Below, in pieces: positions 1-46,000 of a DNA stretch of 46,000 nt. This stretch comes from Thermoprotei archaeon. Its GTDB lineage: Archaea; Thermoproteota; Thermoprotei_A; Sulfolobales; Ignisphaeraceae. Position numbers and translations under genes: made by a program. The stretch lies in NCBI GenBank assembly GCA_003661775.1, contig QMWT01000002.1:1-46000 (forward strand), written 5' to 3'. Positions within the stretch are counted from its first letter, which is position 1; each line of letters starts with the position of its first letter. The notes beneath the pieces are model-generated. The model did no database searches and was not told the DNA's origin. It worked only from the letters and a program-made list of their open reading frames with translations.

Positions 1-46
1 ATATGAGGGGAGGGCGGTTAGGCGGGGCACATAAACGTGTCGAAGG

Positions 47-265
47 CTACCTAGAGCTTACAAGCTTCTTTAGATATTCTTCAAATTCTTTCAGGTTCAT
101 TTCATCTCTTGGTCTGGGTAGTTCGGCTATTATTATCTTTCCACTGCGCTTATCTTGCAGTCTTAGTATCTCCTTTCTACCTTTTTCGATACGATAAACA
201 TCTAATTGTCTGAGACCTAGTGATCCGACTACTTTGCGATATTGTGTGTATTTAGAGCGTGCCAT
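47..265 (-). CDS. Small conserved hypothetical protein (72 aa)
   Basis: Complete ORF with a charged, non-repetitive sequence; no family recognised. Confidence 0.55.
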   Translation of the reverse strand: MARSKYTQYRKVVGSLGLRQLDVYRIEKGRKEILRLQDKRSGKIIIAELPRPRDEMNLKEFEEYLKKLVSSR

Positions 266-299
266 ACGGAAACACCACGTGGTTGTAGATTATTGTGAG

Positions 300-394
300 G
301 GCCGCGGCCGGGATTTGAACCCGGGACCTCGGGATCTCTGCCTCTCCTACCAAGCCCACAGTCCCGCGCTCTACCGGGCTGAGCTACCGCGGCC
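300..394 (-). tRNA. tRNA-His (GUG) with a ~20-nt intron at 37/38 (intron about 336..355); G-1 encoded
   Basis: Reverse complement G-GCCGCGG TA GCTC AGCCCGGTA GAGC G CGGGA CT GTG G[GCTTGGTAGGAGAGGCAGAG]A TCCCG AGGTC CCGGG TTCAAAT CCCGG CCGCGGC C. All stems pair; the extra G-1 opposite C73 is the tRNA-His identity feature. Confidence 0.93.
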
Positions 395-445
395 ACCTGC
401 TCGTTACTTCTACTATCTTTGAAGTAGTTTATCAGTTTTTCTTAG

Positions 446-1537
446 CTATTTCTCAATAAACGGAAAATCGACTATTCTTGCAGGATAGTGTTTCCTCCTT
501 ATCTCTACGATGACTCGAAGCCCCATTACTGCGTGACTCGATTTTACGTAGCCCAAAGCTATGACTCGATTTAATGTGGGCGAAAGCGCTCCGCTAGTGA
601 TGTATCCTATCTCCTCAGTTCCGTCGAATGTTAACAATTTGTAACCGTGCCGAGGAATGAACTTTACTCCTTTCTTCATCTTTAGACCTACGAGCTGTTT
701 GCTACATCCATGCCTCAATATCTCGTTGAGTTTAGTGCAGCCTATGCAAGTCTTTTTGCCGTACGTAAACACCCAGTAACGGGCTTCCAGTGGGTTTAGG
801 TTCTCATCAATTTCTGCTCCATAGAGTCTAAAGCCCATTTCTATTCTAAGGGTATCGCGTGCTATCAGACCGGCAGGTTTAGCTCCCATTTTAACAAGTG
901 TTCGGAAGATCTCCGCTACGGTGTCGGGCTCGCCTATGATCTCGATCCCGTCCTCGCCCGTCCACCCGCTCCTGCTAACCAGAAGAAGCTCTCCGTACTT
1001 CAGACGAACATTTTTTCTGAAGTTCATCCACGGAATATCATTTATACTTAATCCAAGTTTTTGAACGTATTTAGCTGTCTCGGGTCCCTGTACCGCTATC
1101 ATAGCTGTGTTCTCGGTGATATCTTCAACTTCTACGGACAGATTGCGGCTCTCAGCAACTTGACCTATCCATTCATAATCTTTTTGTCTATTGACGGCAT
1201 TCCCAACTATCATGAGTTCGTCCTTAGCTAATGGGTACACCATGACATCGTCTCTAAACCCTGCTTCTTCGTTTAGAAAAGCTGTAGGGCCAAACATCAC
1301 TCCTGGACTTAGTTCTGTTAAGGCCTTAGGTACTAACACGTCAAGCAATTGTAAAACATCGTTACCCTTAACCCTAATCCTCGCCATGTGGCTTACATCA
1401 AATATAGCAACTTTTGTTCTTGCAGCTATGTGCTCACTTACTGGATCCCCATAATCCATTGCAGTTTTTACATGAGCAAACTCGCCAAGGTTTGCCCCCA
1501 ACGCTTTATGTAGGTCTATTAGCGGTGTTGCACTCAT
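446..1537 (-). CDS. gcvT: Aminomethyltransferase, glycine cleavage T protein
   Basis: 363 aa with GcvT-like motifs (VSHMARIRVKGNDVL, SRSGWTGEDGIEI, IARDTLRIEMGFRLYGAEID); divergent from gcvPA/gcvPB. Confidence 0.93.
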   Translation of the reverse strand: MSATPLIDLHKALGANLGEFAHVKTAMDYGDPVSEHIAARTKVAIFDVSHMARIRVKGNDVLQLLDVLVPKALTELSPGVMFGPTAFLNEEAGFRDDVMVYPLAKDELMIVGNAVNRQKDYEWIGQVAESRNLSVEVEDITENTAMIAVQGPETAKYVQKLGLSINDIPWMNFRKNVRLKYGELLLVSRSGWTGEDGIEIIGEPDTVAEIFRTLVKMGAKPAGLIARDTLRIEMGFRLYGAEIDENLNPLEARYWVFTYGKKTCIGCTKLNEILRHGCSKQLVGLKMKKGVKFIPRHGYKLLTFDGTEEIGYITSGALSPTLNRVIALGYVKSSHAVMGLRVIVEIRRKHYPARIVDFPFIEK

Positions 1538-1614
1538 GAAAGACCTCCTTACGTACTCGTCGTTTGGGAAGACATAAGCTTTTGTTTTAGCGAATTTAGT
1601 CGTTAACGGGAAAA

Positions 1615-3021
1615 TTGATGCCTCATCCGTGGATTCCTAATAGCGATCCCGAGATAAAGAAGTACATGCTCAGCGTAATAGGTGTGAACAGTATAGAGGA
1701 GTTGTTTGAGGACATTCCGGAGAAGTATAGGCTTAAACACCTGCTCAAAGTGGGTATGGGGAAACCATTGAGCGAGCTCGAGGCGAAGAAAGTATTTGAG
1801 GAGAAATTACGTCGTGTGTATAGATACGAAGTTCCACCATTTCTTGGCGGAGAATATTGTTTGCACTATGTACCTGAAGTTGTGAAATCGCTTTTGTTAC
1901 GCGATGAATTCTATACAGCATATACACCTTATCAGCCCGAGATAAACCAAGGATTGCTACAAGCATTGTTTGAGTACCAGAGCTTAATGACGGAGCTCTA
2001 CGGGGTTGAAGTTGTTAATGCGTCCATGTATGATGGGTCTACAGCGTTGGCTGAAGCAGTTAGAATGGCTTTGCGAGCTACTAGAAGGCGTAAAATTGTT
2101 GTATCGAAGGGCATAGGGCCTATGAAAATGAGCGTTCTCCGTACGTGGCTGAAAGGCCTAGAAGTTAAAATAGTTGAGGCACCTCTCGATCTTGATAAAG
2201 GTACTACTTCCTTGAGTCGCTTGTATACGCTTGTTGACGGAGAAACAGCGGCATTAGTGACCTCTAATCCTACGTTTTACGGAAGTATCGAGTCGGAGAT
2301 CGATGAACAAGCGGAGTTGATACACAGGAAGGGAGGCTTATTCATTGTTTTTGCGGATCCCATAAGCTTGGGTGTGCTTAAAGCACCAGGAGAATATGGC
2401 GCTGATATAGTCGTCGGCGAAGGACAGCCGTTGGGGTTAGGGCTTTACTACGGAGGTTCGACTTTAGGGATCTTGGGCACCCGTAAAGACCTTAGATTGA
2501 TCAGGCAGCTACCCGGAAGACTCGTAGGCATGACTACTACTCTAGACGGTACAAGCAGAGGTTTTGCTTTAGTGCTTCAAACACGCGAACAACATATACG
2601 TAGAGAACGTGCAACCTCGAATATAACAACGAACAGTGCCTTAGCTGCTATAGCTGTAGCTATCTACGTTACGTACATGGGCGGGGCTGGGCTAAAGCGA
2701 TTGGCTAGAAGCATAGCTGCGAGAACAGTCTACCTCATCGAGCAAGTGTCTACTAAGCTAGCGGATTCCGTGAGACTGTTATTTGCTGGAGCTAAATACT
2801 TCAAACAAGTTCCGTTGAGATTTAATAGAGCATATGAGCAGATCTTCAATTTGTTGCTGAAACAAGGTGTTGTAGGAGGCACACCACTCTCACGGTATGA
2901 ACCTGAATATAGCGATGTAGGTTTGTTCTGCGTGACTGAAGTGCATTCGAAGCGCCACATAGATAAGCTAGTAGAAAGTCTTAGGGAGGTGATCAAGCGT
3001 GAACATATGGAGGCAAGCTAG
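1615..3021 (+). CDS. gcvPA: Glycine dehydrogenase (decarboxylating) subunit 1
   Basis: 468 aa: HPWIPNSDPEIKKYML, YTPYQPEINQGLLQALFEYQS, TREQHIRRERATSNITTNSAL. Confidence 0.93.
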   Translation: MMPHPWIPNSDPEIKKYMLSVIGVNSIEELFEDIPEKYRLKHLLKVGMGKPLSELEAKKVFEEKLRRVYRYEVPPFLGGEYCLHYVPEVVKSLLLRDEFYTAYTPYQPEINQGLLQALFEYQSLMTELYGVEVVNASMYDGSTALAEAVRMALRATRRRKIVVSKGIGPMKMSVLRTWLKGLEVKIVEAPLDLDKGTTSLSRLYTLVDGETAALVTSNPTFYGSIESEIDEQAELIHRKGGLFIVFADPISLGVLKAPGEYGADIVVGEGQPLGLGLYYGGSTLGILGTRKDLRLIRQLPGRLVGMTTTLDGTSRGFALVLQTREQHIRRERATSNITTNSALAAIAVAIYVTYMGGAGLKRLARSIAARTVYLIEQVSTKLADSVRLLFAGAKYFKQVPLRFNRAYEQIFNLLLKQGVVGGTPLSRYEPEYSDVGLFCVTEVHSKRHIDKLVESLREVIKREHMEAS

Positions 3022-4501
3022 ATGGCTTGAAGATATAATTCCGTTAAAGAAGGGTTTCAAGAACTTGCTGCATGTATTGCCTTACGAAGATGAATTCAAG
3101 GATGTTGATGTAAATCATTATCTTCCGGAAAAGATTGTGCGAAGAGACATCGATATTCCCGCATATCCAGAGTTAGAAGTTGTTAGGCATTATGTGAGGC
3201 TTAGCCAAGAAAGTTATGGTGTTAATACTGGAACGGTTCCCCTAGGTTCATGCACAATGAAATACAATCCGAAGATCAACGATGTTGTAGTGAAGAACGA
3301 AGTTCTCGAAGAACTGCATCCCGAAACTCCCGAGGAGTTAGTTCAAGGGCTCTTAGAGATCCTTTGGGAGCTAGAGCAGTGGCTTAAAGAAATTACGGGT
3401 ATGGATCGTTGTTCTTTTCAAGTACCAGCAGGTGCAGCTGGTGAACTTGCGGGAGCTCTTATAATTCGTCAATACCATATTGATCGTGGAGAGAACCGTG
3501 ATGAAATGTTGGTTCCTGATAGTGCTCACGGTACTAACCCTGCAAGTGCGGCGATGGCGGGCTTTAAGGTTGTTACACTACCTACAGATACTAATGGTAA
3601 TGTAGATACCGAGGCCCTGAAAGCCTCGGTATCTAGGCGTACTGCAGGCTTAATGCTAACTAACCCAAATACGTTAGGGCTCTTTGAGGAACATATAGAT
3701 AAAATCTCGGATATAATCCATGGAGCTGGTGGGTTGCTATACTATGATGGAGCAAATCTAAACGGGATTCTGGGAGTTGCTCGTCCAGGAGACATGGGGT
3801 TCGACATCGTACACCTCAACCTACATAAGACATTCTCAGCACCTCACGGCGGTGGCGGTCCAGGAGGTGCTGCAATATGTGTAAAGAAGGAGCTTGAAGG
3901 CTATCTTCCAAGGCCCTTATTAACACGTTCGGGAGGGAGGTTTGTATGGGATTATAGCTGCGATAAATGTATTGGTATGATGAGAGTTTATTACGGAAAC
4001 ATAATCGCACTTCTAAGGACATATCTATACATATTAATGCTTGGACCTCAAGGACTCCGAGAAGTTTGCGAGGTGAGTGTACTCAACACAAACTATTTAA
4101 TGAAGAAACTCCTCAATAGCGGATTCTACGAATTACCCTACGGTACTAGACCTCGAAAACATGAGGTAGTGTTCAGCGCACGTAAGTTGAAGAAAGATGT
4201 TGGTGTTACTGCTGAGGATGTGGCTAAGGCATTACTAGATAGAGGACTTCATGCTCCAACAATCTACTTCCCCCTGATAGTTGAGGAAGCTCTAATGATT
4301 GAGTTGACCGAGTCTGAGAGCATATATGATATTGAACGGTATGTGGAAGCACTAATAGAAATAGCTAAAGAGGCGTACCGAGATCCTCAGAAGATAAAGA
4401 ACTCGCCAAAACATACAACTGTGTCTAGGTTAGACCTAGCCAAAGCTAATCATCCAAGAACCTTGGTACTGAGTACTAAGTATCTTAAAGAGAGTAGTTG
4501 A
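2999..4501 (+). CDS. gcvPB: Glycine dehydrogenase (decarboxylating) subunit 2
   Basis: 500 aa: GVNTGTVPLGSCTMKYNPK, PDSAHGTNPASAAMAGF, DIVHLNLHKTFSAPHGGGGPG (PLP Lys motif). Overlaps gcvPA by 23 nt. Confidence 0.94.
   Translation: MNIWRQARWLEDIIPLKKGFKNLLHVLPYEDEFKDVDVNHYLPEKIVRRDIDIPAYPELEVVRHYVRLSQESYGVNTGTVPLGSCTMKYNPKINDVVVKNEVLEELHPETPEELVQGLLEILWELEQWLKEITGMDRCSFQVPAGAAGELAGALIIRQYHIDRGENRDEMLVPDSAHGTNPASAAMAGFKVVTLPTDTNGNVDTEALKASVSRRTAGLMLTNPNTLGLFEEHIDKISDIIHGAGGLLYYDGANLNGILGVARPGDMGFDIVHLNLHKTFSAPHGGGGPGGAAICVKKELEGYLPRPLLTRSGGRFVWDYSCDKCIGMMRVYYGNIIALLRTYLYILMLGPQGLREVCEVSVLNTNYLMKKLLNSGFYELPYGTRPRKHEVVFSARKLKKDVGVTAEDVAKALLDRGLHAPTIYFPLIVEEALMIELTESESIYDIERYVEALIEIAKEAYRDPQKIKNSPKHTTVSRLDLAKANHPRTLVLSTKYLKESS
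3603..3635. repeat. 13-bp perfect inverted repeat with 7-nt loop inside gcvPB
   Basis: TAGATACCGAGGC-cctgaaa-GCCTCGGTATCTA. Confidence 0.95.
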
Positions 4502-4502
4502 A

Positions 4503-5045
4503 TTACTCAATACTTATGATCTCAACTTTTTTGGTGCTGGTATCGAATAATGCTAATGTGGAATTGCCTGTTAGATATCCACAAAGCTCACCGGGATTTA
4601 TCACGAGGCACTTTCCAACAGTTCTAATATCGATTTTATGTGTATGACCATACATCACAACATCAAAAGATTGGGATCGAGCCAGCGAGTTCACGATCTC
4701 TAAGGTTTGCTCCGCAGAACCTTGTCCATGCATTAACAGAACCTTGAATCCGTCTACTTCTACTACGTGGCTATAATGCCTAAGTGTAGCACCTGCTTTA
4801 TGAGCAACTTCGCGTAATGACAGTAGGTCGCCATCATTGTTTCCTATAAGTATCAATACTCTGCATTCTATTTGAAGAAACTTTAACAAGGTGAATGGTG
4901 ATATTATATCTCCCAAGTGTATCAGCAAGTCTATACCCGATCTTCTTAGCATGGGCACCGCTTTCTCTACAACTTTTAGGTTGTCATGACTATCACTAAC
5001 AATACCTACTAGCAATGCCCTCCAGTTAACTGTATATGTAATCAA
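4503..5045 (-). CDS. YfcE/MJ0936-family metallophosphoesterase
   Basis: GIVSDSHDN, HLGDI, GNND, HGQ, GHTHK metallophosphatase motifs. Confidence 0.88.
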   Translation of the reverse strand: MITYTVNWRALLVGIVSDSHDNLKVVEKAVPMLRRSGIDLLIHLGDIISPFTLLKFLQIECRVLILIGNNDGDLLSLREVAHKAGATLRHYSHVVEVDGFKVLLMHGQGSAEQTLEIVNSLARSQSFDVVMYGHTHKIDIRTVGKCLVINPGELCGYLTGNSTLALFDTSTKKVEIISIE

Positions 5046-5080
5046 TTAAGTTTGATGTACATTAAGTAGCTAAGAGGGGG

Positions 5081-5686
5081 TCATACAGTAATTCCTTTCT
5101 TTCTAATCCTTTCCTTAATGAGTTTTTCGAGCCTCTTCAGATGCGTTATACTCATTCTTAGCTCCTTGGCTATGTTCTTGAGATTTATCGTTCCATGTAC
5201 ATCAAGATGGTGAAGCATCATTGCAAGCGCTATTTTACCTCTAAAGGTTCTTGATGAAAGTATAGGGTCGTTATCGATAATTCTTAGATATTTATCGAGA
5301 TATGATAGATCGGATGATAACCTTCTTCTAAGCTGCTCATCTAGCTCGTGTTCGACAACGTGCACATGAGGTCTTAAGCCTTGCACTAGCTCTACGAATG
5401 CTTTCTCGTTGACTATACGTCCCTTACGAATTCTCTCTTTTAACTTCATGTAAATGGATGTTCTTAACGTTAACGAGCTCAGCCTTTTCTTCATCAAACG
5501 TTTTTTCTCACCGTAGAGCACAGCTTGTACTACGCTGTGGTTATATGCACGTGTTAAGGTTGTCGAGTATGCTGGGGCGCTGACATCGTATATAACATCT
5601 ATCACTGTGCCACAAGATGCACATATTACTGAACCTGTTGAGAGATCCCATACCAAGTGCTCTGACGCACAATATGGGCATCTCAT
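5081..5686 (-). CDS. TFB/TFIIB-type zinc-ribbon protein with a divergent, truncated C-terminal region
   Basis: N-terminal CPYC...CASCGTVID zinc ribbon; 201 aa; no two-repeat cyclin core recognisable; possible HTH near the C-terminus. Confidence 0.65.
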   Translation of the reverse strand: MRCPYCASEHLVWDLSTGSVICASCGTVIDVIYDVSAPAYSTTLTRAYNHSVVQAVLYGEKKRLMKKRLSSLTLRTSIYMKLKERIRKGRIVNEKAFVELVQGLRPHVHVVEHELDEQLRRRLSSDLSYLDKYLRIIDNDPILSSRTFRGKIALAMMLHHLDVHGTINLKNIAKELRMSITHLKRLEKLIKERIRKKGITV

Positions 5687-5783
5687 GGCTCATCCGTGGT
5701 GGTAGAAGTATTCAAGAACTATTGTGAATATGTCTGAAGTTTGTGTACAAGCTCTGTGGCAGACCTCAGTGAAACTACTGATC

Positions 5784-5850
5784 GTATTCAGCACTCATAC
5801 GGTTCATCACGTAGGGGTATTGCCTCAGAATTTGCCGCTTCATCATTAAA
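5784..5850 (-). ncRNA. C/D-box sRNA (box C ATGATGA, D' CTGA, C' GTGATGA, D CTGA)
   Basis: Minus strand: tta-ATGATGA-agcggcaaatt-CTGA-ggcaatacccctac-GTGATGA-accgtatgagtg-CTGA-atac. All four boxes match consensus with 11- and 12-nt guides, in the pcna/TFB-like intergenic region. Confidence 0.8.
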
Positions 5851-5906
5851 TGGCTTCACCTAAAAATATTCTTCTGCATTCTTAAAAATTGTTCTGGGGA
5901 GCAGTA

Positions 5907-6671
5907 GTGAGTACAAATCTAACGATCGAGCCAGCTATAAAGTTCTCTTATCCCAGTGCTAAAGAGTTCACCTACATACTGCAGACAGTTGCCGAACTTG
6001 TCGATGAAGTCTCAATAATAGTTGGCCCTCAGGGGTTGAAGCTTAACGCGCTTGATCCTGGTAAGATAGCCTTGCTAAGGGTCGAATTGGCGCCAGAAGC
6101 GTTTGAGGAGTTCTCCGCGGAGAAAGAGATCAACATAGGTACGTCTATAGGGAACCTGACACGAGTGCTTAAGCATATAAAGAAGGGCGACAGGATCACT
6201 TTTGCTGCAAATGAAGAATACGTGGAAATACTACTTGAAGGTACCACTGTTAGAAGGTATAGGTTCAGGAATATCGAGGTCATAAGCGAGGATATTCCCG
6301 AGATAAACGTTGAATTTGATGTAGAGGCAACGGTTTTGGCAAACGCCTTGAGAAAAGCTATTGCTGAGCTCTCAGCTGTAGCTGACACCATAGGTGTTGG
6401 AGTAAGAGGACAAAATGAGTTAACGCTCTTTGATTATGATACTAAAAGAGTTAATTACAGATTCACACCTGAGGCAGGCACACTCGTTTCAATTAACATT
6501 AAAAAACAAGCAGAGGTACCCTACGATTCGGAATTTATGTCGAAGATTGTGGATATACTAAGGCTAGCTACTTCTGCCGAGTTAAAGTACGGTGAGGAAG
6601 CTCCTTTGTGTATAGAGTTCGAGGTAGCTGTAGGTGGCAGCGTTAGGTATTATCTGGCTGCGAAGATGTGA
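5907..6671 (+). CDS. pcn: DNA polymerase sliding clamp (PCNA)
   Basis: ORF 5889..6671; likely GTG start at 5907 (VSTNLTIEPAIKFSYPSAKEF) after a ggggag. VGPQGLKLNALDPGKIALLRVEL is PCNA-like. Confidence 0.9.
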   Translation: MSTNLTIEPAIKFSYPSAKEFTYILQTVAELVDEVSIIVGPQGLKLNALDPGKIALLRVELAPEAFEEFSAEKEINIGTSIGNLTRVLKHIKKGDRITFAANEEYVEILLEGTTVRRYRFRNIEVISEDIPEINVEFDVEATVLANALRKAIAELSAVADTIGVGVRGQNELTLFDYDTKRVNYRFTPEAGTLVSINIKKQAEVPYDSEFMSKIVDILRLATSAELKYGEEAPLCIEFEVAVGGSVRYYLAAKM

Positions 6672-6691
6672 ACCGGTTTATCAGGCGACCG

Positions 6692-7831
6692 TTACTTTTT
6701 AACTTTGTTAACACGCCTTAGTTGACGGTAAAAGTATGTCAATGGATTTCTAACACCGCATTCTGATACACAAAGATTCATAACCTTCATGGTATCGCAG
6801 TTGTAAGGCAGATATTTTTTCCTAGAACCTCTGAGACCTGCCAAATGCTCGATCTGATATCGTGCTATGCGTTCATTAAAGTCTGGAGCTAGTTTAAATA
6901 GTTCAAGTAATAATTCTAGCTCAACACCTATGTTTATCATGAAAGTGGCCAAAGCGAACCGTTCTTGATGAGACAGATTAGTCTTTTCAAGAAGTCTATC
7001 AAGTATCTGTTGAATGCATGGAGGAAAGTAAGGCTTTAAATTCTCGAGCTGCTCGTAGCTCTCTATCTTGAGCTCTTTTGAATTTACCGATTCAAATTCT
7101 TTGGAAGTACTTCTCGCTGTGTTGTTGTGTAGTGGTGTGCTATAGTATGCTAATTCATTACTCAACGCCTTTATTCTATCAAGTAGCTTCTCTGGGATAC
7201 TCCTGCTAAGCACTTCAACAACAGTATTGTCGGTAATCAGCTTGTCCAAATGATCTACGGTTCTCTTTAGCATGGCTTCTTCAATTATTCTAACAACTTG
7301 TCTCTTATCGCGTAGATAAACCATTCCTTTCTTTACATACTGGTTCGTGAATTTCCACTTAAGGTCTTTCGATAATCTCAGAGTAGCTTCAATATATTGG
7401 TAATAAGGTAGCGAGTATCTGTAGCAGCTTGTCAAGCTTCTTCCTCTCTCGTCTACGAATTCGATGATATATTCGTCACATCTGTTATCGATTTTGAAGT
7501 TTAATCCCAAACTTTTTGCTATACGAAGAAGTTCTTCGTCCAATAAATTTGAAAGCGTTTTCGATGTTGCTTTAGTCAAGTATGTGAGAAAGCGGTGCGC
7601 TAGGGACTTTGAACGTAGTACCAGTAGGTACAATATATGGATTAAAGTTTCGTCAGAAGGATAACTAGACTTAATGCTTCTACCTTCTAGAATATCTTTA
7701 AGGTCGTTTAGATATTTAATCAGAACATCTTCGGGGTACAGATCAAATATTTCGTGAAGAGGTGCGCCTAACATGGCTTGGCATAGTTCATCGAGGTTTT
7801 TGCCCATGGCAACTGCTAAAAGAACTTTCAT
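6692..7831 (-). CDS. priL: DNA primase large subunit PriL
   Basis: 379 aa; C-terminal Fe-S-type cysteines (YFPPCIQQIL, YNCDTMKVMNLCVSECGVRNPLTYFYRQL). Confidence 0.85.
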   Translation of the reverse strand: MKVLLAVAMGKNLDELCQAMLGAPLHEIFDLYPEDVLIKYLNDLKDILEGRSIKSSYPSDETLIHILYLLVLRSKSLAHRFLTYLTKATSKTLSNLLDEELLRIAKSLGLNFKIDNRCDEYIIEFVDERGRSLTSCYRYSLPYYQYIEATLRLSKDLKWKFTNQYVKKGMVYLRDKRQVVRIIEEAMLKRTVDHLDKLITDNTVVEVLSRSIPEKLLDRIKALSNELAYYSTPLHNNTARSTSKEFESVNSKELKIESYEQLENLKPYFPPCIQQILDRLLEKTNLSHQERFALATFMINIGVELELLLELFKLAPDFNERIARYQIEHLAGLRGSRKKYLPYNCDTMKVMNLCVSECGVRNPLTYFYRQLRRVNKVKK

Positions 7832-7904
7832 TAATTCGTACCACCCTATTTTAATTCTCCAGAGCAGAAGTAGGGTTATAAGGTGTATGGTTTAGAGTAG
7901 TGAA

Positions 7905-9659
7905 GTGAAGGAAGTATTGAAGGGGTTCAAAGTGAGATGGCTTATATGTTCAGCATGGCCCTACATTAATAACGTGCCGCACTTAGGTACGCTAGTAGGG
8001 AGTCTCCTTAGCGCTGATGTGTTTGCGCGGTTCCTAAGGCTTATGGGGGAGGAAGCGCTTCTTGTCAGCGGAAGTGATGAGCATGGGACGCCTATTGAGG
8101 TAGAGGCACTGAGGTTAGGTGTGGACCCCAAGAAATTCACAGATGAATCACATAGGTACATAGTTGAACTCCTTAAAAAATGGGAGCTGAGTTACGACAA
8201 TTATACTCGCACTGAGAACCCGATACATAAAGAGTTCGTTCAGCATTTCATGAATAAGATGCTTGAGAATGGTTATATATTCTCAAGGAATATAGTCATG
8301 CCATATTGTGAAAATGAGAAAATGTTTCTTCCAGATAGATTTGTTGAAGGTGTGTGCCCGTTCTGCGGTTATGAGTATGCTAGGGGCGACCAATGTGATA
8401 AATGCGGGACATTATTGGATCCGATAGACCTTATTGACCCACGCTGCGTTTTCTGTGGTTTTAGGCCTACATTTATGAGTACGAAGCACTGGTTCTTTGA
8501 TTTGCCGAAACTTGAAGATAAAGTACGTGAGTGGCTTAAAAATAGCAGAACTATAGATGAAAATGTAAAAACCTATTGTTTCTCGTTGTTAGACAAAGGC
8601 CTCAAAGCGCGTAGTATAACTAGGGATAATAAATGGGGTATTCCAGCTCCCTTTCCTGGAGCTGAAGGCAAGACCATATATGTATGGTTTGAAGCTCTTC
8701 TAGGATATCTCTCTGCAACACTTGAATATTTCATTAAGGAGTTTGGTAGAGAAGAAGGATTGAAGAAGTTCTATGATTATTGGAAGAATGCGGATGCACG
8801 CACTGTGTACTTCATAGGAAAAGATAACATTCCGTTTCATGCCATAATACTCCCAGCAATGTTGTTAGCATCGGGAGAGGGCTATGTACTGCCTTACAAG
8901 ATATCAGCTACGGAATATCTGATGTTTGAAGGTGAAAAGTTTAGTAAGAGTAAGGGTATCGGTGTATGGATAGATGAGGCACTAGAGATCGCTGATGTTG
9001 ATTATTGGCGTTTTGCTCTTATGAGGTTAAGACCGGAGGGCAAGGATGTGAACTTTACTTGGCGCGAATTTTATAGAATAGTCAACACGGAGCTCAATGA
9101 TGATATAGGGAACTTTATCCATAGAGTTCTAACATTCATCTATAGTAGATTTGGTGCGAAAGTACCTGGAATCAAGAAGCTAGCGAGCGAAGATGAGGAG
9201 CTTTTCTCTATTGTTAAGCATGAGTTTGAGGAGTACAAGAATAGAATGTATGATACTAGGATAAAGCAGGCTACGGAGAATATTCTAAACGTAGCGAGAG
9301 AATGTAACGCTTACCTTAACAGACGTGAGCCTTGGAAGTTAATCAAGCTTAGTAAGGATGAAGCCGGTAGCGTGATGACGCTCTTAGTGAATATAGTCAA
9401 AGGTTTAGGGTTGATGTTAGCACCTTTCACTCCTAAAGCTTCAACGAAATTATGGAGGATGTTGCGTTTAGGCGATGAAATTCCGCGCGGAGCATTGAGG
9501 AGGGCTTTCGAAATTGAAATACAAGAAGGCCACATAATCGAAAAGCCCATGCCATTGTTTAGAAAATTGCCCGAGGACTTCTTAAGCACAATAAACGCGA
9601 TGATAAGAGATGTAAGAAAACGTATCAATGAGCGCCGTCCTCCTTATCTAAGATTTTAG
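7905..9659 (+). CDS. metG: Methionyl-tRNA synthetase
   Basis: 584 aa; SAWPYINNVPHLGTLVGS (HIGH-like), CPFCGYEYARGDQCDKCG zinc knuckles, KFSKSKGIGVW. GTG start. Confidence 0.95.
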   Translation: MKEVLKGFKVRWLICSAWPYINNVPHLGTLVGSLLSADVFARFLRLMGEEALLVSGSDEHGTPIEVEALRLGVDPKKFTDESHRYIVELLKKWELSYDNYTRTENPIHKEFVQHFMNKMLENGYIFSRNIVMPYCENEKMFLPDRFVEGVCPFCGYEYARGDQCDKCGTLLDPIDLIDPRCVFCGFRPTFMSTKHWFFDLPKLEDKVREWLKNSRTIDENVKTYCFSLLDKGLKARSITRDNKWGIPAPFPGAEGKTIYVWFEALLGYLSATLEYFIKEFGREEGLKKFYDYWKNADARTVYFIGKDNIPFHAIILPAMLLASGEGYVLPYKISATEYLMFEGEKFSKSKGIGVWIDEALEIADVDYWRFALMRLRPEGKDVNFTWREFYRIVNTELNDDIGNFIHRVLTFIYSRFGAKVPGIKKLASEDEELFSIVKHEFEEYKNRMYDTRIKQATENILNVARECNAYLNRREPWKLIKLSKDEAGSVMTLLVNIVKGLGLMLAPFTPKASTKLWRMLRLGDEIPRGALRRAFEIEIQEGHIIEKPMPLFRKLPEDFLSTINAMIRDVRKRINERRPPYLRF

Positions 9660-10026
9660 ATTTTGATATTCTATTTAGTGCCTCGTATATAGTGTCATCC
9701 ACATCTACGTACTCTCCATCCATCTCAATGGGTATCTTATCTATTAATGGTGGTGGAGGTTCAGGCAGTCCCTGTATCTGCGGCTTGGAGGTGCCTATAT
9801 AAATCCACTTCAACTTTCCATTGCTTTTTTCAAGTCTGTACCAGTACTTTGCTATGTATATGTAAATTCTACTTCCTCTCTTGGTGACTATGTGAACGGG
9901 TTTCAAGTATACGCTAAATTTCTTGGCTACGTTATTGTACTCGTATAATTGCCTTAGATAATCGTCGAGAGCTGATGCAACCAAACGTTTGAATTCATCG
10001 CGTTTAATTCTAACCACTGTATACAT
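9625..10026 (-). CDS. Conserved hypothetical protein (start probably at the internal ATG, MYTVVRIKRDEF...)
   Basis: ORF 9625..10215; the sequence from MYTVVRIKRDEFKRL looks protein-like, the upstream part does not. Confidence 0.6.
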   Translation of the reverse strand: MYTVVRIKRDEFKRLVASALDDYLRQLYEYNNVAKKFSVYLKPVHIVTKRGSRIYIYIAKYWYRLEKSNGKLKWIYIGTSKPQIQGLPEPPPPLIDKIPIEMDGEYVDVDDTIYEALNRISKSKILDKEDGAH

Positions 10027-10135
10027 CCCACCATCATTCTTTCTTTGAAACAGGTTTATAGGAGGCATAGCGCAACAGACTATGGTTAAGACTAAGTTCC
10101 AGTCCGTATATCTAAATAGCTGTGGGTTATGTGCT

Positions 10136-11263
10136 ATGAGGATACTGATAGATAACGCAGTAGTAGTAACTTTGAGCAGTGATAGACCCCTTATACAGAA
10201 CGCGTACATATACATAGATCGCGGTATGGTTATTTCGGTCAGTGAGGGAGAGCCCCCTGAGGAGTATCAATACGCTGAGTACATAATCGACGGAAGCGGA
10301 AGGGTGGTTATGCCAGGATTTTCTTTAGGGTTCATGGACCCTTTAAGGGTTTTGTTCAGACACGTGGATTATGACGAACATAAACTTGTAAGATATATTG
10401 AGGAAGTACTCTCTAGAAAGGAGCTCGATCTAGTTTTCGAGGCTTTGCTGGCATCGTTAGAATCCAAAGGGTTTACAGGTGTTGTCACATTCGCAAGAAC
10501 GCCCTTCATTGCACGTATGTTAGCACGTGCTTCGTCTTCGGCGTGGATAAGGACGCGCATAGTTCTTCAAGCTTCTGATGAGGCTGAAGTGGTTTCAGAG
10601 CTTAAGAAAGCATCCAAAGAGGTTAAGGAGCCTGACGCGTTATCTAAGGCTATTGTTGGCTTTGGTGCATTAGTGGGTGACGCTAACCTTATGAATAACT
10701 TAGCTGGCAGATATCCCGAGTATCATATTTATGTACGAAGCAACTTGCTAAAGGGAGAGAGAGTTCCGCGAAATATTGTAGTGCTTGGCCATACAGATGA
10801 ACGGGTTAAGAAGGTTGTAGTAGACGAATACAAAGAATATGTTGAAGGCGATGGTTTTGGAGTATTAAAGAGAGGTTTCTCGACACCAACAACAATAATG
10901 CTTAGGTTGTTAGAGTCTATGTCTATCGCTAGTGGGGATCCCTATGAAGTAAGCTTAAAAGCCTTGACTACGTGGAACTACTTAAACTCGGATTTGGGGA
11001 TAGGTGAAATTAGAGAGGGAGCAAGCGCGGATCTCATAATACTGAACTTCCGTGAACCGCCATCATGGCCTCTCATTGTGAGCGGTGCCAGGGATTTATA
11101 TAAAGCGATTGTTGAGGGCGACTACGTTATAGAGAGTGTGATCGTCGGGGGCGAGGTTGTTGTTGATAAGGGCGAGAACCTTATGGTGGGAAGCGCAGTT
11201 ATAAAACGCGCGCGGCCTATATTAGAGGAGCTGTGTAAAGCTGTTAGAGCATGGGTTCTTTGA
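10136..11263 (+). CDS. Amidohydrolase/dihydroorotase-like superfamily protein lacking the HxH metal motif
   Basis: Composite-domain features (VVMPGF..., GEIREGASADLIILNF, ESVIVGGEVVVDKG); PGFSLGFMDP where PGFxxxHxH is expected. Confidence 0.72.
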   Translation: MRILIDNAVVVTLSSDRPLIQNAYIYIDRGMVISVSEGEPPEEYQYAEYIIDGSGRVVMPGFSLGFMDPLRVLFRHVDYDEHKLVRYIEEVLSRKELDLVFEALLASLESKGFTGVVTFARTPFIARMLARASSSAWIRTRIVLQASDEAEVVSELKKASKEVKEPDALSKAIVGFGALVGDANLMNNLAGRYPEYHIYVRSNLLKGERVPRNIVVLGHTDERVKKVVVDEYKEYVEGDGFGVLKRGFSTPTTIMLRLLESMSIASGDPYEVSLKALTTWNYLNSDLGIGEIREGASADLIILNFREPPSWPLIVSGARDLYKAIVEGDYVIESVIVGGEVVVDKGENLMVGSAVIKRARPILEELCKAVRAWVL

Positions 11264-12139
11264 ATGAACGTAAGCTCCAGTTTCAATAAGCACATGCTTA
11301 AGAAGATTGCAGCCGAAACAGTAGGTAAGGATGTAGCAGCAAAGCTTTGGAAAAGAATAGAGATAATTGGGGATTTAGTTGTTATAAGGAAACCTTTTGA
11401 CATTGAGATACATATCCTTAAACCTATTGCCGAAAGACTTCTTGAGATAATGCCATATATCAGGAGTGTGTGGGTTGCCATATCTCCTGTTAAAGGAGCT
11501 GAACGCATACGTGAATATGTTCACTTGGCAGGAGAGGCTCGTAGTGAGACTATCTATAAGGAACATGGCTGCAGGTTCAAACTTGATATACGTAAAGTTT
11601 ACATATCCCCTGTACTAGGATACGATCACATACGAACGGCAAGACTTGTGAGAAGAGATGAGATCATAGCTAACTTTTTTGCAGGCATAGGGGGGTATTC
11701 TATAATAATATCAAAATACGTTAACCCTGTCTACGTGATCTCCATTGATTTGAATAGCGTTGCTGTTAGGTATCTTAAAGAGAATGTAGAACTAAACAAA
11801 GTTGAAGCCTTTAACGAAGTTATACATGGCGATGCCCTTATCCTAGCCCGAAGTTTTAGGAATATTGATAGAGCGTTGCTTCCCTGTCCGGAACTCAGTC
11901 TAGAAGCATTCAAAGAACTTCTTCGAGCTCCGGTTCTTAAACGTGGGGCGTATGTTCATGCTCACGAGTTTGTTAATGCTGGTAATAAGAGAGAAGCTGT
12001 AACTAAAGCATTCTCTAATTACGTACGGGTAGCTGAAAACTATGGCGTTAAGCTTGCGCTCTCGGGTCATCATGTTATCCGTAGTGTAGGTCCACGGAGG
12101 TATCACGTGGTGTTGGATATAAAAGTGTTGAATAGTTGA
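11264..12139 (+). CDS. Trm5/TYW2-like class I SAM methyltransferase (tRNA position 37 family)
   Basis: ARSETIYKEHGCRFKLDIRKVYISPVLGYDHIRTARLVRRDEIIANFFAGIGGYSI followed by DLNSVAVRYLKENVELNKV. Confidence 0.78.
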   Translation: MNVSSSFNKHMLKKIAAETVGKDVAAKLWKRIEIIGDLVVIRKPFDIEIHILKPIAERLLEIMPYIRSVWVAISPVKGAERIREYVHLAGEARSETIYKEHGCRFKLDIRKVYISPVLGYDHIRTARLVRRDEIIANFFAGIGGYSIIISKYVNPVYVISIDLNSVAVRYLKENVELNKVEAFNEVIHGDALILARSFRNIDRALLPCPELSLEAFKELLRAPVLKRGAYVHAHEFVNAGNKREAVTKAFSNYVRVAENYGVKLALSGHHVIRSVGPRRYHVVLDIKVLNS

Positions 12140-12144
12140 GCTTA

Positions 12145-13305
12145 TTATCTACGCTTTCGACTAGTCTTAGTCCTCTCTATAGCTATAACTCGAACACCGA
12201 CACCTATGAGCTTTCTAAACACCGTGTCTAGGAACCTCACATAGACTCCTCTCTGACCAACCATGGCTCCTATAACATCATCGTAGACCTTGACTTGGAG
12301 GTTTGGCCCTGCAAAGTCTACTTCCTCTATATGCTTCCAAATCCAGGAAGTTGGGTGAACAGCTCTTATAGCTTCTCTGAAGTCCAATGTTAACTCTATG
12401 CCTCTAAGTCTCTTACCCAGTTCTTCCTCAGCCTTGTTTATGCGTTCACCACCTTTACCGACAAGTCTCCCTAGGTGTCCATGTTTAGCAATTATCAGGG
12501 CATCAGGAACGTGTTCGGACTCTATGTCAAGCTGCTTCTTTATACTCTCGATATCTACAACAGTAATGATATCCGCATCTGGCGCATGCATCTTAACAGC
12601 ATCATATATCCTCTTCTCGTTTTCGCTTAGTTCTCTAGACCTTAGTTTATATTCGAGCAGTAAGCGCAAACCACGTTTAGCGCCTTCACGGACTATATCT
12701 TTGATTCCTAGATCGACTACTTTCGATCTTTCCTCACTTATAAGAACCTCCCTTATAAGTGCTGCAGGATCACCTTTAACTTCCCGAAGTGCTTGAAATG
12801 CTGGATCTCCAGCGACAATGAGCCTACTGTTCCTGCCAACCCTAACTACAGCCTCGATTATGCTCTCGGGCGATAGCGACTGGATATCGTCAAGAAATAC
12901 TACCGACTCATCAAATGTACGACCTCTTAGGAAGTGCGAATCTGCTATGACTATTTTGCCTTCGTCTATCAACTTCTCTATTGTATTTCTATCTATAAAC
13001 GATCCTATGACGTCATAGATATAGCTCTTTACGGATGTTATGAACGCTTCAGGAGATTTATGTAGTGTAAGCTCTTCACCCGAAACTATATCAACAACTG
13101 GTTTTATAATTATGAAGCGTTGATGCTTTCCATCGATGATACTTTGAATACCGTATGCTAAGCTAAATAACGATTTTCCAGTACCTGTAGGTCCAAAGAA
13201 TCCTAAGACCTCGTAATTCTTGTTAGTGAGCGCTTTATACATCTCCTCTTGGCCTGGCGTTAATGGTTTTAGTTTATCCCATACACTGCCCATAATCTTC
13301 CCCAT
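12145..13305 (-). CDS. PhoH-like P-loop ATPase with C-terminal KH RNA-binding domain(s)
   Basis: GFFGPTGTGKSLFSLAYG (Walker A), VVFLDDIQSLSPESI (Walker B), ALIIAKHGHLGRLVGKGGERINKAEEELG (KH). Confidence 0.85.
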   Translation of the reverse strand: MGKIMGSVWDKLKPLTPGQEEMYKALTNKNYEVLGFFGPTGTGKSLFSLAYGIQSIIDGKHQRFIIIKPVVDIVSGEELTLHKSPEAFITSVKSYIYDVIGSFIDRNTIEKLIDEGKIVIADSHFLRGRTFDESVVFLDDIQSLSPESIIEAVVRVGRNSRLIVAGDPAFQALREVKGDPAALIREVLISEERSKVVDLGIKDIVREGAKRGLRLLLEYKLRSRELSENEKRIYDAVKMHAPDADIITVVDIESIKKQLDIESEHVPDALIIAKHGHLGRLVGKGGERINKAEEELGKRLRGIELTLDFREAIRAVHPTSWIWKHIEEVDFAGPNLQVKVYDDVIGAMVGQRGVYVRFLDTVFRKLIGVGVRVIAIERTKTSRKRR

Positions 13306-13334
13306 GACCTTACTATGAATTACTAAAGAGAATT

Positions 13335-13955
13335 TTAAACTTTACAACTTCGTTTCATAGACTCTTCGCTGAATAGATCTTTAAGTCTTTGAAGCCTCTT
13401 TTTAGCAGCGATAAGGGTTTTATTTACAAGCTCAACTACAGAGCTGAACGATTGTTCATTGAGCATAATAACGTTACGTTCCTTTATTAGGATAGGAAGC
13501 CATATACCGCTAATGACCTCCAAGACGACGCCATCATTTCTTAAAGATATGATGCCGCTGTGCTTAAACCCTAGAGATCTAACATTGCGCAGAAGTTCGT
13601 ATGCTTGGTCGATTCCATCAGCAACAATGTGTAGTATAGGACCCGAAACTACTAGCCATAATCTGGATAGAACAGGTGTAGAAACCAAACGCGTGAATTC
13701 GGCCATAGATATGGGACTATGCTTTTTGAATAGAACAACTCCCTCTGTTCTAAGCCAAGGATACTCAGCATCGACCGCTACTACTCGACCGCTACACGAA
13801 CTGATCGTGAAATAGTGTTCTGTCCTGAAGATTAGTTCTATTAGTTCAACTATATCTTCGTCTACATAGCCTATATCTATATCACGTTTGAATTCTGAAT
13901 ATGCGCGTTCACGCCATTCTAGCCATAGCTTTCTATCTACATATCCGTATGGCAT
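13335..13955 (-). CDS. taw3: TYW3/Taw3-like wybutosine biosynthesis methyltransferase
   Basis: YFTISSCSGRVVAVD is the TYW3 signature; ~206 aa. Confidence 0.82.
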   Translation of the reverse strand: MPYGYVDRKLWLEWRERAYSEFKRDIDIGYVDEDIVELIELIFRTEHYFTISSCSGRVVAVDAEYPWLRTEGVVLFKKHSPISMAEFTRLVSTPVLSRLWLVVSGPILHIVADGIDQAYELLRNVRSLGFKHSGIISLRNDGVVLEVISGIWLPILIKERNVIMLNEQSFSSVVELVNKTLIAAKKRLQRLKDLFSEESMKRSCKV

Positions 13956-14032
13956 AGTTGTATCCTCTCGTACTTCACTCCTCCCAATAGTTCTAAAGCA
14001 ATAATTTTAGCTGAAAATTGTGAGTGTTTATT

Positions 14033-14097
14033 AGGATGAGGAGAAACTCCGGCGCTGATAAAACAATGTTGTTATGATGATGCCTAGACCAGGCTGA
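14033..14097 (+). ncRNA. Candidate C/D-box sRNA (C AGGATGA imperfect; D' CTGA; C' ATGATGA; D CTGA)
   Basis: AGGATGA-ggagaaactccggcg-CTGA-taaaacaatgttgtt-ATGATGA-tgcctagaccagg-CTGA in the taw3/gatE intergenic region; box C has one mismatch to RTGATGA. Confidence 0.6.
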
Positions 14098-14118
14098 CCT
14101 CGGTTAAAATTGAGAGTA

Positions 14119-16059
14119 CTACGTGATTTTCTTCTCAAGGAATTCATGCAATCTTTTCTTAACAGTTTCCGCTACAGTTTTACCATCAATCTTACCTCTG
14201 ACAACCTTCATTACTTGCCCCATGATAAGTCCAAACGCTCTTTCTCCTCTACTTAACACGTAATCTTGATGCTTCATAAGAATCTCGTCCACTATCCTTG
14301 TAAGATCCTCTAACGTGAGAGGTTTCAAAGACAGCTTGTCTATAATTTTATCGATGGTAAGCGCGGGCTCTTTGCACCAAAGCTTTAATACCTCCGGAAT
14401 AGCTTCTTTAGATATCTTGCCTTGAGCTACGGCTGCGAATAGCTTTCTCAGGTGCTCGTCCGTGATTTTGTTGATGTCTAGACCTTCTGCGAGTAGAGAC
14501 TTTAGTGTTGATACCAATGTTGTGGCTATTACTGTTGGCGGCACTTTATTGCCGAACTCTGTAGCAAGCTCTTCAAATAGGTTCAGGTATTCGCTGTGTA
14601 TCAACTGCCAGGCTAACGCTCTGCTGATAGCAAATTTCTTAATAATCTCTTCAGCTTTCTCGTCAGGGGTCGGTGGGCGGTACTTCTCTGCTTCTCTAAG
14701 TAGTTCCTCTGTAATCGTAATTGGCGGTATATCAGTTTCAGGATACATACGCGCAGCTCCCGGCTGAGGGCGCATGTATCTAGTAGTTCCATCGGGATTT
14801 GCCGCCCTTGTTTCGCGTGGTATACCTCTCAACGCTTCTATGCATCTCCATTTTACCACATTTAATGCATCTAAAGCCTTGGGCTCTTGATCTACCACTA
14901 TCACGAAAGCATCATTATCACCGCAGCCCAGCTTCTCTTTAATGGATTCGACAATGTTTTTATCGATACCATATCCGGGAAGTTCATCGCTGTGTATAAG
15001 CCCTCCTACACCGCTCCATTGCCTCACATAATCCGCGAGCTCGGTACCAAAACGTCTATTTAGCTGGAGTTCTCTTCCTAGAATACCGCCGAATTTCGGT
15101 AAACATACAGCGTAGGCCTTGGCCCCTCTTCTTATAGACCTCTTGATAAATCCGCTGCTACTCTTTAGAAGTATGTCCGTTATGTCTATAGGCTTTCTAT
15201 TCTGTATCTGCTCCTCCGTAACCCCTCTCTGCAAAAGCTCTTCCTTTATTTTGAGAAGACCTAAGATCCTTCGCACTTCATTTTCTATTACCTTAGGTAT
15301 GAGCTCTAATCTTTGCACGCCTTTAACTTCGATCTTAGGAGCGCCTTTTATCGAAATATTTATATCTTGTCTTATAGTACCGATGCCTCTCTTGACTTTT
15401 CCAGTTAATCTGAGCAACAATCCTATCTTTTCAGCTACTCGTCTGGCCTGCTCGGGGCTTTTAACATCAGGAGCAGTGGAGATCTCGATAAGCGGAATTC
15501 CTAATCTGTCCAAACTATACACTACAATGCCATTACGCTCCTCGATCTTGCGTGCTGCATCCTCCTCTATAGCTATAGTTTGTATTCCTACACGTCCTTC
15601 AGGATCATCGATATAGCCTCCAAGGGCTATGATAGCGGTTCTTTGGAAACCCGCAGTGTTGGATCCATCTATAACTATTTTGCGCATGACGTGAACTTCG
15701 TCAACTATATTCGCATTAAGAGCTTTCGCTATTGCTATCCCTATTAGTAAAGCTTCTCTATTCATTTCGTGCGGCGGTTCTTCATCCAATTCCACTAGGC
15801 ATGATGCTGGGGACGGAGCTATGTATTCAAAGACTCTCTTTCTTCTCTCTTCAAACGCTGCTGCTTCGTCAACCTCCCCAAGCTCGCTCTTAGTTGCTCT
15901 GAGAAATCTTACAAAACGTGGAGAGTTCCTTAGCTCCTCATCAGATACAAGCCTAGTTGGGCAGTTACAGAAGAGTTTGTGCTCTGTGTCCAGTTGTTGA
16001 TGAATTTCGAATCCTACTCTAAGTTCTAAGTCCTTGTAATTAGGTCTTGCATTGCTCAT
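14119..16059 (-). CDS. gatE: Glu-tRNA(Gln) amidotransferase subunit E
   Basis: 646 aa; LELRVGFEIHQQLDTEHKLFCNCP, DGSNTAGFQRTAIIALGG, C-terminal YqeY-like region. Confidence 0.96.
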   Translation of the reverse strand: MSNARPNYKDLELRVGFEIHQQLDTEHKLFCNCPTRLVSDEELRNSPRFVRFLRATKSELGEVDEAAAFEERRKRVFEYIAPSPASCLVELDEEPPHEMNREALLIGIAIAKALNANIVDEVHVMRKIVIDGSNTAGFQRTAIIALGGYIDDPEGRVGIQTIAIEEDAARKIEERNGIVVYSLDRLGIPLIEISTAPDVKSPEQARRVAEKIGLLLRLTGKVKRGIGTIRQDINISIKGAPKIEVKGVQRLELIPKVIENEVRRILGLLKIKEELLQRGVTEEQIQNRKPIDITDILLKSSSGFIKRSIRRGAKAYAVCLPKFGGILGRELQLNRRFGTELADYVRQWSGVGGLIHSDELPGYGIDKNIVESIKEKLGCGDNDAFVIVVDQEPKALDALNVVKWRCIEALRGIPRETRAANPDGTTRYMRPQPGAARMYPETDIPPITITEELLREAEKYRPPTPDEKAEEIIKKFAISRALAWQLIHSEYLNLFEELATEFGNKVPPTVIATTLVSTLKSLLAEGLDINKITDEHLRKLFAAVAQGKISKEAIPEVLKLWCKEPALTIDKIIDKLSLKPLTLEDLTRIVDEILMKHQDYVLSRGERAFGLIMGQVMKVVRGKIDGKTVAETVKKRLHEFLEKKIT

Positions 16060-16065
16060 GAATAA

Positions 16066-17430
16066 TCACCAGCTCCACTTAGGATACAACTCAGCAGTGT
16101 GTATGGGATTTATTTCATTTACGTAATTTGTAAGAATCATTTTTCTGACCTCTGTGGGAACACGTGTCTGTGCTAATACCCAGCTAAGTTTCACATAAGC
16201 TACCTCAGGAAGCATGTCTTCCCCAGGGATAACTCCTACTTTAAGTAGTTCACGGCCAGTCGTATAGACGTTCATATTTACTCTTCCAAAGAGTGTCTGC
16301 GTAGTCATGACTACGGCTACGCCGTTCTCTATAGCCCTAGCGATGGAGCTTAACGTGTGCGTAGCTATGTGCCCGAGCCCAGTACCTTCTATGACTATGC
16401 CGTGGAATCCTCTGTCTACTAGAAAATCTATGATTTCTCTCTGAAATCCCGGATACGCTTTAACCAGCGCAACCTTATCGTCGAATTTTGCTTTGACTAT
16501 GAGTTCTTCAGCTGATGATGTACGTGGAATATACCTAGGATTCAGAATTTTATACTTCTTAGCAAGAGGGTCTATGAGAGCTAGAGGTCTATCGTTTATG
16601 GATTGAAAAGCATCTCTTCTGCTGCTATGTATTTTCCTCACTTTCACACCGCGGTGAACTAGCAAGGTACTATCGTCTGGAGTTGCATGCATGCACACCA
16701 TTACTTCACCTATAGGTAGTCGAGAAGCAGCTATGGAAGCACCGATGAGATTGAGTGCAGAGTCCGTACTGGGTCTATCACTACTACGTTGAGCTCCGAC
16801 GAGAATTATGGGTACAGGCAATCTTTGTAGCGCAAATGCTAGTGCCGCAGCTGTGTAAGACATAGTATCAGTACCGTGAGCTATGACCACCCCGTCCACA
16901 TTCTCGGAGATGATGGCTTCAGAGACTCTACGGGCTATTGTCTCCCAATGGTTTGGGGTCATGTTCTCGCTTAATATGCTGAACAGTACATCTGCGCTTA
17001 TCACTGCTATGTCAGCTAACTCAGGTATCAACTCTATTAATTCTTCTGGTGTGAGCGCTGGACGTACAGCTCCTGTTTCATACTCAACTTTGCTTGCTAT
17101 TGTACCTCCAGTACTTATGATCTTGATTCTCGGGAGCTCCTTACGGGTTTGCTTGACAATAGGCTTTTCGGGAGCTCTTACTCTAACTTTTTCCTCGATT
17201 ATCTCTACGCGTGTATTACTGTCTACGGCAACGCCTATATTATACCCATTATCTAGCTTAACAACTATGGTTGAAGGAGAGCTAAATGAGTGCTTGGGCA
17301 TTAACAATCCTTCTATATACACTTCCGGTTTCTTGACTATTCTTATCCTAGAACCTATGCGCGCACCTTGCTTCTCTAAAAGTTCTCTTATCTTGCCTTG
17401 ATATCCCGGTAATGGATCACGGACTTCCAA
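16066..17430 (-). CDS. gatD: Glu-tRNA(Gln) amidotransferase subunit D
   Basis: 454 aa; asparaginase-like IISTGGTIASKVEYETGAV, VVIAHGTDTMSYTAAALAF. Confidence 0.96.
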   Translation of the reverse strand: MEVRDPLPGYQGKIRELLEKQGARIGSRIRIVKKPEVYIEGLLMPKHSFSSPSTIVVKLDNGYNIGVAVDSNTRVEIIEEKVRVRAPEKPIVKQTRKELPRIKIISTGGTIASKVEYETGAVRPALTPEELIELIPELADIAVISADVLFSILSENMTPNHWETIARRVSEAIISENVDGVVIAHGTDTMSYTAAALAFALQRLPVPIILVGAQRSSDRPSTDSALNLIGASIAASRLPIGEVMVCMHATPDDSTLLVHRGVKVRKIHSSRRDAFQSINDRPLALIDPLAKKYKILNPRYIPRTSSAEELIVKAKFDDKVALVKAYPGFQREIIDFLVDRGFHGIVIEGTGLGHIATHTLSSIARAIENGVAVVMTTQTLFGRVNMNVYTTGRELLKVGVIPGEDMLPEVAYVKLSWVLAQTRVPTEVRKMILTNYVNEINPIHTAELYPKWSW

Positions 17431-17529
17431 CGCTATTCACGCTTTGCAGGAATTGAAATGTGTTGGCAATAGTAAAAAGAGAACTCTCAAGTTCGTACAT
17501 AACTTCCGTTACCTAACATATTGAACTCT

Positions 17530-17724
17530 CTAACTCTTCTTAATTTTTATCGAGGACGGGGGTACGACGGGGGGTACCGGTAAACCCTGCTCCTTACGCT
17601 GTCTTATCCAGTATTCTCTTCTATTACGTACTCTAGGTACGAGGTTTCTCTTAGGCTTCGCCGGTATCTTTGGTGTTTGACTACGTACCTTACCAGCTTT
17701 CGTTAATGAACCATGCGAGGGCAT
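17530..17724 (-). CDS. rps30e: Ribosomal protein S30e
   Basis: [20 protein letters not shown]... matches archaeal S30e. Confidence 0.9.
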
Positions 17725-17891
17725 ATCCTTTCACCGCGTAACGCTAGCCTAAGCAACATTCAGCTGTAGTTGGTTATATAGGTTAATAGTGCCTTGACAT
17801 AACCTGTTTTTCTGTGTATAGCAAAACAGTATTAGATTGTGCATGCAACGACTATATATAGGGAGCTGTGTAGTAAAGAGGTAGAATTTAG

Positions 17892-19136
17892 GTGTCTGGA
17901 ATGGCCAAGCTCTACATCGCTGATACATTGATAGGCTCATTCGCACTAGATGAGGAGGGTAATATAGTTGTAAGCGCTATGTATCCCAAGGATATAGGTA
18001 AGTTAGTAGAGGAGCTGGCAAACCTAGAACAAAGCAAACCTTCATCAGCACTGAGGAAGTTAGTTGAGGAACTTAGCAGCAAGTTCAAACCTGAGGAGAC
18101 TATGGTCGTGATAGAGGATCCTGATGTGGGTAAATTCTTCTCTGAGAAAGGGTTCAAAGTTGAGGTTCAGGGTGGTGCTGCACCTATAATCGCATTTCGT
18201 GATAAGCTACCAGAAATAGCCGTTAAGCTTGAGTTTGCGAAATCTGAAGAAGAATACAAAGAGTTTGTTCATAGGCTCGGTGTTGAACTTACTAGAAGGA
18301 AGCTACGTGGTTATGCTCAGAAGCGTGACCTTCTGGCAATACAAGCCATTAGAGCTATTGACGACATAGATAAGACCTTGAACCTCTTTGCTGCCAGACT
18401 ACGTGAGTGGTACAGCATACACTTCCCTGAACTTGACGATCTTGTAAAAGAACATGACGAGTATGCGAGAATTGTTGCTGAGATAGGCTTAAGGGATGAC
18501 ATGGATGTTGAGGTATTAAAGAAACTCGGTATTTCTGAGGGTAAGGCGAAGCGTGTATTAGAGGTGGCTAAGAAGAGCATAGGTGCAGATCTTTCGGAAA
18601 TGGATGTAAGGATGTTACAGAAGTTCGCAGGAATATGGCTCGATCTTCATAGCTTAAGACAAGAGCTCACAGAGTATGTGGCTCATGTGATGCGCGAAGT
18701 TGCTCCGAACATAACAGCGCTTGTAGGACCTCTACTCGGTGCAAGATTACTAAGCCTTGCAGGCAGTCTTGAAGAGCTAGCTAAACTGCCAGCGAGCACT
18801 ATTCAAGTACTGGGAGCCGAAAAGGCACTCTTTAGAGCATTGAGAACTGGAGGTAAGCCTCCGAAGCACGGTGTTATATTCCAGTTTCCTGAAATAAGGC
18901 GCTCGCCACGATGGCAGAGAGGTAAAATAGCGAGGGCTCTCGCTACAAAGCTCGCAATTGCAGCGAGAGTAGATTACTTCACTGGACGTTACATAGGAGA
19001 TGAACTTAAGAAGAAGTTAATGGAGAGAATAGAAGAAATAAAGAAACTGTATCCTAAACCCCCGAAGCGTGAGGAGAAAGAGAAAAGAGAGAGGAAAGTA
19101 AAGAGAAGAGGAGGTAGGAGAAGAAGAAGGAGGTGA
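17892..19136 (+). CDS. C/D box RNP protein Nop5/aNop56
   Basis: Nop domain ([48 protein letters not shown]); Lys/Arg-rich tail. GTG 17892 or ATG 17901 start. Confidence 0.95.
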
Positions 19137-19143
19137 ACTCTCC

Positions 19144-19851
19144 TTGTCCGCTGTAACGAAGGTATACGAACACCCTAAGTACAAGAACGTGTATGTTGTA
19201 GAATTAGAGGATGGAAGCGCGAGACTTGCAACTAAGAACTTAGTTCCAGGTAGGAGAGTGTACGGTGAGCACCTCTACAAATGGGAGGGTGTTGAGTATC
19301 GTGAATGGAATGCTTATCGAAGTAAGCTAGCTGCAGCTCTAGTAAAAGGTTTGAAAGAGCTCCCCGTAAAGGAAGGACAACGTATACTTTACCTAGGTGC
19401 GGGTTCAGGAACCACGATAAGCCATGTATCAGATATTGTTGGCCCTAATGGTCGGGTTTATGGTGTAGAGTTTGCTCCTAGAGTAATAAGAGAACTTGTT
19501 GTTGTGGCTGATGAAAGGCCGAATCTAATCCCAATATTGGGTGATGCAAGGATGCCTAGGAAGTACAGGTACATAGTAGAGACAGTAGATGGTTTATACG
19601 CGGATGTTGCTCAGCCAGAACAAGCATCGTTAGTAGCCGATAATGCCGATATGTTCCTTAAGGATGGTGGCTGGCTACTATTGGCTATAAAGGCGAGGAG
19701 CATAGATGTGACTGCCGAGCCTAGCGAAGTGTACAAACGTGAGATAGAAACACTCAAAGCAAGAGGATTCGAAATAGTCGACGTAGTGCATCTAGAGCCT
19801 TTTGATAGAGACCACGCTATGGTGTACGCGATATATCATAGAAAGAAGTGA
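19144..19851 (+). CDS. flpA: Fibrillarin-like rRNA/tRNA 2'-O-methyltransferase
   Basis: [39 protein letters not shown]; adjacent to aNop56. TTG start. Confidence 0.96.
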
Positions 19852-19910
19852 TCTTTTAAGCAAAGCTTATTTTACCCAGTGAAGCACATAATTAATTAAT
19901 AGAGGTATCC

Positions 19911-20873
19911 ATGAAGAAGAGTAAGCTAGTGTTAAGAGAATATCAAGGAATGATGTCGCGGATAGTTGAAGGGCTCAAGAAGAAATTCAGAGAGGTTGTT
20001 AGGATAGAGTATCCTGAAGTAGCATCAAAGAAAGCTGTTGATGTGGTGATTGGCGATAGAGGTCTGTTGAGAATATATCCCAAATTATCGCTGAGGCATT
20101 CGTGTATTGAAGAACTCAAGCATTTAGCTAAAATACTAGGGATGCCGGCGATTGCTGTTGCTAATCATGTAGAAGATATTGATGTGTTAGATGAAGTTGT
20201 ACACGTTAAACACGGCATCAAAATAGTTAACGAAAGAACAATGCTTTTGTATTTGAATGGTGCCAAAATTTTCGTGTATGAGTATAGGGGGTCGCTCTAT
20301 ACGCGTATAGATGGTAAGAAACTGCGTGAACTCAGACTTCGGCGTGGGCTTAGTCTAGGTGAGCTGGCAGAGAAACTTAAGATCAGTAGGAAGGCGCTTT
20401 ACCAGCATGAGCAAGGGAGAATGGATATGAGTATCGAAACCGCGGAGAGATTACTAGAGATATTTCCGGAGGAAGCCGAGCATGTCTTTGCCTCAATAGA
20501 TCTCTTCGCATCAAACATAATTCAGAGCAAAGGAAGTATTGAAGCTAGACCTAGAACAGATAGCGAGGCTAAGGTGTTGTCAGCTTTGGCCAAGGAAGGT
20601 GCCGAGGTGGCTATACTTAATTATTCGCCGCCCGATGTAATAGCTAGAGTGAAAGGTAGCAGGATTCTGATAGTGAGCGATAATATCAAGTATACAAGCG
20701 AAAGAATTAAGAAAATAGAGGAAGTTGAGAAAATGAGTAGTGTTATGAATGCTATGGCCGTTGCTGTAGGCGAAAGCAAGAACTTGAATAAAGAGTTTGA
20801 TACTGTCCAGTTTGTGTCACCAGCAGGATTCAAGAACTTGGTGCGGGAACTTGTGAGAAGTTCACGTGCGTGA
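19911..20873 (+). CDS. Archaeal HTH (XRE-type) transcriptional regulator
   Basis: LRELRLRRGLSLGELAEKLKISRKALYQHEQGRMDMSIETAERL. Confidence 0.85.
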   Translation: MKKSKLVLREYQGMMSRIVEGLKKKFREVVRIEYPEVASKKAVDVVIGDRGLLRIYPKLSLRHSCIEELKHLAKILGMPAIAVANHVEDIDVLDEVVHVKHGIKIVNERTMLLYLNGAKIFVYEYRGSLYTRIDGKKLRELRLRRGLSLGELAEKLKISRKALYQHEQGRMDMSIETAERLLEIFPEEAEHVFASIDLFASNIIQSKGSIEARPRTDSEAKVLSALAKEGAEVAILNYSPPDVIARVKGSRILIVSDNIKYTSERIKKIEEVEKMSSVMNAMAVAVGESKNLNKEFDTVQFVSPAGFKNLVRELVRSSRA

Positions 20874-21424
20874 GTGGCTTGTACGTACTTATAACAGGCA
20901 GACCGGGAATAGGCAAAACAACCATATTTATGAAGGTCCTCAGCATTGTTAAAGAGAAGGGGGTTCGTGTAGCAGGTTTTATGTGTCCTGAAGTCAGGGA
21001 AAGGGGCGGCAGGATAGGTTTCAAAATAATTGATATTAGGAGTGGCGAACAGGGCTGGCTTGCATTAAGAACGGATATGCTTACAAGATTTGGTAAAAAG
21101 GGTACTTTGAGGATAGGTAGATACGTAGTGATAGAGGATGATGCACTTAGGGTAGGGTTAAAAGCACTCTCGATGCTAGACGGGGTTGACTTACTGGCAA
21201 TAGATGAGTTAGGGCCTATGGAGTTATCATTACCTAGGCTTAGGAGTGCTATACTTGATGCTATTAAGAAGGTTTCACGTGGGATGCTGGTCGTTCATAG
21301 AAAATTCAATGATTTACAGATTTTAGAAGGGGTGCGAAAGCATGGTTATAAACTCTTTGTTGTCGATGTAACTAATCGTGACCGTCTGCCAAACGAGTTA
21401 GCGAGGTACATATTACAGGAATGA
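20870..21424 (+). CDS. Nucleoside-triphosphatase, THEP1 family
   Basis: GRPGIGKTTIFMKV, GFMCPEVRERGGRIGFKIIDI, LLAIDELGPMEL. Confidence 0.92.
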   Translation: MSGLYVLITGRPGIGKTTIFMKVLSIVKEKGVRVAGFMCPEVRERGGRIGFKIIDIRSGEQGWLALRTDMLTRFGKKGTLRIGRYVVIEDDALRVGLKALSMLDGVDLLAIDELGPMELSLPRLRSAILDAIKKVSRGMLVVHRKFNDLQILEGVRKHGYKLFVVDVTNRDRLPNELARYILQE

Positions 21425-22671
21425 ACACTATTCTCAAAAATGCAGAGTGGATTGAAATCTCTGGGAGTTTTATGGTGAGTGAATACGTTGTTAAAAAGGA
21501 GGGTTTAGCCAGGATACTTGTACCTAATCCTGATAAATACCGAAGAAGCGATGGTGTTTACGAACCTGCGTGGGCACCAGTTTTTTACAATCCAGCGATG
21601 GTTTCGAACAGAGATTCAACGATAGTAGTTCTAAAGGCACTTAACGTCAAAATAGGTTTTGCGGCTGATAGTCTAGCAGGTACAGGTGTTCGCGGAATTA
21701 GGATTGCTTTAGAAGTTGGGGGTGTAGAGCAGGTACTTATTAACGATATCGATGCTACGGCTTTCAACATTATGAAGAAGAATGTTGAACTTAATCCTAC
21801 CGTGAAACACAAGGTAAAGGTATTTAGGATGGATGCGAATGAATTCCACGGATTTCTTAGAAGAATTGGTCTAAAACCTGATTATATTGATGTAGATCCT
21901 TATGGAAGTCCAGCACCTTTTACGTTCACAGCTCTTTATGCAGTGCGTAAGGGAGGTATAATCGGTTTTACAGCTACCGATTTAGCTCCTTTAGGAGGTA
22001 AGTATCCTTGGAAAAGTATGCGTAGATACCAATCGCACGTAATAAAAACGGATTTTTATAAGGAGATGATGCTAAGGAATCTTCTTGGCTTCATAGCGAG
22101 AACAGCAACTGTAATCGATAAGGTTGTGGAACCTCTACTGAGCTATGTACATCGACACTACGCACGGGTATATGTAAGAGTGTACGAAGGAGCCTCGAGA
22201 GCTAACGATGTACTCAAGCGGTGCTTAGGATACATAGAGTATTGCGTCAAATGTGGTTATAGAAGAGTAGTACAGGGTGTGAATTCTAGGAATTTTAATA
22301 GAAGTTGCCCAATATGCTTATCTAAGATCGAAGTTCTGGGTCCTATATGGATAGGAGGATTAAGTGACAGAGAGTTTGTTAGTGAGGCGATAGATGTAGC
22401 TAGGAGAATTCCTTGGCTAGAGTCAAGAAGAGATCTCGTGGGAATACTTGAGAGTTTAAGAACTGAAGTTTGTATAGATAATCCGTATTTTAGAATAAGT
22501 AAGGTAGCGAGTTATTTAAAAGTCAACATGCCTTCGGTTCGTAAGGTTATTCAGTGTCTTAGAGAAAAAGGGTATCAAGCTGTTCGAAGCTACATGGATG
22601 TGGATAGCGTTAGAACTAATGCCAGTTACAATGATGTAATTGAATGCGTCAAGAGCACCTTTAGACAATAA
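21421..22671 (+). CDS. trm1: tRNA (guanine26-N2)-dimethyltransferase
   Basis: VFYNPAMVSNRDSTIVVLKAL, DSLAGTGVRGIRIALE, DVDPYGSPAPF, CVKCGYRR...CPIC. Confidence 0.93.
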   Translation: MNTILKNAEWIEISGSFMVSEYVVKKEGLARILVPNPDKYRRSDGVYEPAWAPVFYNPAMVSNRDSTIVVLKALNVKIGFAADSLAGTGVRGIRIALEVGGVEQVLINDIDATAFNIMKKNVELNPTVKHKVKVFRMDANEFHGFLRRIGLKPDYIDVDPYGSPAPFTFTALYAVRKGGIIGFTATDLAPLGGKYPWKSMRRYQSHVIKTDFYKEMMLRNLLGFIARTATVIDKVVEPLLSYVHRHYARVYVRVYEGASRANDVLKRCLGYIEYCVKCGYRRVVQGVNSRNFNRSCPICLSKIEVLGPIWIGGLSDREFVSEAIDVARRIPWLESRRDLVGILESLRTEVCIDNPYFRISKVASYLKVNMPSVRKVIQCLREKGYQAVRSYMDVDSVRTNASYNDVIECVKSTFRQ

Positions 22672-22678
22672 TTCATTC

Positions 22679-23116
22679 CTAGTAGTAAACATGGATACTG
22701 CTAGTTTTTCGCGATAAAATAGTCTGTATGAAACGTGTCAAGTAGGGACAACGTGTAGGGCTGTGGTAATTACCTTCATTACATCGTTCAAGTTCTTTGC
22801 ATGTAAAGCAGGGTATCGCTATTACGTTCTCTATCTTAATAGGCATGCGTATTGTATGTAATGGGCTTAGTATAGCCTCAAGCAAGTACGTGGATCTCCC
22901 ATCCTGCCTTACTGGCTGTCTACGCACTAAACCCTTTTTAACTAGGCGAAGCACTAAGCGCGCGATCTGCCTAGAATCGTAGTTTTGGAGCTCAGTAAAT
23001 TCTCTTAACCTTGATTGAAGGACGCCACCATTCTTTATGGTCTCTCTCTTTATCACTTCATACAATAATTGTTCATCAGCCGAAAGAGATACTCCAATCA
23101 TAGAGCTCATGTTCAT
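22679..23116 (-). CDS. Rpc34/RPC39-like winged-helix protein with a four-Cys motif
   Basis: wHTH followed by CFTCKELERCNEGNYHSPTRCPYLTRFI, typical of Fe-S-binding archaeal RPC34 homologs. Confidence 0.68.
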   Translation of the reverse strand: MNMSSMIGVSLSADEQLLYEVIKRETIKNGGVLQSRLREFTELQNYDSRQIARLVLRLVKKGLVRRQPVRQDGRSTYLLEAILSPLHTIRMPIKIENVIAIPCFTCKELERCNEGNYHSPTRCPYLTRFIQTILSRKTSSIHVYY

Positions 23117-23302
23117 GCACCGTTGTGTGATGTTATTTATTCTACTTGAGGTAGTGATACCGATTCTATAAGTAGTTTTGAAGCTTATAAGCGGTAGTTA
23201 TGAATAACTGAAGAAGAGTTTTAGACGAGTTGAGGTAGATTTCAGTATAAAGAGGTTAAAATAGTTCTAATACAGCTGCGTAGTGTATCTGCATTAACTA
23301 CG

Positions 23303-24172
23303 TTATAGTTTTACTTCTATCATTAATTTATCTATCATATCGCGGTATCTGTTTCTTATAGTAACCTCCGTTACTTGAGCTGCTTCTGCAACTTCTTTTT
23401 GTGTTCTTTTCTCGTTCATTAATATAGAAGCTATGTATATAGACGCTGCCGCTATACCCACGGGGTCTTTGCCTTCGGTAAAACCTCTCTTCTTGAGTAT
23501 ATCTATTATTTTTGATGCAAGAAGTTGAACATCTGCACTTAAACCTAACTTTGTGGCTATTTGTGGTATGTACCTTCTAGGATCTATAAGAGCTACAGCT
23601 TTTCCTCCAAGAGCTAAGCTTATCTCCGCCCTTACACGCCAGTATTCATCAGCGCTTACGTTAAGATAACGTAGAACTTCTGTATGTCTTACTGGTATAC
23701 CGTGCTTTCTTAGAGCTATGATTACTGCGGCCGCTATGTAAGCGTTGATCTTGTTCTTCTTAACTGTTAAGCTATCAAATATCTTCTTAAGGAACATCCC
23801 AGCGGTTTCTTTAACAACTTCGGGAGTTCTTAGAATAGCGCATACCCTATTCATCGTTGCAAGCGCTTCAACAAGCTTTTTATCTTTCTTGGAAACTCTC
23901 ATTTTACGGTGTATGTAGCGTAACTTGACCATTTTAGAGTATTCGCGGTATTTCCTCTTTGAGAGGTCTATGTCTGTACTAAGTCCATGATCATGTACCT
24001 TGTATGTATGTGCAGCACCTGCTCGGGATCTCTTAAGCCATTCATCGTAGTTATACGCTCTCCATTCTGGTGAGTTAATAGTGATATGGTCTGATATCAC
24101 TTCACCACTTTCTATACATATTTGTTCTCCTCTAATAGCGTCAAACACTATATGTTCCGGATCGCAGCTCAT
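23303..24172 (-). CDS. tfb: Transcription initiation factor B (TFB)
   Basis: FDAIRGEQICIESGEVISDHITINSPEWRAYNYDEWLKRSRAG plus two cyclin repeats (KDPVGIAAASIYIASILMNEKRTQKEVAEAAQVTEVTIRNRY). Confidence 0.92.
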   Translation of the reverse strand: MSCDPEHIVFDAIRGEQICIESGEVISDHITINSPEWRAYNYDEWLKRSRAGAAHTYKVHDHGLSTDIDLSKRKYREYSKMVKLRYIHRKMRVSKKDKKLVEALATMNRVCAILRTPEVVKETAGMFLKKIFDSLTVKKNKINAYIAAAVIIALRKHGIPVRHTEVLRYLNVSADEYWRVRAEISLALGGKAVALIDPRRYIPQIATKLGLSADVQLLASKIIDILKKRGFTEGKDPVGIAAASIYIASILMNEKRTQKEVAEAAQVTEVTIRNRYRDMIDKLMIEVKL

Positions 24173-24459
24173 TCTCGACCCCTTCTACTTCTTCTACCCT
24201 TTCTTTTAGGTACCAGTCTATAGTAGAGCACTGTAGAGGGATGAACGGCATTAAGTTTTGATGGCGAAAGAGGTTTAACGATGATATATGGTGAGCTAAT
24301 GGGCCCTATAATATCCACAACTCTGCCAATAACTTCGCCATCAGCTCCCATAACATGGGCTCCCAGAGGCGGTATCTCTTTGGGATTAGTGCATTTTACT
24401 ACTACGAGATTTGAAGGTGTTATATGGAGTACAGCACCCAGTTTCCGCATCTTAAACAC
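24169..24459 (-). CDS. gar1: H/ACA RNP protein Gar1
   Basis: VKCTNPKEIPPLGAHVMGADGEVIGRVVDIIGPISSPYIIVKP; ATGA overlap with tfb. Confidence 0.87.
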   Translation of the reverse strand: MFKMRKLGAVLHITPSNLVVVKCTNPKEIPPLGAHVMGADGEVIGRVVDIIGPISSPYIIVKPLSPSKLNAVHPSTVLYYRLVPKRKGRRSRRGRE

Positions 24460-24630
24460 CGTAAGTAGTTGAGGAGCTCAAAACCATTACTATCTCTACC
24501 CAGCCGCTTAGACTTAAGTTAGTAGTTAGGTAATATCACCAATTCTTTCACTTCAAAACTTTGTAGCTAGATAAGCACTGGTAACTATCGTGTATGTATA
24601 AGGGTCTGGGTACAATTAAGAAAGAGCATT

Positions 24631-24867
24631 TTATACACCTTTATTCCTCTGTTTTATGCTGATGATAGCCTTAGCAATATTCCTTAGCAATTGCGTTTTT
24701 GAACCTGTATAACGGACCTTTACCCTACCTCTATGAATGTGCCACATACGTGGATATCGTGGCTCCTCCTCAGCTTCACAATAAAGGTTAAGCTCTCTAC
24801 ACGCTTCAAGAATATCTTTGATAGTAGGATTTTCTATAGCCAACGAAAGAGGTACTTTTCTTCCCAT
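24631..24867 (-). CDS. srp19: SRP19 (signal recognition particle 19 kDa protein); true N-terminus probably upstream
   Basis: MGRKVPLSLAIENPTIKDILEACRELNL; in-frame upstream codons encode VERFYILWPAYFDKKISRK, which resembles the conserved SRP19 N-terminus. Confidence 0.87.
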   Translation of the reverse strand: MGRKVPLSLAIENPTIKDILEACRELNLYCEAEEEPRYPRMWHIHRGRVKVRYTGSKTQLLRNIAKAIISIKQRNKGV

Positions 24868-24946
24868 TTTTCTGCTAATTTTCTTGTCAAAATATGCAGG
24901 CCATAATATATAGAAACGCTCTACTCCATCTCGGCTCAGGGCTTTG

Positions 24947-25330
24947 CTACCTCATCAGTACTGCGTTTACCACTCCATCTTGACCAGGTCTGGAGGTCAC
25001 TAGTGCTCTGCCCAACTCGGTTAATATTATGGAGCCTTTAACTATGATACCTCTACGCGCGAACTCTCTGTTTGCTGGAGATTCAAGAATTCTAATTATC
25101 CTCACTTTCTTAGCTTCGCCTGTTTCGGGATCTACAACATTTGCGTAAGCGACTCTTTTCAGTCTTACCTTTATATTCCCCCCGCGGACACGTTGGACTA
25201 CGCGTTTATCTGTTGTATCAAGAGTGGTTTCCGTAGGATATCTTCCCAGTTCGTACTTCCTTCTCTTTCTATGGGGTCTTTTTCTACCACCGCTAATCTT
25301 CCTAAGATCATTACCTTGGTATATAGCCAT
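24947..25330 (-). CDS. rps8e: Ribosomal protein S8e
   Basis: MAIYQGNDLRKISGGRKRPHRKRRKYELGRYPTETTL. Confidence 0.95.
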   Translation of the reverse strand: MAIYQGNDLRKISGGRKRPHRKRRKYELGRYPTETTLDTTDKRVVQRVRGGNIKVRLKRVAYANVVDPETGEAKKVRIIRILESPANREFARRGIIVKGSIILTELGRALVTSRPGQDGVVNAVLMR

Positions 25331-25416
25331 GTTTCAGACCCGTTGTGCATACTCTTCGAGTACAACCTTATAAGCCTTTTAAAATGTGGTAATCTATCAC
25401 TCTAACGAGGAAGGTT

Positions 25417-26265
25417 ATGTTCAGGCGAGGCATAGGATTCGCTATTAAATTAATGAGTCTTCCAGTAGCGAGATTCTTTGCGAGGAAGTTCCTGAGCTTT
25501 GCCTATAAATTATACGAAGAGTGGTTATGGAGGCAGATCAGTGGGGGGCCCATGCCCAGACATGTAGCTATAATACCTGATGGTAACAGAAGATGGGCTA
25601 GAAAAAGAGGAATGGATACTTCAGATGGTCATGCATTTGGATACGAGAGGCTGAAAGAGGTGCTACAATGGTTATTAGAGCTGGGAATAAGGGCTGTCAC
25701 AATTTATGCCATGTCGAATGAGAATTGTCTCTATAGACCTGCTAAGGAGAGGGAGAGGCTATTTGAGTTAATTAAGAAGGGTTTGAGAGAGTTGTTGGAA
25801 GACAAGGATGATCTGTTAAGAAGGTACGGTGTTAAAGTTAAGGTGTTTGGAAGACTTGAGCTCGTGCCTGAAGAGATAAGGGAAATCGTGCGTCAACTCG
25901 AGTCGAAGACGTCTTCGTACAATGAGAGGTTTCTTAATATAGCGTTGTGCTATGGAGGTAGGCAGGAAATAGTGGATGCTGTTAAGAGAATAGCTACAGA
26001 TGTTAAACTAGGAAAGCTCGCAATAAGCGATATCGATGAGGATGTTTTTAGCGAATACCTCTATACTTCGCATATGGAGGAACTAGCGGAACCCGATCTT
26101 GTAATCAGAACCTCCGGAGAATTTAGAATAAGCAATTTTCTCTTATGGCAATCAGCCTATAGCGAGTTCTACTTCTGTGATGTTTTCTGGCCCGATTTCA
26201 GGAAGATAGACCTGTGGAGAGCTATACGGTCTTACCAGCGGAGGGAGAGGAGATTTGGACGTTAA
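25417..26265 (+). CDS. uppS: cis-Prenyltransferase (undecaprenyl/dehydrodolichyl diphosphate synthase family)
   Basis: PRHVAIIPDGNRRWARKRGMDTSDGHAFGYE; PDLVIRTSGEFRISNFLLWQSAYSEFYFCDVFWPDF. Confidence 0.95.
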   Translation: MFRRGIGFAIKLMSLPVARFFARKFLSFAYKLYEEWLWRQISGGPMPRHVAIIPDGNRRWARKRGMDTSDGHAFGYERLKEVLQWLLELGIRAVTIYAMSNENCLYRPAKERERLFELIKKGLRELLEDKDDLLRRYGVKVKVFGRLELVPEEIREIVRQLESKTSSYNERFLNIALCYGGRQEIVDAVKRIATDVKLGKLAISDIDEDVFSEYLYTSHMEELAEPDLVIRTSGEFRISNFLLWQSAYSEFYFCDVFWPDFRKIDLWRAIRSYQRRERRFGR

Positions 26266-27376
26266 TGTTGGGTGCTTCTTTTTTGCGTTTACGGGTTAAT
26301 TCACGTACTGCTAGCTCTGCGGATACAGTAAGAACTATTATCGCTACTACCAGGAGAGAGCTTGCAAGACCGTGAACTACAAGTTCGCTCACTTTCATTG
26401 TAGGATCAGAGGTTAGCAGTATCATATAGCTGAACTCTTGGAGGAGCATATATAAAAGCACGATATCTATTAATATAGCTATGTAGAAAAGAGTGCGGTA
26501 GCTTCCTCTGATTAACGCTCCTATCGCCTTAGCTAGAATAGGTATTGCTGGAGCAAGTAAGTATAGATACGAGTAGTTCTTGAGTATACTAGCTATGGCT
26601 ATACTGAGCGAGGCATTTCTTAGAATATGAGTGTATAGCTCCATAACGGTAAAGCTAGCCGCAGCAAAGAGTGTAATTGCGGTAAGTCCTGTTAGCAAGA
26701 GCTTGGCCGGCCTCTTTGATAAGTGGGAAAGATGCACATCTAAGTTAAATCCTCTGACGATCATTGCTATGCTTAAAACTATGAGGAATGCCAGCAAGCC
26801 TTCGCGTATGAGGTTAAATAATGCGAGCACTGAGAACATCAATATAGCTAGCCCTGGATATCCTACAAACAACTTGGAATACCGTGGATCCTCAATAGCC
26901 TTCTTCAAGTACTTGGCTAGGAGCGTATACGCAGTTTCGATAGAACGTGACTGCTCTACAACAACGGTTTCCACTCCTACAACTTCGAAATAATTCCTCA
27001 TTATCATAAGAACTTTTTCGTCTTCAACGCTATCAAAAACTGCTATTGCCTTGCTGATACCTGTGCTCTCATGCACGAGCTTCATGTCTTGCGTCAGCTT
27101 CATGAACGCCCATGCACCACCTCTAGGATCACCCCCAACTATAGCTACTTCGGCGTAGACACCTTTTCTCGCAAGTTCATCTGCAAGCCTTAATGTTGCA
27201 AAGAGAGCATTTATATCGGAATCCGATGGTTTACACATAGCGAATTTGAATGCAGAGTCGATTACACGTTCCTTACCTATTATCGGTGTTTCTATGCCGC
27301 ACTGACCAATATCGTTGTCAAAATCTATGTACACTAATAGTACTCGACTAACCCCCAGGTCACTCATGTTCTTCAA
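26222..27376 (-). CDS. DUF373-family membrane protein
   Basis: VLLVYIDFDNDIG...GIETPIIGKERVIDSAFKFAMCKPSDSDINALFATLRLADEL, then several hydrophobic segments. Confidence 0.82.
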   Translation of the reverse strand: MKNMSDLGVSRVLLVYIDFDNDIGQCGIETPIIGKERVIDSAFKFAMCKPSDSDINALFATLRLADELARKGVYAEVAIVGGDPRGGAWAFMKLTQDMKLVHESTGISKAIAVFDSVEDEKVLMIMRNYFEVVGVETVVVEQSRSIETAYTLLAKYLKKAIEDPRYSKLFVGYPGLAILMFSVLALFNLIREGLLAFLIVLSIAMIVRGFNLDVHLSHLSKRPAKLLLTGLTAITLFAAASFTVMELYTHILRNASLSIAIASILKNYSYLYLLAPAIPILAKAIGALIRGSYRTLFYIAILIDIVLLYMLLQEFSYMILLTSDPTMKVSELVVHGLASSLLVVAIIVLTVSAELAVRELTRKRKKEAPNINVQISSPSAGKTV

Positions 27377-28232
27377 CTCCGTATAGGAGATACAGTTCTT
27401 CTAAAGTTAACCTCTCACCACGTTTGACTTTCTCTTCAACAGCTTTCTTCTTAGTAGACAGAACTTTTTGTGTTTCAGCTCGTTGTTTCTCCAATTCGAG
27501 CTCTTTAGCTTTTCTAAGAAGCTCACGTATTGTGCGGTTCTTTTCACGTATGCTCGCACTTATTTCCGCGATTCGCTGTTTTATCTCTTCTCTAAGTCTC
27601 TTCTTTTCGTTTAGTTCAGCAACAAGATTCTCGATCTCTTTTTTAAGAGTTTCCCGTTTGTTCTTGGCATCGCCTATGGTACTCCTGTGAGCCTCTATTT
27701 GCTGAATAACATTCTCGAGCTGACTTCTAAGTTCACCTATAGTTTGTCTTAATGACATCAATTCCGATTGTAATTGCTGCGCTTTTTCGGCGGTTTCTAG
27801 CTGTTTCTCTAACCGAGCTATTTCAGCGACAAGTCTATTTTCCTCCTCTAAGCCTAGGTACGGAGTTGTCATGATCTTCCATTCAAGTTCATCAATTCTT
27901 CTACGTACAGCTTCTATACGAATTCTCAAGGCTGGTTGAAAAGCTTGAAAGAGTTTCTTCCTCTCGCGTAGTAATGATATGCCATCTCTCAGTTTCCTAC
28001 GTAACTCACGCCTTTTCTCGTGTAGAGAGTTTAGCGAAGCCCGTAGTTCGTTCAAACGCTGATTTAACGACTTTAATTCTTCCTTACGTTTACGTATCTC
28101 CTTTATTAAATGATCTATATCTTCACGGACCTTTGCAAGATCTTGTAGAAGAGACTCACGTTCTTCGAGCAGGCTTTTAAGCTCTTCGCGTGCGACCGCG
28201 ACCTCACGATATATGTTTTCGATGCTGCTCAA
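27360..28232 (-). CDS. Coiled-coil protein (COG1340-like)
   Basis: Almost entirely Glu/Arg/Lys/Leu heptad-like sequence over 290 aa. Confidence 0.75.
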   Translation of the reverse strand: MSSIENIYREVAVAREELKSLLEERESLLQDLAKVREDIDHLIKEIRKRKEELKSLNQRLNELRASLNSLHEKRRELRRKLRDGISLLRERKKLFQAFQPALRIRIEAVRRRIDELEWKIMTTPYLGLEEENRLVAEIARLEKQLETAEKAQQLQSELMSLRQTIGELRSQLENVIQQIEAHRSTIGDAKNKRETLKKEIENLVAELNEKKRLREEIKQRIAEISASIREKNRTIRELLRKAKELELEKQRAETQKVLSTKKKAVEEKVKRGERLTLEELYLLYGVEEHE

Positions 28233-28280
28233 GTTTCTAGCCCCTTTTCCTACTGTTCAAGTTAGACAAGTTAATAATAA

Positions 28281-29060
28281 TCATACCTCGCTGTATTCTT
28301 CCGTAAGATAATCTTCGCCTCCTGCCAGCACTCTCTGAACGGCTGCGTATAGACTCTCCATACCCTCCCAAGTAACAGATGATATGGGTATTAATTCCTC
28401 GACTATAGATGTTAAGAACTCAGGTGTTTCGTAAGCAAGCTCTTCATAAGGCTTAGGTAACTTATCGCGAGTTATATCAGATATGAATATCATAGGGTCC
28501 TCTAGCCACTTCAAAACTTTCTTGTAGAGCTCCGGAGACAGCATGTCTATCTTAGTAAGAACATTTATTTGTGGTAATCCGTGTGAAAAAGTTGTCGCTA
28601 CGGATAACAGTAGTAATGAAGCCAAAGCGGAGGGTTTCGAAGTAAAATAGGCGTCTATGAGGAAAAGTGCGAGAGACTTACTATCACCGCTTAACTGCTC
28701 TATCAAAAGCTTGCCCGCGGGTCTGAAAGCAAATATCTCTAATTGGCCCGGTGTATCTACTATTACATAGTTTGGTTGCTCCTTCTCGATCTCGCTTCTG
28801 AGCTTGTAGACATGGTTTACCGAGAGATCGACTGATGCTATAAGTGCGCCATTAGGGCCCAAGTTGTATTTTCTCATGACGTCCCAAGTAGTTATGTAGT
28901 CTCTAATGTCAGCAGTAGGTGTGTATGGAACCCACTCGACAGCTGGGTCTAGATTAACTATTGCAACGTCCATTTTCTGCGCTTTTAGCCATTCGGAGAA
29001 AGTTGATGTGAGGCTAGTCTTTCCCGAACCTGCTGGGCCTAATACGTATATGAAGTACAT
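28281..29060 (-). CDS. GPN-loop GTPase
   Basis: VLGPAGSGKTSLTSTF; NLDPAVEWVPYTPTADIRDYI; GPNGALIASVDL (GPN); VDTPGQLEIF. Confidence 0.93.
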   Translation of the reverse strand: MYFIYVLGPAGSGKTSLTSTFSEWLKAQKMDVAIVNLDPAVEWVPYTPTADIRDYITTWDVMRKYNLGPNGALIASVDLSVNHVYKLRSEIEKEQPNYVIVDTPGQLEIFAFRPAGKLLIEQLSGDSKSLALFLIDAYFTSKPSALASLLLLSVATTFSHGLPQINVLTKIDMLSPELYKKVLKWLEDPMIFISDITRDKLPKPYEELAYETPEFLTSIVEELIPISSVTWEGMESLYAAVQRVLAGGEDYLTEEYSEV

Positions 29061-29088
29061 GCGAATTCACCTTGCTTAACCTCCTTCA

Positions 29089-29958
29089 CTACATTAACGG
29101 TATGTTTACTGGTGTTTTATGTAAAATGCGGGGCATACGAGATACTATCCTATTATTGCAATAGCGGCATCTTCCATAGCTATCTATCATGAGTTTGATT
29201 ATGCGTGCGTTCTGCCGTATTATAACAGGGTGTTTGCAGTATGGGCATAGTACTGAAGCTAGTTCGGATACACTGCTCTCGGGAAATGTTGTAGAACTGC
29301 AACCTGCCTTTCGGATCAAGTCCACGTACTGTACAAGAGCAAACTCATTTACTTCGTGATGTGCTACGATGTTTATGGCTAAAGGTAGGGGTTTCGAACC
29401 GCATAGCTCCTTCATCCTTAGTAGCAATGTCTTGATGGCATGCTCATCTGGGCGCAGAACGAGCAGAATCTCAACATGTACATTCCCCTTAGCCATACTT
29501 TCAACACTTTGCATTAGTTCACTAGAGAACTCGTGCTCGTCCACGATCTCAACAAGTATAACTGAGAACAGAATGTTAGGAACATCGTGCTTCCGTAGGA
29601 GGGCATCAGCTCTAATCTTCAAGCCTACTGGCACAATCTTAGCCAATGTCTTAGCCAGGTTAAGTAGTTGGCTATTCTCAATGGACGGCGCACCATGCAT
29701 AAACACGAGTTCAGGTTTATTTCTATGAACAAGATCTACAATCTCATCGTGACTTACTCTAAGCTCCCGTACAGCTCTGGGTCCTACGTTAACTGCCCAT
29801 GGACACCACGTGCAATCAGCGTTGCATCCTGCAAACCATAGAACAAGTGCTAGCCCTCCTGGAGAATAAAGTGATAAAGGGATTTGCTCTAAGCTCGTTA
29901 GCGTTATAGCGGTAAGGAGTTGGTTCTCTACGGAAATCCCCGAGATCCTCCCACCCAA
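29089..29958 (-). CDS. Radical SAM protein with C-terminal zinc-ribbon-like cysteines
   Basis: FAGCNADCTWCPW (CxxxCxxC); C-terminal CPYC...CRYC. Confidence 0.78.
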   Translation of the reverse strand: MGGRISGISVENQLLTAITLTSLEQIPLSLYSPGGLALVLWFAGCNADCTWCPWAVNVGPRAVRELRVSHDEIVDLVHRNKPELVFMHGAPSIENSQLLNLAKTLAKIVPVGLKIRADALLRKHDVPNILFSVILVEIVDEHEFSSELMQSVESMAKGNVHVEILLVLRPDEHAIKTLLLRMKELCGSKPLPLAINIVAHHEVNEFALVQYVDLIRKAGCSSTTFPESSVSELASVLCPYCKHPVIIRQNARIIKLMIDSYGRCRYCNNRIVSRMPRILHKTPVNIPLM

Positions 29959-30004
29959 ACTATTTTACCTTTGGGTTAGGGAGTTTAGGGTTTGGGGGCG
30001 GTCA

Positions 30005-30943
30005 ATGGCATTACTGCTCAAGTTAAGTGGAACGCCCGATCAGCTAGCAAGATCATTGTGTAAAGAAATCGGATGTAGAATTGAGGTTCCCCACACAAAG
30101 ATCTTCCCGGATGGCGAACAGTACCTGCGCGTGGAACCACATTTGTTTGAGAACGAAAGTAGTATTATAATAGTGCAGAGTATGTATCCCGAGCAAGATC
30201 GTAAATGGATTGAGCTACTACTCGCACTTGAGGTAGTGTGTTCGCATTTCAATGGAAAGGTGTTGGTGGTTATTCCTTATCTGGCCTATGCTAGACAAGA
30301 CAGAAGGTTTCTACCGGGCGAGGCACTAAGCCTTAAGTCTCTTCTAAAGAGCTTGTGTACATGGTGTATAGACGGAATTATTACTGTGGATGCCCATAAA
30401 CCAGAGATAGTCAAGGAGTACCTTGAAGAACAAGGTGTTGAGTACATAAACATACTTCCCTTTTCATACATGGCGACAAAAGGAGGTGTGCGAGATGAAA
30501 TAGACTTTGTGCTTTCTCCTGACAAAGGCGCTCTTCCACGTGCCAAAGAGCTTGCAACAACTATATCAAGACCTTACGGATATTTGGAGAAGCATAGAGA
30601 TAGAGTGACAGGGGATATAGTCGTCGAAGAGAAATATTTGGAGGTTAGAGGGAAGACCGTGGTGATTGTCGATGATATAATTAGCACCGGCGGAACACTT
30701 GCACGAGCAGTAGAATTGATTAAGAAACTTGGGGCCTTGCGCGTGATCGCTATAGTAACGCACTCGTTGCTTGTAGGAAATGCTGAGGAGAAGTTTAGAA
30801 ATGCGCATCTTGACATGCTGCTAACAGCAAATACTGTAGATGTTAGAACTAAAGGATTAATAGATGTAAGAATCGTAGACGTAGGGCCTCTAGTAGCTCA
30901 GCATCTAAGAAAAAGTGCTTTAGGAAGGAGCTTCTATGAATAA
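30005..30943 (+). CDS. prs: Ribose-phosphate pyrophosphokinase
   Basis: FPDGEQYLRVEP; PYLAYARQDRRFLPGE; VVIVDDIISTGGTLARAVEL. Confidence 0.95.
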   Translation: MALLLKLSGTPDQLARSLCKEIGCRIEVPHTKIFPDGEQYLRVEPHLFENESSIIIVQSMYPEQDRKWIELLLALEVVCSHFNGKVLVVIPYLAYARQDRRFLPGEALSLKSLLKSLCTWCIDGIITVDAHKPEIVKEYLEEQGVEYINILPFSYMATKGGVRDEIDFVLSPDKGALPRAKELATTISRPYGYLEKHRDRVTGDIVVEEKYLEVRGKTVVIVDDIISTGGTLARAVELIKKLGALRVIAIVTHSLLVGNAEEKFRNAHLDMLLTANTVDVRTKGLIDVRIVDVGPLVAQHLRKSALGRSFYE

Positions 30944-31982
30944 CTATGATCAGAAAGATATTGTCATAAGGCTTTCTGGCGAGCATGTAGATCTCGCCTT
31001 AGCGGAACTAACATCTGTACTTGAGTCTCTGGGTATAGATCAGCGTTTCGTGAGAATAGACGAAATTGTGATACTGCATAACGTTAGGCATGCAATGTTG
31101 AGAAAAATTGTAGAAAGAGCTGCTTTCATTAAGGAAGTAGGAGAACTTATAGCCATAACTAAAGCTGACGTATCTGAGTTATGTCAGTTGCTAAGAAGTG
31201 TTGGTATATCTCTTGAAAGAGCACGATTTACCTGTATACGGGGGTTTGGTAGAGAAATAGCAAAGAAGCTAAGAGCCTTTTGCGAGACCAGTGATGGTGA
31301 AGAGGCGCAAGTATACCTAGTAGGAAACGTTGCCGTAATAGCTAAACCTATATACAAGCGGAGCTTGAGTAAGACGTTCGAAGTGCGTGCACCCCATGTG
31401 AGACCGGTCTACAGACCCGGCGCAATGAAACCCCACTTGGCTAGACTCTACGTGAATCTGGCGGCGTTGAGCGAAGGAGGCGTGTTGCTGGATCCTTTCT
31501 GTGGCGTTGGTGGCTTTCTTTTAGAGGCATGTCATGCCGGGTTAACAAGCATAGGGATAGATATAGACGGCGCATGTGTTAAAGGCGCTCGTACAAACTC
31601 GGAGCACTATGGTTGTGGTTGGTGTGTAGATGTTGTTCAGGGAGACGCCTCTATGATTCCTCTGAGAAGTAATTCCGTTAACGGTGTTTCGACCGATCCA
31701 CCGTATGGAAGGCAGGCGAGAGCATTGGCAGCATCTCTAATAGAATTAATCAAAAAGTTCTTAATAGAATCTTGTAGGGTTGTGGCAAATGGCAGAATAG
31801 TGTTTGCAGTGCCGCTTGATATAGAGTTCGCGATCGATAATTTCGTAAAAGCAATGAGGGTGAGCATATGGTCGAAGCATATAGACTGGGTTCATGGTTC
31901 GCTTACCCGCGTGGTCTATGTGGTGAAATGCGGTGAAACCCAGGATAATATTCCTAGGTACTGGAGCCTCAGCACCCTCTAG
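30936..31982 (+). CDS. THUMP-domain RNA methyltransferase, TrmG10/Trm11-like
   Basis: LLDPFCGVGGFLLEACHAGLTSIGIDID; STDPPYGRQA. Confidence 0.87.
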   Translation: MNNYDQKDIVIRLSGEHVDLALAELTSVLESLGIDQRFVRIDEIVILHNVRHAMLRKIVERAAFIKEVGELIAITKADVSELCQLLRSVGISLERARFTCIRGFGREIAKKLRAFCETSDGEEAQVYLVGNVAVIAKPIYKRSLSKTFEVRAPHVRPVYRPGAMKPHLARLYVNLAALSEGGVLLDPFCGVGGFLLEACHAGLTSIGIDIDGACVKGARTNSEHYGCGWCVDVVQGDASMIPLRSNSVNGVSTDPPYGRQARALAASLIELIKKFLIESCRVVANGRIVFAVPLDIEFAIDNFVKAMRVSIWSKHIDWVHGSLTRVVYVVKCGETQDNIPRYWSLSTL

Positions 31983-32787
31983 AAACCGTTGGACCTCCTC
32001 TATCTTATTAGAGCTGCATGATTGTAACATGCTATTAGACGCCGGTGAGGGAGCTCAAATAAGGTTGAATGAGGTAGGGTTCGACGTTTCTAAGCTGGAT
32101 GCTATATTCATTACACACCTGCACGGAGATCACGTATTCGGCCTCCCTCCTCTTCTTCAGAGCATTGACATGCGAGTGAACTCTATGAAAATGTTTAAAG
32201 AGCTTACTATAGGAGGTCCCAAGGGTGTGCAAGAGTTAGTGAAGTTAGCATTGGGAAATATTGAGAATAAGCACGACAAACTTTCTATCAGGCTACATGT
32301 TTATGGTGATGTTAAGCATCTGGTAACGGTGAAGGAGAGCCTCGTAGTAGCACTTCCCCTAAAGCACGGCTCAGTACGGTCGTGGGGCATATACGTAAAG
32401 AGCCCGGTGGGGAGAAATTCGCGTTTTGTAAGGATCTTCTATGGTGCGGACGGAATCCTCGAAGATTATTCACTAAAGTTTCTGAAATTGAACGGTGTCG
32501 ATGTGCTGATCTACGAGTCTACCTATAGCGAGCATGAGGCTATAGATGCAGAGCGCACGGGTCATGCTACCTCCATGTACGTCGCAAAACTAGGTAGAGA
32601 ACTAGGTGTTGAAGTAGTGTTGATGACCCATATCAGTCAGCGTTATGGCATGCATGCTCCACATTTGGAGGAGGCGCGGAGAGTTTTCAGAAAGGTCTTC
32701 GTGGTTAACGATCTTGATGTTTATCCGCTTCATTTACTACTGAAGAGGGCTGCGCTAAGCTCCTCTAGGCACATCCTTCTCCCATAA
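31933..32787 (+). CDS. rnz: Ribonuclease Z
   Basis: IIFLGTGASAPSRNRWTSSILLE; ITHLHGDHVFGLPPLL; GHATSMYVAKLGRELG. GTG start, overlaps the preceding gene by 50 nt. Confidence 0.93.
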   Translation: MKPRIIFLGTGASAPSRNRWTSSILLELHDCNMLLDAGEGAQIRLNEVGFDVSKLDAIFITHLHGDHVFGLPPLLQSIDMRVNSMKMFKELTIGGPKGVQELVKLALGNIENKHDKLSIRLHVYGDVKHLVTVKESLVVALPLKHGSVRSWGIYVKSPVGRNSRFVRIFYGADGILEDYSLKFLKLNGVDVLIYESTYSEHEAIDAERTGHATSMYVAKLGRELGVEVVLMTHISQRYGMHAPHLEEARRVFRKVFVVNDLDVYPLHLLLKRAALSSSRHILLP

Positions 32788-33195
32788 AGGTCTTCCGCGC
32801 TGTGTCTTCGGTGCAAGCCAGTCTATTATCTCCTTTAGTTTATCACTTACAATCACAACGTTTATCGCTCCCAAGGGACTTTCATCATCATTATCAACAA
32901 AGCTTATCAGGCCTTGCAGCGCCACCTGCTTATTAAGCTTTATATTCATTACATTGCCACTGCTATTTCTTATAAATACGCTACGTGCCGTATCTAGTAT
33001 ACGCTGCTTTCGCAATATCTCATATACTTTGAATAACGGCGTTATCTCGTCGGTCTCCACGACGGCTAATTTCAGACCTTCGCTTAACTCTACCACCCGT
33101 ACGTCCTCGACGAAGAAGATGTTTTTGATAGCTTTGATTACCTTATCTTCGTTCTCCGTAGGCCTGATCTCAGCTTCAATTCTTATGAGCACCAT
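32755..33195 (-). CDS. UPF0201-family protein
   Basis: IRIEAEIRPTENEDKVIKAIKNIF...LGAINVVIVSDKLKEIIDWLAP; overlaps a downstream AMP/CoA kinase-like gene. Confidence 0.75.
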   Translation of the reverse strand: MVLIRIEAEIRPTENEDKVIKAIKNIFFVEDVRVVELSEGLKLAVVETDEITPLFKVYEILRKQRILDTARSVFIRNSSGNVMNIKLNKQVALQGLISFVDNDDESPLGAINVVIVSDKLKEIIDWLAPKTQRGRPLWEKDVPRGA

Positions 33196-33761
33196 TCTCT
33201 CAGAGCCCAGAGCAGTATCTTTCTACACTCTTCGACAAAATTCTGTATCTCTCCTTCGTTTATAAGCATAATATCAGCTAATGCAATCACGTTCCCCAAA
33301 CCCCACGATAACTCTTTTAGATCTCTTTCTACAAACTCCTCCCAGTTACGCGGGTCACCTTCTCTATGTCTCTGCACAATTCTCCTAAATCGTGTATGAG
33401 GAGATGCGTGGATTGCCACAAGCAAGACCTTCTGGAATTTCTTCTTAAAGAAGTTCAGTTCATCCAGGCTTCTTACGCCGTCTACAACTACAAAAGGGCT
33501 TCTAATGCTGTCTATTTTATTAGATGTCAGCACTGCTATGGCCTCGGGGCCGTAGATGTTGCGTAGTTCTTGTGCAACCTTTAGCAGGTTCTGTGCCGTA
33601 AATTCCAGCCTCCTGCGAGCAAGTTCTTCGCGCACGATGTCGCCCATAACAATAACCGGTATGCCTGCTCTCCTGGCTACCTCCGTCAATACGGACTTTC
33701 CTGACCCAGGCAAGCCTGCTACTAATATTATGCATCTATCGGAGCTCAAATACCGCACCAT
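33183..33761 (-). CDS. UPF0200 / dephospho-CoA-kinase-like P-loop kinase
   Basis: LVAGLPGSGKSVLTEVARRAGIPVIVMGDIVREE. Confidence 0.85.
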   Translation of the reverse strand: MVRYLSSDRCIILVAGLPGSGKSVLTEVARRAGIPVIVMGDIVREELARRRLEFTAQNLLKVAQELRNIYGPEAIAVLTSNKIDSIRSPFVVVDGVRSLDELNFFKKKFQKVLLVAIHASPHTRFRRIVQRHREGDPRNWEEFVERDLKELSWGLGNVIALADIMLINEGEIQNFVEECRKILLWALREWCS

Positions 33762-33825
33762 AGCGAGTTTATATTGCTACTACTAATTTAAGTGAGTTCT
33801 TCGAGGTTTTTGACCGGGTGACACG

Positions 33826-35073
33826 ATGAGTTACAGAATTAAGGACTTGTCCCTGTCTCCTCAAGGTAAACGGCAAATAGAATGGGCAGAGAGACATATG
33901 CTGGTGTTGAAGCTCATAAGAGAACGTTTTGTCAAGGAGAAGCCTCTTGAAGGAGTTAGAGTTGGTGCCGTACTTCATGTTACAAAGGAAACAGCTGTTC
34001 TCGTAAGAACACTCTTAGCTGGAGGAGCTGAAGTGTGGCTAGCCGCTAGCAATCCCCTTTCAACGCAAGACGATGTTGCAGCGGCTCTCGTTGAGGAAGG
34101 AGTGCACGTATTTGCATGGAGAGGAGAGAGCGCTGAAGAGTACCTCTGGGCTATTTCACAGATTGCAAAGTCGGGACCCAACGTAGTGATAGATGATGGT
34201 GGAGACCTCCACGCGTACCTCCATGATAAGGAGAGAGGTATAGCGGAGAGGATATGGGGAGGCACAGAGGAGACCACGACAGGCGTTATAAGATTAAAGG
34301 CTATGGAGCGTGAAGGAGTGCTAAAATATCCAGTTATAGCAGTAAACAATGCTTTGACGAAGTTTCTGTTCGATAACAGATATGGTACTGGGCAAAGCGC
34401 TCTAGACGGGATAATAAGAGCTACAAACATACTCTTTGCAGGAAAGAAGGTTGTGGTAGCAGGCTACGGATGGGTTGGAAGAGGAATTGCGCAGAGAGCG
34501 AGAGGCTTGGGTGCTCGAGTCATAGTTACCGAGGTTGATCCTATAAGAGCTCTGGAGGCTGTTATGGATGGATTTGACGTCATGTCTATGGACAAAGCTG
34601 CAGAGGTAGGGGATGTGTTCATCACTGCTACGGGTAATATAAACGTGATTGATGGGAGGCATATTGAGAAAATGAAGGATGGTGCCTTACTAGCTAATGC
34701 AGGTCACTTCAATGTCGAGATAAACGTTAAGGCGTTGGAGGAACTTGCTGTAGAGATCCGGGAGGTGAGACCCTACGTTAAGGAGTTTAAATTAAAGAAT
34801 GGAAAGAGGGTGTATCTGTTAGCAGAGGGAAGGCTTGTGAATCTAGTTGCTGCTGAGGGCCATCCTAGTGAGGTCATGGATATGAGTTTCGCTAATCAAG
34901 CGTTAGCGGTAGAATACATTGTTAAGAATAGGGGTAGATTGCCCGTGAAGGTGCTAACACTTCCTAGGGAGATAGACGAGAATGTGGCCAGGCTCAAACT
35001 TAGGTCTATGAACATCGAGATAGATACGCTTACGGATGAACAGAGAAGGTATCTAGAAAGTTGGAAGGTGTGA
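33826..35073 (+). CDS. ahcY: Adenosylhomocysteinase
   Basis: [59 protein letters not shown]-like upstream. Confidence 0.97.
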
Positions 35074-35166
35074 AGGGTCGGTCCTGGCCACTTTCTTCAT
35101 CTTAATGCTCTAGGAAAGGGTGTGTACTCCTCATCCCTTATAATTGCTCAGCTGTGCAGGGCTTAA

Positions 35167-35817
35167 TCATCTTTCATCGTCGATGGTTTTCATCACTGCT
35201 TTTATCCAGTACCGAGATATAGCTGAAGCTACTATATCCGCTAATCTAAGTGGATAAGGGTAGGGATGGTATAGCTGAAGGAGTCTGATCACTCTTTTTG
35301 CTTTATCAATGCTTATTCCATAGCAAGATGCTCTTAGCACACCTCTTGGAGTAGTTATGGGTTTACTCATGCTATACACTGAAGCTATAACAGAATATCT
35401 ATAGCGCCAATCATTGAAGTGTTCTGACAGTGCCCTAAGTATTCGCTTAAGGTCCAGTGGTCTCCAGAAGAGCGTGATTACAGGAAACCCTGTTATAGTA
35501 TAAAGTTTCGTAGGATCGACTATGTTAAATCCAGCGTATGTCACACCATCTAAGAATACAACTAACTCACTACCTTCTACTTCGCTACATGCCCTAGATA
35601 TTAGCTCTATGGCCTTACTTGATGCATCAAGACCGTCGACAGTTACTTTGTCTACAAGTATTTTGATAACCTCCATGTTGGAATTCGAAATTACTCCTAC
35701 AAGCGCTGTACTCCCTTTCATAGATTTGAAATGTAATGGGAAATATCCGTCGTCAATCCCTATGAACAGCTGCGAACCTAACTTGTGGATCTTCAAGGAG
35801 TGCTGCCTCCACAGCAT
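35167..35817 (-). CDS. DUF99/UPF0215-family protein (endonuclease V-like fold)
   Basis: LFIGIDDGYFPLHFK...TALVGVI; VFLDGVTYAGFNIVDPTKLYTITGFPVITLFWRP. A TTG start at about 35796 is also possible. Confidence 0.8.
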   Translation of the reverse strand: MLWRQHSLKIHKLGSQLFIGIDDGYFPLHFKSMKGSTALVGVISNSNMEVIKILVDKVTVDGLDASSKAIELISRACSEVEGSELVVFLDGVTYAGFNIVDPTKLYTITGFPVITLFWRPLDLKRILRALSEHFNDWRYRYSVIASVYSMSKPITTPRGVLRASCYGISIDKAKRVIRLLQLYHPYPYPLRLADIVASAISRYWIKAVMKTIDDER

Positions 35818-36970
35818 TTGGTGAGACTGAGAGGGTTATTATCCTCGTTTTGCCATAACGACCTCTGCTAACTATGCGAGCGTTTATGACTCCTAGCATA
35901 TCTAGTTCGCTCAGAATGTCGCTAGCTCTTCGTTGGGTGACGCTCTCTATACCCAGTCTCTTACACAATGTGCGGTAATAGCTATAGACCTCGCCAGTAG
36001 TGGTGCTTCCTCTATTCCGAGTTAGTGCCAGTACTGCGTACAGCATGAGCTTTCCGTGGAGAGGTAGTGTCTGAACTACTTCCGAAATTCTATCGCGCTC
36101 TATCTCCATCCTAGCTTTGTAGACATGCTCGATTTTAACTTGCTTTGCACCTTCACGTTCCGCTATTTCGCCAGCAACTCTTAAGAGATCCAGCGCTCTT
36201 CTAGCATCTCCATGTTCACGTGCTGCTAGTGCTGCGCATAGGGGAACCACTCCTTCACCTATAACGCCTGGCCTGAACGCCAGCCGGGCACGCTGGCTGA
36301 GAATATCCTCTAGTTGCTCAGCGTTGTAGGGGGGGAACACTATCTCCACTTCACCAAGGCTACTTCTAACACGCGGATCGAGGCTCTCTACTAAACGGAT
36401 ATCATTGGTTATCCCTATGACCGTTATTTTGGAATCCGCAAGTTCTTCATTACCTCTAGTCAGGCGATAGAGAAGCTCATCCCCTTGCTTACGAACTAGG
36501 AAGTCTATTTCGTCAAGCACAGCAATGAAAATTGTTCTCCGCGCTTCTAGAGCCTCTATGAATCGTCGGTATGCCTCTGCAGTAGATAACCCTGTGAAAG
36601 GCAGCCTAAGGCCTATACATTCGCTAAGTCTCAGTATGACACGATAGGTCGTATCATCTTGTCTTACATTTACATAACAGCTATTGACATTTACTCCTAG
36701 CTGCATAGCCTTCTCTCTAAGTTTCTTCAGTACGAATTTTGTTACTGCAGTTTTTCCTGTGCCAGTTAAACCATAGATGAATACATTGCTAGGTCTTGCT
36801 CCTTGAAGTGCAGGTGCTAGAATTGAGCCTAGCTTCGCGATCTGTTCTTCTCTATGTGGAAGTTCGTCTGGAATATAATCAGGTCTCAGCACTTCACGGT
36901 TTATGAAAATAGTCGATGAGGTCGCTCTGTCAAATATCATCTCTAGTATGTCGGTAGCTCTAGAAGGCAC
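35753..36970 (-). CDS. cdc6: Orc1/Cdc6 replication initiator
   Basis: RPDYIPDELPHREEQI; VFIYGLTGTGKTAVTKFVL; FIAVLDEIDFLVRKQGDELLYRL; C-terminal wHTH. Confidence 0.95.
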   Translation of the reverse strand: MPSRATDILEMIFDRATSSTIFINREVLRPDYIPDELPHREEQIAKLGSILAPALQGARPSNVFIYGLTGTGKTAVTKFVLKKLREKAMQLGVNVNSCYVNVRQDDTTYRVILRLSECIGLRLPFTGLSTAEAYRRFIEALEARRTIFIAVLDEIDFLVRKQGDELLYRLTRGNEELADSKITVIGITNDIRLVESLDPRVRSSLGEVEIVFPPYNAEQLEDILSQRARLAFRPGVIGEGVVPLCAALAAREHGDARRALDLLRVAGEIAEREGAKQVKIEHVYKARMEIERDRISEVVQTLPLHGKLMLYAVLALTRNRGSTTTGEVYSYYRTLCKRLGIESVTQRRASDILSELDMLGVINARIVSRGRYGKTRIITLSVSPNAVEAALLEDPQVRFAAVHRD

Positions 36971-37104
36971 TCTTTATACACCCGCTAAGGATGCTTATGA
37001 AGGATCGAAGTTATAAGATAGATGACAGAATCATTGGTTAACGGGAAGAAGTATAGAATTGAGAGCTAGATATATAACCTCCCCCAAAACGTAGTTGGAA
37101 TGGT

Positions 37105-37181
<77 letters not shown>

Positions 37182-37261
37182 ATTCATTAAATAGCTGGTA
37201 TCCTAGGAGGAACCGAACTACTTCTGCAGAAAATTTAACGAATGATTCAAGAAAGAGATAG

Positions 37262-37335
37262 GAGATTGTTTTCGACCCCGCTGGCTCCCCTCCTCATTCG
37301 CCCCACTTTCGGGGGAGTCCGAGGGTTTCCCAGAA
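37262..37335. other. GC-rich intergenic element with inverted-repeat potential (candidate ncRNA or origin-associated element)
   Basis: ttttcgaccccgctggctcccctcctcattcgccccactttcgggggagtccgagggtttcccagaaaa: GC-rich block in AT-rich flanks; GGCTCCCC pairs with GGGGAG(T)CC. Confidence 0.4.
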
Positions 37336-37388
37336 AATAGGTGATATTGTTGGAGATAAAAATAGTTGGTGTTGCAAAACCTTGTGTC

Positions 37389-39536
37389 TTACAGTAGAGG
37401 TAGACCTAACGCGGTTCTTATAGCTATTATGAACGGTATGAACACCGTTGACGATATTGCCATAAGCTTTATGAGTATGTTTATTGAGGGGCCTGCGGCG
37501 TCTTTAAGCGGGTCTCCTACGGTGTCGCCTATTACAGCTGCTTTGTGTGCCTCAGATCCTTTGCCTCCAAATGCTCCTGCCTCTATATGTTTCTTTGCGT
37601 TATCCCAAGTGTTACCGACATTACCTTGGAAGAGTCCTAGGAGAAGGCCTGAGGCTGTTGCTCCTAGCAATGCTCCTCCCAGTGCACGCAGCCCTAGGAA
37701 ACTCCCTACGAGTATGGGTGTTGCTAGCGCAATGATGCCGGGCACGAGCAACCTCTTTATAGCATACCTAGTAACTATGTTGACGGCGCGCGCATAGTCT
37801 GGCTTTTCTTTCCACTCAAGAATTCCGGGCCTCTCTCTGAACTGTCTTCTTATCTCCTCTACGAGCACGAAAGCCGCCGCAGTGACAGCGTCAACGACTA
37901 CAGCTGTGAAGAGAGCTGGTACTGCAGCACCTATTACTAGGCCTGCTAGGACGTCGGGTCTACTTAATGAGAAGAGTGTTGTTATTTCAACCTCGCCTAG
38001 GTAGGGCTTGAGGTTTGAGACGTATGTAAATAGCAGGGCCAGCGCTGTTAAGGCTGCCGAGCCTATGGCGTATCCCTTGGATATGGATTTCATGGTGTTG
38101 CCGGCCGAATCTAGTTTGTCTGCTAATTCGCGGACCTCCTCTGGGTAGCCAGCCTGCTCGGCCAGTCCAGCGGCGTTGTCGACTATAGGGCCGTAGGCAT
38201 CGGCCGACACTACTATGCTGGTGACTGCAAGCATGCCTACTCCTGCCAGGGCCACCGAGTATATTCCTCCGAGAACTCCGGCAAGCCCCAATCCTGCGAT
38301 CGTTGTGTGCCCCACGTAGTAAGCTGTCAGCGTAGCTAGAGCTATTGAGAGTGTTGGTATGAATGTGCTATAGAAGCCCATCGAGAAGCCGCTTAGTATT
38401 GTGAGAGCAGGGCCGGCACGGGAAAACGCTGCCACAATTTTCACAGGTTTATAGCTCGGAGATGTGAAGTAATCGGATGTGAAACCGATGATTCCACCCG
38501 CTATTAATCCTGATAGTGCTGCTACCCACAAACCTTGTAGGTGGTGGAAACCTAGCAGGATTCCTACGATGTAAGTTACTACAGCTACTAGTGTTAAGCC
38601 TACAATAGAAGTTAAGGTCAAGGTTCTGGAGGGTTCGCGTAGGGGCGAGAATTCTACGAACTGAACAGCTGCTATGGATGTTAGCAATGCTACGGTAGCA
38701 AATACCAAGGGGTACGCAACTAAGTTGAAGGCTTCTGTAGCTATGAAGGTGGCTATGCTCATGGCTGCGACTATGCTCTCAACGTACGATTCGAACAGGT
38801 CGGCACCCATACCAGCACAATCTCCAACATTGTCCCCTACATTATCGGCTATGACTCCTGGATTCCGCGGATCGTCTTCAGGGATACCTACCTCAACTTT
38901 CCCCACTAGATCGGAACCTACATCAGCTGCTTTGGTGTAGATACCTCCGCCGACCCTCGCAAAGAGGGCAACAGTGCTTGCACCAAATGCGTAACCTAGG
39001 ACTGGTGTAACAGCTGCCCGCAGCTCCTCTATACTTGAAGCGCTTTCTGCTCCAAAGAGCTTTAACAGTAATGAGATTCCTAGAACACCAACGCCCCCCA
39101 CTAAGAACCCGGTTACGGAACCTCCTCGGAAGGCAATCCTCAGAGCTCTCTTGAGGTTGTGTTCTTTGAGAACTGAAAGTACTCGAACATTTGTTAGTAT
39201 CGCTGTGTACATACCTATGATACTTACTGCAGCGGAACTTAGCGCTCCCAGAAAGTATGCTAATCCAGTATTTAGCATAAGCGAGTTTCTGTTAATAGCA
39301 CCCGATATCAGTAGCAGTAGTGTAATTGCCATGAACACTGTTGTAACAACAGTATACTGGGATCTCATGAAGGCGAGGGCAGCTTCGCGTATGTATTCAT
39401 GGATCTCTGCAGCACGATCGCGAGGGTACGAGGTTCTGAATATTACGTACATTAGGTAGGCTACATATAGAAGCGCGATTATTCCTGCTGCAATGCCGAG
39501 GTTTATTGCTAGAGTTACTATGTTCATGGCTCCCAC
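37389..39536 (-). CDS. hppA: Membrane-bound proton-translocating pyrophosphatase
   Basis: 715 aa; GGGIYTKAADVGSDLVGKVEVGIPEDDPRNPGVIADNVGDNVGDCAGMGADLFESY. Confidence 0.97.
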   Translation of the reverse strand: MGAMNIVTLAINLGIAAGIIALLYVAYLMYVIFRTSYPRDRAAEIHEYIREAALAFMRSQYTVVTTVFMAITLLLLISGAINRNSLMLNTGLAYFLGALSSAAVSIIGMYTAILTNVRVLSVLKEHNLKRALRIAFRGGSVTGFLVGGVGVLGISLLLKLFGAESASSIEELRAAVTPVLGYAFGASTVALFARVGGGIYTKAADVGSDLVGKVEVGIPEDDPRNPGVIADNVGDNVGDCAGMGADLFESYVESIVAAMSIATFIATEAFNLVAYPLVFATVALLTSIAAVQFVEFSPLREPSRTLTLTSIVGLTLVAVVTYIVGILLGFHHLQGLWVAALSGLIAGGIIGFTSDYFTSPSYKPVKIVAAFSRAGPALTILSGFSMGFYSTFIPTLSIALATLTAYYVGHTTIAGLGLAGVLGGIYSVALAGVGMLAVTSIVVSADAYGPIVDNAAGLAEQAGYPEEVRELADKLDSAGNTMKSISKGYAIGSAALTALALLFTYVSNLKPYLGEVEITTLFSLSRPDVLAGLVIGAAVPALFTAVVVDAVTAAAFVLVEEIRRQFRERPGILEWKEKPDYARAVNIVTRYAIKRLLVPGIIALATPILVGSFLGLRALGGALLGATASGLLLGLFQGNVGNTWDNAKKHIEAGAFGGKGSEAHKAAVIGDTVGDPLKDAAGPSINILIKLMAISSTVFIPFIIAIRTALGLPLL

Positions 39537-39643
39537 GCTTCAGCACTTCTTAAACTACGAGGAAAGGGTACTCTAATTTTACGCGGGATGCATGCTTTAG
39601 CTCGTGGTTTAGGGATGTGCGTGATAAAGTATGTGTTTAAGAT

Positions 39644-40330
39644 TTATGCTTTCCAAGTTTTAGCTGCGGCTTCGGCCATTTCCTTGATTACCTTTGCGGG
39701 ATCGGGGGCCTTCATTATGGCCGAGGCTACTAGGACTCCTGCTGTTCCCAACCTTATAGCAGCTTCGACATCTTCAGCTTTCGAGATTCCTGCACCTGTT
39801 AATATTATGACGTCTTTGTTGACTCTCCTTACTCTTTCAACAGTTGATGTTATTACCTCCGGCTTAGCCTTGGAAACGGCAATGCCTGTACCTATGAGCT
39901 CAGGCGGCTCTACAGCTAGTGCTGTGGGTTCAATTGCTGCAACCGCAGCCGCTGTTACTGCTGTATCCGCACATACTAGAGTCTCTAGCCCCAACTTCTT
40001 GGCCATGTCCACTCCCTTGACGATCTCGTCCAAACGTAGTCTATGCTCGCTATGGTTTAGAAGTACTCCGTGGACACCTACCTCTTTGAGCGCCTCTATG
40101 GGTATCCATCCTGTATGCGCGCCAAAACTGAGCGGATCTCCGTGCTGTGCGTATACGGGAATCTCGACTGATTCTAGTATTGAGCGTAGCTCTGTGTGTG
40201 GAGGTATGACTATGACTTCGATCCCCACTTCTTTTGCTATGCGTTCTGCGGCTTTTGCTACCTCTAGAGCTTTTCTACCAAAAGCTGTAGGATACGTCTT
40301 GAAGTTTATGGCTAGTACGGGAGTACGCAT
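39644..40330 (-). CDS. tpiA: Triosephosphate isomerase
   Basis: LAINFKTYPTAFGRKALEVA; GVLLNHSEHRLRLDEI; GAGISKAEDVEAAIRLGTAGVLVASAI. Confidence 0.95.
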   Translation of the reverse strand: MRTPVLAINFKTYPTAFGRKALEVAKAAERIAKEVGIEVIVIPPHTELRSILESVEIPVYAQHGDPLSFGAHTGWIPIEALKEVGVHGVLLNHSEHRLRLDEIVKGVDMAKKLGLETLVCADTAVTAAAVAAIEPTALAVEPPELIGTGIAVSKAKPEVITSTVERVRRVNKDVIILTGAGISKAEDVEAAIRLGTAGVLVASAIMKAPDPAKVIKEMAEAAAKTWKA

Positions 40331-40404
40331 CTTCGAACACCTAACGTTGGGTCATTTTGTACAAAAGAGCGGAATCTGGATAAAAAAGTGTTTTAGAAAA
40401 ATCT

Positions 40405-41571
40405 TTACTCGTGGGTCTCCAACAGACCTGTCCTTACCTTGGGTCCTTTGACTTCGTACAAGCGCGCCTCCTTGAACCTGTCCTTGAGCTTCTCTAGGAC
40501 TTGAGGTAGTGTTGTGTACTCCATCTCCTCGGGCCCTAGCCTATGCGGCATGAATGGGCCGTGTCTGCGTACGTAGTCGGCAATCTGCTGTGCTACTCTG
40601 CGTGTCTCATCGAATGCTGGGTCGTCGAATAGGTCAGCGGGTCCGACAAGTTTACCGTTCTTTATGTTGAAGCCTAGTGCTACAACCCTTGGTGGGCCGT
40701 CGAACCTAGTGCACCTAGCATTACGCTGAGATACTGGCATTAGTGGGCCCCAGTGGCTGCCGCGCATCCACCCTGCTACTAGGTGCGGGAATGCGAAGGG
40801 TTCGAGGACTTCGCCTAGCGCTGGGAAGCCTGACTGTGCTCTAACTATCATTACTGGGTCATCCTTACCTACGTATCTACCTGCTATCAGGTTGAGCCTC
40901 TCTACGGATACGACAGCAGCGATCTCATTATCGTGCTTTCTGTAAACTCTCCTAATGACGAACCTTGCTGGAGTCCCTATGAGTGCAAGAATGTCGTAAA
41001 GTTCCTCCGGCGCACTCATCTCAACGTACTTGCCTTCGAAGACGTCGTAGATCTCGAATTTGAAGCCGTTATGCAGCCTAGGATCTATTACGAGTCCTGC
41101 AGTGTTGAAGGGATCTGCGAAGATTCTGAACAGAGGAAGGTTGAATGCTCCTGGCTCGGTCTTATCGGCCATGAACACTACCACGGGCTCTGCAGGTCTT
41201 TCTACGAACTCCATTTCAGCAACTCCTGGTCCTAGGCCGCGCACGTTGCCGGAGAAGGCCTCTGTGAGCAGGTCTTGGCCAGCAGCATAGAGCCCTAACT
41301 CCTTGGCAACTTTTGCTGCTTCCTTGAATGCGTTCCACGCTACTTCGTGAATCTCTGGCGAGTCAACGCCCTTATAGTGTGTCATTATGAGCTCTAGGTC
41401 GTCACCTACATTGGTTACATAGTAGTCATTGATGATCCCCTTGCTCTTAGCCTCAGCGAGAACCCTTGAAGCAGCAGCCATTGTATCAGGATGGACTACA
41501 TGGTGTCCAGCAAGGGATCCTATATCGGCTTTTATTACCGATATCGTAACTTTCTTTTTCTCTTCAGGCAT
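40405..41571 (-). CDS. Fructose-1,6-bisphosphate aldolase/phosphatase
   Basis: TISVIKADIGSLAGHHVVHPDTM; FMADKTEPGAFNLPLFRIFADPFNTAGLVID. Confidence 0.96.
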   Translation of the reverse strand: MPEEKKKVTISVIKADIGSLAGHHVVHPDTMAAASRVLAEAKSKGIINDYYVTNVGDDLELIMTHYKGVDSPEIHEVAWNAFKEAAKVAKELGLYAAGQDLLTEAFSGNVRGLGPGVAEMEFVERPAEPVVVFMADKTEPGAFNLPLFRIFADPFNTAGLVIDPRLHNGFKFEIYDVFEGKYVEMSAPEELYDILALIGTPARFVIRRVYRKHDNEIAAVVSVERLNLIAGRYVGKDDPVMIVRAQSGFPALGEVLEPFAFPHLVAGWMRGSHWGPLMPVSQRNARCTRFDGPPRVVALGFNIKNGKLVGPADLFDDPAFDETRRVAQQIADYVRRHGPFMPHRLGPEEMEYTTLPQVLEKLKDRFKEARLYEVKGPKVRTGLLETHE

Positions 41572-41691
41572 CAGGACGCACCCTTCATGTAGACTCTTCC
41601 CAGAGCAAGTTAATTACTTATACTTTTGTAAAGGTTCTGTCTAGTGGTACTTGTTCGAGTTTTAAGAATTGTTACACCTAAAAGATTTTCT

Positions 41692-43539
41692 CTATTCCTC
41701 CTCTTCTTCAGGCGTTTTTACCTCAGTATAGAAGTATTCGCCTATTGATTTCTGATAGCGGTCCAGATAACTACCGGGTTTGTTCATGCGGGGTCTGCCT
41801 GTTCTGGGATCTCGTCTGAAAGTTATGTTCAGCTGTTTTAAGAAGTAGTTCAGCGATTTATGAACTTGATCGGGGAACTTGGCTACTCCATGTCTTCCTG
41901 GGGTTCCAGTGAAGACTATGATCCTGTCTACTGCGTAGTCTATGAGCGTAAAATCGTGCTCTACCACGAACACCCCTGCTCTCCGCATGCGCGCAACACG
42001 CTTAATCGATCTTGCAATAGCGAGTCTATCCTCTACATCGACGTGGGCAGAAGGTTCGTCGAGCAGGTATATGTCTGCATCTTTAACAAGAGTTATAGCG
42101 ACTGCAAGTTTCTGAAGTTCACCTCCGCTGAGGTGCTTAACACTTTTCTTCAAAAGCCTATTTAAACTCAGAGCTACAATGATATCGTTGAACATCCATG
42201 ATGACGGATTTAGACAATCTTCGTTAGCTTTTTTAAGGCTTTCCTCAACAGTTTCTTCAAACATTTTGATAGAGAGGTACTGGGGTTTGTAGCTCACGTT
42301 GAACATCGATACCGTGGTGTAGCCTTCGTCTGGTTGTAACTCTCCTGCAAGCAATCTTATCAGTGTAGTCTTTCCTATTGCGTTCGGGCCTATAAGTCCT
42401 ATAACCTCTCCACGAAAGATCCTGCCAGGTTCAACATCTAATACAAATTCGTCGAGTTTCTTCCTCATGGAGCCCCATTCAGCTAGGACTTCGCCCGTGG
42501 AAGCTATATAGTTGGCGTCTTCCCTAGCTTCATGAAGTCTGAATACTATTCTTTCAGATCTTATCCTCATGTTTTCGGCGGGTAGGTACCCCTCTAAGAA
42601 ATGGTTTATACCAGCACCGGTACCATAAATTCTAGAGAAGAACCCATATACTCCTGGCTCGCCGTATACTATGGTCACATAATCAGATACATAGTCGAGC
42701 AGCACAAGGTCATGCTCTACAACTAGTACATATGCATTTTTTGGAAGTAAAGTTCTTAATGCTTGAGCTAGTCTGAGCCGTTCACGTATATCTAAATATG
42801 TACCGGGTTCGTCAAAGATGTAGACGTTGGAATTTCTTAGTATTGCAGCAGCGACTGCAAGTTTCTGAAGTTCACCTCCGCTGAGGTGCTTAACATTCTT
42901 ACTAAGAATGTTTTTCATGGACAACATGTCTACTACTTCTTTAACCAAACCACGCTCATCAACTCTTTTAATTATTGAGCCTACATCACCCTTCACGAAT
43001 TTTGGTATTATGTCAACTTGCTGAATTTTATGAACTACACGAAGCTCTTTGTTGTATAATTTAGATAAATAAAGTTGGAGCTGAGTCCCGCGGAACTTCT
43101 CTATAACCTCGTCTGGGCTAGGCTGCTTATCGTAGTGACCTAGGTTAGGAATAAGCTCTCCTGCGAGGATCCTCATAGCAGTCGTCTTGCCGCTGCCATT
43201 CTTACCTATTACACCGACTACTTTTCCTTGAATTGGTGTGGGTAGTCCGTATAACTTAAATGCGTTAGGGCCGTACCGGTGAACGAGTTTCTCTTCTAAT
43301 TCCTCTGGAAGATTTACAACCTTGATTGCTTGATAAGGACACTTCCGTACACAGATTCCACAAGCTATGCAGAATTCCTCTTTTATTATAGGTTTACCCT
43401 TTCTCTCCGCAGCTAACTCTATTGCTTTATATGGACGGGTCTTGTTGATTGGGCAGAATCTAACGCAAGGAGTTCCACACTTCTCGGGATGACATAACTG
43501 ATAATCTATTACTGCTATTCTAGCCATTGTACACACCAT
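41692..43539 (-). CDS. ABCE1/Rli1-family ribosome-recycling ATPase
   Basis: Two ferredoxin-like Cys clusters; two ABC domains each with KHLSGGELQKLAVA. Likely start MARIAVIDYQLC. Confidence 0.96.
   Translation of the reverse strand: MVCTMARIAVIDYQLCHPEKCGTPCVRFCPINKTRPYKAIELAAERKGKPIIKEEFCIACGICVRKCPYQAIKVVNLPEELEEKLVHRYGPNAFKLYGLPTPIQGKVVGVIGKNGSGKTTAMRILAGELIPNLGHYDKQPSPDEVIEKFRGTQLQLYLSKLYNKELRVVHKIQQVDIIPKFVKGDVGSIIKRVDERGLVKEVVDMLSMKNILSKNVKHLSGGELQKLAVAAAILRNSNVYIFDEPGTYLDIRERLRLAQALRTLLPKNAYVLVVEHDLVLLDYVSDYVTIVYGEPGVYGFFSRIYGTGAGINHFLEGYLPAENMRIRSERIVFRLHEAREDANYIASTGEVLAEWGSMRKKLDEFVLDVEPGRIFRGEVIGLIGPNAIGKTTLIRLLAGELQPDEGYTTVSMFNVSYKPQYLSIKMFEETVEESLKKANEDCLNPSSWMFNDIIVALSLNRLLKKSVKHLSGGELQKLAVAITLVKDADIYLLDEPSAHVDVEDRLAIARSIKRVARMRRAGVFVVEHDFTLIDYAVDRIIVFTGTPGRHGVAKFPDQVHKSLNYFLKQLNITFRRDPRTGRPRMNKPGSYLDRYQKSIGEYFYTEVKTPEEEEE
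42097..42142. repeat. 46-nt direct repeat, copy 1 (second ABC domain of ABCE1)
   Basis: agcgactgcaagtttctgaagttcacctccgctgaggtgcttaaca; identical to 42850..42895. Confidence 0.95.
42850..42895. repeat. 46-nt direct repeat, copy 2 (first ABC domain of ABCE1)
   Basis: Identical to 42097..42142; encodes the VKHLSGGELQKLAVA region. Confidence 0.95.
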
Positions 43540-43634
43540 AGGTAGATTTTGTTTATATTAACGGGGCGGATATGTTATGTTTCTAGCATGACATTGATTA
43601 AGAAATCATTAGAGTTTATCATCAGCTGTAAAAA

Positions 43635-43784
43635 TCACCACTCTTCTTCCCACTCTTCTTCCTCTTCCCACCATTCTTCCTCTTCTTCCCACTCCTCCTC
43701 GTACCTCATGGCTACCAACCACTGTTTTGGTCGTGAATACGACTCTTTGGCGGGAAATAAAAATTTTGTAAGTAAAGCCGTCAT
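43635..43784 (-). CDS. Small ORF (49 codons) with Glu/Trp-rich C-terminal tract; not in the supplied ORF track
   Basis: MTALLTKFLFPAKESYSRPKQWLVAMRYEEEWEEEEEWWEEEEEWEEEW*, read manually. An alternative start at 43709 gives a 24-aa peptide. Confidence 0.45.
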   Translation of the reverse strand: MTALLTKFLFPAKESYSRPKQWLVAMRYEEEWEEEEEWWEEEEEWEEEW

Positions 43785-43866
43785 CTATTTCTAGAACTAC
43801 GTAACCGACATAGAAGATGGGCTACAACTCATAATGCCACGGTATAAGGGAGATAACCCATCTCTA

Positions 43867-44418
43867 TTAGGTTCGGAACAGTATATCGCTCATAGCAACA
43901 ATCTCTAAGTGTAATAGTGGAAAGAGATGCTCAGGAAGTCTAGTTAGCGAAACTCGTTCTAGCAATTCACGCTCATATAGACTTGGAGTTTTGTCGAAAA
44001 AGTCCTTGACAATCCTAACGTTAACTTTGCCTGAAATACTCAAACACTCAGCCACAGGACGACATGAAGCAGGAAGGAGTAGCAGGAAGAGATTACGGTT
44101 TCCAAGGTTCAGCACCTGATTAAGCATAGCTAGCATATCTCGTATTTGTCGTGTTCCGAAGATCCTTAGCAAGATCTCTATGTCAAGTTTGCGAGATACA
44201 TTACGTCCCTGTCTGAATGCCTCTAAGGAGAGGAGATATGCGAGTATGGGAACCCGCAGATCCACGCGAAGGTATGGGATCAGTGCTAGTTCTTCGCTAC
44301 ACCGTGGTGTAGTCTTACAACATTCTTGTACAAGTCTTTTCAGTTTCTCTATGTCTGCTTGAGGATATTGGAGTTCGTAGACCAGAAGACTAAGTCGTTT
44401 AGACTCGTTAACCTCCAT
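43867..44418 (-). CDS. KEOPS subunit Cgi121-like protein
   Basis: KLDIEILLRIFGTRQIRDMLAMLNQVL resembles the Cgi121 GTRQI motif; size fits. Confidence 0.62.
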   Translation of the reverse strand: MEVNESKRLSLLVYELQYPQADIEKLKRLVQECCKTTPRCSEELALIPYLRVDLRVPILAYLLSLEAFRQGRNVSRKLDIEILLRIFGTRQIRDMLAMLNQVLNLGNRNLFLLLLPASCRPVAECLSISGKVNVRIVKDFFDKTPSLYERELLERVSLTRLPEHLFPLLHLEIVAMSDILFRT

Positions 44419-44680
44419 GGTTTACGGGCACCAATGTTAGGACGTCGTCATCATCTATTTCGGTGTCCATACCTGAAAGGACTTGATAATCAACATCATT
44501 TATGAACAATAGATAGCCCGGTTTAGGGCCATTGGTGTCTAGTACCTCTGCGAGCCGATGGTTCTTCTTCACAAGTACTTCAATTAGATCGCGCAATTTC
44601 ATCTTTTTGCCTAGTTTGATCTCGATTCCACCTCCAAAAACTCTCCTGAGCCCCCCTACGAACACCAGCTTCAAGATCAT
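44408..44680 (-). CDS. MoaD/ThiS/Urm1-like ubiquitin-fold protein (C-terminal GG)
   Basis: 90 aa beta-grasp-like protein ending DDVLTLVPVNHGG. Confidence 0.8.
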   Translation of the reverse strand: MILKLVFVGGLRRVFGGGIEIKLGKKMKLRDLIEVLVKKNHRLAEVLDTNGPKPGYLLFINDVDYQVLSGMDTEIDDDDVLTLVPVNHGG

Positions 44681-44693
44681 TTGACCTCAATTC

Positions 44694-44912
44694 TCAAGCT
44701 TGTGCAGCCTGTCTTTCCTCAGTGCGTTTTTGCAACGCTACTAAATGAGTTATGTATCCAGCGATTTGGTTCCGCAGCTTCTTCGATGGCGTTATGAGCA
44801 CCTTCTTGACAACCTCCTTATTGTGTTCAAAATTATCTGTGAACAAGTCTGGATAGAGTGCTAATAGCTTTCTTGCAGTTCTCTTCACTAGCGATATTCT
44901 GACCTTTCCCAA
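44694..44912 (-). CDS. rps17e: Ribosomal protein S17e
   Basis: (L/M)GKVRISLVKRTARKLLALYPDLFTDNFEHNKEVV; TTG start at 44912 is likely, rather than the ATG at 44924. Confidence 0.9.
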   Translation of the reverse strand: MGKVRISLVKRTARKLLALYPDLFTDNFEHNKEVVKKVLITPSKKLRNQIAGYITHLVALQKRTEERQAAQA

Positions 44913-44986
44913 GGGGTAGCACACCTATGATTCTCTAACTATGTACAGCTCTTATTTAAAGATAGTTGGGTGAAGTTTCAACAAGG

Positions 44987-45024
44987 TTTATATAGAAGCG
45001 CTTCTAATCACCTCGTTGGAGGTG
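44987..45024 (+). promoter_or_regulatory. Thermosome promoter region: TATA-like TTTATATA, overlapping 14-nt palindrome TAGAAGCGCTTCTA, and a GGAGGTG Shine-Dalgarno-like motif
   Basis: ttTATATA at 44987-44994; palindrome 44993-45006; ggaggtg about 45018-45024, just upstream of ATG 45032. Confidence 0.65.
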
Positions 45025-45031
45025 CAAAGCG

Positions 45032-46000
45032 ATGGCGACTGTCCCACAGTACGAACCAACGGGTATACCTGTAATAATACTAAAGGAAGGTACATCACGT
45101 ACTGCTGGAAGAGACGCTCTGAGAGCTAACATAATGGCTGCTGTGACGGTTGCTGAGATCATAAGAACTACCTATGGTCCTAGAGGTATGGATAAGATGC
45201 TAGTTGACGCGCTAGGTGATATCACGATAACAAATGACGGTGCTACAATACTGGACAAGATGGACGTTCAGCACCCTGCTGCTAAGATGCTCGTACAGAT
45301 AGCTAAAGGACAAGACGAAGAGGTAGGTGACGGAACTAAAACTGCCGTGATATTTGCAGGCGAGCTTCTGAAGAATGCAGAGGAGCTCATCGAGAAAGGC
45401 ATCCATCCGACAGTTATAGTATCGGGGTACAAGAGAGCGCTTGAATACGCTGCAAAGGTTGCTTATGAGATCTCTGAACCTATCGACATAAACGATGAGA
45501 ACATCTTAAAAAGGATAGCCATGTCTTCTCTGACCAGCAAAGCTGTTCATGGTGCACGTGAACACCTAGCGGACATTGCGATCAAGGCAGTTAGACAGAT
45601 TGCTGAGAAACGCGGTGACAGATGGTACGTAGACCTCGACGCGGTTCAGATAATAAAGAAGCATGGTGCAAGCCTCCTAGATTCAAGAATAGTGTACGGT
45701 ATAGTCCTCGATAAGGAGGTTGTGCATCCTGGTATGCCTAGGAGGGTTGAGAATGCTAGGATCGCGTTGATAGACGCACCGCTAGAGGTCGAGAAGCCTG
45801 AACTAGATGCTGAGATAAGAATAATGGATCCGATGCAAATGCGCAGGTTCTTAGAAGAAAAGGAGAATATACTCCGTGACATGGTTGAGAAGATTGCTGG
45901 TATTGGTGCTAATGTTGTTATTTGTCAGAAGGGTATTGATGATGTTGCTCAGCACTACCTAGCTAAGAAGGGTATACTCGCAGTTAGGAGGGTGAAGAGA
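45032..46000 (+). CDS. Thermosome (group II chaperonin) subunit, truncated by window end
   Basis: [59 protein letters not shown]...[22 protein letters not shown]; open to the end of the window. Confidence 0.97.

Follow-up and report, generated by a model that had tools for sequence, protein, structure and literature searches.

A predicted glutamate- and tryptophan-rich microprotein family of the Thermoproteota, often encoded beside the ribosome-recycling factor ABCE1

ABCE1 is a ribosome-recycling factor common to archaea and eukaryotes. In eukaryotes it is accompanied by eIF3j/Hcr1, the N-terminal peptide of which is an acidic segment that contains Trp; to our knowledge, eIF3 is absent from archaea. 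Once the ribosome has been split, eIF3j and ABCE1 occur together on the small subunit (PMC10175282). RNA-free complexes of the two also exist, and the N-terminal peptide of eIF3j (residues 35–69) binds the RRM of eIF3b (PMC5737393). Archaeal ABCE1 touches rRNA through basic residues of its hinge and helix-loop-helix, one of them by cation-pi stacking (PMC7196836).

Several other acidic and aromatic segments have been described. The acidic/aromatic (AA) boxes of eIF5 and eIF2B-epsilon are acidic runs with aromatic anchors that bind Lys-rich boxes. The C-terminal tails of bacterial SSB and of T7 gp2.5 are acidic, have an aromatic last residue and mimic ssDNA. Acidic transcriptional activation domains combine acidic with aromatic or hydrophobic residues, have no motif and bind through fuzzy, multivalent contacts (PMC8137143, PMC10550315). 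In the Thermoprotei, the newly found ribosomal proteins aS33 and aS34 are tied to the 30S subunit and had earlier gone unrecognised as ribosomal (PMC11698992).

Here we investigate a predicted microprotein encoded in a 46,000-nucleotide stretch of DNA from a heat-loving Thermoprotei archaeon, hereafter the window. Like the eIF3j/Hcr1 peptide of eukaryotes it is acidic with Trp. However, eIF3j is larger and partly structured, and homology to it is untestable in the two-letter sequence of the microprotein. The folded eIF3j domain is absent from the microprotein family, because proteins of about 20–57 aa leave no room for it beyond the acidic/aromatic tract. The AA boxes are C-terminal segments of folded domains and the SSB and gp2.5 tails are parts of OB-fold proteins, whereas the microprotein is free and has a separate gene. 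Activation domains belong to eukaryotic transcription factors and target Mediator; the microprotein has neither a DNA-binding domain nor Mediator to address. It is small and from the same phylum as aS33 and aS34, but these are larger, folded ribosomal proteins with no shown relation to it. No match to it was found in Pfam, NCBIfam, PHROGs, PADLOC or PDB sequences, searches that composition bias weakens. The string EEEWWEEE was found in open-access papers only in an unrelated yeast phosphosite study, and family members may be annotated as hypothetical proteins or appear in other literature. On these searches and the comparisons below, the microgene encodes one of a family of archaeal microproteins that is as yet undescribed.

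The gene run in this part of the window is S17e, Urm1-like, Cgi121, the micro-ORF, ABCE1 and fructose-1,6-bisphosphatase (FBPase_3). A sequence-only reading of this DNA had pointed to a 49-codon ORF on the minus strand between the KEOPS Cgi121-like gene and ABCE1. Pfam and NCBIfam matches to the neighbours confirm that location, and the 49-aa translation quoted is the exact product of 43635–43784 on the minus strand. The extent of the gene, however, had to be revised: it appears to be the last 24 codons, the first half being unconserved and frame-changed in a close relative. The features are as follows.

41692–43539, minus strand: ABCE1 (RLI), the ribosome-recycling ATPase (Pfam Fer4_RLI and ABC_tran).
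43552–43559, minus strand: TATA-like AATATAAA between the microgene and ABCE1, 25–32 nt before the conserved ABCE1 ATG.
43635–43709, minus strand: the microgene, product MRYEEEWEEEEEWWEEEEEWEEEW, 24 codons from ATG to TGA, conserved in frame in genus, family, order and phylum.
43710–43784, minus strand: the upstream 25 codons, probably untranslated promoter or leader DNA, not conserved, with a TATA-like run inside.
43756–43770, minus strand: TATA-like AT run ACAAAATTTTTATTT, about 47–61 nt upstream of the microgene ATG, a consensus match only.
43867–44418, minus strand: KEOPS subunit Cgi121-like (NCBIfam NF011465 at 35.7 bits, below the cut-off of 40; relatives match PF08617).
44408–44680, minus strand: Urm1-like small modifier or sulfur carrier (PF09138; NF053661 below its cut-off).
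44694–44924, minus strand: ribosomal protein S17e (PF00833).

The conserved unit begins at the internal Met26 (43709), and its product is almost entirely glutamate and tryptophan; in relatives the start Met lies 1–6 codons ahead of the acidic tract. When the 49 residues are compared with locus L003, from the sister-genus genome G001 (listed as the same genus, different species), residues 2–20 and 22–49 align in different frames, and the first 25 codons are therefore probably non-coding. Relatives carry TTTTATA or CTTAAATA at a similar distance upstream of the microgene start; the window copy has its TATA-like run and a weak SD-like site. In a scan of the 46 kb window, the micro-ORF was the sole ORF of up to 70–80 aa to combine a high content of D/E and aromatics with little K/R.

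Further observations concern the neighbours. The listed ABCE1 ORF begins MVCTMARIAVID; its true start is probably the Met at 43527, since homologues begin MARVAV or MVRVAV (MARVAVID). From archaeal promoter spacing, AATATAAA is possibly ABCE1's own promoter. The ABCE1 of the window ends TPEEEEE, an acidic tail that is absent from some relatives. In L036 and L038 (cluster 0) the Urm1-like and Cgi121-like neighbours appear as one ORF of about 250 aa, possibly a Urm1-Cgi121 fusion that would join the sulfur carrier or modifier and KEOPS.

How widespread is the microgene? A profile HMM of the family recovered only 1 of 216 genomes of the order, a failure caused by composition bias, and DNA patterns and a composition scan were therefore used. 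The exact EEEWWEEE coding pattern is present in 92 of the 216 genomes, against none for a reversed-pattern control. A wider pattern (W-EEE...EEW-stop) finds a micro-ORF of this type in at least 127 of the 216, including 76 of the 120 more complete ones. Outside the order, the exact pattern occurs in G520, G524, G529 and G541 among 400 genomes of the phylum. A pattern scan of 85,462 species genomes gave at least 80 loci, and among the matches listed nearly all are from Thermoproteota. A phage collection gave a single weak 35-base match. Two candidates, L063 and L104, were rejected as chance matches within long proteins. Another, L096, was labelled 'Candidatus Njordarchaeota' but probably comes from a Thermoproteota genome and was mis-binned: the ABCE1 fragment (about 82%), S17e and Zn-ribbon proteins of this contig are about 70–83% identical to those of L056/L057.

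At the ABCE1 loci of relatives, ORFs such as MVPYLEEEWEEEEEWWEEEEEWEEEEW or MMFEEEWEEEEWWEEEEEWEEEEW occupy the same place, and family f11 has diverged forms, for example LVFEEDWEEEFDEFEEEEDWEEEEFEEEEW, 30–60 nt before ABCE1. One f11 genome, G198, has two copies, L167 and L181, of which one adjoins ABCE1 and the other is elsewhere; in other members of its genus only the distant copy was found. In pattern and locus scans of families f5, f6 and f15 the microgene is mostly absent despite the presence of ABCE1, as at the f5/f6 loci L182–L189 and L197–L199, which keep ABCE1 and lack the microgene. Six genomes without a microgene at ABCE1 carry one elsewhere (G225, G243, G221, G396, G224 and G040).

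Several features indicate that the tract is coding. Across 134 distinct genes the product is 69% Glu, 18.5% Trp, 3% Phe, 2.7% Asp and 2.4% Leu, with less than 1% Lys plus Arg. The median length is 28 residues and the C-terminal residue is Trp in 113 genes. The usual layout is a Met, a few hydrophobic residues, Glu runs of 3–8 or more residues split by single or paired Trp, and a Glu-Trp end. In 84% of the genes the stretch from -20 to -6 holds an SD-like motif, against about 16% in windows further upstream, and TATA-like motifs are commoner at -70 to -36, upstream of the SD-like zone. Of the Glu codons that members share, 31% differ by a GAA/GAG swap. Pairs with a protein identity of 90% or more show 380 synonymous and 54 nonsynonymous differences, and between the window and its nearest relative, the sister-genus genome, all differences in the tract are synonymous. 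Of 114 replacements within the tract, 80 involve F, L, I, V or Y. The f11 versions substitute Phe or Leu for Trp and Asp for Glu, which suggests that selection acts on the protein sequence, not on the DNA tract as such. Start codon, SD-like site, stop, C-terminal Trp and the acidic/aromatic composition are all kept across the family.

The earlier reading had cautioned that the opposite strand reads as a Ser/His frame with the same wobble pattern, and this is correct. However, that frame is closed within 30 nt of the tract in 74 of the 134 loci and has no conserved start; a Ser/His antisense ORF was accordingly rejected. The suggestion of a small protein has held up on conserved frame and composition: the minus-strand frame persists in close relatives, and no frameshift interrupts the tract. 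The microgene is thus almost certainly a real gene, as judged from sequence comparison. Its product very probably works as a peptide in trans.

The earlier suggestion of a link with neighbouring translation genes gains support from gene order. In several other classes of Thermoproteota the microgene directly precedes ABCE1. We took 30 ABCE1 loci from families outside the order, regardless of motif; in 16 of them the 800 nt upstream of ABCE1 contain such an ORF on its strand (15 if L214 is discounted as doubtful, its ORF overlapping a Zn-ribbon gene), and none occurs on either strand of the other 254 kb of the same set. In a set picked mainly for genomes without the exact pattern, 8 of 29 ABCE1 loci have the ORF. 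In many lineages the microgene precedes ABCE1 by 30–125 nt and shares its strand. It is probably an overlooked part of translation, because it is retained in relatives throughout the phylum, as a rule next to ABCE1. Nevertheless, it is not essential to ABCE1 everywhere, since it is distant in some lineages and mostly missing in f5, f6 and f15. Basic positions of ABCE1 differ between carriers and non-carriers of the microgene, a comparison confounded by relatedness.

A TFS/RPB9-like Zn-ribbon protein of 93–109 aa (PF02150) is also a recurrent ABCE1 neighbour phylum-wide, often encoded between the microgene and ABCE1. It occurs in cluster 5 and, encoded upstream of ABCE1, in L196, L201, L203, L211, L216, L219, L223 and L231. 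It may be a distinct subfamily, as it scores below the NCBIfam TFS cut-off.

What might such a peptide do? The conserved traits are a high density of negative charge almost unaccompanied by positive charge, aromatic residues that stand singly or in pairs at flexible intervals, and the Glu-Trp end. By analogy with activation domains, the AA boxes and the N-terminus of eIF3j, such traits would fit a fuzzy, multivalent attachment to basic surfaces in which the aromatics are the anchors. We tentatively propose that the microprotein is a trans-acting peptide of the sticker-and-spacer type, acidic and aromatic in character. Its Glu runs would imitate a nucleic-acid backbone and its Trp residues would serve as stacking or cation-pi anchors, so that the peptide could occupy a basic, RNA-contacting surface of the ribosome-recycling or 30S machinery as an rRNA mimic. 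The most plausible partner would be ABCE1, because arginines and lysines of its hinge and helix-loop-helix contact rRNA; there the peptide might compete with rRNA, keep the factor free or tune its ATPase cycle. We infer its expression, the surface it would bind and the direction of its effect. A role in translation or recycling is rather likely. Action on ABCE1 itself as an RNA mimic is conceivable, with somewhat less than an even chance; it counts against this that strongly acidic peptides attach to a broad range of basic proteins. The proposal of an rRNA-mimicking recycling accessory draws on the basic contacts of ABCE1 with rRNA and on eIF3j working beside ABCE1. In its boldest form, the phylum-wide Glu/Trp peptide of 20–50 residues would mimic rRNA in order to regulate ABCE1 as its dedicated task, and would be the functional equivalent in archaea of the acidic/aromatic eIF3j-type recycling accessories; this we regard as doubtful.

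The sequence-only reading had placed the aromatics in a stripe on one face of a helix. This does not stand as a conserved property: in 113 unique members the hydrophobic residues do not recur with a period of 100 degrees (z = -0.1 against run-preserving and 0.5 against full shuffles), and the Glu runs are variable. AlphaFold2 models a lone family member as a single helix (pLDDT 96), which we do not take as evidence because it is what AlphaFold2 is expected to return for poly-Glu. In the natural microgene-ABCE1 read-through frame of L009 (stop read as Gly) the tract is coil (pLDDT about 32), and this joint model has no docking or contact of the tract on ABCE1. With a helix alone and a coil with ABCE1, the peptide may or may not be helical.

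Other partners and other modes of action have to be weighed. That the peptide instead chaperones or antagonises basic DNA-binding proteins (Alba, Cren7, Sul7, histones), or an OB-fold ssDNA-binding protein, is unlikely. Its composition and C-terminal aromatic resemble acidic/aromatic histone-chaperone motifs and acidic SSB tails, and in some lineages its gene is far from translation genes, yet the neighbour that recurs phylum-wide is ABCE1 and not a chromatin or replication gene.

Could the microgene be a cis-acting leader of ABCE1? Runs of acidic residues destabilise translating ribosomes. Translation of an acidic, Trp-rich micro-ORF might then destabilise or stall the ribosome and so tune ABCE1 to recycling capacity or Trp supply. 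The close spacing on the ABCE1 strand in many lineages, the tandem Trp codons and the ribosome destabilisation by acidic runs all fit this model. However, family f9 has the microgene in the opposite orientation, with Cgi121 and the Zn-ribbon gene on either side, in some lineages the Zn-ribbon gene intervenes between microgene and ABCE1, and in several others the microgene is at unrelated loci far from ABCE1. Moreover, the ABCE1 of the window has a TATA-like element of its own after the microgene, and Rfam, searched for a structured RNA element, returned no match up to E = 1. We reject the leader as a general explanation on the f9 strand flip and the unrelated loci, and as a full account it is improbable; a cis role in some lineages is possible. 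Because the microgene can change strand, part from ABCE1 or move elsewhere, a trans-acting product would be the simplest reading.

Equally improbable is another role in translation or tRNA modification, centred on Cgi121/KEOPS or the Urm1 carrier and not on ABCE1. Within the order the microgene adjoins Cgi121 as often as ABCE1, including loci where ABCE1 is not adjacent (L106, L126–L128 and L133). Outside the order, however, ABCE1 is the constant neighbour and Cgi121 is nearby in some loci only.

With about 70% Glu and less than 1% Lys/Arg, the product might also be a free counter-ion or buffer, a polyanion sequestering long-chain polyamines, Mg2+ or basic peptides in hyperthermophiles; this is very improbable, as it needs neither the conserved Trp, the Glu-Trp end nor the ABCE1 link, and there is as a rule one small gene copy per genome. 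It is extremely improbable that the tract is not a gene, and is a purine-rich DNA or RNA element, chance low complexity or the Ser/His ORF of the other strand. Low complexity and the shared wobble pattern speak for this; conservation of the start, the SD-like site and the stop, substitutions that keep to residue type, the zero control matches and the strand flips that retain gene signals speak against it.

A trans-acting peptide of the translation machinery thus remains our preferred reading. A near-pure Glu/Trp protein, of the kind dropped as low complexity by homology tools, can be a conserved gene phylum-wide in archaea. The microprotein would offer a minimal system, provided by nature, for the study of sticker-and-spacer binding by acidic and aromatic residues. 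Its persistent adjacency to ABCE1 also raises a testable question: is there a small archaeal recycling accessory that biochemistry and cryo-EM have missed?
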